Shown here: piece by piece, positions 1 through 64,000 of the stretch | Numbering within the stretch: position 1 is the stretch's first letter | How the letters are laid out: each line of letters begins with the position of its first letter | NCBI RefSeq assembly: GCF_018734325.1 | Contig: NZ_CP073754.1 | Span: forward strand, 1,860,001-1,924,000 | DNA from: Methylomonas paludis | GTDB lineage: Bacteria; Pseudomonadota; Gammaproteobacteria; Methylococcales; Methylomonadaceae | Direction of reading: 5' to 3' | DNA length: 64,000 bases | Program-made: the position numbers and the translations under genes | Notes under the pieces: generated by a model | Told to the model about the DNA's origin: nothing | The model's database searches: none | What the model saw: only the letters and a program-made list of their open reading frames with translations

Positions 1-1331
<1,331 letters not shown>

Positions 1332-1339
<8 letters not shown>

Positions 1340-1670
1340 TAAAGCCGCCAAGCCGCCGGTCAAACCGGATAATCTGGCCGACCAGATCGGCACTAAAGTG
1401 GTACGCAAGCTCAAGGCTCGCCGTCACGGTACTCCCGGCATCTGGTTTGGCATGGGTATGATGGGCCTGATCGGCTGGTCGGTGGCCACCCCAACTTTGT
1501 TGGGTGTTGCGCTGGGCATGTGGCTGGATAAGCATTTTCCCGGCAAACACCCCTGGACGCTGGCGCTGTTAATGGCAGGGCTGGTACTGGGCTGTGTCAA
1601 TGCCTGGATGTGGGTAGCTAAAGAAGACAAGGCTATGCATCAGCAAGACGAGGAAGATAATGATGAATGA
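1332..1670 (+). CDS. atpQ: N-ATPase AtpQ (AtpI-like) membrane protein
   Basis: Small membrane protein of 112 residues related to AtpI, which in ordinary operons helps assemble the c-ring. A positively charged N-terminus (about residues 1-35, many Lys/Arg) precedes two hydrophobic helices, about residues 38-60 (IWFGMGMMGLIGWS...) and 72-98, and a highly acidic tail (QQDEEDNDE). I chose the ATG at 1332 because it overlaps the atpC stop by 8 bp and gives the expected family length; the frame is open further upstream but only as overlap with atpC. It overlaps atpR by 11 bp. The names atpQ and atpI are both used for this position. Confidence 0.85.
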
Positions 1671-1959
1671 TATCCTGATATTAGCATTGGCCTGGCTGGC
1701 AGGCGCAGGCCTGGGCGGGGTGTTTTTTGCCGGTTTATGGTGGACGATCCGCAATGGTCTAAACTGTAAGCATCCGGCGCTATTGTTTCTAGGCAGTTGG
1801 CTGCTGCGCAGTACGTTGGTGGTGGCAGGATTTTATCTGGTCGGTGGCAGCCAATGGCAGCGCTGGTTGTCGTGTTTAGTGGGATTTATCATGGCGCGCC
1901 TGTTGGTTAGCCACCTGACCAATACCAGCAAATCGCAGCAGGTTAAGCATGCATCTTAG
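1660..1959 (+). CDS. atpR: N-ATPase subunit AtpR
   Basis: Protein of 99 residues with three hydrophobic helices (about residues 4-28, 40-63 and 68-85). AtpR is found only in N-ATPase operons, between atpQ and atpB, and is thought to help c-ring assembly or to act beside subunit a; its role is not firmly established. A conserved-looking Arg within the second hydrophobic segment (SWLLRSTLVVAGF) is in keeping with the family. The tandem ATGATG start at 1660 overlaps the atpQ end, and its stop overlaps the atpB start by 11 bp. Recognition rests on position, size and hydrophobic pattern more than on strong motifs. Confidence 0.85.
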   Translation: MMNDILILALAWLAGAGLGGVFFAGLWWTIRNGLNCKHPALLFLGSWLLRSTLVVAGFYLVGGSQWQRWLSCLVGFIMARLLVSHLTNTSKSQQVKHAS

Positions 1960-2629
1960 TCCTGATCAAATCATTTACTGGCAATGGGGCGTGGTTAAAC
2001 TTAATGCCACGATAGTGTTTACCTGGGGGTTAATGCTGCTGTTAACCCTGGGCTCGATTCTGATCACCCGCAGGCTATCCACCAATCTGCACCGCAGCCG
2101 CTGGCAAAATCTGCTGGAGATCATAGTGACTACCAGCGTCAAACAAATTGAGGAAGTGGGGTTGCGTAATGCCGCCAAGTATTTGGGATTTCTTGGCACG
2201 CTGTTTCTTTTGATTGCCACGGCCAATTTATGCACCATCATCCCCGGTTACGAACCGCCCACTGGTTCGCTTTCCACCACTACGGCGCTGGCGCTGTGCG
2301 TGTTTGTGGCGGTACCCTTATTTGGCATTAAAGACCAGGGCTTGCGGGCTTATCTTAAATCCTATCTGGAACCCACCTGGGTGATGTTGCCGTTTAATAT
2401 CATTAGTGAGGTTTCCAGAACTTTGGCCCTGGCAGTACGGCTGTTCGGCAATATGATGAGCGGGGCGATGATCCTGGCGATATTGCTGACGATTACTCCG
2501 TTTTTGTTTCCGATTGTCATGACCTTATTGGGCTTGCTGACCGGTATGGTGCAGGCGTATATTTTTAGTATTTTGGCGGCGGTGTATTTGGCTGCGGCGA
2601 TGAGGGGTGATCCTGGATCAGGAAATTAA
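1949..2629 (+). CDS. atpB: N-type ATP synthase subunit a
   Basis: Membrane subunit a, 226 residues, which forms the ion half-channels against the c-ring. Several transmembrane helices are visible. The essential helix-4 arginine lies in LAVRLFGNMMSGAMIL, the diagnostic family signature, and a second conserved stretch near the C-terminus reads GMVQAYIFSILAAVYLA. The protein ends soon after (AMRGDPGSGN). It overlaps atpR by 11 bp. Unlike the preceding junctions, the next gene is 318 bp away, because repeat DNA lies between atpB and atpE. Confidence 0.95.
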   Translation: MHLSPDQIIYWQWGVVKLNATIVFTWGLMLLLTLGSILITRRLSTNLHRSRWQNLLEIIVTTSVKQIEEVGLRNAAKYLGFLGTLFLLIATANLCTIIPGYEPPTGSLSTTTALALCVFVAVPLFGIKDQGLRAYLKSYLEPTWVMLPFNIISEVSRTLALAVRLFGNMMSGAMILAILLTITPFLFPIVMTLLGLLTGMVQAYIFSILAAVYLAAAMRGDPGSGN

Positions 2630-2689
2630 GTATTTATATTTTAATAAGTTATAATATTTTTTTAATGTTTTTTGGTGATTATTCAGTGT

Positions 2690-2815
2690 AACGATGGATG
2701 ATCCTTTTTTAAATAAGTAGTTAGCTTCGAATGATGCGCTGCACTGCATTTAGCACATCCTACAACTTATTGTTTTTTAAGTGATAATTGGACGCTGAAT
2801 AGTTGCTTTATTCCT
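2690..2815. repeat. Dispersed intergenic repeat between atpB and atpE
   Basis: The 318-bp gap 2630-2947 interrupts an otherwise overlapping operon. About 2695-2810 of it resembles 63850-63970 near the end of the window: both contain GCGCTGCACTGC(A/G)TTTAGC followed by ACATCCTAC, preceded by a TTTTTTAAA(T/C)AAGT stretch and followed about 30 bp later by TTGGACG(C/T)TGA(A/G)TAGTT. It is AT-rich and shows no coding potential. It looks like an extragenic repeat of the host genome. The rest of the gap, up to the atpE ribosome binding site, shows nothing I recognise. Confidence 0.7.
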
Positions 2816-2947
2816 CGCTCCTGGGTGGGGTATTCCTGCCGAAAGCTTGCGCGGCATCCGGGGGGGAACATCGACCTGCGACAGCTTGGTTTCGCTGTGC
2901 GACTTTTTTGATGGGTGAATATATGTACATTATGCAAAGGATATTTT

Positions 2948-3229
2948 ATGGATAGTTCTACAATCATTGCGGTGGCTTCTATTGTGATGGCCGGTTTGAC
3001 CACGGGGTTTGGCTGTCTGGGGCCGGCGCTGGCTGAGGGTAGGGCGGTGGCGACTGCGCTGACTTCGCTGGCTCAGCAACCGGATGCGGCTGCGACTATC
3101 ACCCGGACGCTGTTTGTGGGGTTAGCGATGATAGAGTCTACGGCGATTTACTGTTTTGTGGTGTCGATGATTCTGATTTTTGCCAATCCGTTCTGGGATC
3201 ATTTTCTCAGTGCAGCCGGCGGAAAATAG
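2948..3229 (+). CDS. atpE: N-type ATP synthase subunit c (rotor ring)
   Basis: Proteolipid of 93 residues that forms the rotor ring; two hydrophobic helices joined by a polar loop (AQQPDA). The second helix has the ion-binding sequence M-I-E63-S64-T65-A-I-Y68, matching the ESTxxY pattern of Na+-binding c subunits. In helix 1 the position usually held by Gln in Na+ rings is Glu: GPALAE30GRA. Two carboxylates per site is the N-ATPase pattern and bears on H+ versus Na+ selectivity. I start at ATG 2948, preceded by AAAGG 7 bp upstream; an in-frame ATG at 2915 would add an unlikely cysteine-containing extension. Its stop is 2 bp before atpF. Confidence 0.95.
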   Translation: MDSSTIIAVASIVMAGLTTGFGCLGPALAEGRAVATALTSLAQQPDAAATITRTLFVGLAMIESTAIYCFVVSMILIFANPFWDHFLSAAGGK

Positions 3230-3231
3230 CC

Positions 3232-4041
3232 ATGCTGATAGATTGGTTCACTGTTGCAGCGCAAACCCTTAATTTCCTTATTTTAATTTGGTTGTTAAAG
3301 CGGTTTCTGTACGGCCCGATACTGCATGCGATTGATGCCCGTGAACAGCGAATTGCTGCCGAATTGGCCGCAGCAGCAGCAAAAATGGCCAGTGCCGATC
3401 AGCAGCGGGATGAATACCAGCGTAAACAACAGGAATTTGCCCAGCAATGCGCCACCCAATTACAGCAGGCAGAACTGGCAGCCAAAACCGCCGGTCAGCA
3501 ACTGTTGGATCAGGCCAGGCAAAACGCGGATGCTCTGAGCACCAAACGTGCCGAAACCCTCAATAATCAGGCATTGGCCTTAAAGGAAGCACTCAGCCGC
3601 CGCACCAGTCAGGAAGTGTATGCCATTGCCCGCAAGACTCTGCAGGATCTGGCTGATGTGACGCTGGAAGCGCAGATCGTCGCAGCGTTTATTCAGCGTT
3701 TGTATGCACTGGATACTGCAGCTAAAACCGCATTGGCCACCCAGTTACAAACCTCGGCAGCACCATTAATCATTCGTAGCGCCTTTCCCTTAAGTGAAGC
3801 CCAAACCGGCGCAGTGCGTAATACCCTGCAAGAGATTTTTGCTGCCCAACTTAATCTGCAATTTGAAACCGATGCCGGGCTGATCAGCGGACTGGCATTA
3901 ATTGGTAATGGTCATCAGCTGGCCTGGAGCATCAGCGATTATCTGGCCGATCTGGAAACCAGTGTGAGCAGCGTATTGCAACAACAGCTAAGCAGCACTC
4001 CTGCAATTGCCACTGCCCAGCAGGACCCTCATGGCAGCTGA
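3232..4041 (+). CDS. atpF: N-ATPase subunit b with delta-like C-terminal domain
   Basis: Peripheral stalk subunit of 269 residues, about 100 longer than ordinary subunit b (about 156). Residues 1-25 form the membrane anchor ([20 protein letters not shown]), residues about 30-130 a long Ala/Gln/Glu-rich coiled coil. The remaining part resembles the OSCP/delta subunit C-terminus: an [16 protein letters not shown] segment, then [20 protein letters not shown] and [10 protein letters not shown], in the place of the delta 'GG..v.vgd.v.D.S....L..L' pattern. Since the operon lacks atpH, a b-delta fusion that does both jobs is a reasonable inference. It overlaps atpA by 11 bp. Confidence 0.88.
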
Positions 4042-5575
4042 TCAACTTGATGACTTATTTGATGAAATATTTAGCGGTATCGGCCAAACCCGCGCGGCTT
4101 ATCTTGCCCAATTGCAAAGCCGGGAAGTGGGCTATATCGCCAGTATTTCCACCGGTATTGCTAAAGTCAGCGGTTTGCCTGGGGTAGGCTATGAAGAATT
4201 GATTATGTTTCCTGGCGGCATATCCGGAATTGCTTTTAATGTGGATGCCGAGGAAATCGGCGTGGTATTGTTGGGCGAATACTGGCGGTTACAAGCCGGC
4301 GATAAAGCCGAGCGTACCGGTAGGGTTATGGATGTGGCAGTTGGCCCGGCCTTGCTGGGGCGGGTTATCAATCCGCTGGGATTGCCTCTGGACGGCAATG
4401 CGCCGCCCTTGTGTCAGCAACGTCTGCCCATCGAACGCCCCGCTGTGGCCATTATGGATCGCGCTCCGGTCTTGGAACCCCTGCAAACCGGCATCAAGGT
4501 GATAGATGCGCTGATTCCGATAGGCAGGGGCCAGCGCGAACTGATTATGGGGGATCGCCAGACCGGTAAAACGGCGATTGCCATTGATACTATCCTTAAT
4601 CAGGGCGGCCAGAATGTGTTGTGCGTGTATTGCGCCATCGGCCAACACGCTGCTGCTGTCGCCAAAACCATAGCGGTATTACGTGCGCACGGCGCGTTGG
4701 AATATACCGTGGTGGTGGTGACCGAAGGCAATGACCCGCCGGGTTTGACCTATATTGCCCCTTATGCGGCCACCAGTATTGCCGAGCATTTCATGGAAGC
4801 AGGCAATGATGTGCTGATTGTTTACGATGACCTGACCCAGCATGCCAGAGCCTATCGGGAGTTATCTTTGTTATTGCGCCGACCACCGGGCCGGGAAGCC
4901 TATCCGGGGGATATTTTTTATATTCATTCCCGTTTGCTGGAACGTGCCACTCATTTACGCGCCGAGCAGGGCGGTGGTTCTTTGACGGCTTTGCCTATCA
5001 TCGAAATCGAAGCGCAGAATATTTCGGCCTATATTCCCACCAATCTTATTTCTATTACCGATGGGCAGATTTACCTGTCGCCGGCATTATTTGAACTTGG
5101 CGTATTACCGGCGGTAGATGTGGGCAAATCGGTATCCCGGGTCGGCGGTAAAGCCCAGTTGGGCAGTTACCGGGCGGTGACCGGCGATTTAAAACTGGCT
5201 TATGCCCAGTTTGAGGAACTGGAAACTTTTGCCCGGTTTGGCGCACGTCTGGATGATGCCACCCGGCATACGCTGGAACATGGCCGGCGCATCCGCGCCT
5301 GTTTGCAGCAGGCTGAGTTTGCGCCGCTGCCGGTGCTGACCCAAATCACCATCCTGCTGGCCTTAACAGCAGGCTTGTTTGATAAGGTAACGCTGGAACA
5401 AATGCCGGCCGCCGAAACCGCTCTGCAAAGTGCTGTTGAGCAAATACCCGACGAAATTAGGCAGCGTATCAGCACAGCCGCTCAACTCAGTGCGGCTGAC
5501 CGGCAAGTGATACTTGATATTGCCGGCCGCAGTTTGGTAACTTTTCAAACCAGTACCAATCCAGCCCAGCCATGA
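4031..5575 (+). CDS. atpA: N-type ATP synthase alpha subunit
   Basis: Non-catalytic nucleotide-binding subunit of the F1 head, 514 residues. It has the P-loop GDRQTGKT at about residues 174-181, the [20 protein letters not shown] region, the Walker B strand [20 protein letters not shown] and the alpha-specific [21 protein letters not shown] place the start at ATG 4031, overlapping the atpF stop; an in-frame ATG at 4007 would add eight residues inside the atpF coding end. It overlaps atpG by 4 bp (ATGA), consistent with coupling. Confidence 0.97.
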
Positions 5576-6453
5576 GCGATTCGATGGCGACTCTGCGCCG
5601 CAAGATGAATAATGCCGGTGATTTGCATTCGGTGGTACGTACCATGAAAGCGCTGGCAGCCGCTAATATCGGCCAGTATCAGCAGGCTGTCGGCGCCTTG
5701 GCTGATTATTACCGCACGGTAGAACTTGGTCTGGGCGCCTGTTTTCGGGCCAGCGCCCAAATTGCTGACCGCCCGGAAGCAGTCTATCCAGCCAGCAACA
5801 CCATCAATGCCGTGGTATTTGGTTCCGACCAGGGGCTGGTCGGTCAATTTAATGAAGTGGTTGCCGAGTTTGCCGGTAAGACCCTGGCTGAATTGCCCGG
5901 CACTGCCCAGGTATGGGCGGTGGGCGAACGGGTTCAAGCCCATTTGCTGGATGCCGGTCTTGCTGTACAAACCGGTTTTGCCGTACCTAACGCCGTTAAT
6001 GCTATCGCCGCGCTGGTGGGGCGCATTCAAATTGAAACAGAACTCCACCAAGCCACTGCCGATGGCGCCAGTTTATATGTATTTCATAACCGCCAGCATA
6101 CTGCCACACTCTACCAGCCGGTGTGTTTACGGCTGCTGCCTCTGGATGGGCTGTGGCGACACCAGTTGGCCCGGATAAGCTGGCCCAGCCCCAATCTGCC
6201 GGAAGTGATGTGTTCTGGCGATAAGACCCTGCGGGCGCTGATACGGGAATATCTGTTTATTTCGCTGTATCGAGCCTGCGCCGAATCGCTAAGCAGTGAA
6301 AACGCCAGCCGCCTGGCCGCTATGGAACGCGCCGATACCAATATTGAAGAATTATTGGAACACCTGCACACCAGCTTCAATCAACTCCGCCAAAATTCCA
6401 TAGACGAGGAATTGTTCGACGTGATTTCCGGCTATGAAGCTTTAAGCAAATAA
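5572..6453 (+). CDS. atpG: N-type ATP synthase gamma subunit
   Basis: Central shaft of the F1 motor, 293 residues. The N-terminal helix carries the usual pattern ([25 protein letters not shown], here cited in part: [20 protein letters not shown]). The middle has [13 protein letters not shown], the family's 'SDrGLCGgfN' motif without the Cys. The C-terminal helix ends with [20 protein letters not shown], matching the conserved 'yNraRQa.IT.El.eiv.Ga' end. Last gene of the operon; no obvious terminator follows, only 219 bp of AT-rich DNA before the next gene. Confidence 0.95.
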
Positions 6454-6558
6454 GCCCATAAGCAGAAGTTTTGCTGGATTACCTGGCGGCGAATTCACCC
6501 TACCCACTATGGTTTAAATGGGATCATAGAAAAATTTATGCGGCTTAATAACAAAAAA

Positions 6559-6586
6559 TTGAATTTATTATTATTAAGTATATGAT
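6559..6586 (+). promoter_or_regulatory. Candidate sigma-70 promoter of the phosphatase gene
   Basis: TTGAAT at 6559-6564 and TATGAT at 6581-6586 are separated by 16 bp in an AT-rich stretch, about 90 bp before the ATG at 6673. This is a near-consensus match seen by eye; nothing else supports it. Confidence 0.35.
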
Positions 6587-6672
6587 CGAACCGCGATAAC
6601 ACTTTCGGCTTGACCAGTATTATCAAAACCCCAAGGTATCTGTATCTAATAATAAAAAAAGGTGGGTTTAAT

Positions 6673-9028
6673 ATGACAACAATTTTAGCCGGCCCAATAT
6701 TGCGGCGCACCACGCAGAATCGAATTTGTGTCTGGTTAGCACTGGATAGCCCCCAACAGTTAAGCCTGCAAATCATCGAAGCCAATAAGCCTGAGAATGT
6801 GCTGGGTGTCAGCCGTGATGACGAACTGGCGGCCAGTCATGTGCAATTGGGTGAAAAGCTGTTTATCTACCTGTTGCAGGCCTATCCTGACCAGAATCAA
6901 AATCAGGGCTTGTTCCCGACCAATACCCTTTGTCACTACCGTTTGCTTACCGACACATCTGAAATTGATCTGCAAGCGGCGAAAGTTACTTATGGGGAAC
7001 TCAAATATCCTATTTTCCATATCCCGGCAAAGCTGACCTCCATACTCCACGGCAGTTGCCGTAAACCGCATGGGGCGCATGGTCAGGAGGCTTTAACTGT
7101 GGCCGATAGCCTGCTGGAACAATATCATCAGGAAATTGGAAAGCGTCCGGATTTATTGTTATTAACCGGCGATCAAATTTATGCTGATGATGTGGAAGCG
7201 TCCTTGCTGGATATTTTGCGCGATCAGGCACCAATATTGACTGGACGCATTGAAGACCTGCCGACAGATGAGGATAAGCCTGGCGTTTGCGAGAAACTAA
7301 GCAATCTGTTTGGCGGCAAAACCCAGCAGCCGGCTTGGTCTCCCCAGCCACTTGTGCCGCAAAACATTAAACTGGGTGGTCGTGCAGAAGTATTAAAACG
7401 TCATCATTCTGGTTTGAGCTCAACGGAAGCCGGTAATCATCTGCTGACTTTTGGTGAATTTGCCGCCATGTATATCTTTGTATTTGGCAATGCTCAGGGT
7501 TGGCAAACCGCCACGAGTTGGCAAGACATAGCGGCGAAACATATCCCGGTTGCTGCTGATAAACAGGCTGAGTATGAGCAAGCCACGCTGGCCGTGGTTG
7601 AGTTTGGCAATAATCTAAGTAAAGTTCGCAGATTACTGGCCAATATCCCCAGTTATATGATTTTTGACGATCATGATGTGACTGATGACTGGAATATAAC
7701 CGGGCATTGGTATGACAAGGTGCGCACTTCATCATTGGGGCGACGCATGGTGTCGAATGCGCTGGCGGCTTATTGGGCTTTTCAGGGCTGGGGCAATGAC
7801 CCGGATAATTTTGATGCCGATCTGGTTAAAGCCATTACCGCTCAGCTTAATCAGGCCAATCCTGATCCGGCCATTCAGGAACGCTACGATTTAATGACCT
7901 GGAAACATCGGGGCTGGGGTTTTTCGATAGCCACTGAACCACCGATTATTGCAATGGATTCCCGTACCCAGCGCCAACCGGAAAATCCATACTATCCGGC
8001 CCACTTGCTGGATCGCTATGCGCTGGACTGGTTGCGTGTGGAATGGAGCAAGCTGAAAAGCACTGCTGCAGAAGCCGGTAAAGACATTGCTTATCCGGTG
8101 TTGATTGCCGCCACGCCGGTGATCAGTGAGTCGCTATTTTTGCGAAAGCTTGTTTAGGGGCATCCCAGCCCCAACAAGCGGCAAAAATTACGCGACCGCT
8201 AATGCCTCCGGCGGCCCCGATTCGTCCTCCTCACCTCGTTCCGACCCAACAAGGGGATCGGAACTTCGGCTCCAAGTGACTTGACGGCGTTTCGCGATGC
8301 CTTGCAGGTTTTCTCCGCTTCGCTTCGAAAACCCGCCCGGCGCTACGCCTATCGGGGACTAAAAATCTTCGCTCCACTTACGTTCCGCTTCCAAGATTTT
8401 CAGCGTGGGATTTACTCCCCTGGAGCGCCTGGTGCAGTTTATCCTGACCGGCGTTGCCTATCTGGAGGATATCCCAGCCGTGCGGGCTGTGGAAGTGGCC
8501 TTTAATCAGGAGGGTTTGGTCATGGACTGGGCGGTTGATTTTCTGGATGCGGAAGCCTGGACAGCCAATTTGAACGGATTCACCGATTTCATGGATACGC
8601 TGTTACACAAAATGCATATTGATAAATGCGTATTTTTATCTGGTGATGTGCATTATTCTTTCACCACTTGCGGATTTTATACCAGCAGCAACGGCTACAC
8701 CGGCCAGCAAAAAAAGCTGAGCTGCCTGCAATTGACCAGTTCTTCATTACGCAATATCCCCAGTGATGAGCAAAAAAAGGTGTTGAATATCATTCAGCAA
8801 GACACTAATCCTAAAACTTCTATCAGTAATTGGTGGCGTTTTTACGCCAGCCAATGGCGCATGGAACACACCTTGTTGCCGTGTACGGCTAATAGCCAAA
8901 AGGTGATTGAGACTTGCAATCTTGGTCAACTGTATTTTATAGATGGTCAACCCAGCCGGCATGTGCTGCATGTGCTGGGGAGTGAGGTGGTGTATCTGCT
9001 GCCTAGCTTGGGTTCTGTGCCGGAATAA
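6673..9028 (+). pseudogene. PhoD-like alkaline phosphatase D family gene, interrupted by a 285-bp repeat
   Basis: Two pieces, 6673-8121 (483 codons) and 8408-9028 (206 codons plus stop), belong to one metallophosphatase-type protein of about 689 residues. The first piece has LLTGDQIYADD, FDDHDVTDDWN and MTWKHRGWGF; the second has VFLSGDVHYSF, the C-terminal metal-binding element. Between them sits a repeat identical to 19464-19748, which shifts the frame: the first piece reads into it and stops at 8157. Joining GTG 8119-8121 (or ATC 8122-8124) to GGA 8408 restores ...ATPV(I)GFTPLE. Start ATG 6673 has an AAGGTGGG ribosome binding site. PhoD enzymes are Ca/Fe-dependent phosphodiesterases/phosphatases; this homologue has no visible signal peptide. 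The gene is probably inactive unless the insert is removed or bypassed; a GTG at 8405 could only start a fragment. Confidence 0.85.
8122..8406. mobile_element. 285-bp structured repeat, copy 1 (inside the phosphatase gene)
   Basis: As far as I can read, every base matches 19464-19748, and the similarity stops sharply on both sides (GGTG|ATCAGTG at the left, CAGCGT|GGGA at the right). It contains strong stem-loops: TTTTTGC...GCTTGTT..GGGGC with GCCCCAACAAGCGGCAAAAA (8137-8187), GGTTTTC/GAAAACC (8307-8333) and AAAATCTT/AAGATTTT (8362-8400). No open frame of interest and no terminal inverted repeats were found. GTG flanks both sides here (8119-8121 and 8405-8407) and could be a 3-bp duplication, but copy 2 does not show one. 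It behaves like a small non-autonomous mobile element; the family is unknown to me. Confidence 0.75.
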
Positions 9029-9195
9029 AATTTGGAAAATTAAGCTTATTGCTCTTACATTACCAAATGCAGGCTAGGCCGGATGTGGCGCTTAGTTTTT
9101 CATCAGCCGTGAAACGGGCAAGGGCTATAGCCGAAAATAAACGGTCGCCTTGATAATTAATTTTGTAAGCCTATTTATAATTATAAGGAATTAAC

Positions 9196-9936
9196 ATGAC
9201 GAATAAATTTTTTGCAATTTTGGCATTGCAATTTTTTGTTTCTATTGCAAATGCAATCCAACTCCCTGACTTTCCTTTTATCTATTCACAAGGTTACGCA
9301 GCAAAAGAAATACCACCCAATACGGTTGAACTGAATTTTTATGTAAAAATCTTTGATGAGAATCCGGAAACGGCCTTTAAACTACTACAAAAACAAAATA
9401 TTGACTTAGTAAAGTTGTTCAAAGACCTTGATATTCCCGATGAGAATATCGAATCCTATGATATTCAAAAAACAACTGTTCGTGAAAACAAGGATTATCA
9501 AGAGTTAAAAGTATTGGGTTACGATATCAGCCAAGGTTACACACTGAGACTAAAGGACATTAATAAATATACGGCACTGATGAACAAGATCGTCAGTTAT
9601 CGAAACATCGTAAATTTTAATTCGAAGTTTGATGTAGCAGAACGCCAAGATGTTGAAGCGTCATTACTGATTGAAGCCTATGCAGATGCTAAAAATCGCG
9701 CCAAAAATATCGCCAATAGTGTTGGTGCGCAATTAGATGCTGTATTTGCCATATCAGAAAAAGGCTTTGGCTCAATAGAAGGCGATTTTGGAATTTCTAA
9801 TGCCAGTGATAAATCTGATTATATGTTTAATAAAGCCAGCTTCAATGGTAATCCAGCTGTGATAACATTTATACCTTATTCCATTAAAATTGAAAAAAAG
9901 GTAAATGTGATTTATAAATTAGGTACTAATCAGTAG
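9196..9936 (+). CDS. SIMPL domain (DUF541) periplasmic protein
   Basis: Protein of 246 residues with a signal peptide (KFFAILALQFFVSIANA, cleavage probably after residue 20). The mature part follows the SIMPL pattern: an opening 'G.a...ipPntvel...' stretch, a middle VLGYDISQGYTLRLKDINKY segment and a later EASLLIEAYADAKNRAKNIA helix, which is the family's 'A...A...A..rA..lA' signature. SIMPL proteins sit in the periplasm or outer membrane of many proteobacteria, and their molecular role is poorly defined. A good ribosome binding site (AAGGA) lies 7 bp upstream of the ATG. Base composition is more AT-rich than that of the neighbouring ccm genes. It stands alone, unconnected to the genes around it. 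Confidence 0.85.
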   Translation: MTNKFFAILALQFFVSIANAIQLPDFPFIYSQGYAAKEIPPNTVELNFYVKIFDENPETAFKLLQKQNIDLVKLFKDLDIPDENIESYDIQKTTVRENKDYQELKVLGYDISQGYTLRLKDINKYTALMNKIVSYRNIVNFNSKFDVAERQDVEASLLIEAYADAKNRAKNIANSVGAQLDAVFAISEKGFGSIEGDFGISNASDKSDYMFNKASFNGNPAVITFIPYSIKIEKKVNVIYKLGTNQ

Positions 9937-10256
9937 TGGATTTGGGCTGCAGCGGTGAGGCCATTGTATATCCCGGTAACCCTTGTTTGATAACGGCTTC
10001 GCGGCGAATTCCTTGATTCCACTGCGTTGCATCGAGGCTAAAAACAATACTTTTTTAATGGTTAATTGCTTGGTCGCCTTAAGCTCAGCATATCCTAGGC
10101 CTTATCCATCAAGATAAAATTGGTCGATTACTAGCCCCGCACCCCAGATTTTGTCCTGAATCGGCCAAAATTTACCCGTCACGCCACATCAGTTACAAAA
10201 CTTGCTTACTTTATTGGTAAAATACGGAGGTTTTGTGAACCAGCCTGTCAATTATC
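9937..10256. other. Intergenic region with a fragment of the 278-bp repeat
   Basis: No gene seen. About 9983-10039 resembles the part of the tandem repeat unit at 54850-54900: both have GCGAATTCCT(T/C)GATTCC followed by ACTGCGTTGCATCGAGGCT. The ccm operon promoter should lie in the AT-rich part after 10180, but I could not pick one with confidence. Confidence 0.5.
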
Positions 10257-10889
10257 ATGTCTCAGCCGCAAGCCACCGGATTATTTGTTACCGATCTGTC
10301 ATGCCGGCGGGATGAGCGTTTGCTGTTTAGCGGCCTGAGTTTTAATGTGCAACCGGGGCAGGTGTTATTGCTGGAAGGCAGTAACGGCAGCGGCAAGACG
10401 TCTTTGTTGCGGATTCTGTGCGGTTTTAGATCGGCGGATAGCGGCGAGTGCCGCTGGGACGGTATACCGCTGGACCAGAGCGATTATTTTGCCGAAACAG
10501 CTTATGTGGGTCATGCTGACGGCAGTAAAAAAGAGCTGACGGTGCTGGAAAATCTGCGTTTTGCCTTGGCCTTAAGCGCTCCCGGTGCCTACAGCATAGC
10601 TCAGGCCTTGCAGAAAGTGCAGTTGGCCGGGTTTGACGATAATTTGGTGCAAACTCTGTCTGCCGGGCAAAAGCGGCGTTTGTCTTTGGCGCGGTTGCTG
10701 ATCACCCGCCAGCGTTTGTGGATTCTGGACGAACCCTTTACTTCGCTGGATCGGCAGGGTATAGAGTTAATTGAATCTTTAATGATGGCGCATACCGGGC
10801 AGGGCGGTATGGTAATCCTGACTTCGCATCATGAGTTAAGTTTGCCGCACATCCATTTACAGCGTATTCATTTAGATACATGTCATTAA
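10257..10889 (+). CDS. ccmA: Cytochrome c maturation ATP-binding protein CcmA
   Basis: ATPase of the CcmABCD transporter-like complex, which releases holo-CcmE carrying heme. 210 residues. Walker A is GSNGSGKTS near residue 37, the ABC signature is LSAGQKRRLSLARLL, Walker B is LWILDEPFTSLD, and the H-loop follows (ILTSHHE). First gene of a nine-gene ccm operon whose members mostly overlap. It overlaps ccmB by 10 bp. The ATG at 10257 gives the family's usual length of about 205-210. Confidence 0.96.
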   Translation: MSQPQATGLFVTDLSCRRDERLLFSGLSFNVQPGQVLLLEGSNGSGKTSLLRILCGFRSADSGECRWDGIPLDQSDYFAETAYVGHADGSKKELTVLENLRFALALSAPGAYSIAQALQKVQLAGFDDNLVQTLSAGQKRRLSLARLLITRQRLWILDEPFTSLDRQGIELIESLMMAHTGQGGMVILTSHHELSLPHIHLQRIHLDTCH

Positions 10890-11554
10890 GCAAGGCTTTT
10901 TTTGCCGTTATCAGCCGGGATTTACTGCTGGCGTTTCGCCGCCGCGCTGAAATGCTCAATCCCTTATTATTTTTTGTGCTGGTAGTAACGCTGTTTCCGC
11001 TGGCGGTGGGCGCACAACCGCAGTTATTGCAAAGCATCGCCCCCGGCATTATTTGTGTGGCGGCATTATTGGCGGCTTTGCTGTCCTTGGAAACTTTGTT
11101 CAGGACTGATTTTGAAGATGGTTCCCTGGAACAAATGCTGCTCAGCCCGCATGCCTTGACAATACTGGTGCTGGCTAAGATTACCGCACACTGGTTGGTG
11201 ACAGGATTGCCTTTGTTATTGATTGCGCCTTTACTGGCGGTGTTTTTGGGTTTGCCGGACTCGGCCTTGAGTACGCTGATACTGACTTTGCTGTTGGCTA
11301 CGCCTTTGCTGAGTTTGATTGGGGCGATTGGGGTGGCTTTGACGGTGGGTTTGCGCCGGGGCGGCATGATTTTGTCGCTGCTGGTGTTACCTTTATATGT
11401 GCCGGTGCTGATTTTCGCCAGTAGCGCTGTGGACAGGGCTGCCGGTGGTTTGCCGGTGGACGCCCAACTGGATATTTTGGCGGCCATGTTATTACTGGCT
11501 TTGGTGTTGGCACCTTTACCAACAGCAGCCGCGTTAAAAATGAGCGTTAATTAA
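10880..11554 (+). CDS. ccmB: Heme exporter membrane protein CcmB
   Basis: Membrane partner of CcmA in the CcmABCD complex of the inner membrane; 224 residues with about six transmembrane helices. The N-terminal FFAVISRDLLLAFRRRAEML and the following ETLFRTDFEDGSLEQMLLSP are typical of CcmB. It overlaps ccmA by 10 bp and is followed 3 bp later by ccmC. Length and position match the family; no oddities were seen. Confidence 0.95.
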   Translation: MSLSKAFFAVISRDLLLAFRRRAEMLNPLLFFVLVVTLFPLAVGAQPQLLQSIAPGIICVAALLAALLSLETLFRTDFEDGSLEQMLLSPHALTILVLAKITAHWLVTGLPLLLIAPLLAVFLGLPDSALSTLILTLLLATPLLSLIGAIGVALTVGLRRGGMILSLLVLPLYVPVLIFASSAVDRAAGGLPVDAQLDILAAMLLLALVLAPLPTAAALKMSVN

Positions 11555-11557
11555 TTT

Positions 11558-12319
11558 ATGTCTGTATTTCCTGCTGTTATCAGCCGTTTTTTTCACAAAA
11601 CGGCATCGCCACCTTATTTTTATGCGCTGGCAGATCGTTTGCTGCCCTGGTTGACGGTGATTTTTCTGCTGTTGCTGGCTGCCGGCCTCTACGGCGGCTT
11701 ATATCTGGCACCCAGCGATTATCAGCAGGGTGATAGTTACCGGATTATTTACATTCATGTGCCGGCGGCCTGGATGTCTTTGTTTATTTATGTGTTAATG
11801 GCGGTCATGGGCGCGATTGCGCTGGTGTGGCGGATTAAACTGGCCGAAGTGATGCTGGTCAGCAGTGCGCCTATCGGTGCCGGGTTTACCTTTATTGCTT
11901 TGGTGACCGGTTCCTTATGGGGTAAACCCATGTGGGGCACCTGGTGGGTATGGGATGCGCGGCTGACTTCCGAACTGATACTGCTGTTTCTGTATCTGGG
12001 GGTTATCAGCCTGTACGGTGCTATCGAAGACCGCCGCAATGCGGCTCGTGCCGTGTCGATTCTGGCCCTGGTGGGGGTGGTCAATATTCCTATCATCCAT
12101 TATTCGGTAGAATGGTGGAACACCTTGCATCAAGGCCCTACCGTCACCAAAATGGATAAGCCCTCTATCCATGTGACTATGCTGGTGCCTTTGCTGTTAA
12201 TGGCGATAGCCTTTAAGTTTTATTATTTGATTGCGGTATTGCAGGCCGCCAAACTGGAATTGCTCAAGCGCGAATCGTCTGCGCAATGGGTGAAAAATCT
12301 GCTGGAGCAACGAGGATGA
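11558..12319 (+). CDS. ccmC: Heme handling protein CcmC
   Basis: Inner-membrane protein of the heme-handling family that passes heme to CcmE; 253 residues, six transmembrane helices. The tryptophan-rich periplasmic motif WGTWWVWDARLTSELILLFL is present, together with flanking histidines that serve as heme ligands (IHVPAAWMS near residue 67 and IIHYSVEWWNTLHQ near residue 180). It overlaps ccmD by 4 bp (ATGA). Confidence 0.96.
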   Translation: MSVFPAVISRFFHKTASPPYFYALADRLLPWLTVIFLLLLAAGLYGGLYLAPSDYQQGDSYRIIYIHVPAAWMSLFIYVLMAVMGAIALVWRIKLAEVMLVSSAPIGAGFTFIALVTGSLWGKPMWGTWWVWDARLTSELILLFLYLGVISLYGAIEDRRNAARAVSILALVGVVNIPIIHYSVEWWNTLHQGPTVTKMDKPSIHVTMLVPLLLMAIAFKFYYLIAVLQAAKLELLKRESSAQWVKNLLEQRG

Positions 12320-12480
12320 CTTTACAGGAATTTTTGCACATGGGCGGCTATGCCGTGTATGTGTGGAGCGCTTACGGCGTGACTTTTGTGGTGTTGCTGA
12401 TCAATCTGCTGCTGCCGCTGCTGCAGCGCAAGCAGTTATTACGTCAATTAATGCTTAGACAACGGCGTAGCCAACGATGA
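12316..12480 (+). CDS. ccmD: Heme exporter accessory protein CcmD
   Basis: Small protein of 54 residues with one membrane helix (YAVYVWSAYGVTFVVLLINL) and a strongly basic tail (LLRQLMLRQRRSQR), the usual CcmD layout. It helps release holo-CcmE from the CcmABCD complex. The ATG at 12316 overlaps the ccmC stop and its own stop overlaps ccmE (ATGA). The frame is open further upstream, but that part is only overlap with ccmC. Confidence 0.9.
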   Translation: MTLQEFLHMGGYAVYVWSAYGVTFVVLLINLLLPLLQRKQLLRQLMLRQRRSQR

Positions 12481-12911
12481 AACCAGCCAGAAAACAACGT
12501 CTGATTTTGATCGGCTTAATGCTGGTGGGGCTGGGGCTGGCGGTGACTTTTGCCTTGCAGGCTTTTAACCAGAACCTGATGTATTTTTTTTCCACTACTG
12601 ATGTGGTGGACGGCAAAGCACCGGCCAATACGGCGTTTCGTCTGGGCGGCATGGTGGTCAAGGGCAGTGTGGTCCGGCCCGGCAGCAATTTGCTGGTCAG
12701 TTTCAAACTCAGCGATTTTAATAAGGAAGTGACGGTGGAATATACCGGTATCCTGCCGGATTTGTTCCGCGAGGGGCAGGGCATTGTCGCCAAAGGCCGG
12801 CTGGACAGTCGCGGTGTGTTTGTGGCTGAAGAAGTGCTGGCCAAGCATGATGAAAACTATATGCCGCCGGAAGTGGCCGACAGCCTGAAAAAAACCAAGG
12901 AAAAACCATGA
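12477..12911 (+). CDS. ccmE: Heme chaperone CcmE
   Basis: Periplasmic heme chaperone of 144 residues anchored by one N-terminal helix (LILIGLMLVGLGLAVTFAL). The OB-fold core includes FRLGGMVVKGSVVRPGSN and EYTGILPDLFREGQGIVAKG. The heme-binding HDENY motif (His covalently binds heme, Tyr is the axial ligand) is at about residues 123-127. It overlaps ccmD and ccmF by 4 bp each. Confidence 0.96.
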   Translation: MKPARKQRLILIGLMLVGLGLAVTFALQAFNQNLMYFFSTTDVVDGKAPANTAFRLGGMVVKGSVVRPGSNLLVSFKLSDFNKEVTVEYTGILPDLFREGQGIVAKGRLDSRGVFVAEEVLAKHDENYMPPEVADSLKKTKEKP

Positions 12912-14857
12912 TCCCGGAACTTGGACATTTTGCCCTGATTATGGCTTTGGGCATGGCCATTATTCTGGGGGTGCTGCCGATAGTGGGCGCGGCCAGAGCC
13001 ATACCCGGCTGGGTGCATGTGGGTAAATCTGCCGCTTACGGCCAATTGCTGTTTATGGGTCTGGCTTATGCCAGTCTGACCTGGAGTTTTGTTCAGCATG
13101 ATTTCTCGGTGGCTTATGTGGCTCAAAACTGTAATACCTCCTTACCGTTTTTATATTTAATCTCCGGGGTATGGGGGGCACACGAAGGCTCTTTGCTGCT
13201 GTGGGCGCTGACGTTGACGATCTGGACGGCACTGGTGGCCGGCTTCAGCAAAAATATCCCCGATGCCACCCGAGCCAGGGTGCTGGGGGTGATGGGGCTG
13301 GTAAGTATCGGCTTTATTCTGTTTTTATTGCTGACTTCTAATCCGTTTACCCGTTTGTTTCCTGCGCCCAGCGAAGGCCGGGATCTTAATCCTTTATTGC
13401 AGGATCCTGGTCTGGCGATTCATCCGCCCATGTTGTACATGGGGTATGTTGGGTTCTCGGTGGCTTTTGCCTTTGCGATTACCGCGCTGCTGGAAGGCCG
13501 CTTGGATACCGCTTGGGCCCGCTGGTCAAGGCCTTGGACTAATATTGCCTGGATGTTTTTGACCATAGGTATCACTCTGGGCAGCTGGTGGGCTTATTAT
13601 GAACTGGGCTGGGGCGGTTGGTGGTTTTGGGACCCGGTGGAAAATGCCTCTTTCATGCCCTGGCTGGTGGGGACGGCTTTAATTCATTCGCTGGCGGCCA
13701 CCGAAAAACGCGGGGTCTTTAAAACCTGGACGGTGCTGCTGGCTATTTTTGCTTTTTCATTAAGTCTGCTGGGCACGTTTCTGGTGCGTTCCGGGGTGTT
13801 GACCTCGGTACATGCTTTTGCCAGCGATCCGGCACGGGGGATTTTTATTCTGGGCTTTCTGGCGGTGGTGATTGGCTCATCGTTATTGCTGTATGCCATC
13901 CGCGCTCCGCAAGTGAAAAGTCACGCTTCGTTTGACCTGGTTTCCAAAGAATCGGTATTGTTGATTAATAATGTGTTGCTGGTGGTGACGGCCGCCAGTA
14001 TTTTGCTGGGTACTTTATACCCGCTGGTGATTGATGCGCTGGGTTTGGGCAAGCTGTCGGTCGGGCCACCGTATTTTAATGCGGTGTTTATTCCGCTGAT
14101 GGCGCCTTTGGCTTTGGTGGTGGGTTTTGGGGTGCTGATGCGCTGGAAGAGCGACAGTCTGCAAAAGCTGGCCTGGCGGTTACGCTGGGCGGCACTGATC
14201 TGTGTCGGCATTGCCTTGCTGATACCGGCTTTGATGCCGTTTTATTCCTGGGCGGCGGTTTTGGGTGTGGCGCTGGCGCTGTGGACTGTAGCGGTGACCT
14301 TTGTGGCTTTCCAGCAAAAAATTCAGGTGTGGAACTGGGCCCGACTCCGGCAAATACCTGCCGGATTTTACGGCATGACCCTGGCCCATTTGGGCATAGC
14401 GGTATTTGTGACTGGTATTACCTTTACTTCGGTCTACAGCATAGAGCGTGATGTGCGTCTGGCGCCGGAAGAGACGCTGGATTTGTTTGGCTATATTTTC
14501 CAGTTTCACGGTATTAAACATACTCAGGGACCTAATTATCAGGCTGAGCAGGGCTATCTGACCGTCAGTTATCAGGATAAACTGGTAGCCGAGCTGCATC
14601 CGCAAAAACGGGTCTATAAAGTCCAGAAAATGCCGATGACCGAAGCGGCGATTGATGCCGGTCTGTTCCGGGATTTGTTTGTCGCCATTGGTGAACCCTT
14701 GGGCGATGAAGGTGCCTGGAGTCTGCGTATTTATTACAAGGCTTTTATCCGTTGGATTTGGCTGGGTGGTTTGTTAATGGCTGCTGGCGGGGTGACGGCG
14801 GCCTGCGACAGACGTTATCGACTTAATAAATCATCAGGTGTGGCTGCTCATGTTTAA
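12908..14857 (+). CDS. ccmF: Cytochrome c heme lyase subunit CcmF
   Basis: Large membrane protein of 649 residues, the core of the heme ligation complex with CcmH/CcmI. It shows many transmembrane helices and the tryptophan-rich heme-handling motif GWGGWWFWDPVENASFMPWL at about residues 235-254, flanked by conserved histidines (for example AHEGSLLLW near residue 92 and IHSLAAT after the motif). A periplasmic domain lies near the C-terminus before a last helix. It starts with ATGA overlap to ccmE and overlaps ccmG by 8 bp. Confidence 0.97.
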   Translation: MIPELGHFALIMALGMAIILGVLPIVGAARAIPGWVHVGKSAAYGQLLFMGLAYASLTWSFVQHDFSVAYVAQNCNTSLPFLYLISGVWGAHEGSLLLWALTLTIWTALVAGFSKNIPDATRARVLGVMGLVSIGFILFLLLTSNPFTRLFPAPSEGRDLNPLLQDPGLAIHPPMLYMGYVGFSVAFAFAITALLEGRLDTAWARWSRPWTNIAWMFLTIGITLGSWWAYYELGWGGWWFWDPVENASFMPWLVGTALIHSLAATEKRGVFKTWTVLLAIFAFSLSLLGTFLVRSGVLTSVHAFASDPARGIFILGFLAVVIGSSLLLYAIRAPQVKSHASFDLVSKESVLLINNVLLVVTAASILLGTLYPLVIDALGLGKLSVGPPYFNAVFIPLMAPLALVVGFGVLMRWKSDSLQKLAWRLRWAALICVGIALLIPALMPFYSWAAVLGVALALWTVAVTFVAFQQKIQVWNWARLRQIPAGFYGMTLAHLGIAVFVTGITFTSVYSIERDVRLAPEETLDLFGYIFQFHGIKHTQGPNYQAEQGYLTVSYQDKLVAELHPQKRVYKVQKMPMTEAAIDAGLFRDLFVAIGEPLGDEGAWSLRIYYKAFIRWIWLGGLLMAAGGVTAACDRRYRLNKSSGVAAHV

Positions 14858-15383
14858 GTATCTGATCCCGCTTTTATTATTTATCGTGCTGGCGGTGTTT
14901 CTGGCGGTGGGTTTGAACCTTAATCCCAAGGAAATTCCCTCTCCGCTGATCGGTAAGCCGGCCCCTGAATTTAACTTGCCGGTACTGGGTGCGCCGGAAA
15001 GTACGGCGCAACCCGGTCTATATCGGGGACAGGTCTGGCTGCTGAATGTTTGGGCTTCCTGGTGTGTTTCCTGCCGCGAAGAACATCCTTTGCTGTTATC
15101 GATTGCCGCTCAGCAGCAAATACCCTTGGTCGGTCTGAATTATAAAGATGAAGCCAGTGCAGCCCGGCAATGGCTGGAACAGCGCGGTAATCCCTATGTT
15201 GTGTCGGTGATGGATAGTGATGGCCGGGTGGGGATTGATTATGGCGTGTACGGTGTGCCGGAAACTTTTGTGATTGATAAGCGCGGTCTGATTCGTTACA
15301 AACATACCGGGCCTATTACTCCGGCTGATCTGGAAAATACTCTGCTGCCGCTGGCCCGGCAATTACAGGCGGAACCCTCATGA
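14850..15383 (+). CDS. ccmG: Thiol:disulfide interchange protein CcmG (DsbE)
   Basis: Periplasmic thioredoxin-like protein of 177 residues, tethered by an N-terminal helix (YLIPLLLFIVLAVFLAVGL). The active site is WASWCVSCREEHP (CxxC), and the cis-Pro is in YGVYGVPETFVID. It keeps the apocytochrome or CcmH thiols reduced. ATG 14850 overlaps the ccmF end by 8 bp; a GTG at 14838 in frame would add four residues and cannot be excluded. It overlaps ccmH by 4 bp. Confidence 0.95.
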   Translation: MFKYLIPLLLFIVLAVFLAVGLNLNPKEIPSPLIGKPAPEFNLPVLGAPESTAQPGLYRGQVWLLNVWASWCVSCREEHPLLLSIAAQQQIPLVGLNYKDEASAARQWLEQRGNPYVVSVMDSDGRVGIDYGVYGVPETFVIDKRGLIRYKHTGPITPADLENTLLPLARQLQAEPS

Positions 15384-15838
15384 AAATCCTGCTGGCCGTC
15401 TGGCTGCTGATATTATCCAGCCCAACTTGGGCAGCTGTGGAATACCATGACTTTAAACAGCCGGAACAGGAACAGGCTTACCAAAATCTGATTGCCGAAT
15501 TGCGTTGTCTGGTTTGCCAAAATCAAACCATAGCCGATTCCAATGCTGATTTGGCTAAGGACTTGCGCCGTCAGGTTTATGAGATGCTGCAACAAGGCCA
15601 GTCTGAGCAGCAGATCATTAATTTCATGACCCAGCGCTATGGGGATTTTGTGCTATATAAACCGGCGTTTACCTTTAAAACGGCTTTATTGTGGTTAGGG
15701 CCGCTATTGTTGCTGATGTCTGGACTGGTAGCACTATGGCTGGTGGTACGCCGGAAAAAACAGGCCGTCAAGCCGGTATTAAGCACCAGTGAAAAGACCC
15801 GGCTCCAGCAAATTTTAGAAAAAGGTGAAGAGGATTGA
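15380..15838 (+). CDS. ccmH: Cytochrome c maturation protein CcmH
   Basis: 152 residues: signal peptide (LLAVWLLILSSPTWA), then the periplasmic three-helix domain with the redox motif LRCLVCQNQ and the conserved NADLAKDLRRQVYEM, then one transmembrane helix (about residues 100-122). It binds apocytochrome thiols for heme attachment. This is the short N-terminal type (CcmL); the TPR part is the separate gene ccmI. It overlaps ccmG by 4 bp and ccmI through TTGA. Confidence 0.95.
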   Translation: MKILLAVWLLILSSPTWAAVEYHDFKQPEQEQAYQNLIAELRCLVCQNQTIADSNADLAKDLRRQVYEMLQQGQSEQQIINFMTQRYGDFVLYKPAFTFKTALLWLGPLLLLMSGLVALWLVVRRKKQAVKPVLSTSEKTRLQQILEKGEED

Positions 15839-17046
15839 ACACTTGGTTTTGGATAATTGCCGGCGCAATGTTAGTGCTGGCTTTGGTGATTTTGATTCGG
15901 CCCCTGCTCAGCAAACAAGCCCTGCGTAGCCAGGACGGCACTCAGCGCAATCTGAGAATCGCCCGTCAGCAACTGGCCGAATTGCAACAGCAACATCTGG
16001 ACGGTGTGCTTAGCCAGGATCAGTTTGATGCCCAGTATCTGGAGCTGCAGCAAAATTTGCACGACAATCTGGATGATGATAACTCTGCGCCACACGCTGG
16101 CGGCAGCGGTCGCTGGATTATCGGGTTGATTGTGGTGTTGCTGCCGCTGCTGAGTATAGCTCTCTATTTACAGTTGGGCGATGCCGATGCTATCGCCAAA
16201 GCTGAGATGCAGGCGGAAAATGAGCGTAGTCTGGCTCAGGTGCGGGAAATGATTCCGCAGATTATCGAGCGCCTGAAACAAAATCCCAATGATTTGCAGG
16301 GCTGGCTGATGTTGGGCAGGTCGTATATGTATCTGGAGCAATATACCGAGGCTGCCGGGGTTTATGCCAAGCTTTATCAGTTTCAGCCGGATAATCTGGA
16401 AGTAATGCTGGATTATGCCAATAGTCTGGCGATGAGCCGAAATGGTGAATTGAATGGCCTGACCGGTGAGCTGATTTTTAAAGCCTTGCAATTGGCTCCG
16501 GATAATCATAATGCCTTATGGCTGGCCGGTATGGCTAAGGCTCAGTCGGGTGAGGGCGGTCAGGCCATTGTTTACTGGCAAAAACTGGCGGGGTTGCTGC
16601 CGCCTGACTCCAGTAATTTACCTCAGGTGCAGCAAATGATAGCCGAAGTCACGGCACAGATGGCTGCAGAGTCGGCATCGGCATCGGCAGCGCCGATTAC
16701 CAACAATATTCATGTCAATGTGGCTATTGCGGCTGAATATAAAGCCAGGGCGCAAAGCGGTCAGACTTTATTTATCTATGCTCAGGCCGTCAGTGGCCCG
16801 AAAATGCCTTTGGCTATTGTGCGCAAACAGGTGGGTGATTTGCCGCTGACGGTGGATTTGAATGACAGTCTGGCCATGCAGCCGGGTTTACATCTGGCTG
16901 ATTTTCCCAAACTTAAAATTGTTGCGCGGATTTCGCAAAGCGGTGATGCCATCAGCCGGGCCGGTGATTTTATCGGTAGTGTGGAACTTGGTCAGCTGCT
17001 TGCCGATCAGACGGTCAATATCAACATTAATCAAGAAGTGAAATAA
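15835..17046 (+). CDS. ccmI: Cytochrome c maturation protein CcmI (TPR)
   Basis: 403 residues that present apocytochrome to the ligation complex. Two N-terminal membrane helices (about residues 2-22 and 95-115) enclose a cytoplasmic loop; then come TPR repeats (LQGWLMLGRSYMYLEQYTEA and following, about residues 155-255) and a C-terminal periplasmic beta domain. The likely start is TTG at 15835, overlapping the ccmH stop (TTGA); no in-frame ATG lies near, and the next one would remove much of the first membrane helix. It ends 1 bp into the hemN start (TAATG). Confidence 0.9.
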   Translation: MNTWFWIIAGAMLVLALVILIRPLLSKQALRSQDGTQRNLRIARQQLAELQQQHLDGVLSQDQFDAQYLELQQNLHDNLDDDNSAPHAGGSGRWIIGLIVVLLPLLSIALYLQLGDADAIAKAEMQAENERSLAQVREMIPQIIERLKQNPNDLQGWLMLGRSYMYLEQYTEAAGVYAKLYQFQPDNLEVMLDYANSLAMSRNGELNGLTGELIFKALQLAPDNHNALWLAGMAKAQSGEGGQAIVYWQKLAGLLPPDSSNLPQVQQMIAEVTAQMAAESASASAAPITNNIHVNVAIAAEYKARAQSGQTLFIYAQAVSGPKMPLAIVRKQVGDLPLTVDLNDSLAMQPGLHLADFPKLKIVARISQSGDAISRAGDFIGSVELGQLLADQTVNININQEVK

Positions 17047-18425
17047 TGGATCAATCTATCAAATTCGATCTCGATCTTATCCATCGCTACGATAAATCCG
17101 GGCCGCGTTATACCTCTTATCCCACGGCGCTGGAATTACACGAGGGCTTCGGTGAGGCCGAATACCGTCAGCAGATTGCCAAATCCAATGCTCTGGGCGG
17201 GCCGTTATCACTGTATTTTCACATTCCGTTTTGCGATACCGTGTGTTTTTATTGCGCCTGCAATAAAATTATTACCAAAAATCGTGCGCATGCTGTGCCG
17301 TATCTGGATAGTCTGGTACAGGAAATTGCCATGCAGGGGGCTTTGTTTGATAAGTCCCGCGTGGTTAATCAATTGCATTGGGGCGGCGGTACGCCTACCT
17401 TTTTAAATTATGCGCAAATGCGGCAGTTGATGGAAGCCACCCGTACTCATTTTAATTTGCGTGACGATGATAAGGGTGAGTATTCCATAGAGGTTGATCC
17501 GCGCGAAACCAACGATCAAACCATTGCGCAGTTGCGTGAACTGGGTTTTAACCGCATTAGTTTAGGCTTGCAGGACTTTGACCCTGCTGTCCAAAAAGCG
17601 GTGAATCGGATCCAAAGCAAAGAACAAACTTTTGCTGTGCTGGATGCAGCTCGCCAGGAAGGTTTCCGCTCCACCAATATTGATTTGATTTACGGTCTGC
17701 CGCTACAAACTGAACAAAGTTTTGCGGCCACGCTGGATCAGGTGCTGGCTTATGAGCCGGACCGGTTTTCGATATTTAATTATGCGCACATGCCTAGCCG
17801 CTTTAAAACCCAGCGCCAGATTGTTGAAACTGAACTGCCCAGCCCGGCCTTAAAACTGGACATATTGCAGATGGTGGGTAAAAAACTCACTGATGCCGGT
17901 TATGTCTATATCGGTATGGATCATTTTGCCAAACCTGACGACGAATTGGCGGTGGCTCAACGCGAAGGTAAGCTGTATCGCAATTTCCAGGGCTATTCCA
18001 CTCATTCCGATTGTGATCTGGTGGGTTTGGGGGTAACGTCCATTGGTCGGGTGGCTGATGCCTATCTGCAAAATAACAAAGAACTGGATGAATATCAGTC
18101 TAGTATTGCTGAGGGCAAACTGCCGGTATTCCGGGGTGTGGCGCTGGATGAAGACGACAAATTGCGCCGGGCGGTGATTACTCAGTTAATTTGTCATTTT
18201 GATCTTGATTTCAGTAAGATAGAGCAAGAATTTAATATCAGTTTCCATGATTATTTTGGCCCCGAATTCGCCAGCCTGAACGCGATGCAGAACGATGGTC
18301 TGTTGACTTTGAGCGATCAAGGTATACAGGTGCTGCCAGCCGGGCGTTTGTTAATCCGCAATATCTGCATGGTGTTTGATCGATATCTGGCGCAAAAACA
18401 GCAGCAGTTTTCTAGGGTAATTTAG
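17046..18425 (+). CDS. hemN: Oxygen-independent coproporphyrinogen III oxidase
   Basis: Radical SAM enzyme of 459 residues converting coproporphyrinogen III to protoporphyrinogen IX without oxygen. The 4Fe-4S cluster motif is FCDTVCFYCACNK (CxxxCxxC plus the extra Cys typical of HemN). The N-terminal RYDKSGPRYTSYPTALEL is characteristic of HemN rather than HemW. Other marks are GGGTPTFL and LGLQDFDPAVQKAVNR. Joined to ccmI by a 1-bp overlap, so heme synthesis and heme attachment may be co-transcribed; this is an inference from spacing. Confidence 0.97.
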   Translation: MDQSIKFDLDLIHRYDKSGPRYTSYPTALELHEGFGEAEYRQQIAKSNALGGPLSLYFHIPFCDTVCFYCACNKIITKNRAHAVPYLDSLVQEIAMQGALFDKSRVVNQLHWGGGTPTFLNYAQMRQLMEATRTHFNLRDDDKGEYSIEVDPRETNDQTIAQLRELGFNRISLGLQDFDPAVQKAVNRIQSKEQTFAVLDAARQEGFRSTNIDLIYGLPLQTEQSFAATLDQVLAYEPDRFSIFNYAHMPSRFKTQRQIVETELPSPALKLDILQMVGKKLTDAGYVYIGMDHFAKPDDELAVAQREGKLYRNFQGYSTHSDCDLVGLGVTSIGRVADAYLQNNKELDEYQSSIAEGKLPVFRGVALDEDDKLRRAVITQLICHFDLDFSKIEQEFNISFHDYFGPEFASLNAMQNDGLLTLSDQGIQVLPAGRLLIRNICMVFDRYLAQKQQQFSRVI

Positions 18426-18573
18426 CCCTGATCCGCACTAAATACCGGAGAAAGCTAAATTAAGTGACTGTCATAACAAACATTTCTGGCGACGCCTACT
18501 TAATCGCAGCCTGAGTCTATGCTAGACTTTAGCGCAGCAACTAATCACGTCCCAGAATACTCAGCCGCTAACC

Positions 18574-19458
18574 ATGAACGACAGAGACATTATCTCCAAA
18601 CACCTGTTCAAGCAGATGACTGTGGATATGGCGCGTTTACTCCTCGATCTGGATATTTCCGATGTGGAAATCATCGATAATGAACAGCAAAGGGTAGAAG
18701 ATCGGCGCGCGGATTTGGTCGCTAAAGTGCAAGAGCATGGCCTTAGTTATATTCTGCATATTGAGATACAGAATGATAATCAAGCCATCATGCCCTGGCG
18801 AATGCTGCGTTATCGCACCGATATAAGTCTCGCCTATCCCGGACTTGATGTGAAGCAATACCTAATCTATATAGGCAAAGCTAAACTGACTATGGCATCC
18901 GGCATAGAGCAGGCCGACCTGAGTTATCGTTATCGAACTGTGAATACGCACAGCATGAACTGCGAAAGCTTTTTTCAGCAAAACACGCCCGATGCCTTGG
19001 TATTTGCCATACTCTGCGATTTTGGCCACTATAGTAGCCGTGAAGTTGTGCGGCACATTTTGCAAGGTTTACAGAAGTTAACTGGCCATAACGAAGCAGC
19101 TTTTAGAGATTATTTACTGATGCTGGAAATCCTGTCCAGCAACCGCGATTTAAAACAAATTGTCCAAGAGGAAGAAAATATGTTGAGCCAAATCAAATAC
19201 AGCGATCTGCCTTCTTATGGATTAGGCATGAAAAAAGGCTTGGAGGATGGCATCGAACAAGGTATTGAACAAGGTATTGAACAAGGCAAACAGCAAGGAG
19301 AAGCTGTCATGCTAGAAAAGCTATTGCAGATTAAATTTGGCGATATACCAGACAGTGTTAAACAACGTTTGCAGACCGCCCATTCTGCAGAATTGCTTCT
19401 ATGGTCAGAGCGTGTATTGAGTGCAGATACATTGCATGACATATTTGCCGATCATTAA
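18574..19458 (+). CDS. Rpn-family PD-(D/E)XK nuclease with DUF4351-type tail
   Basis: 294 residues. The N-terminal part has the nuclease core as RRAD47LVAKV ... LHIE64IQ66, the D...ExQ variant of the PD-(D/E)XK motif seen in Rpn / transposase_31 proteins. After a helical middle comes a low-complexity GIEQGIEQGIEQGKQQG stretch (about 227-247), and then MLEKLLQIKFGDIPDSVKQR, typical of the DUF4351 end. Rpn proteins nick DNA and promote RecA-independent recombination. Stand-alone gene, 148 bp after hemN. A 285-bp repeat, found also inside the phosphatase gene, begins 5 bp after the stop. Whether the nuclease acts on that repeat is unknown. Confidence 0.88.
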   Translation: MNDRDIISKHLFKQMTVDMARLLLDLDISDVEIIDNEQQRVEDRRADLVAKVQEHGLSYILHIEIQNDNQAIMPWRMLRYRTDISLAYPGLDVKQYLIYIGKAKLTMASGIEQADLSYRYRTVNTHSMNCESFFQQNTPDALVFAILCDFGHYSSREVVRHILQGLQKLTGHNEAAFRDYLLMLEILSSNRDLKQIVQEEENMLSQIKYSDLPSYGLGMKKGLEDGIEQGIEQGIEQGKQQGEAVMLEKLLQIKFGDIPDSVKQRLQTAHSAELLLWSERVLSADTLHDIFADH

Positions 19459-19463
19459 TTACC

Positions 19464-19748
19464 ATCAGTGAGTCGCTATTTTTGCGAAAGCTTGTTTAGG
19501 GGCATCCCAGCCCCAACAAGCGGCAAAAATTACGCGACCGCTAATGCCTCCGGCGGCCCCGATTCGTCCTCCTCACCTCGTTCCGACCCAACAAGGGGAT
19601 CGGAACTTCGGCTCCAAGTGACTTGACGGCGTTTCGCGATGCCTTGCAGGTTTTCTCCGCTTCGCTTCGAAAACCCGCCCGGCGCTACGCCTATCGGGGA
19701 CTAAAAATCTTCGCTCCACTTACGTTCCGCTTCCAAGATTTTCAGCGT
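19464..19748. mobile_element. 285-bp structured repeat, copy 2 (after the Rpn nuclease gene)
   Basis: Reads the same base for base as 8122-8406, in the same orientation relative to the + strand. Left junction TTACC|ATCAGTG, right junction CAGCGT|ATGA; no target duplication is evident. The same stem-loops are present, so here it could also end the nuclease transcript. The rest of the gap to gyrA (19749-20019) holds a short stretch, about 19767-19790 (TTCATCCGTCATTTTAAG then TTTGGC), that recurs with two changes near 40762-40786, and otherwise nothing I recognise. Confidence 0.75.
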
Positions 19749-20019
19749 ATGATTTTTTTCGCCGCAAGTTCATCCGTCATTTTAAGTTTGGCGCACCATT
19801 AGTACTATTGTTTTTATGTCCTTAAAAGCACAATGTAATCGGTTTAACCCGGATAAAACCGCTGGCCACCAACTTCGACACATCACTTCCCACGGAACCC
19901 CTTACGTTTGATACAATACAGTGCTTTAACACTCGCTAGTCGTTTGCAGCAAAGGATGTGTTGCTTAGACTTTTTATGAGGATTCTGCCCCTTATCGGCA
20001 GTACTGGAATCACGGACAC

Positions 20020-22623
20020 ATGTCAGACTTCGCTAAAGAAATATTTCCGGTCAATCTCGAAGACGAGATGAAGCAATCCTATCTCGATTACGCCATGAGC
20101 GTTATCGTAGGCAGGGCCTTACCCGATGTCAGAGACGGCTTGAAACCAGTACACCGCCGCGTGCTTTACGCGATGAGCGAACTGGGCAACGACTGGAACA
20201 AGCCTTACAAAAAATCGGCCAGGGTGGTCGGTGACGTGATCGGTAAATACCATCCCCACGGCGATACGGCGGTATACGACACCATCGTCCGTATGGCTCA
20301 GCCGTTTTCCTTGCGTTACATGCTGGTGGACGGGCAGGGCAACTTCGGTTCGGTTGACGGTGATTCCCCGGCGGCGATGCGGTACACCGAGGTGCGCATG
20401 TCGCGTATCGCTCATGAACTGCTGGCCGATCTGGACAAGGAAACAGTGGATTTTGTCGCCAACTACGACGAATCCGAATCCGAACCCACGGTGATGCCCA
20501 CCAAGGTTCCCACTTTACTGATCAACGGTTCTTCTGGTATCGCCGTTGGTATGGCCACCAATATTCCGCCGCATAATCTGGGTGAAATTGTTTCGGCTTG
20601 TTTGGCTCTGATCGATAACGACGATCTGACGCTGCATGAATTGATGGAAATTATTCCCGGCCCGGATTTTCCGACTGCCGGCATCATCAATGGCGCATCC
20701 GGGATTTACGAAGCCTATGCCACCGGCAGGGGCCGTATTTATTTACGGGGGCGCAGCCATTTTGAAGACATTGGCGACAGCAGCCGTCAAGCTATCATTA
20801 CTACCGAATTACCGTATCAAGTCAATAAAGCCCGCTTACTGGAAAAAATTGCCGAACTGGTCAAGGAAGGCAAGCTGGAAGGCATTTCCGGCCTGCGCGA
20901 CGAGTCCGACAAGGATGGTATGCGCATGGTGGTGGAACTGAAACGCGGTGAAGTGCCGGATGTGGTGCTGAACAATCTGTACAAACATACCCAGTTGCAA
21001 ACCGTATTCGGTATCAATATGGTGGCTTTGTACGATGGCCGCCCGGAATGTATGAATCTGAAACAGATTCTGCTGGCCTTTATCGACCACCGCCGCGAAA
21101 TCGTTACCCGCCGTACCATTTACAATCTGCGTAAAGCCAGAGATCGCGCCCATGTCCTGGAAGGCTTGGCTGTTGCACTGGCCAATATCGACGCGATGAT
21201 CGAACTGATCAAAACTTCGCCCAACCCACAGGAAGCCAAACAGGGTCTGTTGGAAAGAACCTGGGATGCCGGTCTGGTGGCCAGTTTGCTGGATAGAGCC
21301 GATGCCCAGCGTTCCCGTCCTGATGATTTACCGGTTGAGTTCGGTATTCTTGACGGGGTTTACCGGCTTTCCGAAACCCAGGCCCAGGCGATTTTGGATT
21401 TGCGTCTGCACCGTTTAACCGGTTTGGAACAGGACAAAATTGTTAATGAATATAAAGAACTGCTGGCATTGATAGATGAATACCTGTATATCTTAGGCAG
21501 TGACGCCCGTTTGATGGAAGTTATCCGCGAAGAACTGGTGGAAATCAAAAACCAGTATGCGGATGCCCGGCGCACCGAAATTATTCAGGATTACACCAAT
21601 CTTTCCCGCGAAGATCTGATTACCGAAGAAGACATGGTGGTGACCATGTCTCATGCCGGTTATGTCAAAACACAGCCGTTAAGTGATTATCGCGCCCAGC
21701 GTCGTGGTGGCCGAGGCAAATCAGCCACGGCCACCAAAGAAAACGATTTTGTGGAAAAACTGATTATCGCCAATACTCACGACACCATCCTGTGTTTTTC
21801 TTCGCAAGGCAAGGTGTATGGCTTGAAAGTATTCGATTTACCGGTTGCCAGCCGGGCTGCATCCGGCAAACCGTTTGTCAATCTGCTGCCGCTGGAAGAA
21901 GGCGAGAAAATCAACGCCATGTTGCCGATACGGGAATACAGCGATGATAAATATATCTTTATGGCCACTTCTTCGGGTGTGGTGAAAAAAACGCCGTTAC
22001 CGGAATTTGCCCGCCAGCGCACTAACGGCAAGATAGCCATCGACCTTAACGAGAATGATACCCTGGTGGGTGTCGCCGTTACCGATGGTCAGCAGAATGT
22101 ACTGTTGTTCAGCAGCGATGGTAAAGCGGTATGCTTTAACGAATCCGATGTGCGCTCCATGGGTAGAACCGCTACTGGTGTGCGTGGTATTCGTTTGCAG
22201 GATGGCCAGCGGGTTATTTCGCTGATTATCGCCAGCGAAGGCACGGTGTTGAACATTACCGAAAACGGTTACGGCAAACGCACCAAACTGGAAGAGTTTA
22301 CCCAGCATAGACGCGGTGGCCAGGGCCTGATTGCCATCCAGACTTCCGAGCGCAATGGCGCTGTGGTGGGGGCGGTACTGGTTAACGACAATGATGAAAT
22401 CATGCTGATCACTAACGGCGGTATTCTGGTCAGAACCCGGGTTAACGAGATTTCCATCGTCGGCCGAAATACTCAGGGTGTTACCGTTATTCGCCTGGAT
22501 AAAGGTGAAAAAGTCGTGGGTGTCGATAGAATAGAAGGCTTGGGCGACGAGGAAGATGCCGATGCCGAATTTACTGATGATGTGGAAATCACTAACACCG
22601 ATAATGGTGCGGAAGAAGAATAA
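20020..22623 (+). CDS. gyrA: DNA gyrase subunit A
   Basis: Type II topoisomerase subunit that breaks and rejoins DNA, 867 residues. The N-terminus aligns without gaps with E. coli GyrA through [19 protein letters not shown]; the quinolone-pocket positions equivalent to E. coli Ser83 and Asp87 are Thr and Asp. The catalytic Tyr is in [10 protein letters not shown] (residue 122). The C-terminal domain shows the beta-pinwheel blades and the GyrA box QRRGGRGK. The tail is acidic ([20 protein letters not shown]). Thr at position 83 is common in wild-type strains of other genera, so it does not by itself signal resistance. It overlaps serC by one base (TAATG). Confidence 0.99.
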
Positions 22624-23702
22624 TGTCCAGAGTTTTTAATTTTAGCGCCGGTCCATCTACCTTGCCTGTGGAAGTATTGGAGCAAGCCCGGCAGGAAATG
22701 CTGGATTGGCAAGGCAGCGGTATGTCGGTGATGGAAATGAGCCATCGCGGCAAACATTTCATGGCCATAGCCGAAGCCATGAAAAATGATTTGATCGAAT
22801 TATTGGCTATTCCAGCCAATTATCAGGTTCTGTTTCTACAAGGCGGCGCCAGTGCGCAGTTTGCCCTGATTCCACAAAATATACTTAACGGTAAGACCAA
22901 AGCAGCTTATGTCAATACCGGTGCCTGGTCTACCAGCGCCATCAAGGAAGCCGGCAAATACTGTGAAGTACAACTGTCTGCCAGTGCTGAAACCAGCGGT
23001 TTTACCACCGTCCCGACCTTGAACACCTGGCAGATCGATAGTGATGCAGCCTATTTGCATTACACCTCCAACGAAACCATCCACGGCGTGGAGTTTAGCG
23101 AAATACCTGATGTGGCGGACATACCGCTGGTATGCGATATGTCGTCCAATATTTTGTCCCGGCAGTTTGATGTCAGCCGGTTTGGCCTGATCTACGCCGG
23201 TGCCCAAAAAAACATGGGGCCATCTGGTGTAACCGTGGTCATCGTTCGTGATGATTTGCTGGGCCTGACTCAGGACACCGTGCCTTCGGTGTTTAATTAT
23301 CAGTTGCAGGCCAAGAGTGATTCCATGCTGAACACTCCGGCCACTTATAACTGGTATTTACTGGGTCTGGTACTGCAATGGAGTAAACGCCAGGGCGGTT
23401 TGGCAGCTATTGAGCAAACTAATATCCGCAAAGCGCAAAAATTGTATCAGGCCATTGATGCTTCGGTTTTATACCGGAATCCGGTCGATCCTGAATACCG
23501 CTCCAGAATGAATGTGCCTTTCGTATTGGCAGATGCCGGCCTGGACAAAGAATTTTTACGTCTGGCAGATGCCGCCGGTTTAAGTTCGCTGCCCGGCCAC
23601 CGCTCGGTAGGCGGTATGCGGGCCAGTATTTATAACGCCATGTCCGAAGCCGGGGTAGATGCCTTAATCGATTTTATGGCCGAGTTTGAACGCACTCATT
23701 AA
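22623..23702 (+). CDS. serC: Phosphoserine aminotransferase
   Basis: PLP enzyme of 359 residues for serine synthesis (3-phosphohydroxypyruvate to phosphoserine) and also for the pyridoxal pathway. N-terminal FNFSAGPSTLPVEVLEQA and the PLP lysine in GLIYAGAQKNMGPSGVTVV are clear; YNWYLLGLVLQW and LPGHRSVGGMRASIYNAM near the end are family signatures. It starts on the gyrA stop and is followed 2 bp later by pheA, an order conserved in many gammaproteobacteria. Confidence 0.98.
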   Translation: MSRVFNFSAGPSTLPVEVLEQARQEMLDWQGSGMSVMEMSHRGKHFMAIAEAMKNDLIELLAIPANYQVLFLQGGASAQFALIPQNILNGKTKAAYVNTGAWSTSAIKEAGKYCEVQLSASAETSGFTTVPTLNTWQIDSDAAYLHYTSNETIHGVEFSEIPDVADIPLVCDMSSNILSRQFDVSRFGLIYAGAQKNMGPSGVTVVIVRDDLLGLTQDTVPSVFNYQLQAKSDSMLNTPATYNWYLLGLVLQWSKRQGGLAAIEQTNIRKAQKLYQAIDASVLYRNPVDPEYRSRMNVPFVLADAGLDKEFLRLADAAGLSSLPGHRSVGGMRASIYNAMSEAGVDALIDFMAEFERTH

Positions 23703-23704
23703 GT

Positions 23705-24802
23705 ATGACCGCTATGACAGACATTATCCCGCTTAGCACATTAAGAGATCAAATCGACGCGATAGATCAGCAAATTTTGGCCTTGATCAATCAGCGTGCC
23801 CAGTGCGCTCAGGAAGTAGCCCGCACCAAACTGGCTGAAGGTGAAACCGGCAGCTTTTACCGCCCGGATCGCGAAGCCCTGGTGCTGCGCCGGATCAAGG
23901 AACTCAATCCCGGCCCCTTAACGGCCGATACGGCTGCACATTTATTCCGGGAACTGATGTCTGCCTGTCTGGCCCTGGAAAAACCGCTGGAAGTGGCTTT
24001 CCTTGGCCCAGCCGGCACATTTACCCAGCAGGCGGTATTCAAGCATTTTGGCCATGCTGTGCAGGATATTCCGGTAGCCACCATTTATGATATTTTTCAT
24101 GCTGTGGATACTGGGCAGTGCCAGTTTGGTGTGGTGCCGGTGGAAAACTCCACCGAAGGCGTGATTGCTCATACTCTGGATCGTTTTATCGATTCCAATT
24201 TGCAGATTTGCGGCGAGGTGGAGATTCGTGTGCATCAGAATCTGCTGGGTAAAATGGAATCTCTGGCTGATATTAAAGAAGTGTATTCCCATCAACAATC
24301 GCTGGCTCAATGCCGGCAATGGCTGAATATCAATCTGCCCGGCGTGAATTGTGTTGCTGTCAGCAGCAATGCCGAGGCTGCCCGACTGGCCAGTCTGGAT
24401 AATAGCAAAGCCGCTATTGCCGGATTGATCGCCGCCGAACTCTACGGCTTGAATGTGCTGGGCAATAATATTGAAGATGAAGCCAACAACACCACGCGCT
24501 TTATTGTGATTGGCCGTCAGCAACCGGCTTCCACCGGTGCCGATAAAACCACCATATTGGTATCCACCGGCAATCAGGCCGGCGCTTTATACAAAATCCT
24601 TGGCCCATTTGCCGACTTTGGTATCAGCATGGCTCATATCGAATCGCGACCATCCCGCCAGGCCTTGTGGGAATATGTATTTTTTATTGATATTGACGGC
24701 CATCGCGAAGATGACAATGTAGCCCAAGCGCTGGCCTTGCTGCAAAACAATGTCAAGTTGTTAAAAATATTGGGCTCTTATCCTAAGGCTGTGATTACCT
24801 AA
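23705..24802 (+). CDS. pheA: Bifunctional chorismate mutase / prephenate dehydratase
   Basis: P-protein of phenylalanine synthesis, 365 residues. Chorismate mutase domain at about residues 8-92 (LRDQIDAIDQQILALINQRA), prephenate dehydratase at about 96-270 (VAFLGPAGTFTQQAVFKHFG, VPVENSTEGVIAHTLDRF, and the TRF motif in ANNTTRFIVIG), and an ACT domain at about 280-360 with GALYKILGPFADFGISMAHI and ESRPSR for feedback by phenylalanine. A second ATG five codons... no better supported start lies downstream at 23714. Normally hisC follows at once; here 16 kb of accessory DNA does. A decayed copy of its 3' end lies at 34747-35046. Confidence 0.97.
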   Translation: MTAMTDIIPLSTLRDQIDAIDQQILALINQRAQCAQEVARTKLAEGETGSFYRPDREALVLRRIKELNPGPLTADTAAHLFRELMSACLALEKPLEVAFLGPAGTFTQQAVFKHFGHAVQDIPVATIYDIFHAVDTGQCQFGVVPVENSTEGVIAHTLDRFIDSNLQICGEVEIRVHQNLLGKMESLADIKEVYSHQQSLAQCRQWLNINLPGVNCVAVSSNAEAARLASLDNSKAAIAGLIAAELYGLNVLGNNIEDEANNTTRFIVIGRQQPASTGADKTTILVSTGNQAGALYKILGPFADFGISMAHIESRPSRQALWEYVFFIDIDGHREDDNVAQALALLQNNVKLLKILGSYPKAVIT

Positions 24803-25143
24803 CTAAACACGGCGGGAAAGGGGAGTTGTGCAGCATTTTGCTATTGCGGCTCGCCTGAGTACGAAATGAAAATTCCCTAAGCGAGTTCGATCTGCCATCA
24901 TGTAATTGATAAAACCAAGGGTTTGGTGTTATAAGTTAGTCGTGAGGCCATTCAGTTTATCCCATCTAGCATATAGTACTCCAACCGTGTATTGATGAAT
25001 AGGACATTGGATAGACTGAACACAGTGATACGCATTAATCGCAAACGATGCAGTTCCTTACATCAACTTCCTATTTGGCTTATCCTCCAAAAAAGTTGAC
25101 CAACTATTTGGGTGTCAGTGCTGCAAATCTGCTTAAGTATTTT
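24803..25143. other. Intergenic region after pheA, left edge of the island
   Basis: 341 bp without a gene that I can support. The sequence loses the GC-rich coding character of pheA immediately after its stop codon. I see no integrase, tRNA or clear direct repeat marking an edge here. Confidence 0.4.
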
Positions 25144-26328
25144 ATGAAGATTGAATCTATTCGGCTAAAAAATTTCAAGACCTTCCGCGATGTCCATCTA
25201 AAAGAGATTCCACCTTTTTTAGTAGTCGTTGGCGCTAATGGCTCTGGAAAAACCACCTTATTCGATGTGTTTGGATTTTTACATGACTGTTTGAAAGGTA
25301 ATGTTCGCCAAGCCTTAGATAGCCGCGGGCGATTTAAAGAAGTAGTCAGTAAAGACAGCGATGGCGATAGTATCCTGATTGAAATCCAATATCGCATGGA
25401 AATTACCGATGTTGATCGTTTAGTCACCTATTCTCTGGAAATTGCCGAAAAAAATAATGCGCCCTATGTAAAACGAGAAATATTGCGTTATAAACGTGGC
25501 CGGCACGGTAGCCCATATCATTTTCTGGATTTTGCCAATGGCGAAGGTTACGCTGTGACTAATGAAGAAGACTTTCATAAGTCAGACGAAGAACTCACCC
25601 GCGAAAATCAGTCGGTAGCACCCGATTCTTTGGCCATCAAAGGACTGGGGCAGTTTGCCCGATTTAAAGCGGCCAATGCATTTAGGCAATTAGTTGAATC
25701 GTGGCATGTTTCTGATTTTCACATCAATGCGGCACGAGGGCGCAAAGAAGCGGCGGGCGACTCGGAACACCTATCTGAAACCGGCGATAATTTGCCGCGT
25801 GTAGCGCAATATCTGTTTGAGCAATACCCCAATACTTTCCAAAAAATCATTGATACCATGAAACGGAGGGTGCCCGGAGTAAAGGATATCGAACCCAAAC
25901 TCATGGATGACGGTTTTCTGACCTTGCGCTTTCAGGACGGATCATTCAAAACCCCGTTTCTTGACCGTTATGTATCGGATGGCACCATTAAAATGTTTGC
26001 CTATCTGGTGCTATTGCACGATCCAAACCCACATCCTTTGCTATGCGTGGAAGAACCAGAAAATCAGCTTTATCCAAAACTAATGTCGGAATTAGCGGAA
26101 GAGTTTCGTCTATATTCACGAGAAGGGCAGGTACTTGTATCAACTCATTCACCCGATTTTTTAAATGCTGCCAAGTTGGAGGAAGTTTGCTGGCTAGTTA
26201 AAAAAGCCGGCTCCACTCAAATTTTTCGTGCCAAAGACGATCCGCAAATTGCTGCTTACATGGCGGATGGCGATCAAATGGGCTATTTATGGAAGCAAGG
26301 CTTTTTTACCGGGGCCGATCCTGAATGA
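25144..26328 (+). CDS. AAA/SMC-like ATPase of a putative defence pair
   Basis: 394 residues. N-terminal MKIESIRLKNFKTFRDVHL is the usual start of RecF/OLD-like ATPases; Walker A is GANGSGKTT (residues 30-38), Walker B LLCVEEPENQLYP (Glu303/304), and the switch histidine is in VSTHSPDFL (His335). The middle has a DGTIKMFAYLVLL stretch in the signature region. I start at ATG 25144, where homology begins; 32 more codons are open upstream. It overlaps the next gene by 4 bp (ATGA). ATPases of this class paired with a TOPRIM-like partner include OLD, Gabija and PARIS phage-defence systems; this exact pair is of the DUF4276 type. Role in defence is an inference from architecture and context. Confidence 0.85.
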   Translation: MKIESIRLKNFKTFRDVHLKEIPPFLVVVGANGSGKTTLFDVFGFLHDCLKGNVRQALDSRGRFKEVVSKDSDGDSILIEIQYRMEITDVDRLVTYSLEIAEKNNAPYVKREILRYKRGRHGSPYHFLDFANGEGYAVTNEEDFHKSDEELTRENQSVAPDSLAIKGLGQFARFKAANAFRQLVESWHVSDFHINAARGRKEAAGDSEHLSETGDNLPRVAQYLFEQYPNTFQKIIDTMKRRVPGVKDIEPKLMDDGFLTLRFQDGSFKTPFLDRYVSDGTIKMFAYLVLLHDPNPHPLLCVEEPENQLYPKLMSELAEEFRLYSREGQVLVSTHSPDFLNAAKLEEVCWLVKKAGSTQIFRAKDDPQIAAYMADGDQMGYLWKQGFFTGADPE

Positions 26329-26921
26329 AAGAATTGGTATTTTTGCTGGAAGAGCCATCTGCTAAAGCCATGCTGGAAAGTTTGCTGACAAAAATTCTCA
26401 GTCCAGACATTACACCAAGGCTAATAGCCTTCGAGGGTAAGCAGGATCTGGAAAAACAGCTAGTCAAACGCATCAAAGGATACATTAATCCTCAGGCCAG
26501 ATTTATTGTAATGCGCGATCTTGACAGTGCTCCAGATTGTAAAGAATTAAAAAAGACGCTGTTAGACAAATGTATTGCTACTGGTCGTCAGCCTGCGCCT
26601 ATGGTACGCATAGCTTGCCGTGAACTGGAAAGCTTTTACCTTGCCGATCTGCAAGCTGTGGAATCGGCTATGAACATCGACGGCTTGGTTAAACAGCAAA
26701 ATACTAAAAAATTTCGCAACCCAGATAATTTAGCTAGCCCAAGTCGAGAACTAGCCGTTTTAACCAAACATCGTTATCAAAAAGTCAGCGATTCCAGAAT
26801 TATTGGCAAACATCTTGATGTAAATAATCAACGTTCAGCCAGTTTTAAAAATCTGATTGTCGGAATTCGGCGCATGGAGAAGGAGCTTGTTGAGCTTGGT
26901 GTTGGAAAGGATAGTGATTAG
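26325..26921 (+). CDS. DUF4276-like TOPRIM-type partner protein
   Basis: 198 residues, translationally coupled to the ATPase gene before it. The N-terminal strand ELVFLLEEPSAKAMLESLL carries the acidic residue (Glu9/Glu10) of a TOPRIM-like fold, and FIVMRD65LD67SAPDC carries the DxD motif; a further conserved acidic element is RIACRELESFYLAD. This matches the DUF4276 / RloB-like layout. Such proteins are thought to be nuclease or RNase effectors switched by the partner ATPase. No catalytic proof can be had from sequence alone. Confidence 0.8.
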   Translation: MKELVFLLEEPSAKAMLESLLTKILSPDITPRLIAFEGKQDLEKQLVKRIKGYINPQARFIVMRDLDSAPDCKELKKTLLDKCIATGRQPAPMVRIACRELESFYLADLQAVESAMNIDGLVKQQNTKKFRNPDNLASPSRELAVLTKHRYQKVSDSRIIGKHLDVNNQRSASFKNLIVGIRRMEKELVELGVGKDSD

Positions 26922-27307
26922 TACCAACTAGCTCAGAGACCACTCCGATCTGAGCAGTTATGGATTAGAGTCATCTTGATGTGCAAACCGGAATAAGTTA
27001 TCTTACTTACCAAATTGATGAGCCGCTAGAGCTGAGATAATGCTAGTAAAAAGATAGGAAGAAAATGGGTTTCATCCTATAAAGCCCAAGGCTTACAATC
27101 AAAGCAAACTCTATCCCTGTCAAAACTACTGGTCAATCAAACTAAGATCATCCCAACGGAAATAACCGCCGCTGTTTCATTAGCAGACATTGAATACAGC
27201 TTTGATAGGTCTATCATTGCCCTTTAGTTGTCGGACTTTTTTGACAACAAATGGATTACATTACGAAAAAGTTTATTAGTACTGTGATTTTGGTTAAACC
27301 GTTTCAG
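26922..27307. other. Intergenic region before the IS4 element
   Basis: About 385 bp with no supported gene. Short open stretches exist in several frames, but none has a start, ribosome binding site or recognisable motif. It ends in CCGTTTCAG (27299-27307), the left copy of the IS4 target duplication. Confidence 0.4.
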
Positions 27308-28566
27308 CTCTGTACACGACAAAACCTAAAAACCGGCTAAAGAAGATGATCTAAGCTTATGACTTGAAAGCCCATCGCAAATCTGTTTCACTCTCTAATG
27401 ACTAAAAAAGGGGGTGAACATGGACTTAAACGATGGGCTTAGAGCGATTTTAAAAGACCATGTGTCTTGGAGCAAGCGCCGTTTAGATTGTTTTATCGGT
27501 CTGTTACTGGCGTTAATCCAATCCAGGCACATGAATTTAACGCAATTAGCGGTGAATTTTGGTGGACAGGCGACCTTAAAGTCCCGGTACAGGCGGCTTC
27601 AGCGTTTTTTTCAAACCGTTGTTTTTGATTATGACGCCGTGGCGCATCTGATCATGCAGTTGTTTGATTTTAAGGGCCAGTCGTATTATTTGACTCTGGA
27701 TCGCACTAACTGGAAATGGGGAAAGGCCAATCTGAATATCCTCACCCTGGCGATTGCTTATAAAGGCATGGCGGTGCCGGTGTACTGGTTGGTGTTGAAT
27801 AAGCAGGGTAACTCCAATCAGCGTGAACGAATCGCCTTATTGCAACGCTTCATCCGGCAGTTTGGTCGGCATGGCATTCAAGGCGTATTGGCTGACCGGG
27901 AGTTTATTGGCGATCAGTGGTGGCAATGGTTAACAGACCATACCATTCCGTATTTGATTCGGATGAAAGACAATCAGTTACTGACCAATCGCCGCCACGC
28001 CGGAAAGCCCGTTCAAGCCCTATTCCGGGATTTAAAGGTGGGCGAGCAGCGCGTACTGAGGAAAAGACAGCGCATTGGCGATCAGTGGGTTTGGTTGAAC
28101 GCCTTAAAATTAGAGACCAACGAGCTATTAGTGTTGGCCAGTAACCGGCGCTTGGCTCAGGCGATTCAAGTTTACGGCCAGCGCTGGCAAATTGAAAACC
28201 TGTTCCAATGCTTGAAAGGGCGCGGCTTCCATTTAGAAGATACCCGGCTGACCCGGTATTATCGGATTAAGAAAGTCATGGCGCTCCAAGCCATTGCTTT
28301 TTGCTGGGCCCATAAAGTCGGGGAATGGAAACATCGAGCCGTTAAGCCGTTAACCATCAAACAACACGGTCGCCCGGAATGTAGCTTGTTTCGTTATGGG
28401 CTAGACGAGCTGAATAACTTTTTGTTGAAAACGGTTAAATCGGCTGATGAGATGCTTCGATTCTGGATTTTGTTTTTATGTCCGCCGACTATGATCGATT
28501 ATGACCGAAGTCGGTCTGGGAAAATAACCCTCAGAATTTAAGTGGCGCGTTTTGTCGTGTACAGAG
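27308..28566 (+). mobile_element. Complete IS4-family insertion sequence
   Basis: 1259 bp. The ends are perfect inverted repeats of 18 bp, CTCTGTACACGACAAAAC at 27308-27325 and its complement at 28549-28566. The element is flanked by an exact 9-bp target duplication, CCGTTTCAG, at 27299-27307 and 28567-28575. One transposase gene fills it. Intact ends and perfect duplication mean a recent insertion. It landed between the ATPase/TOPRIM pair and the DUF262 gene, roughly 90 bp before the start of the latter. Confidence 0.93.
27420..28541 (+). CDS. IS4-family DDE transposase
   Basis: 373 residues. Catalytic acidic residues are expected in LTLDRTNWKWG and GVLADREF; the IS4 signature Y-x2-R-x3-E-x6-K is present as YGQRWQIENLFQCLK. 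ATG 27420 follows an AGGGGGTG ribosome binding site; a GTG two codons earlier (27414) is an alternative. The frame runs unbroken to the end, so the element looks able to move by itself. Confidence 0.93.
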   Translation: MDLNDGLRAILKDHVSWSKRRLDCFIGLLLALIQSRHMNLTQLAVNFGGQATLKSRYRRLQRFFQTVVFDYDAVAHLIMQLFDFKGQSYYLTLDRTNWKWGKANLNILTLAIAYKGMAVPVYWLVLNKQGNSNQRERIALLQRFIRQFGRHGIQGVLADREFIGDQWWQWLTDHTIPYLIRMKDNQLLTNRRHAGKPVQALFRDLKVGEQRVLRKRQRIGDQWVWLNALKLETNELLVLASNRRLAQAIQVYGQRWQIENLFQCLKGRGFHLEDTRLTRYYRIKKVMALQAIAFCWAHKVGEWKHRAVKPLTIKQHGRPECSLFRYGLDELNNFLLKTVKSADEMLRFWILFLCPPTMIDYDRSRSGKITLRI

Positions 28567-28661
28567 CCGTTTCAGTTCAAATAATAGTTTCAGAAGTTTT
28601 CCTTTTTCAATGTTATAAATTATTTAACCTAGCCCTTTTTATAAAATTTTTAATTCAAATT

Positions 28662-30419
28662 ATGCAAACAATAAACTTTGATATTGGGCAACTATTGAAA
28701 AAAATACGAGCCGGTAACTTCTTAATCCCTCAATTCCAAAGAGATTTTACTTGGAAGGAAGGGCAAACTAGGCTTTTAATTGACTCAATTGCAAGAAATT
28801 ATCCTTGCGGCTCCCTATTGATACTAGGCAAAAATGATGAAGTACCTTTGAAATCAAGAAAACTAGATGCAATTTATCCTCCAAAATCAGATGATATTCA
28901 AAATTTAATGAATTTTGATGAACCTGGCTCGGAGTCATATTATGTTCTAGATGGACAGCAGAGACTAACTTCGATAGCAAGAGTTTTTTTAGATGCCCAT
29001 CCAAATAGAAATTATTATTTCGATTTAAAAGAAATGCATATAATGTTTAAATCTGAAAATCCTTCATGGATTGTAAGTCGACAAAGAGGCTTGAAAAACC
29101 CAGAACGTAAAGATAATAATCGATTAATAAGAACTGATATTGCTCTTGATCAAGCTAAATGTGATGTTTATATTTCAGAATATATTGAAGATTCAGGAGA
29201 TTTTCCTGAGTTTGAATCTAACAAGAATCTTGCCAGACAAGCTTCTGCAAGTATAAAAGGGATATTTGAAACTATACGAAAATTTTCTATTCCATTTGTA
29301 GCATTAGAAAATGATGCTCCGCTTGAATCTGTTTGCCGTGTATTTGAAACAATAAATTCTACAGGAACTAGACTTACAACATTTGATTTGGCTGTCGCAC
29401 GATATTATCCAGACCCCGATCTTAAAGAGCTATTAGATAGTTCGCTTGAAAATCACCAGATTTTGATGGACTATGAAATTGATGGGGAACGTATTTTACA
29501 AATTCTTTCTTTATTCTTTCTAAGAAATAAAGTAAATAAATTTCCTGAAGCAACACGTTCTGTTTTGTTGTCATTAGAACCAGGCTTTATTAATGAACAC
29601 TGGAACAGTGCTTCATATCATTTATCACAGGCTTGTGAGTGGGTGAATCAACTAGGGGCAACTTCTAAAACCCCACCACCACATGGAATATTAGTGTCAA
29701 TGGCTGCAACATTAATGTGCTTTCCTGGGAGTTTGTCTAAACCTGAATTTTCAAGCTCATTGAAGAAATGGTATTTTTGTTCAACATTAGCTGCGGCACC
29801 TGCACCTGCTAATAACTATAAGATAGGAGATGACTTCAGGAAATTTTGTAATTTTCTTGATAATGGTGGCGTCTTTCAATATACACGAGTATACTTTACC
29901 GTTGAAGATATTATTTCAATAAAGCATATTAGTGATAGTCGATACAAATCCATACAAGCTTTGATGCGAACCACCGTAAAGGAAGATCTTTTGACGGGAA
30001 ATTCTTTAGGTGGAGACTTAGAGGATCATCATATATTTCCTTATTCACTAAATAAGTCTGGAATTAATAAAAACAAATTAAACTCAATAGCAAATAAAAT
30101 AATTGTATCTAAAGAAACAAATCGCAGTATTAATAATTTAAATCCCGATAAATATCTATATGACGTGGTGATGCGTCATAAAAGCGAAGGCACAACAGGA
30201 GAGTTAAATCGTAGGTTAAAATGTTGTTTTATCCCTTATTCAAGTGATAGCTTTGATTTTCAAAAAAAAATTTCTAAGGAAAATTTTGACGAATTTCTAA
30301 AAGATAGAGCTCAAATGATTCTTGATCGAATCCAAGAAGTTGTTGGCGACGCATGGAAAGCACCTTTGGAGCAAGAGGATTCAAATTTAGAAGACGATGA
30401 ATTTGTTACTGGTTCATAG
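28662..30419 (+). CDS. DUF262/HNH protein, putative type IV restriction enzyme (GmrSD-like)
   Basis: 585 residues. The N-terminal DUF262 domain shows IPQFQRDFTWKEGQTRLLID and the nucleotide-binding motif YYVLD97GQQRLTSI; the C-terminal part has the His-Me/HNH nuclease motif LEDHHIFPYSLN (His456/457) with KIIVSKETNRSINN after it. This order is that of GmrSD-type enzymes and relatives, which cut modified phage DNA. The gene is much richer in A+T than the neighbouring housekeeping genes, a sign of transfer. Start ATG 28662; 40 further codons upstream run back into the IS4 end and are not gene sequence. The IS4 insertion may have separated it from its own promoter. Confidence 0.85.
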   Translation: MQTINFDIGQLLKKIRAGNFLIPQFQRDFTWKEGQTRLLIDSIARNYPCGSLLILGKNDEVPLKSRKLDAIYPPKSDDIQNLMNFDEPGSESYYVLDGQQRLTSIARVFLDAHPNRNYYFDLKEMHIMFKSENPSWIVSRQRGLKNPERKDNNRLIRTDIALDQAKCDVYISEYIEDSGDFPEFESNKNLARQASASIKGIFETIRKFSIPFVALENDAPLESVCRVFETINSTGTRLTTFDLAVARYYPDPDLKELLDSSLENHQILMDYEIDGERILQILSLFFLRNKVNKFPEATRSVLLSLEPGFINEHWNSASYHLSQACEWVNQLGATSKTPPPHGILVSMAATLMCFPGSLSKPEFSSSLKKWYFCSTLAAAPAPANNYKIGDDFRKFCNFLDNGGVFQYTRVYFTVEDIISIKHISDSRYKSIQALMRTTVKEDLLTGNSLGGDLEDHHIFPYSLNKSGINKNKLNSIANKIIVSKETNRSINNLNPDKYLYDVVMRHKSEGTTGELNRRLKCCFIPYSSDSFDFQKKISKENFDEFLKDRAQMILDRIQEVVGDAWKAPLEQEDSNLEDDEFVTGS

Positions 30420-30865
30420 CCAGTCATATGTGGATAGTTTTTAATCATAAAGTATTTTCTCAAAATACACCCCCAAAAAGAATCACCTGAATCCGTGTAC
30501 CTTGCAGCCGAAGTATTGGCTGCCGCGTTTTAGTCGCGTTTTTTAAAAAATTACGACAGCTCAGCGTATTTATTTGTCGCCTATTAAGCCCTCAGTCGCA
30601 AAAATCAACCGTTTCTAATACATTGTCGCCATCGCTAGATAAAAAACCTGACGACGAGACAAGCCATCCTCTTCTCTATCCAGAGAATACCATTCGCAAT
30701 CCACAATCGAGCTGCCGTAGCGTTTATCCGGATGCAAAACTCGGTTGCACCACCAATCGCTCTTGCAAATAGGCGAATACTTTGTAAGCGCTTAACAAAC
30801 CCCATCTACCCATAATTAATTGAATTTGGGAAAGTATCGTCACCGTCAATTGATGAGGATACCCG

Positions 30866-31249
30866 ATGAACCAGCCCCTTTCAGAAAATACCCAGCCAAC
30901 GGATGCTGTAAGTCTAACCGATACGCAGCGCTTTTGGTTTGCCCATGTCGAGCAATGCCTGGCGTCAGGTTTGAGTATTGCCGTGTATGCCCGGCAACAC
31001 CAATTGGCCGATAAATCTTTATATCACTGGATCAAGCGTAAGCGTGAGTGGCCAAGCCGTGCTGTGCAGACCGGCGCTGGCACAGCGACTTTTCATCCTG
31101 TGCAGATGGTACAGCCGGTGACGAGTGGCTCACTTGAACGGCCAACGCTGTGGCTGCGCCTACCCAATGGCATTGAATGTCAATTTCAAGCCATTGATAC
31201 CGAGCATTGCCTGGCGGTGCTGACCGGGTTGTCGAGGTTGCCAGCATGA
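30866..31249 (+). CDS. tnpA: IS66 accessory protein TnpA
   Basis: 127 residues. The N-terminal helix-turn-helix region (RFWFAHVEQCLASGLSIAVY and ARQHQLADKSLYHWIKRKRE) is typical of IS66 TnpA. The C-terminal part has the LPNGIECQF stretch of the family. It overlaps tnpB by 4 bp (ATGA), and all three proteins are known to be needed for IS66 movement. Confidence 0.88.
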   Translation: MNQPLSENTQPTDAVSLTDTQRFWFAHVEQCLASGLSIAVYARQHQLADKSLYHWIKRKREWPSRAVQTGAGTATFHPVQMVQPVTSGSLERPTLWLRLPNGIECQFQAIDTEHCLAVLTGLSRLPA

Positions 31250-31605
31250 TGCGGCCCCTTTCCGTCGATTGGGCAGTTTATTTATGCGAACAACCGGTTG
31301 ATTTCAGGAAGGGCGCTGCCAGTTTGGCGGTCCTGGTGGAAGCGCAGTTGAGTTTAAATCCGTTTGCTGATTGTTTGTATGTGTTTAGAAATCGGTCAGC
31401 CACGGCTATCAAGTTGCTGTATTGGGAGCGTAATGGTTTTTGTCTATGGCAGAAGCGTTTGGAGAAAGCACGGTTTTTCTGGCCAAAACCCAGCGAGTCT
31501 GGCACGGTGACGTTAAGCGTACAGCAACTGAACTGGTTGTTGGAAGGTTATGATATTAATCGCATGAAGCCGCATCCGGTGCTGGATTATCAGTCGGTTT
31601 TATAA
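31246..31605 (+). CDS. tnpB: IS66 accessory protein TnpB
   Basis: 119 residues of the IS66 Orf2 type: VYLCEQPVDFRKGAASLAVL, NPFADCLYVFRNRSATAIKL and QLNWLLEGYDINRMKPH are family signatures. The start is ATGATG at 31246, overlapping the tnpA stop; the frame is open further upstream only within tnpA. Function within transposition is not defined, but it is required in studied IS66 elements. Confidence 0.92.
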   Translation: MMRPLSVDWAVYLCEQPVDFRKGAASLAVLVEAQLSLNPFADCLYVFRNRSATAIKLLYWERNGFCLWQKRLEKARFFWPKPSESGTVTLSVQQLNWLLEGYDINRMKPHPVLDYQSVL

Positions 31606-31669
31606 TCTTTTGCCGGCTTTGAAGCGTCTATTTTCTGAATTTTCAATGGCTTATTATGGCGTAAGTTGC

Positions 31670-31675
31670 TATAAT
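31670..31675 (+). promoter_or_regulatory. TATAAT element directly upstream of tnpC (first IS66)
   Basis: TATAAT with an upstream TG (TGCTATAAT, extended -10 form), ending 7 bp before the tnpC ATG. It also lies within a perfect inverted repeat, GGCTTATTAT (31648-31657) and ATAATAAGCC (31671-31680). A transcript starting at the usual distance would begin at or next to the ATG. Similar sites occur before the other two tnpC genes in the window. Confidence 0.4.
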
Positions 31676-31682
31676 AAGCCTT

Positions 31683-33296
31683 ATGGAACAAGAGCTTGAA
31701 TTGCCTTCAGATGTCGACAGCCTGCAGAAAATGCTACGTACGCTGACGCGTGATTATCGGCAATTACAATCAAAACACGATATTCTGCAAGAGCAAATCA
31801 ATCTCTTGCTACATAAACGCTTTGGCGCCAATAGCGAGAAATACCGGGCAGAGCAAGCGGATATGTTCAATGAGGCGGAAGCCTATGCCGAAGAGTCGGA
31901 TGAAACGACCGCTGAAACGGCGACGGCCACCTCTGAAGTGGTGGCCGCCACCGAAAATGCATCAGCGCCTATCGCTTCCGCAGCCCAGCCCGGCCAAACT
32001 GTACCGGTCAAGCCTGGCCGTAAAGCCCTGCCTGCTGCACTCCCCCGCGTTGAGATCATCCACGACCTACCGGAAGCGCAACGCCGTTGCTCAGCCGGCC
32101 ATGCGCTAAAAGAAATCGGTACTGAAGTGTCCGAACAACTGGACATCATTCCAGCCAAGGTGCAGGTGTTACGCCATATCCGCATCAAGTATGCCTGCCC
32201 TTGCTGTCAGGCCGAGGTGAAAACCGCGCCACTGCCGCCGCAACCGCTGCCTAAAAGCAATGCTTCGCCCGGTTTACTGGCTTATCTGATCACCAGCAAA
32301 TTCCTGGATGCCTTGCCGTTTTACCGGCAAAGTAAACAGTTTCAGCGTATCGGCGTTGAGCTATCACGCGGCACCCTGTCTTTATGGGCGATTCGTTGCG
32401 GCGAGCTGATTCAAGCTTTGTGCAATTTGATGCAGGAACACCTGCATCAGTACCCCATTCTGCAAATGGATGAAACCACGCTACAAGTCTTGAAAGAAGA
32501 GGGCAAAGCCGCTAGCAGTCAGTCTTATCTGTGGGTACAGCGCGGTGGCCCACCTGATCAACCAGTCGTGCTGTTTCACTATGCACCCACCCGCAGCCAG
32601 GCCGTGGCAGACCAACTGCTACAAGGTTACAGCGGTACGCTGCAAACCGACGGCTACGCCGCTTACCCGACCGTGTGCGCTAAAAACGGCTTGCGCCATG
32701 CCGGGTGTTGGGCACACGCCAGACGTAAATTCGATGAAGCCTTAAAAGCCCAAGGCAAAGCTCAGCCTAAAGCCGGCAAAGTCAGTAAGGCCTTAATCAT
32801 GATCCAGAAACTGTACCGGATTGAGACGCAAATCAAATATCTGTCGGTCGATGAAAAATACCGGATTCGCCAACAGCAGGCCGTGCCGATCCTGCATGAA
32901 ATCAAAGCTTGGTTGGATATCTCCTTAACCCAAGTGGCCCCCACCAGCTTAACCGGCAAAGCCTTGGGCTATCTGGCTAACCAGTGGTCAACACTCACCG
33001 TCTATTGCCAAGATGGGCGGTTAGACATTGATAACAATGCCGTGGAACGCGCCATCCGGCCCTTTGTCATTGGTCGTAATAACTGGCTATTCGCCGATAC
33101 CATAAAAGGCGCCAAAGCCAGTGCCAATCTCTATAGCCTGATTGAAACCGCCAAACTCAATGGACTGGAGCCGTATCGCTATCTGCATCATATTTTTAAA
33201 GAACTGCCCAAGGCTCAGACTCTGGAAGATATTGAATCACTGCTGCCCTGGCAAGTGGATAGGGAGCATATTAACAGCGGATGGAAAAATGGCTAG
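31683..33296 (+). CDS. tnpC: IS66 transposase TnpC
   Basis: 537 residues. N-terminal leucine-zipper-like coiled coil (about 1-55), an Ala/Thr-rich linker, a Cys-containing zinc-binding element (RIKYACPCCQAEVKTAPLPP) and the DDE catalytic core: PILQMDETTLQVL, the GTLQTDGYAAYPTV strand, the CWAHARRKFDEA motif and the final Glu in DIDNNAVERAIRPFVIGRNN. The frame is intact, so the element may be active. Confidence 0.94.
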   Translation: MEQELELPSDVDSLQKMLRTLTRDYRQLQSKHDILQEQINLLLHKRFGANSEKYRAEQADMFNEAEAYAEESDETTAETATATSEVVAATENASAPIASAAQPGQTVPVKPGRKALPAALPRVEIIHDLPEAQRRCSAGHALKEIGTEVSEQLDIIPAKVQVLRHIRIKYACPCCQAEVKTAPLPPQPLPKSNASPGLLAYLITSKFLDALPFYRQSKQFQRIGVELSRGTLSLWAIRCGELIQALCNLMQEHLHQYPILQMDETTLQVLKEEGKAASSQSYLWVQRGGPPDQPVVLFHYAPTRSQAVADQLLQGYSGTLQTDGYAAYPTVCAKNGLRHAGCWAHARRKFDEALKAQGKAQPKAGKVSKALIMIQKLYRIETQIKYLSVDEKYRIRQQQAVPILHEIKAWLDISLTQVAPTSLTGKALGYLANQWSTLTVYCQDGRLDIDNNAVERAIRPFVIGRNNWLFADTIKGAKASANLYSLIETAKLNGLEPYRYLHHIFKELPKAQTLEDIESLLPWQVDREHINSGWKNG

Positions 33297-34746
33297 ATGG
33301 GGTTTGATAACCGCTTACAATACTTTAGCGACTGGCGAGGCATGCCCCAAATCGAGCCACCATTGTCGTGCCGTGTGTATCACTTGGGCTGCTCGATACA
33401 TGATTTCTTGAAGCACGGTTCGGAGCCGCCGACGCTTTGCAGGGTGACGTATGGGTGCCAAGTCTCCCGTCAAACCCAGTTGACCAATCAGCCGCAAGCA
33501 ATTGTAGGCAAACATGCCCATTCTCATTAGGCAGTCGTTGGTTTCAAATTTACCGGAAGGCAAGCGTTCCAAATCCAGGTCAGTTTTGAATTCCGAATGA
33601 AATTGTTCATGAGTGCCATGGTCACGATAACGTTCAATGACGGTTTCTTCCGCTTCCTCCAGGCTAGTCCACCAACCTTCCAACGCAATGTCTGGCAGTA
33701 TTAACATTTGACCGTGCTTAGTGATGGTGCGTTCAATAATTCGTATGACCAATCTGAACATGCGGGTTTGCTTTTTCCAGGCGCGTTCTACAATTAGGGT
33801 CATTAACGCTTCCCGTTTGCCCGGTCGTTTTTCAACAAAAACACCTGCCGCTTCCGCCTTTTCGACCCAAGCGGTTTTATCCTGCTTCCTGGGGTTCCAT
33901 TTGATCAAGTATTCAAAAAATCGATTCATAGCCGCCCAGCGTGCTTTTTCATCGGCAACAGCAAATAATAGTTTGGCGCTATCAAACCCTGAATCTTTAC
34001 GAAGCAGCACCGGTTGGTTCGGTGCCACCAAACGTTCAACTCGCGGAAAGAGCCGCTCTAGAAAATATTCGATCTCTAGCGATGAATGCCAGCGACCTGG
34101 ACGCAACTCTAAACCTATGCACCAGCCTTCATTACCCAAATAGGCTGCGACTGGCGTATAGCCATCGACACCTTGATAGGTGCGGCTGACTTCTTCTTTC
34201 TTAGTTCCGCTCTGATCCATGACGAAAGTGTCCATGTCCAGGCAAACGTAGCCTTTATGCGGCGTGATCGGCGCTTCTGTCCGTTCAATGAGCCTAACCG
34301 AACAGTCATCCAGTGGTTCTAGCAAGCGACCTCCAACACGATCAAGTCGCTGTCGCAGCCACACACTACCCGGTACCTTGTTGACATCCAAAGCTTTCTT
34401 GAAAAAACGATCTTCACGAAACGGTTCGACGGCCTCAAAGTCGCTTTTGCCTATACTCAACAGACCTACCGTGGTTTTGACTAAATCAGAGGTTTTGATT
34501 CCCTGTGATACGGGTATCTTTCCATCTACCATCGCTTCGACATTAACCGCTTCTAGGCACTGGCCGATCAATGACAGGCCAGCGTAGGACGTGAGTTCCT
34601 TTTTGGATTCTTTTAGCTTAAAACGTGCCATAATCAAAATGGGTGAGCATGTGAAAGCTATATTATACTTTATTTATCATTAACTTATGTGAATTTATTT
34701 AAATTTAAACACGGATTCAGGAATCACATATCCTGTATTTATTTTC

Positions 34747-35046
34747 AGTCAGCAGCAATACCGAACTCTACAGTTTGAATGTACTGGGCAATAATATTGA
34801 AGATGAAGCCCGCTTTATTGTGATTGGCCTCCAGCAACCGGCTTCCATCGGTGCCGATAAAACCACCATATTGCTATCCACCTGCAGGCAGACGCTTTAT
34901 AGAAAATCCTTGGCCCATTTGCCGACTCTGGCATAAGCACCACTAATATCGAATCACTACTGCTGTGCCAGGCCCCGACCTTGCTGCAAAACAATCTCAA
35001 GCTGTTAAAAACATTGGGCTCTTGTCCTAAAGCTGTGATTACCTAA
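34747..35046 (+). pseudogene. Decayed duplicate of the 3' end of pheA
   Basis: This 300-bp stretch matches the end of pheA (24359-24802) with many substitutions and several deletions. Shared blocks include GTCAGCAGCAAT, CTGGGCAATAATATTGAAGA, GATAAAACCACCATATTG, CTTGGCCCATTTGCCGACT, TTGCTGCAAAACAAT and GCTGTGATTACCTAA, the last ending with the pheA stop codon. Frames are broken by the deletions, so it cannot be expressed as a functional ACT domain. It lies just outside the IS1380 element, about 10 kb from the intact pheA and on the same strand. It is a fossil of a second pheA tail rather than part of an IS. Confidence 0.9.
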
Positions 35047-35217
35047 ACAGTTCACACGACCACTTAATGGCTTAACTCATAGCAGATTCAATCAGCTACC
35101 TGTGTTATTTTCATGACAAATTGGACTTGACAAGTAAGCGCTCAATTTTCCGCGTAATTCCCACCCCCCAGCCTACCATGTCAGAATTTCCCATCGATAT
35201 TATTTTGGGGATTACCA

Positions 35218-35550
35218 ATGGCATCAATAGAAAACAAGACCGGTCACGATTTTTGGCAAAGGCACGTCGCGCAATGGCAAGCGTCTGGCTTGTCCCAAGT
35301 AAACTACTGCCGCCAGCAAGCGTTGCATACCCACCAGTTGAGTTATTGGAAGCGCAAATTTTTGATCGATTGCGAACCGGTTGACACTGAACGTAAAGCG
35401 ACTGGATTTACCCGTGTCCAAGTGGCTGCACCTATCGCCATGCCCTCATCGCCAAGTTTGTCATTGTGCTTCCGGGATGGTACACAATTGATTGGGATTT
35501 CTCAGAATAATATGGCTTTGATTCAGCAATTGATAGAGGTGTTACGGTGA
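35218..35550 (+). CDS. tnpA: IS66 accessory protein TnpA (second element)
   Basis: 110 residues: FWQRHVAQWQASGLSQVNYC and RQQALHTHQLSYWKRKFL form the helix-turn-helix region of IS66 TnpA, followed by the beta-rich end (LSLCFRDGTQLIGI). It overlaps tnpB through GTGA. About three quarters of its residues match the TnpA at 57723-58064. Confidence 0.88.
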   Translation: MASIENKTGHDFWQRHVAQWQASGLSQVNYCRQQALHTHQLSYWKRKFLIDCEPVDTERKATGFTRVQVAAPIAMPSSPSLSLCFRDGTQLIGISQNNMALIQQLIEVLR

Positions 35551-35912
35551 CTTGCATTATGCGCCCCTCTTTAGAGCTGACAGAGGTTTATCTTTACCGA
35601 CAGGCCATTGATTTTCGTAAATCCCATCGCGGGTTGGCGGCAATTGTTGAGTGCGAACTCGGCCATAATCCGTTTGATGGCGGACTGTATGCGTTCACCA
35701 ATAAGCAGCGTACTAAAATCAAATGCTTGTTCTGGGAAAATACGGGCTTTGTGCTTTATTACAAGACCTTGGTCGAGGATAAGTTCAAGTGGCCGAAGGG
35801 TGAAGAGGCATTGTTGACGTTAACGGGACAGCAATTGAATTGGCTGCTGGATGGCTACGATATTAGCGTGATGAAAGGCCATAAAAATCGGCATTATGAG
35901 TCTGTTTTTTAA
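35547..35912 (+). CDS. tnpB: IS66 accessory protein TnpB (second element)
   Basis: 121 residues starting with GTG at 35547, which overlaps the tnpA stop; an ATG four codons later is an alternative. Family signatures are VYLYRQAIDFRKSHRGLAAI, FDGGLYAFTNKQRTKIKCLF and QQLNWLLDGYDISVMKGHK. Only about six residues differ from the TnpB at 57361-57726. Confidence 0.92.
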   Translation: MTCIMRPSLELTEVYLYRQAIDFRKSHRGLAAIVECELGHNPFDGGLYAFTNKQRTKIKCLFWENTGFVLYYKTLVEDKFKWPKGEEALLTLTGQQLNWLLDGYDISVMKGHKNRHYESVF

Positions 35913-35945
35913 GGAAAAACGCCTGCTTTTTGGCTTGAATTCAGG

Positions 35946-35951
35946 TATAAT
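35946..35951 (+). promoter_or_regulatory. TATAAT element directly upstream of tnpC (second IS66)
   Basis: TATAAT ends 6 bp before the tnpC ATG at 35958, as in the other IS66 copies. A partial inverted repeat GGCTT (35932-35936) / AAGCC (35952-35956) surrounds it. No convincing -35 box is visible at 16-18 bp. Confidence 0.35.
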
Positions 35952-35957
35952 AAGCCT

Positions 35958-37613
35958 ATGATTTTATCCCACTTTTCTAGCATAGAACACGATGAACACT
36001 CGGCTATTTTGTTGCCCGAGATGCTCGCCGAGTTGCTTGAAAAAGCGCAACGAGTGGATGAATTAACACAGGCCGTTGAGCTTAAATCAGAAGTGATTGC
36101 TACGCTCAATCAACGTATACAGTTGTTAGAAGAAGCGTTGCGTTTATCCAAAATCAAACGCTTTGCGCCCTCAAGTGAGCAGTCCGGGCAAACTTCATTA
36201 TTTGATGAAGCCGAAGTCGAGGCCACGGTTGAGCTTGAAGCCGCAACGGATGCAGCCGTTGACACAGTAGAGGCTGTTGATTCGAGCGTTGAATCAGAAG
36301 CTTCTGAGCCCAATCCACCTAAGCCAAAACCTGGTCGCAAACCATTTGCCAGCCACTTACCGAGAAAGCAAATCTTTATCACACTGAGCGATGAAGAAAA
36401 AGCCGGTGCAATTACAACCTTCTTTACTAAAGTTAAAGAAGAATTAGACATCATCCCTGCCCAAGTGCGGGTTTTAGAATACATGCAGGAAAAAGCGGTG
36501 TTTCTGGAGCCTGCTCAAGCTGAAACACAACGCCGTATTATTGCCGCTGCTCTGCCCAAACATCCTGTTCCAGGCGCGATGGGCAGCATTGATTTAATGT
36601 GTAATGTAATCATCTACAAATACTGCGATGGCTTGCCGCTGTATCGGCTGGAAAACATCTTAGCCCGTTATGGCGGCGAACTCTCAAGAGCCACACTGGC
36701 CAACTGGGTCATCGCACTGGCTAGAACGCTGCAACCTTTGATTAACCTTATTCGGGATCATCAACTGGCTGGTAACATCATCATGGCCGATGAAACCCGA
36801 GTGCAGGTTCTTAAAGAACCGGGGCGACCGGCCACCTCGGATAAATTCATGTGGGTGACGCTGGGCGGCACGCCTGGTCAACCCAGTGTGTTATTTGAAT
36901 ATGATCCGACCCGCAGCCAGGAGGTGCCGTTGCGCTTGCTGGAGGGCTTTTCGGGTTATCTGCAAACCGATGGTTATGCCGCTTACAATGCCGCCTGTAT
37001 TATCAATCATATCATCCAGCTCGGTTGTTGGGATCATGCGCGCCGTAAATTTAAAGAAGCTCAAGATGCGCAGCCCAAACCCAAGAAAGGCAAGCAGCAT
37101 AAAGCCAGCAAAGCCGATCACATGCTGAGTTTAATCAATACACTCTATATGATTGAGCGGCAAATCAAAACTCTGAGTGCCGCTGAAAGATTCCAGCAAC
37201 GCTGCAAAAGAAGCCTGCCGGTTTTGAAGAAACTGAGAGCGTACTTGGACGACAATCAACACAAAGTGCCTAAGGATAGTTTAACGGGCAAGGCCATGAC
37301 TTACATGAGCAACCAATGGGATAAGCTGATGGTGTATTGCTCGAATGGGGAGCTGAACATTAGCAATATTCTTGCTGAAAACGCCATTCGCCCCTTTGTA
37401 ATGGGTCGCAAAGCATGGCTCTTCTCTGATACTCCAAAAGGCGCACAGGCCAGCGCGATTCATTACAGCCTAATTGAAACAGCAAAAGCCAATGGCTTGG
37501 AACCCTGCGCCTATTTAACCCATGTACTCAAGGCATTGCCTTATGCCGATACCGTTGAAAAAATTGAAGCCCTGTTGCCTTGGAATTTAAAAAATACTGA
37601 TTTTGCTAGATAG
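35958..37613 (+). CDS. tnpC: IS66 transposase TnpC (second element)
   Basis: 551 residues. Coiled coil at about 15-75 (ELLEKAQRVDELTQAVELKS), acidic Glu/Ala-rich linker, then the catalytic core with NIIMADETRVQVLKEPGRPA, YLQTDGYAAYNAACI, GCWDHARRKFKEAQ and the final Glu region NISNILAENAIRPFVMGRKA. Unlike the first TnpC it lacks the CPCC zinc element at the equivalent place. The frame is intact. It could supply transposase in trans to the deleted copy at 56742-58134. Confidence 0.94.
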   Translation: MILSHFSSIEHDEHSAILLPEMLAELLEKAQRVDELTQAVELKSEVIATLNQRIQLLEEALRLSKIKRFAPSSEQSGQTSLFDEAEVEATVELEAATDAAVDTVEAVDSSVESEASEPNPPKPKPGRKPFASHLPRKQIFITLSDEEKAGAITTFFTKVKEELDIIPAQVRVLEYMQEKAVFLEPAQAETQRRIIAAALPKHPVPGAMGSIDLMCNVIIYKYCDGLPLYRLENILARYGGELSRATLANWVIALARTLQPLINLIRDHQLAGNIIMADETRVQVLKEPGRPATSDKFMWVTLGGTPGQPSVLFEYDPTRSQEVPLRLLEGFSGYLQTDGYAAYNAACIINHIIQLGCWDHARRKFKEAQDAQPKPKKGKQHKASKADHMLSLINTLYMIERQIKTLSAAERFQQRCKRSLPVLKKLRAYLDDNQHKVPKDSLTGKAMTYMSNQWDKLMVYCSNGELNISNILAENAIRPFVMGRKAWLFSDTPKGAQASAIHYSLIETAKANGLEPCAYLTHVLKALPYADTVEKIEALLPWNLKNTDFAR

Positions 37614-37792
37614 GGGGAGTACGCGCTTTATTAAGCGCTTACCTTGACAATGAGATGGCAATTCAATAAAAATCATATGGTAATCAATTGGGTTTATTAC
37701 TCAAATTTCTAATTGGCCAACGTCCTGTTCGTCAGGTGTTTTGCTGTTAGTTGTCATCAGTTTTTTAACGTTAATTTGCTTAGGTTTGTATT

Positions 37793-40672
37793 TTGAAATT
37801 AAAACGAATGAGTGATCAGCGCGAATTTTTCAGAAGGGTGTTGCAAATTGGCTTCACCAGACTGTTGGCTTTACCACTAGCCTTTTCTCTATGCCTGTGT
37901 CTTACATTAGCACAGGCAGCAGCCATACCTGCATCGGTTTCATTAGCTATTTTCGATGGTAAGTTAGAAAATGGTTTTAAAACAAATGAATGGCTTGATG
38001 GGAATAATAAGTGCGTTTTAAATCTTAACTATACTAAAAATAAGCCGAGTGGCGCAGCGTCAGCGCAACTTAATCTGAATCATTACTGCACCGTGTTTTT
38101 TATACAGCCAGGCCATTATAACGTTGGGAATTATATTGGCGGCTTTGATGTCAGCAGTTACTCTTATCTGGAATTTTATTTGTACGCCACGGCGCCGGCA
38201 CAAGCAACGTTTGGTATTGCCTTGACCGACAGCCCGGCCAATTGGAGCACCATCGGTAATCAGGTTTTAATTCAGAACTATATTACCCCAGCCGCTAAAT
38301 GGCAGCATGTTAAAATCCCCATTAGCGATTTCAGCGTGACGCCCGGTGCCCTAACCGAAGGCTTTCAACTGCGAAATGATGACTGGCAAACCAATAATGT
38401 CGTTTATGGCAATGTATTGATTGACAATATCTCATTTTCACCAAACTTTAATCCGCCATCCATATTATCGGTCAGCAGTAATGATCTGAAGCATATTAAG
38501 GTGGTCTTTAACAAGCAAGTAGACCCCGCTAAGGCGACGATTCTCGCCAATTATAAAATCGATTCCGTTCAGGATAAAAACTACACCAAACAGCTTACGC
38601 CGCAAAACGCCAGTATTTCTGCAGATAACACTAGTGTTATTTTAACCGTTGCCACACTGCTGCAAAATAATGATGTTTATCGTTTGCTGGTCAATAATAT
38701 ATCTGACCGCTTGACACCGGCACATATCATAACTGCCAACACCAGTTTCAGTTTTACGCCGGTATATAATCCGACCACTATCAGTATAGACGCCGGGAAC
38801 GGCAAACACTCGATTAGTCCCTATATCTATGGACTGGCTTTTGCCAACGCCACTACATTAGCTGATTTAAACTTTACGCTTAACCGTGAAGGTGGTAATA
38901 CTTCAAGTACTTATAATTATAAGAATAACGCCAGCAATCACGCCAATGACTATTTCTATGAAAGTTTGCCGGAATCCGGCGGTAATGTTGTGGCTGGTAT
39001 GATAGACGGCATGATTAACGATAATCTTAGCAATGGCTCGGATTCTATCGTTACTATTCCCACGATTGGCTGGGTGGCTAAACTCGGTCCAAATCAAGGC
39101 AAACTGGCCAGTTTTTCGCAACATAAATATGGTGCTCAAACCGGCTTTGACCAATGGATGCCTGATGCCGGAAACGGTATTCTCAGCAAAACCGATACCC
39201 AGATTACCGGCAATAATCCAAATGACGCCTATGTGACTTCCAACCCCACCTTTCAACAAGGCTTGGTTAATCATTTAGTAGGGAAATGGGGAGGTGCTAA
39301 ATCGGGAGGGGTAAAATTTTACGCGATGGATAATGAGCCGGGTATTTGGTCTTCAACACATATCGACATTCGTCCGGTTGGGCCAAAAATGACGGAAATC
39401 AGGGATAATATTCTTGCTTACGGCGCCATGGTTAAATGGCAAGACCCAAATGCACAGGTGTTAGGGCCAGAGGAAGATGGTTGGACCCGATATCTGGTAA
39501 GCGGCTTCGATAGCCAATGGGCCAGTAACAATAATGACTGGAATTTTGCCGATCTACCGGATCGAAAAGCTAATGGCGGCAAGGATTACATTCCCTGGCT
39601 GCTTGATCAATTGCGCCAAAATAATGCGGCGACCGGTAAGCGGGTGTTGGATATGTTGACATTGCACTGGTATCCGGCCAGCGGCGAATATAGCAATGAT
39701 ATTTCTACCAATATGATGTTGCTGCGTAATCGTTCCACGCGCTCGCTGTGGGATAAGAATTATACCGATGAAAGCTGGATAGGTTCAGCAGCCGGGGGTG
39801 GAAAAGTCTATTTAATTCCGCGAATGAAACAATGGATTAATCAATACTATCCCGGCACAAAAATTGGTGTCACCGAATATAACTGGGGAGCGGAAAGCAG
39901 CATCAATGGCGCAACCGCACTGGCAGATGTTTTGGGTATTTTCGGCAGGGAAGGGCTGGATATGGCAACTTACTGGACTGCTCCCGGCGCCAACACTCCG
40001 GTTTATGAGGCTATGAAACTATATCGTAATTATGATGGCGCCAAATCTAGTTTTGGCGATATTAGTGTTGCCGACACTGTTCCCAATCCCGACAACATAT
40101 CCTCGTTTGCCGCATTGCGGACTAAGGATGGGGCACTCACCATCATGGCCATTAACAAGCAGCTATCCACTGATACCGAGGTTTTGTTTAATATCAGTAA
40201 TTTTTCAGGTGCCAGTACCGCAAAAAGTTATCAACTGACCTCCAGCGGGGCGATTAATCAACTTAGTGATTATGCGTTGCAAAATGGTAATCTGGAAGCC
40301 TATTTGCCCGCGCAAAGCGTTACACTATTTGTTATTCCGCCGATTGGCTATGTGCCGGCAAGCCAAGTGACCGCCACTGCTTCGGGATTGACTTATAACG
40401 CGGCCAGCAAAACCTATAATGGGACTGTTACCGTGAAAAATATCAGTAAAACGGCTATAACCGGGCCATTTCAAGTTATTTTTAAAGGAATACCGAGCAA
40501 AGTCACTTTGGTAAACGCCACCGGAAATTTCTCCGGGGCTCCCTATATAACACTGTCTGCGGTGAATAGTTTAGCTGCTGGCCAGTCAATTACTTTAAAT
40601 GTCAAATTTAGCCAGCCGTCAAACAACCTGATTACCTATACCCCGGCAATTTATGTGGGATTACTTAACTAG
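37793..40672 (+). CDS. Secreted glycoside hydrolase family 44 protein (endoglucanase/xyloglucanase type)
   Basis: About 959 residues. A signal peptide is visible (LLALPLAFSLCLCLTLAQAA), then a CBM-like beta domain (about 45-225), a fibronectin/Ig-like domain (about 228-325) and the GH44 barrel from about 330: YIYGLAFANATTLADL, LNREGGNTSSTYNYKNNASN, acid/base Glu515 in YAMDNEPGIWS and nucleophile Glu695 in IGVTEYNWGAE, 180 residues apart, close to the spacing in known GH44 enzymes. The C-terminal 110 residues form another beta domain (TYNGTVTVKNISKTAITGPF). Start TTG 37793 or ATG 37808. GH44 acts on beta-1,4-glucans such as xyloglucan or carboxymethylcellulose. It stands alone between an IS66 and hisC. 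Confidence 0.87.
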   Translation: MKLKRMSDQREFFRRVLQIGFTRLLALPLAFSLCLCLTLAQAAAIPASVSLAIFDGKLENGFKTNEWLDGNNKCVLNLNYTKNKPSGAASAQLNLNHYCTVFFIQPGHYNVGNYIGGFDVSSYSYLEFYLYATAPAQATFGIALTDSPANWSTIGNQVLIQNYITPAAKWQHVKIPISDFSVTPGALTEGFQLRNDDWQTNNVVYGNVLIDNISFSPNFNPPSILSVSSNDLKHIKVVFNKQVDPAKATILANYKIDSVQDKNYTKQLTPQNASISADNTSVILTVATLLQNNDVYRLLVNNISDRLTPAHIITANTSFSFTPVYNPTTISIDAGNGKHSISPYIYGLAFANATTLADLNFTLNREGGNTSSTYNYKNNASNHANDYFYESLPESGGNVVAGMIDGMINDNLSNGSDSIVTIPTIGWVAKLGPNQGKLASFSQHKYGAQTGFDQWMPDAGNGILSKTDTQITGNNPNDAYVTSNPTFQQGLVNHLVGKWGGAKSGGVKFYAMDNEPGIWSSTHIDIRPVGPKMTEIRDNILAYGAMVKWQDPNAQVLGPEEDGWTRYLVSGFDSQWASNNNDWNFADLPDRKANGGKDYIPWLLDQLRQNNAATGKRVLDMLTLHWYPASGEYSNDISTNMMLLRNRSTRSLWDKNYTDESWIGSAAGGGKVYLIPRMKQWINQYYPGTKIGVTEYNWGAESSINGATALADVLGIFGREGLDMATYWTAPGANTPVYEAMKLYRNYDGAKSSFGDISVADTVPNPDNISSFAALRTKDGALTIMAINKQLSTDTEVLFNISNFSGASTAKSYQLTSSGAINQLSDYALQNGNLEAYLPAQSVTLFVIPPIGYVPASQVTATASGLTYNAASKTYNGTVTVKNISKTAITGPFQVIFKGIPSKVTLVNATGNFSGAPYITLSAVNSLAAGQSITLNVKFSQPSNNLITYTPAIYVGLLN

Positions 40673-41027
40673 TCGTCGACCAATCCTGTTTAGTTAGATG
40701 AATAGTTTGATTGGGTGTCTGGTGTCCTCTGACAGGACATCCCGACACCCAAATTGGTAAAATTCATCTGTCGTTTTAAGTTTGGCATAGTAATAAGGTA
40801 TGCGCAGTCGTCCCAAGTCATAAATGAACGACTTGCAAACAATTGCTAAATCCAGTTGATAACAGTAGCAAGCTATCTAGGACATACCAACCACATTGCA
40901 AACCCTCATCGAGTCCGGTATTATTGAACGTTTAAGTTCACCCAGCCCATCTGCCCAAATCCGGCTGGTGATTGCCGGTTAATTCGCTAAATCCAAGCTA
41001 CGCCCCAACAGGGTTTTGATATATTCG
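40673..41027. other. Intergenic region before hisC, right edge of the island
   Basis: About 355 bp with no supported gene. It holds a short repeat at about 40762-40786 (TTCATCTGTCGTTTTAAG then TTTGGC) also found, with two changes, downstream of the 285-bp repeat at 19767-19790. No pheA-like sequence remains next to hisC. Confidence 0.4.
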
Positions 41028-42122
41028 ATGAACAAATTTTTACATCTTGCCCAAGCCGGTGTTCAGCAACTGGTTCCTTATGTGCCGGGTAAACCGGTTG
41101 ATGAACTGCAGCGTGAATTGGGGCTGAGTGAAATCGTTAAACTGGCTTCCAATGAAAATCCGTTGGGCATAGGCACTAAGGCGGCAGCGGCGATTCAGGC
41201 AGCTTTACCGGAATTAACCCGTTATCCGGACGGCAGCGGTTTTGCTTTAAAAGCAACCCTGGCCGCACAACTGGGCGTTGCGGTGGAGCAAATTACGCTA
41301 GGCAATGGCTCTAGTGAAATCCTGGAATTGGTGACTCGCACTTTTTTAAGTCCGGAACATGAAGTGGTGTTTTCCCAGCATGCTTTTGCCTTATATCCGA
41401 TTCTGACACAGGCGGTGGGTGCGAAAGCGCAGGCGGTACCGGCTAAAAATTTTGGTCATGATCTGGCTGCCATGCAAGCCCGGATTAATCAACAGACCAA
41501 GCTGGTGTTTATTGCCAATCCTAATAACCCTACCGGCACTTTATTGGGTCAGCAGGAATTGCAGGATTTTATCGCTGCCTTGCCGGCGCAGGTATTGTGT
41601 ATACTCGATGAAGCCTATTATGAATTTGTGGCGCCGGAAACGCGGATCGATTCCATCCATTGGCCAGAGCTATACCCTAATCTGCTGATCGCGCGGACTT
41701 TCTCCAAAGCTTATGGTCTGGCAGGTTTACGCATCGGTTACGGTATATCCTCAAGCGATGTTGCCGACCTGTTAAACCGGATCAGACAGCCATTTAACAG
41801 TAATAGTCTGGCTTTGGCGGCAGCGGAAGCGGCGCTGGGTGATCAGGATTATCTGCAACGCACCATCGCTCTGAATAATGCCGGAATGCAGCAATTAACC
41901 GCGGCATTTGCAGAGTTGGGCTTGAGCTGGATACCCTCATCAGGCAATTTTGTTGCCGTCGATATCGGTAAACCGGCTTTACCCGTCTATCAGGCTTTAC
42001 TCCATAAAGGTGTTATCGTCCGGCCCATCGCTAATTATGAAATGCCTAACCATCTGCGTATCAGCATCGGTACAGCGGGGGAAAATCAGGTCTTTATCAA
42101 TGCCTTGAAGCAGGTGCTGTAA
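41028..42122 (+). CDS. hisC: Histidinol-phosphate aminotransferase (HisC2 type)
   Basis: PLP enzyme of 364 residues, class I/II aminotransferase. N-terminal YVPGKPVDELQRELG and VKLASNENPLG, then VFIANPNNPTGTLL, DEAYYEFVAPE and the PLP lysine in RTFSKAYGLAGLRIGYG. In this genomic position the enzyme may act on histidinol phosphate, on aromatic amino acids, or both. ATG 41028 is preferred; a TTG four codons earlier is possible. It is followed 1 bp later by tyrA. Confidence 0.95.
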   Translation: MNKFLHLAQAGVQQLVPYVPGKPVDELQRELGLSEIVKLASNENPLGIGTKAAAAIQAALPELTRYPDGSGFALKATLAAQLGVAVEQITLGNGSSEILELVTRTFLSPEHEVVFSQHAFALYPILTQAVGAKAQAVPAKNFGHDLAAMQARINQQTKLVFIANPNNPTGTLLGQQELQDFIAALPAQVLCILDEAYYEFVAPETRIDSIHWPELYPNLLIARTFSKAYGLAGLRIGYGISSSDVADLLNRIRQPFNSNSLALAAAEAALGDQDYLQRTIALNNAGMQQLTAAFAELGLSWIPSSGNFVAVDIGKPALPVYQALLHKGVIVRPIANYEMPNHLRISIGTAGENQVFINALKQVL

Positions 42123-42123
42123 A

Positions 42124-42999
42124 GTGTTTGCGCGTCTGTGCCTGATAGGTGTCGGCCTGATAGGTGGCTCGGTTGCCAAAGCGGCCCGCCAACAGGGTTT
42201 ATGCCGGGAAATTGTCGGCTATGGCCGAGCACAGGATGCAGCCAATCTGCAGCGGGCTCAACAATTAGGTGTGATAGACAGCTATTTTACCGATCTGGGC
42301 GCAGCGCTAAGCGCAGCAGACTGCGTAGTGATCGCTTCACCGGTGGGTGCTGTTTCCGGGATATTTAAGCAGTTGCAGCCCTACTGGAATCCACAAACCG
42401 TCTATACTGATGTATGCAGCACCAAAACCAGTGTCGTGCAGGCGGCGCAAGCGGTATTCGGCGCAGTGCCGGTCAATTTTGTCCCGGCGCATCCGATTGC
42501 CGGCGCTGAATGCAGCGGGGTGGAAGCCGCTACTGCTGATTTGTTTCGTCAGCGCCGCCTGATTATTACCCCGCTGGATAACACCGATCCGCGCTGCCTG
42601 GATACCATACAGCGCTTCTGGGAAGCGATTGGTTCCAGCGTGTCATTGATGGGCGTGGAACACCACGATACGGTGCTGGCTGCGACCAGTCATTTACCGC
42701 ACTTGTTAGCCTTTGCGCTGGTGGGTTTGCTGGGCCATAAGGATGAGCAGCGCGAAATTTTTAAATATGCCGCCGGCGGTTTCAAAGATTTCAGCCGGAT
42801 TGCCTCCAGCGATCCGACCATGTGGCTGGATATCTGTCAGGCCAACAAGCAGGAAATCATACCTTTAATTCAGCAATACCAGGCCGAATTAGCCAAAATT
42901 GAACACTATTTGCATACCGATCAGACTGAACAACTTTTTGCAACCTTTACGTATGCCAGAAATGCCCGGCAACGTTATCTTGATCAACTAGAAGACTGA
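42124..42999 (+). CDS. tyrA: Prephenate dehydrogenase
   Basis: 291 residues, NAD-dependent enzyme of tyrosine synthesis. The Rossmann motif LIGVGLIGGSVAKAAR is at the N-terminus; VYTDVCSTKTSVVQA, FVPAHPIAGAECSGVEAA and HHDTVLAATSHLPHLLAFAL are TyrA signatures. It starts with GTG at 42124. In Pseudomonas tyrA and aroA are fused into one gene; here they are separate, with 8 bp between them. Confidence 0.96.
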   Translation: MFARLCLIGVGLIGGSVAKAARQQGLCREIVGYGRAQDAANLQRAQQLGVIDSYFTDLGAALSAADCVVIASPVGAVSGIFKQLQPYWNPQTVYTDVCSTKTSVVQAAQAVFGAVPVNFVPAHPIAGAECSGVEAATADLFRQRRLIITPLDNTDPRCLDTIQRFWEAIGSSVSLMGVEHHDTVLAATSHLPHLLAFALVGLLGHKDEQREIFKYAAGGFKDFSRIASSDPTMWLDICQANKQEIIPLIQQYQAELAKIEHYLHTDQTEQLFATFTYARNARQRYLDQLED

Positions 43000-43007
43000 A
43001 AATTATT

Positions 43008-44318
43008 ATGTCCAAAACCATCACCTTTACTGTTCAGCCCGGCGGCAGCTTGCGCGGCGAAATTCGCGTTCCTAGCGACAAATCCATGTCGCACCGGTCC
43101 ATCATGCTGGGCTCTCTTGCAGAAGGCGTCACCCACGTTAAAGGCTTTTTAAACGCCGAAGACGCCATGTCCACGCTGGAAGCCTTTCGGGCCATGGGCG
43201 TACAGATTGAAGGTCCGGTCAATGGTGAAGTGACCATACACGGTGTGGGCAAACATGGTTTAAAAGCGCCGCAAGCGCCTTTGTATCTGGGTAATTCCGG
43301 CACATCCATGCGCTTATTGAGCGGCTTGCTGGCCGGCCAGCCTTTTGAAAGTGTATTAACCGGTGATAAATCGCTGGAATCGCGGCCTATGCGCCGAGTA
43401 ACCCTGCCGCTGACCCTGATGGGCGCGGAAATTGAAACCCAGGATAACGGTACCGCTCCATTACGCATTAAAGGTAACACCCATTTGCAGGGCATCCATT
43501 ACGATATGCCGATTGCCAGCGCCCAGGTTAAATCCTGTCTATTACTGGCCGGTATGTACGCCAGCGGCGAAACCACCGTTACCGAACCCGCACCTACCCG
43601 CGATCATACCGAGCGTATGCTCAACGGCTTTGGCTATCCGGTCAGCCGCGCAGGCAGTACCGCCCGTATTAATAATCAGGGCAAACTGACCGCCACTCAT
43701 ATCGATGTACCCAGCGATATTTCCTCGGCAGCGTTTTTCCTGGTGGGGGCCAGCATTGCGCCTGATTCAGATGTGACTTTGCAACATGTCGGCATCAATC
43801 CTACCCGTACCGGTGTGATTGATATCCTGCGCTTGATGGGGGCCAATATCGAAGTTTTGAACGAAAGATCGGTAGGCGGCGAGCCGGTGGCTGATTTGCG
43901 GGTTCGCTCCAGCAAACTGCATGGCATCAACATTCCTGAAGCACTGGTACCGCTGGCAATTGACGAATTTCCGGTATTGTTTGTCGCTGCAGCCTGTGCC
44001 GAAGGCCAGACCGTATTGACCGGCGCCAAGGAATTGCGGGTCAAGGAATCCGACCGGATTCAGGTGATGGCCGATGGTTTGCAAATTTTAGGTGTTGATG
44101 CCCAGCCTACCGAAGATGGTATGGTGATTCAGGGCGGCCCGATCGGTGGCGGCAGGGTGGAATCGCATGGTGACCATCGTATCGCCATGTCGTTTTCGAT
44201 AGCCGGATTACGTGCCGGGGCCACGATCACCATTAACGACTGCGCCAACGTCAATACCTCGTTCCCAGAATTTGGTCAATTGGCCAGAACACTGGGCCTG
44301 GATTTAAGCAGTCAGTAA
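43008..44318 (+). CDS. aroA: 3-phosphoshikimate 1-carboxyvinyltransferase (EPSP synthase)
   Basis: 436 residues, the sixth step of the shikimate pathway. Motifs: PSDKSMSHRSIMLGSLAEG, LGNSGTSMRLLSGLLAG, GDKSLESRPMRRV, SAQVKSCLLLAGMYASGETT, PAPTRDHTERML and KELRVKESDRIQVM, ending with HRIAMSFSIAGL and SFPEF. Overall it resembles the Agrobacterium-type (class II-like) sequence more than E. coli AroA, but it has GNSGT rather than GNAAT, so I draw no conclusion on inhibitor tolerance. It is followed 1 bp later by cmk. Confidence 0.97.
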   Translation: MSKTITFTVQPGGSLRGEIRVPSDKSMSHRSIMLGSLAEGVTHVKGFLNAEDAMSTLEAFRAMGVQIEGPVNGEVTIHGVGKHGLKAPQAPLYLGNSGTSMRLLSGLLAGQPFESVLTGDKSLESRPMRRVTLPLTLMGAEIETQDNGTAPLRIKGNTHLQGIHYDMPIASAQVKSCLLLAGMYASGETTVTEPAPTRDHTERMLNGFGYPVSRAGSTARINNQGKLTATHIDVPSDISSAAFFLVGASIAPDSDVTLQHVGINPTRTGVIDILRLMGANIEVLNERSVGGEPVADLRVRSSKLHGINIPEALVPLAIDEFPVLFVAAACAEGQTVLTGAKELRVKESDRIQVMADGLQILGVDAQPTEDGMVIQGGPIGGGRVESHGDHRIAMSFSIAGLRAGATITINDCANVNTSFPEFGQLARTLGLDLSSQ

Positions 44319-44319
44319 T

Positions 44320-44976
44320 ATGCAGATACCGGTCATTACCATCGACGGCCCCAGCGGTGCCGGCAAAGGCACTGTCAGCCGGGCGGTAGCCAATATTTTG
44401 CATTGGCATTACCTGGACAGCGGCTCAATTTACCGATCTTTGGCGATTGCCGCACTGGATGCCGGTATCCCACTGGAAAATCGTGCGGAAGTGTGCCGGA
44501 TAGCTGAGGAAATGCAGCTGGAATTTGATTGCAGTGCGGAACTGCAAGTGAAATTGAACGGCATAAATATTACGCCAAAATTAGCCGGCGAAACCACCGG
44601 AAATGCCGCATCCATCATTGCTGCATTTCCGGAAGTACGCCAGGTTTTATTGCAAAAACAAAAGGATTTTCAACAACTTCCGGGGCTGGTGGCTGATGGG
44701 CGGGACATGGGCAGCGTGGTGTTTCCCGATGCCGAATTTAAGGTCTATTTAACCGCAGGAAGCAGAGAAAGAGCATTAAGACGATATAAGCAGTTGATAG
44801 AAAAAGGAATTGATGCTAATCTTGACCAAATTACCCGTGAAATTGAAGAGCGAGACTTGCGTGACAGCGCCAGGGCTACCGCCCCGTTGACTGTGCCGGC
44901 AGGTGCGCTTTATATCGATTCCTCCAGTCTAAGCATCCAAGAGGTGATAGACCGGGTCATAAATTTAGTCCGTTAG
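44320..44976 (+). CDS. cmk: Cytidylate kinase
   Basis: 218 residues; phosphorylates CMP and dCMP. P-loop TIDGPSGAGKGTVSR at residues 6-20, then YLDSGSIYRSLAIAALDAGI, VADGRDMGSVVFPDAEFKVY and AGSRERALRRYKQL. The conserved R-D-S substrate region appears as ERDLRDSARATAPL. It stands between aroA and rpsA as in most gammaproteobacteria; 97 bp with a terminator-like hairpin separate it from rpsA. Confidence 0.97.
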   Translation: MQIPVITIDGPSGAGKGTVSRAVANILHWHYLDSGSIYRSLAIAALDAGIPLENRAEVCRIAEEMQLEFDCSAELQVKLNGINITPKLAGETTGNAASIIAAFPEVRQVLLQKQKDFQQLPGLVADGRDMGSVVFPDAEFKVYLTAGSRERALRRYKQLIEKGIDANLDQITREIEERDLRDSARATAPLTVPAGALYIDSSSLSIQEVIDRVINLVR

Positions 44977-44991
44977 GGCTGGATAGGCGGT

Positions 44992-45016
44992 TGCCGCAGT
45001 ACGGCAGCTTTTTTTA
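44992..45016 (+). terminator. Terminator-like hairpin between cmk and rpsA
   Basis: TGCCG (44992-44996) pairs with CGGCA (45002-45006) around a 5-base loop and is followed by GCTTTTTTTAATTTTTT. The stem is short but the T-tract is strong. It may end part of the upstream transcript so that rpsA is governed on its own. Confidence 0.55.
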
Positions 45017-45033
45017 ATTTTTTGGAATATAAA

Positions 45034-45059
45034 AAACTTGTTTGTGTTTTAACAAGTTT
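45034..45059 (+). promoter_or_regulatory. Stem-loop in the rpsA leader
   Basis: AAACTTGTT (45034-45042) and AACAAGTTT (45051-45059) form a perfect 9-bp stem ending 13 bp before the rpsA ATG, just upstream of the GGAAAG ribosome binding region. In E. coli S1 represses its own translation through leader structure, so a similar role is possible here. Confidence 0.45.
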
Positions 45060-45072
45060 GGGAAAGTAGAAG

Positions 45073-46734
45073 ATGAGCGAAAGCTTTGCACAGTTATTAG
45101 AAGAGAGTTTTGCCAAGACCGAAATGCGTCCTGGCGCTATGTTGATCGGTACCGTCATTGATATCGAAAACGAATTTGTCATTGTCAGCACTCAAGCCAA
45201 ATCAGAAGGTGTCATTCCTAAATGGCAGTTCTTGAATGCGGACGGCGATCTTGAAGTCAATGTTGGTGATGAGATCGAGGTAGCGCTTGATCTATTTGAA
45301 GACGGCTTGGGTGCAACACTGCTTTCCCGCGATAAAGCTAAGAAAAGTAAAGCCTGGAGTGAGCTGGAAAAAGCTTACGAAACACAGGAAACCGTTATCG
45401 GCCGCATCAACGGCAAAGTTCGCGGTGGTTTCACCGTGGCAGTGGGCGCTTTACGTGCGTTCTTGCCTGGTTCTTTGGTTGATGTCCGTCCTATCCGCGA
45501 CACCACCTTCCTGGAAAACCGCGATCTCGAATTCAAAGTCATTAAAATCGACCAAAAACGTAACAACGTGGTGCTGTCGCGCCGTGCTGTCGTTGAAAGC
45601 GAATACAGTGCAGAAAGAGAAGAACTGGTTAAAACCCTGCAAGACGGCGCCATTGTTACCGGTATCGTTAAAAACCTCACCGATTACGGTGCGTTTATCG
45701 ATCTGGGCGGTGTTGACGGTCTGTTGCACATTACCGATATGGCATGGCGCAGAGTTCGTCATCCTTCCGAGTGTGTGGAAATCGGTCAAGAAGTCAAAGT
45801 TAAAGTTCTTAAATTTGACAAAGACAAAACCCGCGTATCTCTGGGCATGAAACAGCTGGATGAAGATCCATGGCAAAACATTGCCCGCCGCTACCCAGCT
45901 GGTAGCCGCGTGTTTGGTAAAGTCAACAATCTGACTGATTACGGCTGCTTCGTGGAAATCGAAGAAGGCGTGGAAGGTCTGGTGCACGTTTCCGAAATGG
46001 ACTGGACCAACAAAAACGTCAACCCATCCAAAGTGGTACAACTGGGTGATGAAGTTGAAGTTATGGTGCTGGAAATCGACGAAGAACGTCGCCGTATTTC
46101 ACTGGGCATGAAACAATGCCGCTCCAACCCATGGGATGAGTTTGCAGCAACCCATAACAAAGGCGATAAAATCAGCGGCAAAATCAAATCGATTACCGAT
46201 TTCGGTATCTTTATCGGCCTGGATGGCGGTATTGACGGTTTGGTACACATGTCCGATATTTCCTGGAATGAAAATGACGAAGAAGCGATTCGCAATTACA
46301 AAAAAGGCGATGAAGTTGAAACCGTTATCTTGGCAGTTGACTCCGAACGTGAACGTATCTCTTTAGGCATTAAACAACTGGAACAAGATCCATTCCAAAA
46401 CTACATTGCTTTGCATGAAAAAGGCAGTCTGGTTAAAGGTGTGATTAAAGAAGTTGATGCCAAAGGCGCTATCGTCACCCTGGCTGATAATGTTGAAGGT
46501 TATTTAAGAGCTTCCGAAATTCAAAGAGACCGGGTTGAAGATGCCCGCACTCTGTTGAAAGACGGTGACGAAATCGAAGCCAAATTCATCGGCGTCGATA
46601 AAAAAACCAAATCGATTTCTTTGTCTATTAAAGCCAAAGATGCCGAAGAGGAGTCAAATGCCATTAAAGACTATTCACAGAACACTGCTGGTTCAGCAAC
46701 ACTGGGCGATATCTTTAAACAAATTGACAAATAA
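45073..46734 (+). CDS. rpsA: 30S ribosomal protein S1
   Basis: 553 residues with six S1 RNA-binding domains in tandem, each with the 'G.V..i..fG.fV.l..g.eGlvH.S' pattern, for example [20 protein letters not shown] with [32 protein letters not shown] and [21 protein letters not shown]-terminal [20 protein letters not shown] is the ribosome-binding start of the family. S1 brings mRNA to the ribosome. It is followed by a strong hairpin and ihfB. Confidence 0.98.
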
Positions 46735-46747
46735 TATATAGCCTCAT

Positions 46748-46776
46748 GGGTGATAAGAACTTGGTTCTTATCACCC
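46748..46776 (+). terminator. Perfect 13-bp hairpin between rpsA and ihfB
   Basis: GGGTGATAAGAAC (46748-46760), loop TTG, GTTCTTATCACCC (46764-46776), then ATTTTAAAT. The stem is perfect and 14 bp after the rpsA stop. The T-tract is weak, so it may act as an attenuator or mRNA-stabilising structure rather than a full terminator. Confidence 0.6.
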
Positions 46777-46797
46777 ATTTTAAATTCAGGGTTTGAT

Positions 46798-47103
46798 GTG
46801 ACAAAATCAGAATTGATAGAAGTGCTGGCTAGAAAACAGCCGCATCTTGCGCTTAAAGATGTTGAATTAGCTGTCAGATGTGTGGTCGATCATTTAAGCG
46901 ACACACTGGCAAGCGGTGAAAGAATTGAAATTAGAGGATTTGGCAGTTTTTCCTTGCACCATCGCTCAGCGCGATTGGGCAGAAACCCCAAAACCGGCGA
47001 ATCGGTGGCCTTAACCGAAAAGCATGTACCTCATTTTAAACCAGGCAAAGAATTACGGGACATGGTCGATGATTCCCGGGAAAAATTCAAAATTGTAGAT
47101 TAA
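46798..47103 (+). CDS. ihfB: Integration host factor subunit beta
   Basis: 101 residues; half of the DNA-bending protein IHF. It has [20 protein letters not shown], the [19 protein letters not shown] arm base and [20 protein letters not shown], with the conserved Pro in the beta arm. The likely start is GTG at 46798, which gives the family's N-terminus (VTKSELIE); an upstream in-frame ATG lies in the hairpin region and would add an unlikely leader. Confidence 0.95.
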
Positions 47104-47138
47104 ATCCAAGCTTGCCTTATCGGCAAGAGATGACCCCT

Positions 47139-47164
47139 GTTCCCAGGTTATAAACCCTGGGAAC
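47139..47164 (+). terminator. Hairpin after ihfB
   Basis: GTTCCCAGG (47139-47147) and CCTGGGAAC (47156-47164) pair perfectly around an 8-base loop, 36 bp after the ihfB stop. A smaller hairpin CTTGCC...GGCAAG precedes it at 47110-47126. No T-run follows, so Rho-independent action is uncertain. Confidence 0.45.
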
Positions 47165-47296
47165 CTGTTCAGTCCAGCCCAACCCTCAGTCATGGCAATC
47201 GTTAAGCCGTCAAACACAAAATCGGGCCTTTCTGGTCAAGCGGCCAAAACCCACCACAGCCATCTGTCAATCATCGCCCCTAAGAGCTAGAGTCCC

Positions 47297-48250
47297 ATGT
47301 TTGGCTTTGATCATGAATATGCTTTTGACCCAAATTACGGCTACAGTCTGGCGGATTTATTAGCTGTACCGGCACCCAAAGCTCCAGACGATTTTAGTGA
47401 ATTTTGGCAACAGCGTTATCAACGCAGCCTGACCTTATCCCCAGCCTATCAATTAAAGCCTTGCGGCACTCAAGCCGGATTTCAGGTTTATGAGCTCAGT
47501 TATCAATCGACTGCAGAAGTGATTATTCGCGGCTGGCTGCTTACCCCTGAACAACAGACTATTAAACGGGCAGTGATCGTCGGCCACGGTTATGGCGGTC
47601 GTGAGCAGCCTGATTATCATCTTAAACCGGCTAATACAGCTTTATTATTTCCCTGTTTTCGCGGCCTGGGCAAAAGCCGCAGCCCGAAATTGCCGGAATC
47701 ACCCGATCAACATGTATTGTGGAAAATTGACGACCCCCAGCAATACATCATGGGCGGCTGTGTTGATGACTTATGGCTGGCGGTATCGGTTTTGCAGCAG
47801 ATTTATCCGCAAACCATCGGACATATCGGCTATATGGGCATCAGCTTTGGCGGCGGCATTGGCGCACTGGGGGTTCCCTGGGATGCACGCATTAAGCGGG
47901 CGCATTTCAATGTCCCCACCTTTGGCAACCAGCCCCTGCGCACGCAATTACCCACGACCGGCAGCGCCGCCGCCGTGCAGGACTATTTTCAACAGCATCA
48001 TAATGTCCTTGCAACATTAAGCTATTATGATGCAGCCTTGGCTGCCGAATATGGTCGGCAGGACGCCCATTTTGCCCTGGCATTATTTGATCCGGTGGTG
48101 GCACCGCCGGGCCAATTTGCTATCTACAATACCTGGGCCGGGCAAAAATCCCTGTTTATCCTGGAAGCAGGCCATTTTGCCTATCCCAACCAGATCTATC
48201 AGGAACTACAATTGTTGAATGAGTTAAACCAATTTTTTGGGGAAATCTAA
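47297..48250 (+). CDS. Alpha/beta hydrolase, acetylxylan esterase-like
   Basis: 317 residues. The layout matches the AXE1 family: an N-terminal PDDFSEFWQQRYQRSL segment, a first strand RGWLLTPEQQTIKRAVIVGH with YGGR, then the nucleophile elbow GYMGISFGGGIGALG, an acidic residue in ALALFDPVVAPPGQFAIYN and the histidine in LEAGHFAYP. Such enzymes deacetylate sugars or cephalosporin-type esters; the true substrate here is unknown. No signal peptide is visible, so it is probably cytoplasmic. It is followed 9 bp later by another esterase-like gene, and the two may form an operon. Confidence 0.82.
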   Translation: MFGFDHEYAFDPNYGYSLADLLAVPAPKAPDDFSEFWQQRYQRSLTLSPAYQLKPCGTQAGFQVYELSYQSTAEVIIRGWLLTPEQQTIKRAVIVGHGYGGREQPDYHLKPANTALLFPCFRGLGKSRSPKLPESPDQHVLWKIDDPQQYIMGGCVDDLWLAVSVLQQIYPQTIGHIGYMGISFGGGIGALGVPWDARIKRAHFNVPTFGNQPLRTQLPTTGSAAAVQDYFQQHHNVLATLSYYDAALAAEYGRQDAHFALALFDPVVAPPGQFAIYNTWAGQKSLFILEAGHFAYPNQIYQELQLLNELNQFFGEI

Positions 48251-48259
48251 GCACCGATT

Positions 48260-48988
48260 ATGAATCGTGAATATCATCACTGGTTTTCTCCCAGACTGGG
48301 TCGAGATATGGAGTTTCTGGTCTTTGGTCATGCCGGTGCCAAGGTATTGATATTTCCTACCCGAGACGGTCGCTTTTACGAATATGAAAATTTACGCATT
48401 GTCGACAGCCTGAGCAGTAAAATTGCCGCCGGGCAATTGCAATTGTATTGCCTGGACAGCATAGATCACGAAACTTTTTACTGTTTCTGGAACCAACCGA
48501 ATCACCGCATCCAGCGCCATATCCAGTTTGAAGATTATGTATTAAACGAAATTATCCCGTTTATGCAGGCCAAAAATCCGCACCCGGACATTATTGTCCA
48601 CGGCTGCAGCCTTGGTGCCTATCATGCCACCAATATCGCCTTCCGCCACCCGCATTTGTTTAGCCGGTTGGTGGCTTTTTCGGGACGCTTTGATTTAACC
48701 CTGGAAATCGAACACTTTAAAAACCTGTTTGACGGCTATTACGATGAAGATATTTATTTTCATACTCCGACACATTTTTTACCCAATCTCAATTGTGAAC
48801 GCCAATTAGACGCGATCCGGCAAATGGATATTACTTTGGTCATAGGCAAACAAGATCCGTTTTTGCAAAACAATCATCAGTTAAGCCATATTTTGAATCA
48901 AAAAGGCGTGCGTCATGCCTTGTATGAGTGGGAGGGCAGGGCGCATCAAGGCCATTATTGGCGGCGTATGGCACCTTTGTATATATAA
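48260..48988 (+). CDS. Esterase D/antigen 85-like alpha/beta hydrolase
   Basis: 242 residues of the putative esterase family. The nucleophile elbow is IVHGCSLGAYHATNIAFRHP (G-x-S-x-G). Later elements are VAFSGRFDLTLEI, TLVIGKQDPFLQNN with the acidic residue and the catalytic histidine in GRAHQGHYWRRM. No signal peptide. The substrate is unknown. It is probably cotranscribed with the hydrolase gene before it and is followed by a hairpin. Confidence 0.82.
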   Translation: MNREYHHWFSPRLGRDMEFLVFGHAGAKVLIFPTRDGRFYEYENLRIVDSLSSKIAAGQLQLYCLDSIDHETFYCFWNQPNHRIQRHIQFEDYVLNEIIPFMQAKNPHPDIIVHGCSLGAYHATNIAFRHPHLFSRLVAFSGRFDLTLEIEHFKNLFDGYYDEDIYFHTPTHFLPNLNCERQLDAIRQMDITLVIGKQDPFLQNNHQLSHILNQKGVRHALYEWEGRAHQGHYWRRMAPLYI

Positions 48989-48990
48989 GG

Positions 48991-49023
48991 CGTTTTAAAA
49001 AGTTGACTTAGCCTTTTAAAACG
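48991..49023. terminator. AT-rich hairpin after the esterase gene
   Basis: CGTTTTAAAA (48991-49000) and TTTTAAAACG (49014-49023) are perfect complements around a 13-base loop, 2 bp after the stop codon. Runs of T and A on each side allow action in either direction. Confidence 0.5.
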
Positions 49024-49063
49024 GCAATTAGGATACAATAGCTATTTTTGCTGTGTTTCTCTA

Positions 49064-49684
49064 ATGGCCCTGTTTCTTGAAATTCATACCCAAAATCCAC
49101 AACCGCGCCTGATCCAGCAAGCGGTTGAGATTCTGGAAAAGGGTGGAGTAATCGCCTATCCCACCGACACCAGCTATGCATTGGGTGCGCGTATCGGCGA
49201 CAAACAGGCGGCTGACAGCATACGCCGGATTCGCCGCCTGGACGACAGTCACAATTTAACCCTGCTGTGCAACGATTTGTCGCAAGTTGCCACCTTTACC
49301 CGCATGGGTAACGATGCCCATAGGCTGATAAAAAAACTGACACCAGGGCCGTTTACCTTTATATTGGATGCCACCCGTGAGGTGCCGCGCCGCCTGCAAC
49401 ATCCCAAGAAGAAAACCATAGGTGTGCGTATTCCCGACTATCGCATTGCCCAGGCTATTGTTGCCGCGCTGGGGGAACCTTTACTGACCTCGACACTGAT
49501 CATGCCCGGCGAGGAAGATGCCTTGACCGACCCCTTTGATATCCGACAATTGCTTGACCGTGAACTGGATTTAATTATCGATGCCGGCATAGTTGAATAT
49601 CAACCCACTACCATCATCAGCTGTATGGATAATGTATTTGAAATTGTCAGACAAGGCATCGGCATTGCGCCGATGTTGGAGTAA
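49064..49684 (+). CDS. Sua5/YciO/YrdC-family protein (YciO type)
   Basis: 206 residues. The fold signatures are GGVIAYPTDTSYALGARIGD, IRRIRRLDDSHNLTLLC and LTPGPFTFILDATREVPRRL, with KKKTIGVRIPDYRIAQAIVA. Sua5/YrdC proteins make threonylcarbamoyl-AMP for tRNA t6A; the YciO branch is related but its role is less certain, and the sequence here (for example KTIGVRIPD and TDPFDIRQLL) is nearer to YciO. It is followed 5 bp later by the protease gene and may be cotranscribed with it and scpAB. Confidence 0.85.
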   Translation: MALFLEIHTQNPQPRLIQQAVEILEKGGVIAYPTDTSYALGARIGDKQAADSIRRIRRLDDSHNLTLLCNDLSQVATFTRMGNDAHRLIKKLTPGPFTFILDATREVPRRLQHPKKKTIGVRIPDYRIAQAIVAALGEPLLTSTLIMPGEEDALTDPFDIRQLLDRELDLIIDAGIVEYQPTTIISCMDNVFEIVRQGIGIAPMLE

Positions 49685-49689
49685 GCACT

Positions 49690-50343
49690 GTGGATGATTT
49701 ATCGCTGGTACAGCGCATTGTAATCTGGGTTTTACCAGTGGTTTTCGCTATCACAGGCCACGAAGTGGCGCACGGCTGGATGGCTAAAAAATACGGCGAT
49801 AACACAGCCTTTCTACAAGGCCGGTTAAGCCTGAACCCGTTAAAACATATCGATCCGTTAGGCACCATTATTATCCCCGGCTTGATGCTGATTACCTTTA
49901 CCGGGTTTATTTTTGGCTGGGCCAAACCGGTACCGATAGATGCGCGTAACTTCAAGCAGCCGAAACAGGCCATTATGATGGTGGCTTTGGCCGGGCCATC
50001 GGCAAATTTGCTGATGGCTTTTATCTGGGCATTAATTGCCAGAATTGGCGTTACTTTCCATGAATTTGAATTTTTTGCCATTCCGTTGATTAAAACCGGG
50101 GAAGCCGGCATCCATATCAATTTGATACTGGCCTTGTTGAATCTACTGCCGATACCACCGTTAGACGGCAGCCGTATCTTATCCGGCATGCTGCCGGATT
50201 ACTGGGCCTGGCAATTCAATCGTCTGGAGCGATTTGGCTTTATCATTTTACTGGTATTGCTGATGACTAATGTGGTGGGCATGGTGCTGGCTTATCCGCT
50301 GTTTTATGCCAGTCAGCTGTTTTTTAGCCTGGCCGGCTTGTAG
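49690..50343 (+). CDS. Site-2 protease family (M50) membrane metalloprotease
   Basis: 217 residues, several transmembrane helices. Zinc motif HEVAH in VFAITGHEVAHGWMAKKYGD (about residues 23-35) and the second metal-binding element LNLLPIPPLDGSRILSG, the family's 'N.lPi.pLDGg'. It starts with GTG at 49690. Such proteases cut membrane-bound substrates; none is indicated here. This small M50 type next to scpA is common in proteobacteria. Confidence 0.9.
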   Translation: MDDLSLVQRIVIWVLPVVFAITGHEVAHGWMAKKYGDNTAFLQGRLSLNPLKHIDPLGTIIIPGLMLITFTGFIFGWAKPVPIDARNFKQPKQAIMMVALAGPSANLLMAFIWALIARIGVTFHEFEFFAIPLIKTGEAGIHINLILALLNLLPIPPLDGSRILSGMLPDYWAWQFNRLERFGFIILLVLLMTNVVGMVLAYPLFYASQLFFSLAGL

Positions 50344-50361
50344 TCGCAGTAACTGGGACCG

Positions 50362-51192
50362 ATGACGACAACTGATCTGGCAGCATCTGCAGAAACAGCG
50401 CTGATCACGCCGTTGGCCATGGTGTACGGCCAGCCCTATCAGGATTTGCCCGACGACTTATATATTCCGCCCGATGCTCTGGAAGTGTTTCTGGATGCAT
50501 TTGAAGGGCCGCTGGATTTGTTATTGTATTTAATCCGCCGACAGAATCTGGATGTATTGAATATTCCGATTGCCCAGATAACCAAGCAATATATAGCCTA
50601 TATCGATATCATGGATCAATTGCGGCTGGAACTGGCCGCTGAATATCTGGTGATGGCGGCACTGCTGGCGGAAATAAAATCGCGAATGTTACTGCCGCGG
50701 CAGGTAGACGCCGAAGCAGAAGAAGAGGACCCACGCGCCTATTTGATTCGTAAACTCCAGGAATACGAAGCTATCAAACTGGCAGCGGAACATCTGGATC
50801 AGCTGCCCCGCGACGAACGCGACACCTTTGCGATCAGTGTCGATACGGCTACCGTCAGTGTGGCCCAGGCCTTACCGGGCGTTGCACTCAAGGAAGTCCT
50901 GCTGGCGTTTCAGGATGTGTTGAAACGTGTCGAGCAGCTTAGTCATCATCAAATAACCAAAGAACCTTTATCAGTCCGTGAACGAATGGCAACCATTTTG
51001 GAAAAACTTAACCGGTCAGATAGCCTCGCTTTCGGAGCGTTATTTACCCGAAGCGAAGGAAAAAACGGCGTGGTTGTCGCGTTTCTTGCCATCCTTGAGC
51101 TCAGCAAAGAAGGAATCATCGACATCTTCCAGTCCGAGCCTTACGCCGGACTCAACGTTAGAGTTCGCAGCAGAAGCGCTGACACCATCTGA
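50362..51192 (+). CDS. scpA: Segregation and condensation protein A
   Basis: 276 residues; kleisin subunit of the SMC-ScpAB condensin. The N-terminal ALEVFLDAFEGPLDLLLYLI and IPIAQITKQYIAYID bind the SMC neck, AAEYLVMAALLAEIKSRMLL is highly conserved, and the C-terminal winged helix contains GVVVAFLAILELSKEGIIDI. It is followed by scpB, whose frame is open across the scpA end. Confidence 0.93.
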   Translation: MTTTDLAASAETALITPLAMVYGQPYQDLPDDLYIPPDALEVFLDAFEGPLDLLLYLIRRQNLDVLNIPIAQITKQYIAYIDIMDQLRLELAAEYLVMAALLAEIKSRMLLPRQVDAEAEEEDPRAYLIRKLQEYEAIKLAAEHLDQLPRDERDTFAISVDTATVSVAQALPGVALKEVLLAFQDVLKRVEQLSHHQITKEPLSVRERMATILEKLNRSDSLAFGALFTRSEGKNGVVVAFLAILELSKEGIIDIFQSEPYAGLNVRVRSRSADTI

Positions 51193-51445
51193 ACCACCCG
51201 AACAGCCTGCAGCCTATGTTGACGCGGAAATCAGTCCAGCCAAACCCAAAGCCAAACCCCGTAAACCCAAGCCGGCAGTTGAGGCCCATCAGCCGCCACC
51301 AGCTTCGGCACCGGTCATTTTGCGGCGTCAGCCACCCAGGCTGCCATCTGCATTTTCCAGGCAGCAACCCTGGCTTAAACCGCAGCCGGAGGTGGTTACC
51401 GAAAGCCGCAGCACCACAGTTATTCAGCCTGAAACCGAGGCTGCC

Positions 51446-52084
51446 ATGAATATCAAACGCATCGTCGAAGCGATTCTGTTTGCGGCCAACAAACCGATGA
51501 CCATTAAACAGATTCAGGACGTATTTCCGGAACTGGAACAGCCCAATACCCTGGATATTCAGGAAGCTATTGAAGCCATCAGCCAGGATTATCTGGATCG
51601 GCCGATAGGCTTGCAAAAACTGGCCAGCGGTTACCGCTTTCAGGTCAGAGAGGGTTTGGGCTATTGGCTAAGCCGGATTTTTGACGAAAAACCGCCGCGT
51701 TATTCCAGAGCGCTACTGGAAACTCTGGCCATTATTGCCTATCGCCAACCCGTTACGCGCGGCGAAATTGAAGACATCCGCGGCGTCAGCGTCAGCAGCA
51801 GTATTATCCAGACCCTGCTGGAACGGGAATGGGTGCGCGTGATCGCCCACAAAGAAGTACCGGGCCGCCCGGCGCTCTATGGCACCACCAAACAGTTTCT
51901 GGATTATTTTAATATCAGCTCATTGGCCGAATTACCGACTCTGCAAGAACTTGTCGACACTAATTTCAGCCTTGACTCCCAACAGCCTTTAGTACAGGAA
52001 AACAGTGAAAGACAGCAAATCATTTCCGCAGAAGCCCAGCAATCCCCGCCAGACCCGGCGGAATCCGGGCAAAACCCCAACTAA
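51446..52084 (+). CDS. scpB: Segregation and condensation protein B
   Basis: Core of 212 residues starting at ATG 51446 (MNIKRIVEAILFAANKPMTI), the recognised start of ScpB homology, with the winged-helix parts RYSRALLETLAIIAYRQPVT and RGEIEDIRGVSVSSSII and EVPGRPALYGTTKQFLDYFN. The reading frame is open far upstream, to 50978, overlapping scpA by 215 bp and including a Pro/Ala/Lys-rich stretch at about 51193-51445 (PAKPKAKPRKPKPAVEA). That part has no gene of its own and good coding character, so the protein may carry a long flexible N-terminal extension; the true start is uncertain. ScpB dimers stabilise the condensin complex. Confidence 0.85.
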   Translation: MNIKRIVEAILFAANKPMTIKQIQDVFPELEQPNTLDIQEAIEAISQDYLDRPIGLQKLASGYRFQVREGLGYWLSRIFDEKPPRYSRALLETLAIIAYRQPVTRGEIEDIRGVSVSSSIIQTLLEREWVRVIAHKEVPGRPALYGTTKQFLDYFNISSLAELPTLQELVDTNFSLDSQQPLVQENSERQQIISAEAQQSPPDPAESGQNPN

Positions 52085-52856
52085 ACCAGCCAGCCCTGCG
52101 TCAAATCAGGATAGCGCGGCTGGTGGCGAACGCATTCAAAAAGTGCTGGCCAGAGCCGGCCTGGGCTCGCGCCGGGAAATCGAGCGCTGGATACAGGAAG
52201 GCCGGTTAACCGTCAACAATGCCCAAGTCGCACTGGGCTACCACTTAAAACCCGGCGATTATCTGCAAATCAATGGCCGGGTAGTGAAATGGGACAAATA
52301 CACCGACCAGCCGACCAGAGTAGTGGTTTACCACAAACCAGCCGGCGAAATGGTCACCCGTCACGACCCGGAAGGCCGCCCCACCATCTTCAGCCGCCTG
52401 CCAAAACTGGCAGTGGGCCGCTGGATTGCGGTAGGCCGGCTGGACATCAATACCTCCGGTCTGATCCTGGTCACCAACAACGGCGAACTGGCCAACCGGC
52501 TGATGCATCCGTCCCGCCAGGTTGAACGCGAGTACGCAGTCCGCATCCTCGGCGATGTGGAAGAAAGCACCCTGGAACGCCTGCGCCAAGGCGTGGAACT
52601 GGAAGACGGCCCGGCCCATTTCGATGAAATCCGTTACTACGCCGGTGAAGGCGCCAATAAATGGTATTACGTGGTGGTTAAACAGGGTCGTAACCGCCTG
52701 GTCAGACGCCTATGGGAATCCCAGGGTGTTAAAGTCAGCCGCTTAATCCGGGTACGCTACGGCGAAGTCGTGTTACCGGAACGGGTTAGAGCTAACGATC
52801 ATTATGAATTGGATGCCAAGGAATTGCAGCAGTTGATGGGGTTTGTTGAATTGTAA
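52005..52856 (+). CDS. rluB: 23S rRNA pseudouridine synthase RluB
   Basis: 283 residues. A basic, disordered N-terminus (about 1-40), an S4 RNA-binding domain (RIQKVLARAGLGSRREIERW) and the RsuA/RluB catalytic domain with the active Asp in VGRLDINTSGLILVTNNG and the later QGRNRLVRRLWESQG motif. RluB makes pseudouridine 2605 in E. coli 23S rRNA. The start is GTG 52005, 80 bp inside the end of scpB; no other plausible start precedes the S4 domain. scpA-scpB-rluB is a common gene order. Confidence 0.93.
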   Translation: MKDSKSFPQKPSNPRQTRRNPGKTPTKPASPASNQDSAAGGERIQKVLARAGLGSRREIERWIQEGRLTVNNAQVALGYHLKPGDYLQINGRVVKWDKYTDQPTRVVVYHKPAGEMVTRHDPEGRPTIFSRLPKLAVGRWIAVGRLDINTSGLILVTNNGELANRLMHPSRQVEREYAVRILGDVEESTLERLRQGVELEDGPAHFDEIRYYAGEGANKWYYVVVKQGRNRLVRRLWESQGVKVSRLIRVRYGEVVLPERVRANDHYELDAKELQQLMGFVEL

Positions 52857-52952
52857 GCAGGCTGATTGGTAAAAACTCAGACAGGCCCCAATCAAACGAT
52901 ATTTCCGATGGCTGTAATATGTCTTTTTACCCCAAAAATTGGATTTTTTTCG

Positions 52953-53687
52953 ATGACACACTTTCAAATGGATCAACCTTTACCCCCGGTAATTGTATCT
53001 CGAGAACTTGTTCAGTCATTGCATTCGTATTTGACTAACAAATCGTTATCACTTGCCTTAGCAGATGATGACCTAGCAAAAGTTTCGTCAGCAATTAAAA
53101 TTTCTATTCAGGATGACCTAGGAAAAGAAACAATGAGTTCGCTTATTGAATATGCACCCAACAAATTTCCTGACACAACAAAAAATGTAGACGTAATATT
53201 TTCTAATGCATTTGGTACTAGTCTATATGACCTATCAATTGAAGTGCGATTCAACCGCGACAAAATGTTCTCGGAATTGAAAATCTCTTGCAATAGAGAT
53301 AACGCGCGCGAACTGGCACACGGGATCACCCATGGTATACTACAATGTCTTGGCCCGCACAAAAAAGGATTAGTCTGGCTGTATCCAAATCGATTTATCG
53401 AAGGTGTAATTTGGTCGACACTGGGTGCCGATGTCATGTTACTTGCGACCAGTTCTGTGAACACTCAGACATTTATTCCGGCATATATATTTATTTTTAT
53501 TATATTAGTCTCATATATTTTTATTCTTCCAAAGCTTCGCCCTTATAATGAATTTGAGTCTCGCAAGACCGAGGATAAGCTTAAATGGTGGGATTGGTTC
53601 ATGAAAGGATCACTAGGATTCATTATATTCGGAACGATCTTTGCTCTATTGAAGGAATGGTTCATAAGACAAACCATTGGAAGTTAA
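52953..53687 (+). CDS. Unrecognised membrane protein
   Basis: 244 residues; I do not recognise the family. The first two thirds are soluble in character (SLALADDDLAKVSSAIKISI, SNAFGTSLYDLSIEVRFNRD). The last third has two or three membrane helices: about TLGADVMLLATSSV with FIPAYIFIFIILVSYIFIL, and GSLGFIIFGTIFALLKEW near the end, separated by a charged loop (NEFESRKTEDKLKWWDW). The gene is AT-rich compared with rluB, 96 bp upstream, suggesting acquisition. ATG 52953 is my choice; the frame is open to 52866. It marks the start of the second accessory zone. Confidence 0.6.
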   Translation: MTHFQMDQPLPPVIVSRELVQSLHSYLTNKSLSLALADDDLAKVSSAIKISIQDDLGKETMSSLIEYAPNKFPDTTKNVDVIFSNAFGTSLYDLSIEVRFNRDKMFSELKISCNRDNARELAHGITHGILQCLGPHKKGLVWLYPNRFIEGVIWSTLGADVMLLATSSVNTQTFIPAYIFIFIILVSYIFILPKLRPYNEFESRKTEDKLKWWDWFMKGSLGFIIFGTIFALLKEWFIRQTIGS

Positions 53688-54016
53688 CTAAGGCCATAAT
53701 GTGCGCCAGACATATAGGGTGCTGCCGTCAGGCGCACCGTTCGCGATCATTGCGCCTCGCATAGCTCCACACAACCTATTTGATGTCGAACATTTTCGGG
53801 GTTACGGAGGGAGGCTGCAAGTAAATCGACAGTCATTCACCAGCCAAAACCGCTGTCCACTCCTGGCCGATTACCCCCCACCAGCCAAAGTCAAACTAAA
53901 GATGATGATTAGTCCCAGTAAGCGAAGGTAGGCAAGCTAATCTATCAATGAAGTTTTCTGATGACAATTGGTTGCTATGATAAGATTTATGCTGGCATAT
54001 ACGATGGCATTATTTT
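53688..54016. other. Intergenic region before the PIN toxin gene
   Basis: About 330 bp. A GC-rich open stretch at 53701-53931 has no family resemblance and an amino-acid content unlike a normal protein, so I do not call it a gene. Nothing else seen. Confidence 0.35.
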
Positions 54017-54448
54017 GTGGCAATCAAGGTTGTAGTCGATACAAACGTTTTAGTCGCCGGATTGATAGGCGGCAAAGGGCCAAATAGGGAAGTGCTTCGT
54101 TGCTGCCTCCAGGGTGAATTACTTCCCTTTATTGGCAACGAGCTATTCCTTGAATATCAAGACTTGCTGAATCGGGAGCACATTCAGGCGCTTTGCAAGC
54201 AAACTAGCGTAACGCTGATGGAGTTTCTAGATGGTTTTGCCCAGGTTTGCAGGCCGGTTGACGCTCGGTACCTATGGCGTCCCAATTTAAAGGATGAAGC
54301 AGATAACCATTTAATTGAACTGGCAATTGCAGCCAATGCCAAATATATTATTACCAATAATGTGGCTGATTTTGCAACTGCGGAACTCAAGCACTTGGGT
54401 TATGAAGTCATTACACCAGAACAGCTTTTGAGGTTACTACGATCATGA
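54017..54448 (+). CDS. PIN-domain toxin of a toxin-antitoxin pair
   Basis: 143 residues of the COG1569 type PIN family. The N-terminal strand with Asp is VVVDTNVLVAGLIGG; the family's central Glu and Asp are in ELFLEYQDLLNRE and KDEADNHLIELA, and the last Asp element is YIITNNVADFATAEL. PIN toxins cut RNA. Start GTG at 54017. It overlaps the antitoxin gene by 4 bp (ATGA). Toxin-before-antitoxin order is less usual but seen in this family. Confidence 0.85.
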   Translation: MAIKVVVDTNVLVAGLIGGKGPNREVLRCCLQGELLPFIGNELFLEYQDLLNREHIQALCKQTSVTLMEFLDGFAQVCRPVDARYLWRPNLKDEADNHLIELAIAANAKYIITNNVADFATAELKHLGYEVITPEQLLRLLRS

Positions 54449-54660
54449 CAACCTTATCTATCCGCTTACCCGACGATATGGCAGAAAAACTGAAGAAAAT
54501 TGCCCAAATCAGGGACATTAGCGTCAATAAACTAATGTTTGAACTATCTGTGCAAGTCTTGGCAGAAGAAGAAGCCAAGCAACGTTTCTTGGCTGCTCAA
54601 CTGCGTGGAAATCCCAAGCGGGCCTTGCAACAGCTGGATGGGCTTGATTTATTGGCCTAG
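54445..54660 (+). CDS. Ribbon-helix-helix antitoxin
   Basis: 71 residues. The start MTTLSIRLPDDMAEKLKKIA is the ribbon-helix-helix (CopG-like) DNA-binding fold, followed by a helical toxin-binding tail (AEEEAKQRFLAAQLRGNPKR). It is coupled to the PIN toxin gene. A mutated copy of this gene, together with the DNA after it, is at 58485-58679. Confidence 0.85.
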   Translation: MTTLSIRLPDDMAEKLKKIAQIRDISVNKLMFELSVQVLAEEEAKQRFLAAQLRGNPKRALQQLDGLDLLA

Positions 54661-54776
54661 ACTCAAGAAACTGTCATTATTCATTGTTAATGTTGCTTAA
54701 ATAATTTTAAAACAATTGGTTAGCTTAAAGTAATGTGATGGGCTACTTTTAATATCTTACAAGTTACTGTTTTTTA

Positions 54777-55757
54777 AGATATTTTTTGGTTAATGGTTGA
54801 TTTTGGTTCGAGTGGTGCAGGGCATTGTTGAATCCCAATGACTCTGCTTTGATTAAGGCTACGCTGCGAATTCCTCGATTCCACTGCGTTGCATCGAGGC
54901 TACGGGTCGCGATTATATAGGCTATGGTGGCCGGCTGTGTAGGGTATTTTTGCGATTGCTAAACATAAAACACCCGCGAGGTTTGGTGGCTTGCCTGGCA
55001 GCGAAGCCACCCTACATGGCTACTTTCAACACCTTAAAAATGACTGTTTTTTTAGGCTATGTTTGCGTTAATGGTTGATTTTGGTTTAAGTGGTGCAGGG
55101 CATTGTTGAATCCCAATGACTCTGCTTTGATTAAGGCTACGCTGCGAATCCCTCGATTCCACTGCGTTGCATCGAGGCTACGGGTCGCGATGATATAGGC
55201 TATGGTGGCCCGGCTGTGTAGGGTATTTTTGCGATTGCTAAACATAAAACACCCGCGAGGTTTGGTGGCTTGCCTAGCGGCGAAGCCACCCTACATGGCT
55301 GCTTTCAACACCTTAAAAATGACTGTTTTTTTAGGCTATGTTTGGGTTAATGGTTGATTTTGGTTTAAGTGGTGCAGGGCATTGTTGAATCCCACTGACT
55401 CTGCTTTGATTAAGGCTACGCTGCGAATCCCTCGATTCCACTGCGTTGCATCGAGGCTACGGGTCGCGATGATATAGGCTATGGTGGCCGGCTGTATAGG
55501 GTATTTTTGCGATTGCTAAACATAAAACACCCGCGAGGTTTGGTGGCTTGCCTGGCAGCGAAGCCACCCTACATGGCTACTTTCAACACCTTAAAAATGA
55601 CTGTTTTTTTAGGCTATGTTTGCGTTAATGGTTGATTTTGGTTTAAGTGGTGCAGGGCATTGTTGAATCCCACTGACTCTGCTTTGATTAAGGCTACGCT
55701 GCGAATTCCTCGATTCCACTGCGTTGCATCGAGGCTACGGGTCGCGATGATATACCA
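54777..55757. repeat. Tandem repeat array, about 3.5 units of 278-279 bp
   Basis: The marker ATGGTTGATTTTGGTT starts at 54793, 55071, 55350 and 55628, giving periods of 278, 279 and 278 bp; the last unit stops at about 55757. Units differ at only a few positions. Each holds two palindromes: CCTCGAT...ATCGAGG (around CCACTGCGTTGC) and GGTGGCTTGCC...GGC(A/G)GCGAAGCCACC. No convincing gene lies within. Related units stand at 58794-59230 and a fragment at 9983-10039. Neighbouring 54661-54776 is homologous to 58680-58793. Confidence 0.92.
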
Positions 55758-55799
55758 GCTGTATTCGTAACTGCGGATCGGCAACTATACGAGGCTATT

Positions 55800-56003
55800 T
55801 TGAGAACGGATTTTGGGCATCTTGCTGAAGAAATGGTGAGTCACGTAGGAATTGTTCAATTAGTTGATTTGCTTGTCGGACTGAAAGGCGACGAACGGGT
55901 TCTTGGCGAACTTTTGTGGAGCAGTAAAGTCTCCGAACGCTCACAGCGTATTAGGTCATACTTAACAGTTGAAGCGTTGAGTTTGACGAAGCACTTGCGA
56001 TGA
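55800..56003 (+). CDS. Possible truncated gene after the repeat array
   Basis: Open frame that can be read from the array edge (in frame from about 55755: PAVFVTADRQLYEAILRTDF) through VSHVGIVQLVDLLVGLKGDE to a stop that overlaps the next small gene (ATGA). The only start near is TTG 55800. VTADRQLYEA resembles the C-terminal part of PIN-type proteins, but this is weak. Most likely the 3' end of a gene whose start was lost when the repeats expanded or moved in. Confidence 0.4.
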   Translation: MRTDFGHLAEEMVSHVGIVQLVDLLVGLKGDERVLGELLWSSKVSERSQRIRSYLTVEALSLTKHLR

Positions 56004-56191
56004 CAATGCATGAAGTCGTGGAGGCTCAATCGGATGCTATCGCTCGAGAAATGGAGCGGGATGGGACTGATCTTGAAGCCACAGAACCGAGAGCGCGTAT
56101 CAAGGCACTTAAATCACTCGGCGCTTTTGAGGAAAACTTCTTCGCGGGAATGAGTGAAGCAATCAAAAAGCTAGAAAAACTCATTGAATAA
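56000..56191 (+). CDS. Small unrecognised protein, coupled to the preceding fragment
   Basis: 63 residues, charged and helical (QSDAIAREMERDGTDLEATE, FAGMSEAIKKLEKLIE). I know no family for it. The ATGA overlap with the frame before it argues for a real two-gene unit, perhaps a decayed toxin-antitoxin or similar pair. Confidence 0.4.
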   Translation: MTMHEVVEAQSDAIAREMERDGTDLEATEPRARIKALKSLGAFEENFFAGMSEAIKKLEKLIE

Positions 56192-56285
56192 CAGTGAATA
56201 AGTCGTAAGCGGACATCCGTGGTTCTGACTTCGGCCGTCCTCTTTTAGCCGTTTTGAGCCTACAAATGGCCATGACCGTACAAGT

Positions 56286-56588
56286 TTACACCGGTTCCAA
56301 CTCTATTTTTACCTTTTTACCAAGCGCGGCGGCTGCGCTCACTAAGGTGGTCAAGGTTAAACTGGTATCTTCTTCATCCAACAATCGATTAAGTGAAGCT
56401 CTGCTGGTGTGCATTTTTTTTGCCATCGCAGTCTTAGTGAGTTTAAGCGTAGACATACCTTCTGATATTTGCCAGGCAATGACACGCTTGGTCGCTACCG
56501 CTGTAACTTCGTCAAGAATAGCTTCCTCGCTGAGAAAATCATCGAAGTCACTGCCAATATGGGGATTTTCTTCGTGTTGACTGTTCAT
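56286..56588 (-). CDS. higA: HigA-like XRE antitoxin
   Basis: 100 residues. Residues about 38-95 form an XRE helix-turn-helix domain (ISEGMSTLKLTKTAMAKKMH, TSRASLNRLLDEEDTSLTLT and TLVSAAAALGKKVKIEL). It begins on the stop codon of the toxin gene (ATGA), the toxin-first order of HigBA-type systems. Its toxin is now broken by an IS66 derivative, so the antitoxin may be an orphan. It may have lost its promoter too, since that lies beyond the insertion. Confidence 0.85.
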   Translation of the reverse strand: MNSQHEENPHIGSDFDDFLSEEAILDEVTAVATKRVIAWQISEGMSTLKLTKTAMAKKMHTSRASLNRLLDEEDTSLTLTTLVSAAAALGKKVKIELEPV

Positions 56589-56770
56589 TGCTTACCTCGT
56601 AATGCTTTCAATCTTTGTTTGGCCAAATCGATTTCTGGCTTCGGTGTTTTTTGACTTTTCTTGACAAATCCATGCAGCAAAATCATCGTATGCTTGTCAA
56701 TTACAAACAGAATGCGGCCGATCCGGTTATCAAGTTTAACTGTAAGCGCTTAATAAAGCACGTACTACCC

Positions 56771-57315
56771 CTATCTGGCAAAATTCTGATTTTTAAAATT
56801 CCAGGGCAACAAGGCTTCAATTTTTTCAACCGTATCGGCATAAGGCAGTGCTTTGAGGACTTGGGTTAAATAGGCGTAGGGTTCTATTCCATTAGCTTTA
56901 GCCGTTTCAATCAAACTGTAATGGATTGCGCTGGCTTGTGCCCCTTTGGGGCTATCACTGAATAACCCTGCTTTGCGACCAATCACAAAGGGACGAATAG
57001 CGTTTTCAGCAAGAATATTGCTGATGTTCAATTCCCCATTCGAGCAATACACCATCAGCTTATCCCATTGATTACTGAGGTAAGTCATGGCCTTGCCGGC
57101 GAAGGTGCAAAGCGTTTGACTTTGGATAACCGTAGCGCTTCTTCGAGTAACTCAATCCGTTGTTTGAGCGAGGCAATGACTTCGGATTTAAGTTCAACGG
57201 TTTGCGTTAACTCATCCACGCGTTGTGCTTTTTCAAGTAATTCAGCGAGCATCCCCGGCAACAAGACAGCCGAGTAATCATCGTGTTCTAAGGCAGGAAA
57301 GTGAGGTGAAATCAT
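56771..57315 (-). pseudogene. tnpC: IS66 tnpC remnant with internal deletion
   Basis: The N-terminal piece (57315-57085) encodes the coiled coil (ELLEKAQRVDELTQTVELKS) and reaches RFAPSP, then passes the deletion point in the wrong frame and stops. The C-terminal piece (57088-56771) resumes at MTYLSNQWDKLMVYC and ends normally with LLPWNFKNQNFAR. All central catalytic residues except the final Glu region are gone, so it cannot act as a transposase. The two pieces meet at TTCGC|CGGCAAGG near 57100; the ATGA overlap of the two frames is a by-product. Confidence 0.92.
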
Positions 57316-57321
57316 GCTGAT

Positions 57322-57327
57322 ATTATA
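57322..57327 (-). promoter_or_regulatory. TATAAT element directly upstream of the tnpC remnant
   Basis: TATAAT (ATTATA on the + strand) ends 6 bp before the ATG of the tnpC remnant, the same arrangement as in both full IS66 elements although the surrounding sequence differs. This repetition is the reason for listing it. Confidence 0.35.
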
Positions 57328-57360
57328 CGCGATTTCACTCCGTAAATACTGATATTTCCC

Positions 57361-57726
57361 TTAAAAAACAGATTCATAATGCCGGTTTTTATGGCCTTTC
57401 ATGACGCTAATGTCATAGCCATCCAAAAGCCAATTCAACTGCTGACCGGTTAACGTTAACAGTGCCTCATCACCCTTCGGCCACTTGAACTTATCCTCGA
57501 CCAAAGCCTTGTAATAAAGGACAAAGCCCGTGTTTTCCCAGAACAAACATTTGATTTTAGTTCGCTGCTGATTGGTGAACGCATACAGCCCACCATCAAA
57601 CGGATTATGGCCGAGCTCACACTCAATAATCGCCGCCAGGCCACGATGGGATTTGCGAAAATCAATGGCTTGCCGGTAAAGATAGACCTCTGTCAGTTCC
57701 AAGGCGGGGCGCATGATATAAGTCAC
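57361..57726 (-). CDS. tnpB: IS66 accessory protein TnpB (deleted element)
   Basis: 121 residues with an open frame; about six substitutions separate it from the TnpB at 35547-35912, mostly conservative (V to I, T to A, E to D). It starts with an overlap to tnpA, as in the full elements. The intact state of tnpA and tnpB next to a dead tnpC suggests a recent deletion or selection through trans mobilisation. Confidence 0.92.
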   Translation of the reverse strand: MTYIMRPALELTEVYLYRQAIDFRKSHRGLAAIIECELGHNPFDGGLYAFTNQQRTKIKCLFWENTGFVLYYKALVEDKFKWPKGDEALLTLTGQQLNWLLDGYDISVMKGHKNRHYESVF

Positions 57727-58064
57727 CGCAATACCTCAAGCAAGGGTTTAATCAAAGCCAGATTAGTCTGCGTAATCCCGGTCAACCGGATGCCATCCCG
57801 AAAGCACAAGGACAAGCCCGGCGAGGAAGGTGTGGCGACAGGTGCCGCTACTTGCACTCGGGCAAAGCCGCTTTTTGGATCAGGCGAAATCGGTTCGCAC
57901 TCTGCCAGGAACTTGCGCTTCCAATAACTAAATCGATGGACAAGTAGCGCTTGCTGGCGGCAGTAACTGGCTTGAGATAACCCGGAGGTGTGCCATTGCT
58001 CGATATGGCGTTGCCAGAATTCGTGATCGGTATTGCTTTCGGTTGATGCCATCGTAAATCCCAA
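57723..58064 (-). CDS. tnpA: IS66 accessory protein TnpA (deleted element)
   Basis: 113 residues: EFWQRHIEQWHTSGLSQASY and CRQQALLVHRFSYWKRKFL form the helix-turn-helix region, FARVQVAAPVATPSSPGLSL and CFRDGIRLTGI the C-terminal part. Closely related to the TnpA at 35218-35550. An in-frame ATG two codons into the frame is an alternative start. Confidence 0.88.
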   Translation of the reverse strand: MGFTMASTESNTDHEFWQRHIEQWHTSGLSQASYCRQQALLVHRFSYWKRKFLAECEPISPDPKSGFARVQVAAPVATPSSPGLSLCFRDGIRLTGITQTNLALIKPLLEVLR

Positions 58065-58336
58065 GTTTATAGCGTGGGGATAGTCTGACAGGGCCCATAA
58101 GGGTTGTGAATTACGCGGATAATTGAGCGCTTACGTTTAACTCTAACTTCCCATATGTCACCTTCGAGATGATCGACTAAGGGCATACCGAGAGGCCAAC
58201 CGTATTGAACTGTTTTGATATCTTCGCCAATGGTTTTTCTGTCTTGGGCAGATAATCCTTTCAACCATTCTCTAACGGGCTCGCTACCTGCTTCAGTTGC
58301 AAAAAATTTAACAGAAAGTATTGGATTCATTTATGC

Positions 58337-58403
58337 AGCGTACCAAAAATGATACACTATAGCAAGAACTCTTTGACCTAAAAAAGATCATTATATGGTA
58401 CGC
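58337..58403. promoter_or_regulatory. Candidate operator/promoter region of the higBA genes
   Basis: GCGTACCA (58337-58344) and TGGTACGC (58396-58403) are perfect 8-bp inverted repeats 51 bp apart, just upstream of the toxin start. Between them, on the minus strand, TATAGTGTATCA gives a plausible -10 region. Autoregulation by the antitoxin is usual for such loci; binding here is inferred. Confidence 0.35.
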
Positions 58404-58484
58404 AGGCAGCAACTTTCTTTAATCTTGCTATTGATAGCAAGCTACGGGGATGCGATTTGGTCAAACTTAAAGTTTGCGATGTTG

Positions 58485-58679
58485 CGCAAGATGGTCTTAC
58501 CCGACGATATGGCCGAAAGATTGAAGAAAATTGCCCAAATTAGGGAGATAAGCGTCAATAATCTAATGTTTGAACTATCGGCAGAAGAAGAAGCCAAGAA
58601 ACGTTGCTTGGCTGCTCAACTGCGTGAAAATCCCAAGCGGGCCTTGCAACTACTGGATGAGCTTGATTTATTGGCCTAG
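58485..58679 (+). pseudogene. Degenerate duplicate of the ribbon-helix-helix antitoxin
   Basis: From LPDDMAERLKKIAQIREISV to the end (ALQLLDELDLLA) it is a close copy of the antitoxin at 54445-54660, but the first residues (MTTLSIR) are replaced and SVQVLAEEEA is shortened to SAEEEA. No PIN toxin gene precedes it. The frame is open from 58395 with an unrelated N-terminus (RRQQLSLILLLIASYGDAIW), so a fused product could be made, but loss of the first beta strand should prevent normal ribbon-helix-helix DNA binding. The DNA downstream is duplicated as well. Confidence 0.8.
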
Positions 58680-59235
58680 GCTCCAAAAATTTTCATTAGT
58701 TAGTGCCCATTTTATTGACTGATTTTAAAACAACTAGTTAGCTTAAAATGATGTGATCCACTGTGTTTAACATATTACATCTGACTGTTTTTTAAGGCTA
58801 TGCTGCCAATCCCTCGATTCCACTACGTTACATCGAGGCTACGGATCGCGATGATATAGGCTATGGTGGGCGGCTGTGTAGGGTATTTTTGCGATTGCTA
58901 AACATAAAACACCCGCGAGGTTTGGTGGCTTGCCTGGCGGCGAAGCCACCCTACATGGCTGCTTTCTACACCTTAAAAATGACTGTTTTTTAAGGCTATG
59001 TTTGGGTTAATGGTTGATTTTGGTTTAAGTGGTGCAGGGCATTGTTGAATCCCACTGACTCTGCTTTGATTAAGGCTACGCTGCGAATTCCTCGATTCCA
59101 CTGCGTTGCATCGAGGCTACGGGTCGCGATGATATAGGCTGGTGGCCCGCTGTGTAGGGTATTTTTATCATAGCTAAACACCACACCTGCGTGGTTTTGG
59201 TGGCTTGCCTGGCGGCGAAGCCACCTTACGTGGCT
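58680..59235. repeat. Second block of the 278-bp repeat, about 1.6 units
   Basis: 58680-58793 matches 54661-54776 after the first antitoxin. From 58794 come repeat units related to 54777-55757; TAGGGTATTTTT occurs at 58879 and 59155, a period of 276 bp. The last unit is more divergent (after about 59165). The block and the antitoxin before it form one duplicated segment about 4 kb from the original. From 59236 to 59586 I see no gene or repeat worth naming. Confidence 0.85.
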
Positions 59236-59586
59236 AAAAAGAAGTGGTTGGTTGGCTTAAATTGAGGTTATTTCTTAACCGAAAAGCCGTATCAACTTTG
59301 CAAACGGTATAGATTCAGCTAAAACCAGTTTGCCTTGAAACCTGTCTATAACAATAACCTGCTTTGACAAGCCTTCATCCGCATGGCAAATTGTCTAAAG
59401 TCATGCCCAAACACGGCTTAGCTGCTAAAATAGCGGGTTTGCCGTCAGCGCTCAGTTAATGACGTAGCCTTGATGCAGCGAAGCGGAAGCGAGGCTGTAG
59501 GCTGTGAATGGCGTGATGACCCTGTGTTTCATTACCGCTACGGCGTTTTTACCCAATCATTATTCAATCAAGTTTTTAGAGATTCA

Positions 59587-59976
59587 ATGACCACCCAACC
59601 CAGTTCAGACCTTGTTACCTTTCCAAATCCCCGGCCCGTGCGCGACTTTACTATCCGTATTGATATTCCGGAGTTTACCTGTTTATGCCCGGTCACCGGC
59701 CAGCCGGATTTTGCCAAACTGGTGTTGGAATATGTGCCTGATGAGTTATGCGTGGAATTAAAATCCCTTAAGCTGTATATGTGGACTTTCCGGGAACGCG
59801 GCGCTTTTCATGAGGCGGTGACTAATGAGATTTTGGATCATATTGTGGCGGCGACTTCACCAAAATTCATGCGCTTACGTGCGGAATTTAATGTTAGAGG
59901 TGGGATTTATACTACGGTGATTGCGGAACACCGGCAGGAGGGCTGGCAGGCTCCTGAGCTGGTAGCCTTGCCTTAA
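59587..59976 (+). CDS. queF: NADPH-dependent 7-cyano-7-deazaguanine reductase
   Basis: 129 residues of the short (type I) QueF. The catalytic Cys34 and Asp41 are in [16 protein letters not shown], spaced as in characterised enzymes; the substrate/NADPH motif is [20 protein letters not shown] with VTNEIL. It reduces preQ0 to preQ1 for queuosine in tRNA. Start ATG 59587 follows the family; the frame is open to 59470 but that part has no resemblance. The gene stands alone among repeat DNA. Confidence 0.95.
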
Positions 59977-60424
59977 GCGTCAGCAACAAAATAAAGGCCT
60001 ACATCCTCGATTCCGCTGTGCTGCATCGAGGCTACGTGGGGTTTGTTTTAAGGTGTTTGGGATTGGTGTTTCTACGCTAAATGCCGCGATTGATGCGCTT
60101 CACTTTGTTCAGCACATCCTACATTCTTGGCGAGAAAGTAAGTATTTGTGGGATTTTGGATTAAGTTGTTTGCTTTAACAATAAGTTAAAGATTATTCGT
60201 GGTGATTTGGCTTCGATTCCCGGATTCCGCTGCGCTGCATCCAGGCTACGTGGGCTTTGGTTTTAAGGTGTTTGGGATTGGTGTTTCTACGCTAAATGCC
60301 GCGATTGATGCGCTTCACTTTGCTCAGCACATCCTACATTTCTGGCGCAAAAATATGTATTAAATTTTGGACATTAATTTGGCTTGGCTTAGCAAACAAT
60401 CTATGCAATTACTAAAGTATCATC
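59977..60424. repeat. Pair of direct repeats before psd
   Basis: Two similar stretches, about 60005-60135 and 60220-60350, period about 215 bp. Both contain GATTCCGCTG(T/C)GCTGCATC, then TTTTAAGGTGTTTGGGATTG and GTGTTTCTACGCTAAATGCC, then GCGATTGATGCGCTTCACTT and CAGCACATCCTACAT. The last part is related to the repeats at 2690-2815 and 63850-63970. No gene seen. Confidence 0.85.
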
Positions 60425-61285
60425 ATGACATTTAAAGAAATACTGGCTGTCTGGCCGCAATATATTTTACCTCAGCATCTGCTGTCTGGCTGGATGTCTA
60501 AGCTGACTCATTGCGAAAATCGCTGGTTCAAAAATCTGTTTATTCGCTTGATTATCAAGTTGTACGGGGTGAATCTGAGTGAGGCCCAGTCTGAGGATTT
60601 AAGTGATTATGCCAGTTTTAATGCTTTTTTTACCCGCGAGCTGAAAGCCGATGTGCGTAGTCTGGCTGGAGCTGCCAATGCGATTGCCAGTCCGGCTGAT
60701 GGGGCTATCAGTCAGTTGGGCCGGATTGAGGCCGGGCAAATTTTTCAGGCGAAAGGCCATCACTATACGGTGCAGGATTTGTTGGGCGGTGACGCTGAGC
60801 AGGCCAAGCTGTTTGCTAATGGCAGTTTTGCCACTATTTATTTGTCTCCCAAGGATTATCACCGGCTGCATATGCCTTTTGCCGGGGTGCTGAAGGAGAT
60901 GGTGCATGTACCGGGCAAATTATTTAGTGTCAATACGGTGACGGTGGGAGTGGTACCGGGTTTGTTTGCCCGTAATGAACGGGTGGTGTGTCTGTTTGAC
61001 ACGGAAATCGGCCCGATGGCGTTGATTCTGGTGGGTGCGATTTTTGTTAACAGTATTGAAACTGTCTGGCATGGGGTGGTAACGCCGCCGACTTTGGCTG
61101 CGCCACGCAGTTGGCAATATCAGCAGTATGCGCCAATATTGAGCAAAGGTGCAGAAATGGGCCGTTTCAATATGGGTTCTACCATTATTGTGCTGTTTGG
61201 CGAGAATGCCGTGCAATGGCGTGATAATCTGCAGGCCGGAACAGTGGTACGGCTGGGCGAATCGTTGGGCACCAGCACTCTCTGA
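60425..61285 (+). CDS. psd: Phosphatidylserine decarboxylase
   Basis: 286 residues; makes phosphatidylethanolamine at the inner membrane. Marks: FNAFFTRELKADVRSLAGAA, SPADGAISQLGRIEAGQIFQ, LSPKDYHRLHMPFAGVLKE and the self-cleavage site, here N-M-G-S252-T in place of the usual LGST; Ser252 becomes the pyruvoyl group. Length fits the proteobacterial type. ATG 60425 is preceded by TATCATC without a strong ribosome binding site. Confidence 0.96.
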   Translation: MTFKEILAVWPQYILPQHLLSGWMSKLTHCENRWFKNLFIRLIIKLYGVNLSEAQSEDLSDYASFNAFFTRELKADVRSLAGAANAIASPADGAISQLGRIEAGQIFQAKGHHYTVQDLLGGDAEQAKLFANGSFATIYLSPKDYHRLHMPFAGVLKEMVHVPGKLFSVNTVTVGVVPGLFARNERVVCLFDTEIGPMALILVGAIFVNSIETVWHGVVTPPTLAAPRSWQYQQYAPILSKGAEMGRFNMGSTIIVLFGENAVQWRDNLQAGTVVRLGESLGTSTL

Positions 61286-61388
61286 CCGGCCTTGGCCCGG
61301 TTCGGCGACTGTTTCTGCACTAAGGTAGGGCAGGGCGGGCTTAAACATTATACGCTTATGACTTTGAGTATGGCATAATGCGCAGGTT

Positions 61389-61407
61389 TTCCGGTACGCT
61401 GCCGGAA
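61389..61407 (+). terminator. Short hairpin between psd and yajC
   Basis: TTCCGG (61389-61394) and CCGGAA (61402-61407) with a 7-base loop, followed by TAAAATATAG. Could end psd transcription or lie in the yajC leader; the T-tract is missing. Confidence 0.35.
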
Positions 61408-61444
61408 TAAAATATAGAGTTACGATAATAAATAGAGGATAACA

Positions 61445-61798
61445 ATGAGTTTTTTTATATCTGATGCGTTGGCGCAAGCCGCACCTGCTGCCCAACAACC
61501 TGGTTTTGAAGGTATGCTCTTCCCACTGGGTATCCTGGTGTTTTTCTATTTTTTATTTATTCGTCCTCAAGCCAAGCGCAGTAAAGAACAAAAACAATTG
61601 CTGGCTACTTTGAACAAAGGCACTGAAGTGGTTACCACCGGCGGTATTTTAGGCAAAGTGATAGAACTTGACGACAATTTTGTGAAACTGGAAGTTTCAG
61701 ACAATATCTTTATTCAGGTTCAGCGTCATGCCATTGCCAATTTAATGCCTAAAGGTACTTATAAGGCGGCTTTAAACATTAAAAAACCTAAAATTTAA
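61445..61798 (+). CDS. yajC: Preprotein translocase accessory subunit YajC
   Basis: 117 residues with one membrane helix (MLFPLGILVFFYFLFIRPQA, about residues 25-44) and the conserved cytoplasmic part beginning RSKEQKQLLATLNKGTEVVT and GGILGKVIELDDNFVKLEV. YajC joins SecDF at the SecYEG channel. A good ribosome binding site (GAGGAT) precedes ATG 61445. secD follows after 83 bp. Confidence 0.96.
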   Translation: MSFFISDALAQAAPAAQQPGFEGMLFPLGILVFFYFLFIRPQAKRSKEQKQLLATLNKGTEVVTTGGILGKVIELDDNFVKLEVSDNIFIQVQRHAIANLMPKGTYKAALNIKKPKI

Positions 61799-61881
61799 AT
61801 CCAGGCCGGCTTTAACGACGTGACAGACGCTTTTCCAACTTTGTTCGCTGTCCAGCTGTCTCTGTTATTAATGGAATAATC

Positions 61882-63729
61882 ATGCAAAATCACTTCCCCC
61901 TATGGAAAAACGCACTGGTTCTGATCGTGCTGGTTCTTGGAATTTTATATTCGCTGCCGAATTTGTTCGGTAACGACCCGGCTGTACAGCTGGCTTCAAC
62001 CGGTGCCAACCCTCTGGCGCAAAGCCAGGCGGATGATGTGCAAGCCAGCTTGAATAATGCCGGTTTGACCGTCAAAGCGTTTGAATTTAATGATGGCAGA
62101 ATTCTGGCACGCTTTAACAACACCGACGAACAATTAAAAGCCGCCGACCTGTTACGTGACAAAATGTCCGGCAAAGCCACTGTGGCGCTGAATCTGGCCC
62201 CGGCGACGCCAAACTGGCTGAGCGCCATCGGCGCAAAACCGATGTATTTGGGTCTGGATTTACGCGGCGGGGTGCATTTTCTGCTGGAAGTGGATATGGA
62301 ATCGGCCGTTAAACAAGCCGAAGAGCGTTATGTCAACGATATTCGTGCCGGTTTTCGTGATGCCAAAGTCCGTTATCAATCGGTTTCCAAAGAAGTTGAC
62401 GGCATCAAAATCAGCCTGGCCAATGACGAATCCAAAGAAGCGGCGCTGGCGGTACTGGATAAAGATTTCCGCAATCTGGATATTGCTGAACGCGGTGACA
62501 ATGAGTTTATTGCCACGATACCTGAGCGCTATCTGAAAGAAATCAAAAAATCGGCTCTTGGTCAGAATATTACCACTTTGCGCAACCGGATTAACGAGCT
62601 GGGTGTTGCCGAGCCGATTATTCAGCAACAGGGTGACAGCCGGATTGTGGTGCAATTGCCGGGTGTACAGGATACCGCGCACGCCAAAGAATTATTGGGT
62701 ACTACCGCTACGCTGGAATACCGGTTGGTGGATACCGAACATGATATTCAATCCGCTATTGCCGGCCATGTACCGGTGGGTAGCCGGATTTATCCGGACA
62801 AAAACGGTAACCCGGTGTTGCTGAAACGCTCGGTGATTGTTACTGGCGATCAGATTACCGATGCGTCCTCCGGTTTGGATCAGGATGGTTCTCCGGCGGT
62901 ATTTATTACCCTGGATAATATCGGCGCCAAAAAAATGGGTAAATTTACCCAGGAAAATATCGGCAAACCGATGGCGGTGGTCTTTATAGAATACAAGTCT
63001 GAAACCAAGGTGGTGGATGGCCAGAAAGTTCAGCATAAGGAAAAAGTTGAAAAAGTGATCAGTATCGCCACGATTCGCGATTCTTTTAGTAAACGTTTTC
63101 AGACTACCGGTCTGGATAATACTCAGGAAGCCCGCACGCTGGCCTTGCTGTTACGCGCCGGTGCATTGGCGGCCCCGGTGGAAATTGTGGAAGAACGGAC
63201 TGTCGGTCCTAGTCTGGGTCAGGAAAATATTGACCAAGGTGTGACTTCGATTACTGTCGGTTTCTTCCTGGTGGTGTTTTTCATGCTGGTTTACTATCGG
63301 GGCTTTGGTTTGATTGCCAATTTTGCTCTGTTATTCAATCTGGTGGTGTTAACCGCGATTCTGTCTCTGTTGCAAGCCACCTTAACTTTGCCGGGTATGG
63401 CGGGTATCGTGCTGACGCTGGGTATGGCGGTGGATGCCAACGTTCTGATTAACGAACGGATCCGCGAAGAATTGCGCAACGGCCACGGCCCGCAAGCCAG
63501 TATTTATATCGGCTATGAAAAAGCTTTCGGCACCATTCTGGACTCCAACACCACCACTTTGCTGGTAGCGCTGGTGTTGTTCGGCTTTGGTACCGGCCCG
63601 GTCAAAGGTTTTGCCGTGGTGTTGTCGCTGGGTATTTTGACTTCGATGTTTACTGCGATTACCGGTACCCGGATGCTGGTCAACTGGATTTACGGCGGCG
63701 AGAAGCCTGTCGAGAAATTGTCTATCTAG
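61882..63729 (+). CDS. secD: Protein translocase subunit SecD
   Basis: 615 residues, the proton-driven partner of SecYEG. It has one N-terminal helix (ALVLIVLVLGILYSLPNLFG), periplasmic P1 domain with PMYLGLDLRGGVHFLLEVDM and LRNRINELGVAEPIIQQQGD, and five C-terminal helices including GMAGIVLTLGMAVDANVLIN with ERIREEL and FGTGPVKGFAVVLSLGILTS. secF normally follows within a few bases, but here at least 270 bp of repeat DNA does. Confidence 0.98.
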   Translation: MQNHFPLWKNALVLIVLVLGILYSLPNLFGNDPAVQLASTGANPLAQSQADDVQASLNNAGLTVKAFEFNDGRILARFNNTDEQLKAADLLRDKMSGKATVALNLAPATPNWLSAIGAKPMYLGLDLRGGVHFLLEVDMESAVKQAEERYVNDIRAGFRDAKVRYQSVSKEVDGIKISLANDESKEAALAVLDKDFRNLDIAERGDNEFIATIPERYLKEIKKSALGQNITTLRNRINELGVAEPIIQQQGDSRIVVQLPGVQDTAHAKELLGTTATLEYRLVDTEHDIQSAIAGHVPVGSRIYPDKNGNPVLLKRSVIVTGDQITDASSGLDQDGSPAVFITLDNIGAKKMGKFTQENIGKPMAVVFIEYKSETKVVDGQKVQHKEKVEKVISIATIRDSFSKRFQTTGLDNTQEARTLALLLRAGALAAPVEIVEERTVGPSLGQENIDQGVTSITVGFFLVVFFMLVYYRGFGLIANFALLFNLVVLTAILSLLQATLTLPGMAGIVLTLGMAVDANVLINERIREELRNGHGPQASIYIGYEKAFGTILDSNTTTLLVALVLFGFGTGPVKGFAVVLSLGILTSMFTAITGTRMLVNWIYGGEKPVEKLSI

Positions 63730-63745
63730 ACAAAATATAACCCGT

Positions 63746-63774
63746 CCTCAGTGCCGCGTTGTGGGGCATTGAGG
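63746..63774 (+). terminator. Hairpin after secD
   Basis: CCTCAGTGCC (63746-63755) pairs with GGCATTGAGG (63765-63774), 10 bp with one G-U pair, 17 bp after the secD stop. No T-run follows. Confidence 0.45.
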
Positions 63775-63830
63775 GGGGAACTGAATACAGAATTGCTGCC
63801 GAATGACGGCAGGGTATTATAATAAATAAC

Positions 63831-64000
63831 ATAATTGCTTAGCGTAACATTGCGTGAGCTTTTTTAAACAAGTTGTTTGCTTCGAGTGGTGCGCTGCACT
63901 GCGTTTAGCACATCCTACGGTGAGCCTGTTTTTAAAGGAATACTTGGACGTTGAGTAGTTACTAATTGCTCAACATAACTTTGCGTGAGCCTTTTTAAAC
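63831..64000. repeat. Tandem repeat downstream of secD, running off the window
   Basis: TAATTGCT begins at 63832 and again at 63963, and the following bases stay similar to the window end (GCGTGAGC(T/C)TTTTTAAAC), so the period is about 131 bp with a second unit starting. The first unit is the one related to 2690-2815. No gene is present in 63730-64000; secF, if present, must lie further on. Confidence 0.8.

Follow-up and report, generated by a model that had tools for sequence, protein, structure and literature searches.

A small structured mobile element of methanotrophs that may be moved by a host enzyme, DNA topoisomerase I

In Methylomonas paludis, a gene for a PhoD-like phosphatase is interrupted by a short sequence that recurs without change elsewhere in the same 64,000-nucleotide stretch of DNA (NZ_CP073754.1, positions 1,860,001 to 1,924,000), which was analysed as a whole and is referred to here as the window. 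What kind of sequence is this, and which enzyme could have placed it inside a gene without leaving a scar? The features at the two insertion sites are given here in window coordinates, together with the evidence on which each is based.

6610-8122, plus strand: first part of the PhoD-like phosphatase frame (frame join, ortholog, weak Pfam match)
8123-8405, plus strand: element copy 1, TCAG...TTTTCAGCG (comparison of 23 copies, empty sites)
8406-9028, plus strand: second part of the PhoD-like phosphatase frame (frame join, ortholog)
18574-19458, plus strand: gene for a 294-amino-acid protein with a weak DUF4351 match, ending 6 bp before copy 2
19465-19747, plus strand: element copy 2, identical to copy 1 (pairwise comparison)

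Alignment of the 23 copies in the M. paludis genome and comparison with empty sites define an element of 283 bp (TCAGTGAGTCGC...GATTTTCAGCG). A preliminary description, prepared from the window alone, was correct in reporting two identical copies, but its length of 285 bp included one flanking base on each side. It was also right about the phosphatase gene, as the two parts join in one frame and a phoD ortholog from another genus (genome G070; protein 62% identical) reads straight through the insertion point. The Pfam PhoD match of the interrupted gene scores 24 bits, below the cut-off of 27. The surroundings of copy 2 had been described less accurately, since the gap to the upstream gene, given as 5 bp, measures 6 bp (the gene ends at 19458), and for the gene named as an 'Rpn-type' nuclease Pfam returns only a sub-threshold DUF4351 match (20 bits, cut-off 25). 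As had been claimed, the element has no recognisable protein-coding frame.

The M. paludis genome (3.67 Mb, one contig) carries 23 copies of the element at approximately 100% identity, a repeat far above chance. Nineteen copies are identical to those in the window, three differ by one substitution and one lacks a single base; two further decayed relatives are also present. Copies occur on both strands, and 21 of the 23 reside in the dif-side half of the chromosome (0.95-3.15 Mb, with dif located by its consensus), which is the terminus half. Seven copies cluster within 83 kb (1.797-1.879 Mb). The identity of 19 of the 23 copies, together with empty sites that are exact, agrees with the recent movement that had been proposed. 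The element is therefore mobile, small, devoid of genes and strongly structured, and it has moved recently, a conclusion supported by the empty sites, by covariation and by the search of the genome and its relatives, all of which favour the earlier suggestion of a small mobile element of an undescribed kind.

Several other repeats share the window. Palindromic repeat families that include a 278-bp tandem array are located at 54554-59286, 9970-10040, 2704-2763 and 63859-63918, and one palindromic repeat, CGATTCCACTGCGTTGCATCGAGG, resembles a repeat beside the RAYT gene of locus L109. A large inverted duplication (35208-37642 and 56742-58062) has arms of 190-769 bp that lie approximately 20 kb apart and are 74-87% complementary, and a decayed duplicate of the region at 24.4-24.8 kb is found at 34.8-35.0 kb.

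Matches to the element were found in at least 49 of 101 genomes (M. paludis included), spread over 19 of 38 genera, and this count is a lower bound because at most seven candidates were scored per genome. The search of the whole genome and of relatives advised in the preliminary description thus returned 23 copies at home and a wide distribution beyond. More than 100 copies reside in mussel gill symbionts. A pattern scan of named genomes returned at least 120 stretches and, among those listed, 102 belong to the methanotrophic symbionts in the gills of Bathymodiolus japonicus and B. platifrons, with the other stretches listed carrying Methylomonas, Methylobacter, Methyloprofundus, Methyloglobulus, Methylicorpusculum, Methylomagnum or Methylocucumis labels. 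Three matching records with non-methanotroph labels (a Sideroxydans bin, a Rhodospirillales bin and a thiotrophic mussel symbiont) may be mixed assemblies. Three plasmid records contain a match, a pattern scan of viral contigs returned six stretches, and phage records yielded none. The family is modular, in that the initial ~97 bp and the final ~200 bp are also found apart, with other partners. Its right end is nearly invariant, with almost all copies that were read finishing in ...CAGCG.

The ends TCAG... and ...CAGCG are not inverted repeats of each other, and no terminal inverted repeat, target duplication or Rfam family at threshold was found. These results set the element apart from a miniature inverted-repeat transposable element (MITE) with named insertion sequence (IS) ends, the identity that the preliminary description had named as its possible undoing. 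An Rfam match to eiav_FSE was dismissed as chance (18.5 bits, gathering threshold 40).

Comparison with empty sites reveals that insertion is scarless. At phoD, the G070 ortholog is free of the element at precisely the insertion point, and the junction DNA, GCCACGCCGGTGA↓TGGG (the arrow marks the insertion point), is the same in this empty site; the comparison with orthologous phosphatase genes had been proposed as a check, and its outcome is favourable. At copy L021 of M. paludis, which resides in an array of repetitive extragenic palindromes (REPs), adjacent repeat units supply the empty site, and again insertion is scarless. Among 112 symbiont insertions examined, an independent empty copy was available among the fetched loci for 54, and in 51 of these 0 bp were duplicated and 0 bp were lost, the remaining three being off by 1, 2 and 8 bases. 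Many symbiont copies sit inside other repeats, and their empty sites were taken from local searches, which were used instead of a comparison of an 8-kb symbiont stretch with two related symbiont genomes that proved too repetitive. The left boundary rests on empty sites for M. paludis and symbiont copies only, and on alignment for other relatives.

Both junctions of the element obey the same rule, which is most easily read on the minus strand. The relevant positions in the window are as follows.

8406-8409, plus strand: target NNNG (TGGG) of copy 1, on the minus strand the CNNN just before the 5' end of the element (rule seen in 197 of 200 distinct insertions)
19748-19751, plus strand: target NNNG (TATG) of copy 2 (same rule)
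8126 (19468 in copy 2), plus strand: G at element position 4, which on the minus strand is the C at -4 of the 3' junction (214 of 215 copies)

When each insertion is counted once, flank position +4 is a G, and the minus-strand base at -4 accordingly a C, in 197 of 200 insertions, namely 22 of 23 in M. paludis, 58 of 59 in relatives, 114 of 115 in symbionts and 3 of 3 in other named genomes. For the relatives, the count covers a subset of all copies, fetched from the best matches. This count without doubles replaces overlapping earlier tallies (22/23 and 59/60; 120/121; 23/23, 58/59 and 138/138), in which the named-genome scan contributed 138 instances (126 from B. japonicus or B. platifrons symbionts), 122 of them with a recognisable right end and 121 distinct, with G at +4 in 120. 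The three exceptions are L021 of M. paludis, L073 of genome G032 and symbiont locus L148. In L148 the element end itself is altered, and L021 has T rather than C at -4, which neighbouring repeat units show to have been T before insertion. Pooling of all fetched loci, a count in which short motifs pick up some chance matches, gives G at +4 in 308 of the 318 distinct flanks that follow GATTTTCAGCG. For three further subfamily ends, the flank is NNNG in 14 of 16, 68 of 77 and 6 of 8 cases. Preferences elsewhere in the flank are far weaker (+5 tends against G and +1 against C), and the left flank is featureless. Only one of the four positions of the target word is fixed among the 23 near-identical M. 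paludis copies.

The corresponding base within the element is equally constant. With the left end scored as the five bases before GAGTC, G is found at position 4 in 23 of 23 M. paludis copies, 58 of 59 copies in relatives, 124 of 124 in symbionts and 9 of 9 in other named genomes, and positions 1, 2, 3 and 5 vary among families. Common descent accounts for part of this conservation, but not for the target rule. Taken together, the G at +4 in the target and the G at element position 4 give both minus-strand junctions the form 5'-CNNN↓.

The tip of the element varies in a manner that is compatible with this rule. Eighteen symbiont copies of one haplotype, with identical interiors, carry TC (7), TT (7), AC (3) or GC (1) as their outermost two bases, and the variable tip is two bases long in 51 of 54 symbiont sites tested; all 23 M. 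paludis copies read TC. Variable bases in a tip of fixed length fit an enzyme that recognises only the C and cleaves three bases beyond it. A G next to the minus-strand cut is rare in symbionts (3 of 115 targets and 1 of 124 tips) but common in the tips of relatives (25 of 59), and therefore no general second rule applies. A second element is found in or beside the copies at symbiont loci L131, L161, L163, L216 and L229. In most it starts at approximately CAGGCGCGCC, and where its end was seen it finishes in ...CTGACAGCG; 68 of 77 flanks after CTGACAGCG follow NNNG.

The minus strand of the element has an elaborate secondary structure, the main parts of which map to copy 1 as follows.

8130-8196, minus strand: long hairpin (GTCGC...GCGAC) near the minus-strand 3' end (consensus helices 14-16, compensatory changes)
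8215-8357, minus strand: central branched region (consensus structure and folding)
8358-8404, minus strand: terminal hairpin (GCTGAAAATCTT...AAGATTTTTAGT) that starts 1 nt from the minus-strand 5' end (consensus helix 1)

Hairpins are therefore present at both ends. The central region can be closed by CCCCGAT/ATCGGGG, or its GGGG run can remain free to pair with the 3' end; the alternative partners of this run are the 3' end (89.5% of cells) and the CCCC that follows the first hairpin (86 of 95 cells). A consensus for 19 members, picked by hand for diversity, comprises 78 pairs with 96.4% of cells paired, and 30 of these pairs have changed on both sides, although the structure was derived from the same 19-sequence alignment on which it was scored and is to that extent biased towards structure. 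None of 500 shuffles matches this covariation, and sliding the partners by 1-3 columns leaves at most 9 pairs changed on both sides, compared with 30. The strong stem-loops noticed at the outset are thus part of a conserved structure, and the covariance analysis of copies that had been suggested bears this out.

We take the minus strand to be the RNA-like or active strand. The wobble pairs sit on this strand, with 207 G.U cells compared with 22 A.C cells, and under RNA parameters its fold is superior to that of the plus strand in 23 of 25 members. For the M. paludis copy, z-scores against shuffles are -4.4 (minus) and -3.4 (plus) under RNA parameters, and -1.8 (minus) and -2.4 (plus) under DNA parameters, such that folding energy favours an RNA over a DNA minus strand.

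Which enzyme would read a C and cut three bases further on? All bacterial topoisomerase I enzymes, but not topoisomerase III, are described as preferring a C at -4 relative to the scissile phosphate (PMC6101483; see also PMC7587558), and cleavage is described as yielding a 5'-phosphotyrosine and a 3'-OH (PMC7587558). In the Escherichia coli enzyme, R169A reportedly changes the preferred base at -4 to A. TopA is the only type IA topoisomerase of M. paludis, and none of 13 genomes tested lacks such an enzyme. When aligned with a PDB chain that we take to be the E. coli enzyme, M. paludis TopA retains Arg169, the residue to which the preference for C is ascribed, and carries Tyr in place of Arg173 and Phe in place of Tyr177 (residue numbers by hand count).

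We assign a probability of roughly 0.4 to the reading in which bacterial DNA topoisomerase I, an enzyme of the host, mobilises this non-coding element. Scarless insertion, the rule at both junctions, structural conservation, recent amplification and the lack of coding capacity are established by the comparisons above. We infer topoisomerase I as the enzyme, and its action would involve a single-stranded DNA intermediate and would need no dedicated protein. In its favour are scarless insertion, the C at -4 at both junctions, the TopA gene with Arg169 retained, and the variable tip of fixed length. Slightly more tentative is the complete proposal, in which the element has neither its own nor a borrowed transposase, and its folded single strand is cut and pasted by topoisomerase I to give a C at -4 at both junctions. 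The single-stranded minus strand would fold compactly with a hairpin at each end, and topoisomerase I would cut it at both junctions, 3 nt past the fixed C (5'-CNNN↓), with the 5' phosphate bound to the enzyme's tyrosine and the 3'-OH left free. Once released, the strand would be joined to both sides of another CNNN↓ cut elsewhere, and replication would turn the joined strand into a double-stranded insertion.

Some observations count against topoisomerase I. The target of L021 has T at -4, Arg173 and Tyr177 of E. coli TopA differ in the M. paludis enzyme, and the minus-strand DNA fold is no better than that of the plus strand against shuffles (z -1.8 and -2.4). The enzyme is universal and the matches are almost all in methanotroph records, and therefore something more special must read the structure or the ends. 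Moreover, topoisomerase I normally rejoins the same strand. The portions of PMC6101483 and PMC7587558 that were available describe no strand transfer by topoisomerase I to a new partner. There is no consistent replication-strand bias (12 of 23 copies in M. paludis, 8 of 9 in G018), and the strand tables of four other genomes, judged by eye, agree; a lagging-strand preference was rejected on these grounds. Orientation is likewise unbiased relative to interrupted genes (38 versus 30 among 180 sites, with 112 not in a frame).

Because HUH transposases share the same chemistry, an unusual HUH enzyme is the main rival. A Y1 transposase of the IS200/IS605 or RAYT type, provided in trans, would move the folded strand with its site reading relaxed to the C at -4. 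We consider this unlikely, even though such an enzyme would account for hairpins at both ends and for scarless insertion, and Y1_Tnp genes reside in all 11 genomes tested (M. paludis has six such genes). The Y1 transposases of these 11 genomes are of differing kinds, and three genomes without scored element matches (at most seven candidates scored in each) also have Y1 genes. By eye, the five RAYT-type genes of M. paludis carry their own GTAG-type repeats, and the flanks of its six Y1 genes hold no element-like sequence except for one nearby ordinary insertion. Nor is there a lagging-strand bias in this genome. According to PMC8266576, IS200/IS605 sites are chosen by tetranucleotide guides and the studied TnpAREP enzymes cut at CT or CA. 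The RAYT beside L021 was considered as a specific mover and rejected, as it has its own GTAG repeats and the neighbouring element copy has entered the REP array. An IS91/Helitron-like Y2 mover was rejected as well, with PF04986 found in 2 of 11 genomes tested and absent from M. paludis; the best match (L364, contig C78 of G083) is IS91-type and lies ~1.6 kb from an element, with no element-like sequence at the transposase flanks.

A further rival is a SINE-like retroelement, whose minus-strand RNA would be reverse-transcribed into a CNNN↓ nick and whose variable last two nucleotides would represent the RNA 3' end. In its favour are RNA-like structure throughout the element, the excess of G.U over A.C cells, folding that is much better under RNA than under DNA parameters, and the variable 3' tip. 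RVT_1 genes are present in all 10 genomes tested that bear the element, and in 1 of the 3 tested that have no scored match, which speaks somewhat for this route. However, no shared kind of reverse transcriptase was recognised among the genomes by eye and Pfam, the RVT_1 match in G083 is only a 56-amino-acid fragment, the variable tip has a fixed length (51 of 54), and the C at -4 of the element's own end is left unexplained. We consider a retroelement rather improbable. The reverse transcriptases of M. paludis (L396 at 3.238 Mb and L397 at 3.431 Mb) are, by eye, one retron-like and one 523-amino-acid protein resembling those of diversity-generating retroelements, the latter with an extra C-terminal part that looks MutS-like.

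Group II introns in minus-strand sense at the seven loci looked at (L389-L395) are also to the credit of a retroelement. These introns (GTGTG... start, domain V) lie inside element relatives in G032, G046 and G011, and the seven loci represent three genomes and about three sites. A reverse transcriptase inside an element had been considered as a sign of an autonomous version, and proved to belong to these introns. Rfam finds D1-D4 and D5-D6 in L389 and L391 and D5-D6 in L395, with nested introns in 3 of 4 loci searched. The junctions of L389 and L391 likewise identify introns, and in L390 one element part borders the intron and the other is inverted and ~3 kb away. The boundaries in L389 are given here in locus coordinates.

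L389, 732-2759, minus-strand sense: group II intron in an element relative (Rfam and junctions)

Two explanations invoke transposases of other kinds. In the first, a dedicated enzyme yet to be described, a transposase or recombinase of another class acting in trans, would read the CAGCG end and the target C; a specific reader is indeed suggested by how little the CAGCG terminus varies and by the narrow host range. Insertion by DDE, serine or tyrosine recombinases normally produces a duplication or takes place at a shared core, and neither was seen at the element insertions. In addition, the frames shared among neighbourhoods (the 8 largest of 53 groups) mostly run out of the element itself, and one shared group consists, by eye, of IS3-type fragments at 6 loci, with varying distance and side. 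This possibility is a poor one in our judgement, below that of a retroelement. The IS3-type transposase fragments lie within 1.5 kb of copies L007, L008 and L016 (M. paludis) and L048, L050 and L064, and possibly reflect shared tolerant regions only; IS3 elements leave a target duplication. An ordinary MITE of a DDE transposase, or a degraded IS, would be small, non-coding and present in many copies, as this element is, but it is already contradicted by the lack of a terminal inverted repeat and of a target duplication, and we give it almost no credence.

As far as our searches went, the element family is undescribed in the literature covered, sizeable and recently active. The accessible literature on methanotroph repeats, RAYT, symbiont repeats and topoisomerase in connection with transposition, with subscription journals mostly outside this coverage, describes no such element or mechanism. 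If topoisomerase I is indeed the mover, a household enzyme can act as a transposase, bacterial repeats without a known mover gain a testable mechanism, and topoisomerase cleavage sites can be read in genome sequences as fossil insertions. Even with another enzyme, CNNN↓ at both junctions constitutes a precise rule that any mechanism has to meet.

Among known systems, IS200/IS605 elements and their ORF-less derivatives, which move by 'peel and paste', resemble the element in having hairpins near both ends and in causing neither duplication nor loss. The element differs in that it has no fixed target word of 4-5 nt, no matching TnpA ends in its own genome and no lagging-strand bias there, and in that its whole interior is structurally conserved. 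REP, BIME and REPIN sequences with their RAYT (TnpAREP) enzymes are likewise palindromic, non-coding and present in many copies, including in M. paludis. The element, however, is 283 bp rather than 20-40 bp in length and lacks the GTAG tag at the REP hairpin, the RAYTs of M. paludis have other repeats, and TnpAREP cuts at CT or CA rather than after CNNN. Rickettsia palindromic elements and pneumococcal BOX elements are also ORF-less, structured, modular or gene-entering, and of unknown mobiliser; the likeness is by description only, and we know of no CNNN↓-type target rule for them. Group II introns share with the element a structured RNA, and some are nested in element relatives in the same sense, whereas the element itself has no GUGYG...AY ends and no Rfam match, domain V included. 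Topoisomerase I cleavage sites belong to no mobile element and are transient cuts for which no strand transfer to a new partner is known, yet they match the junctions of the element in their single need for a C at -4 of the cut and in their use of single-stranded DNA.
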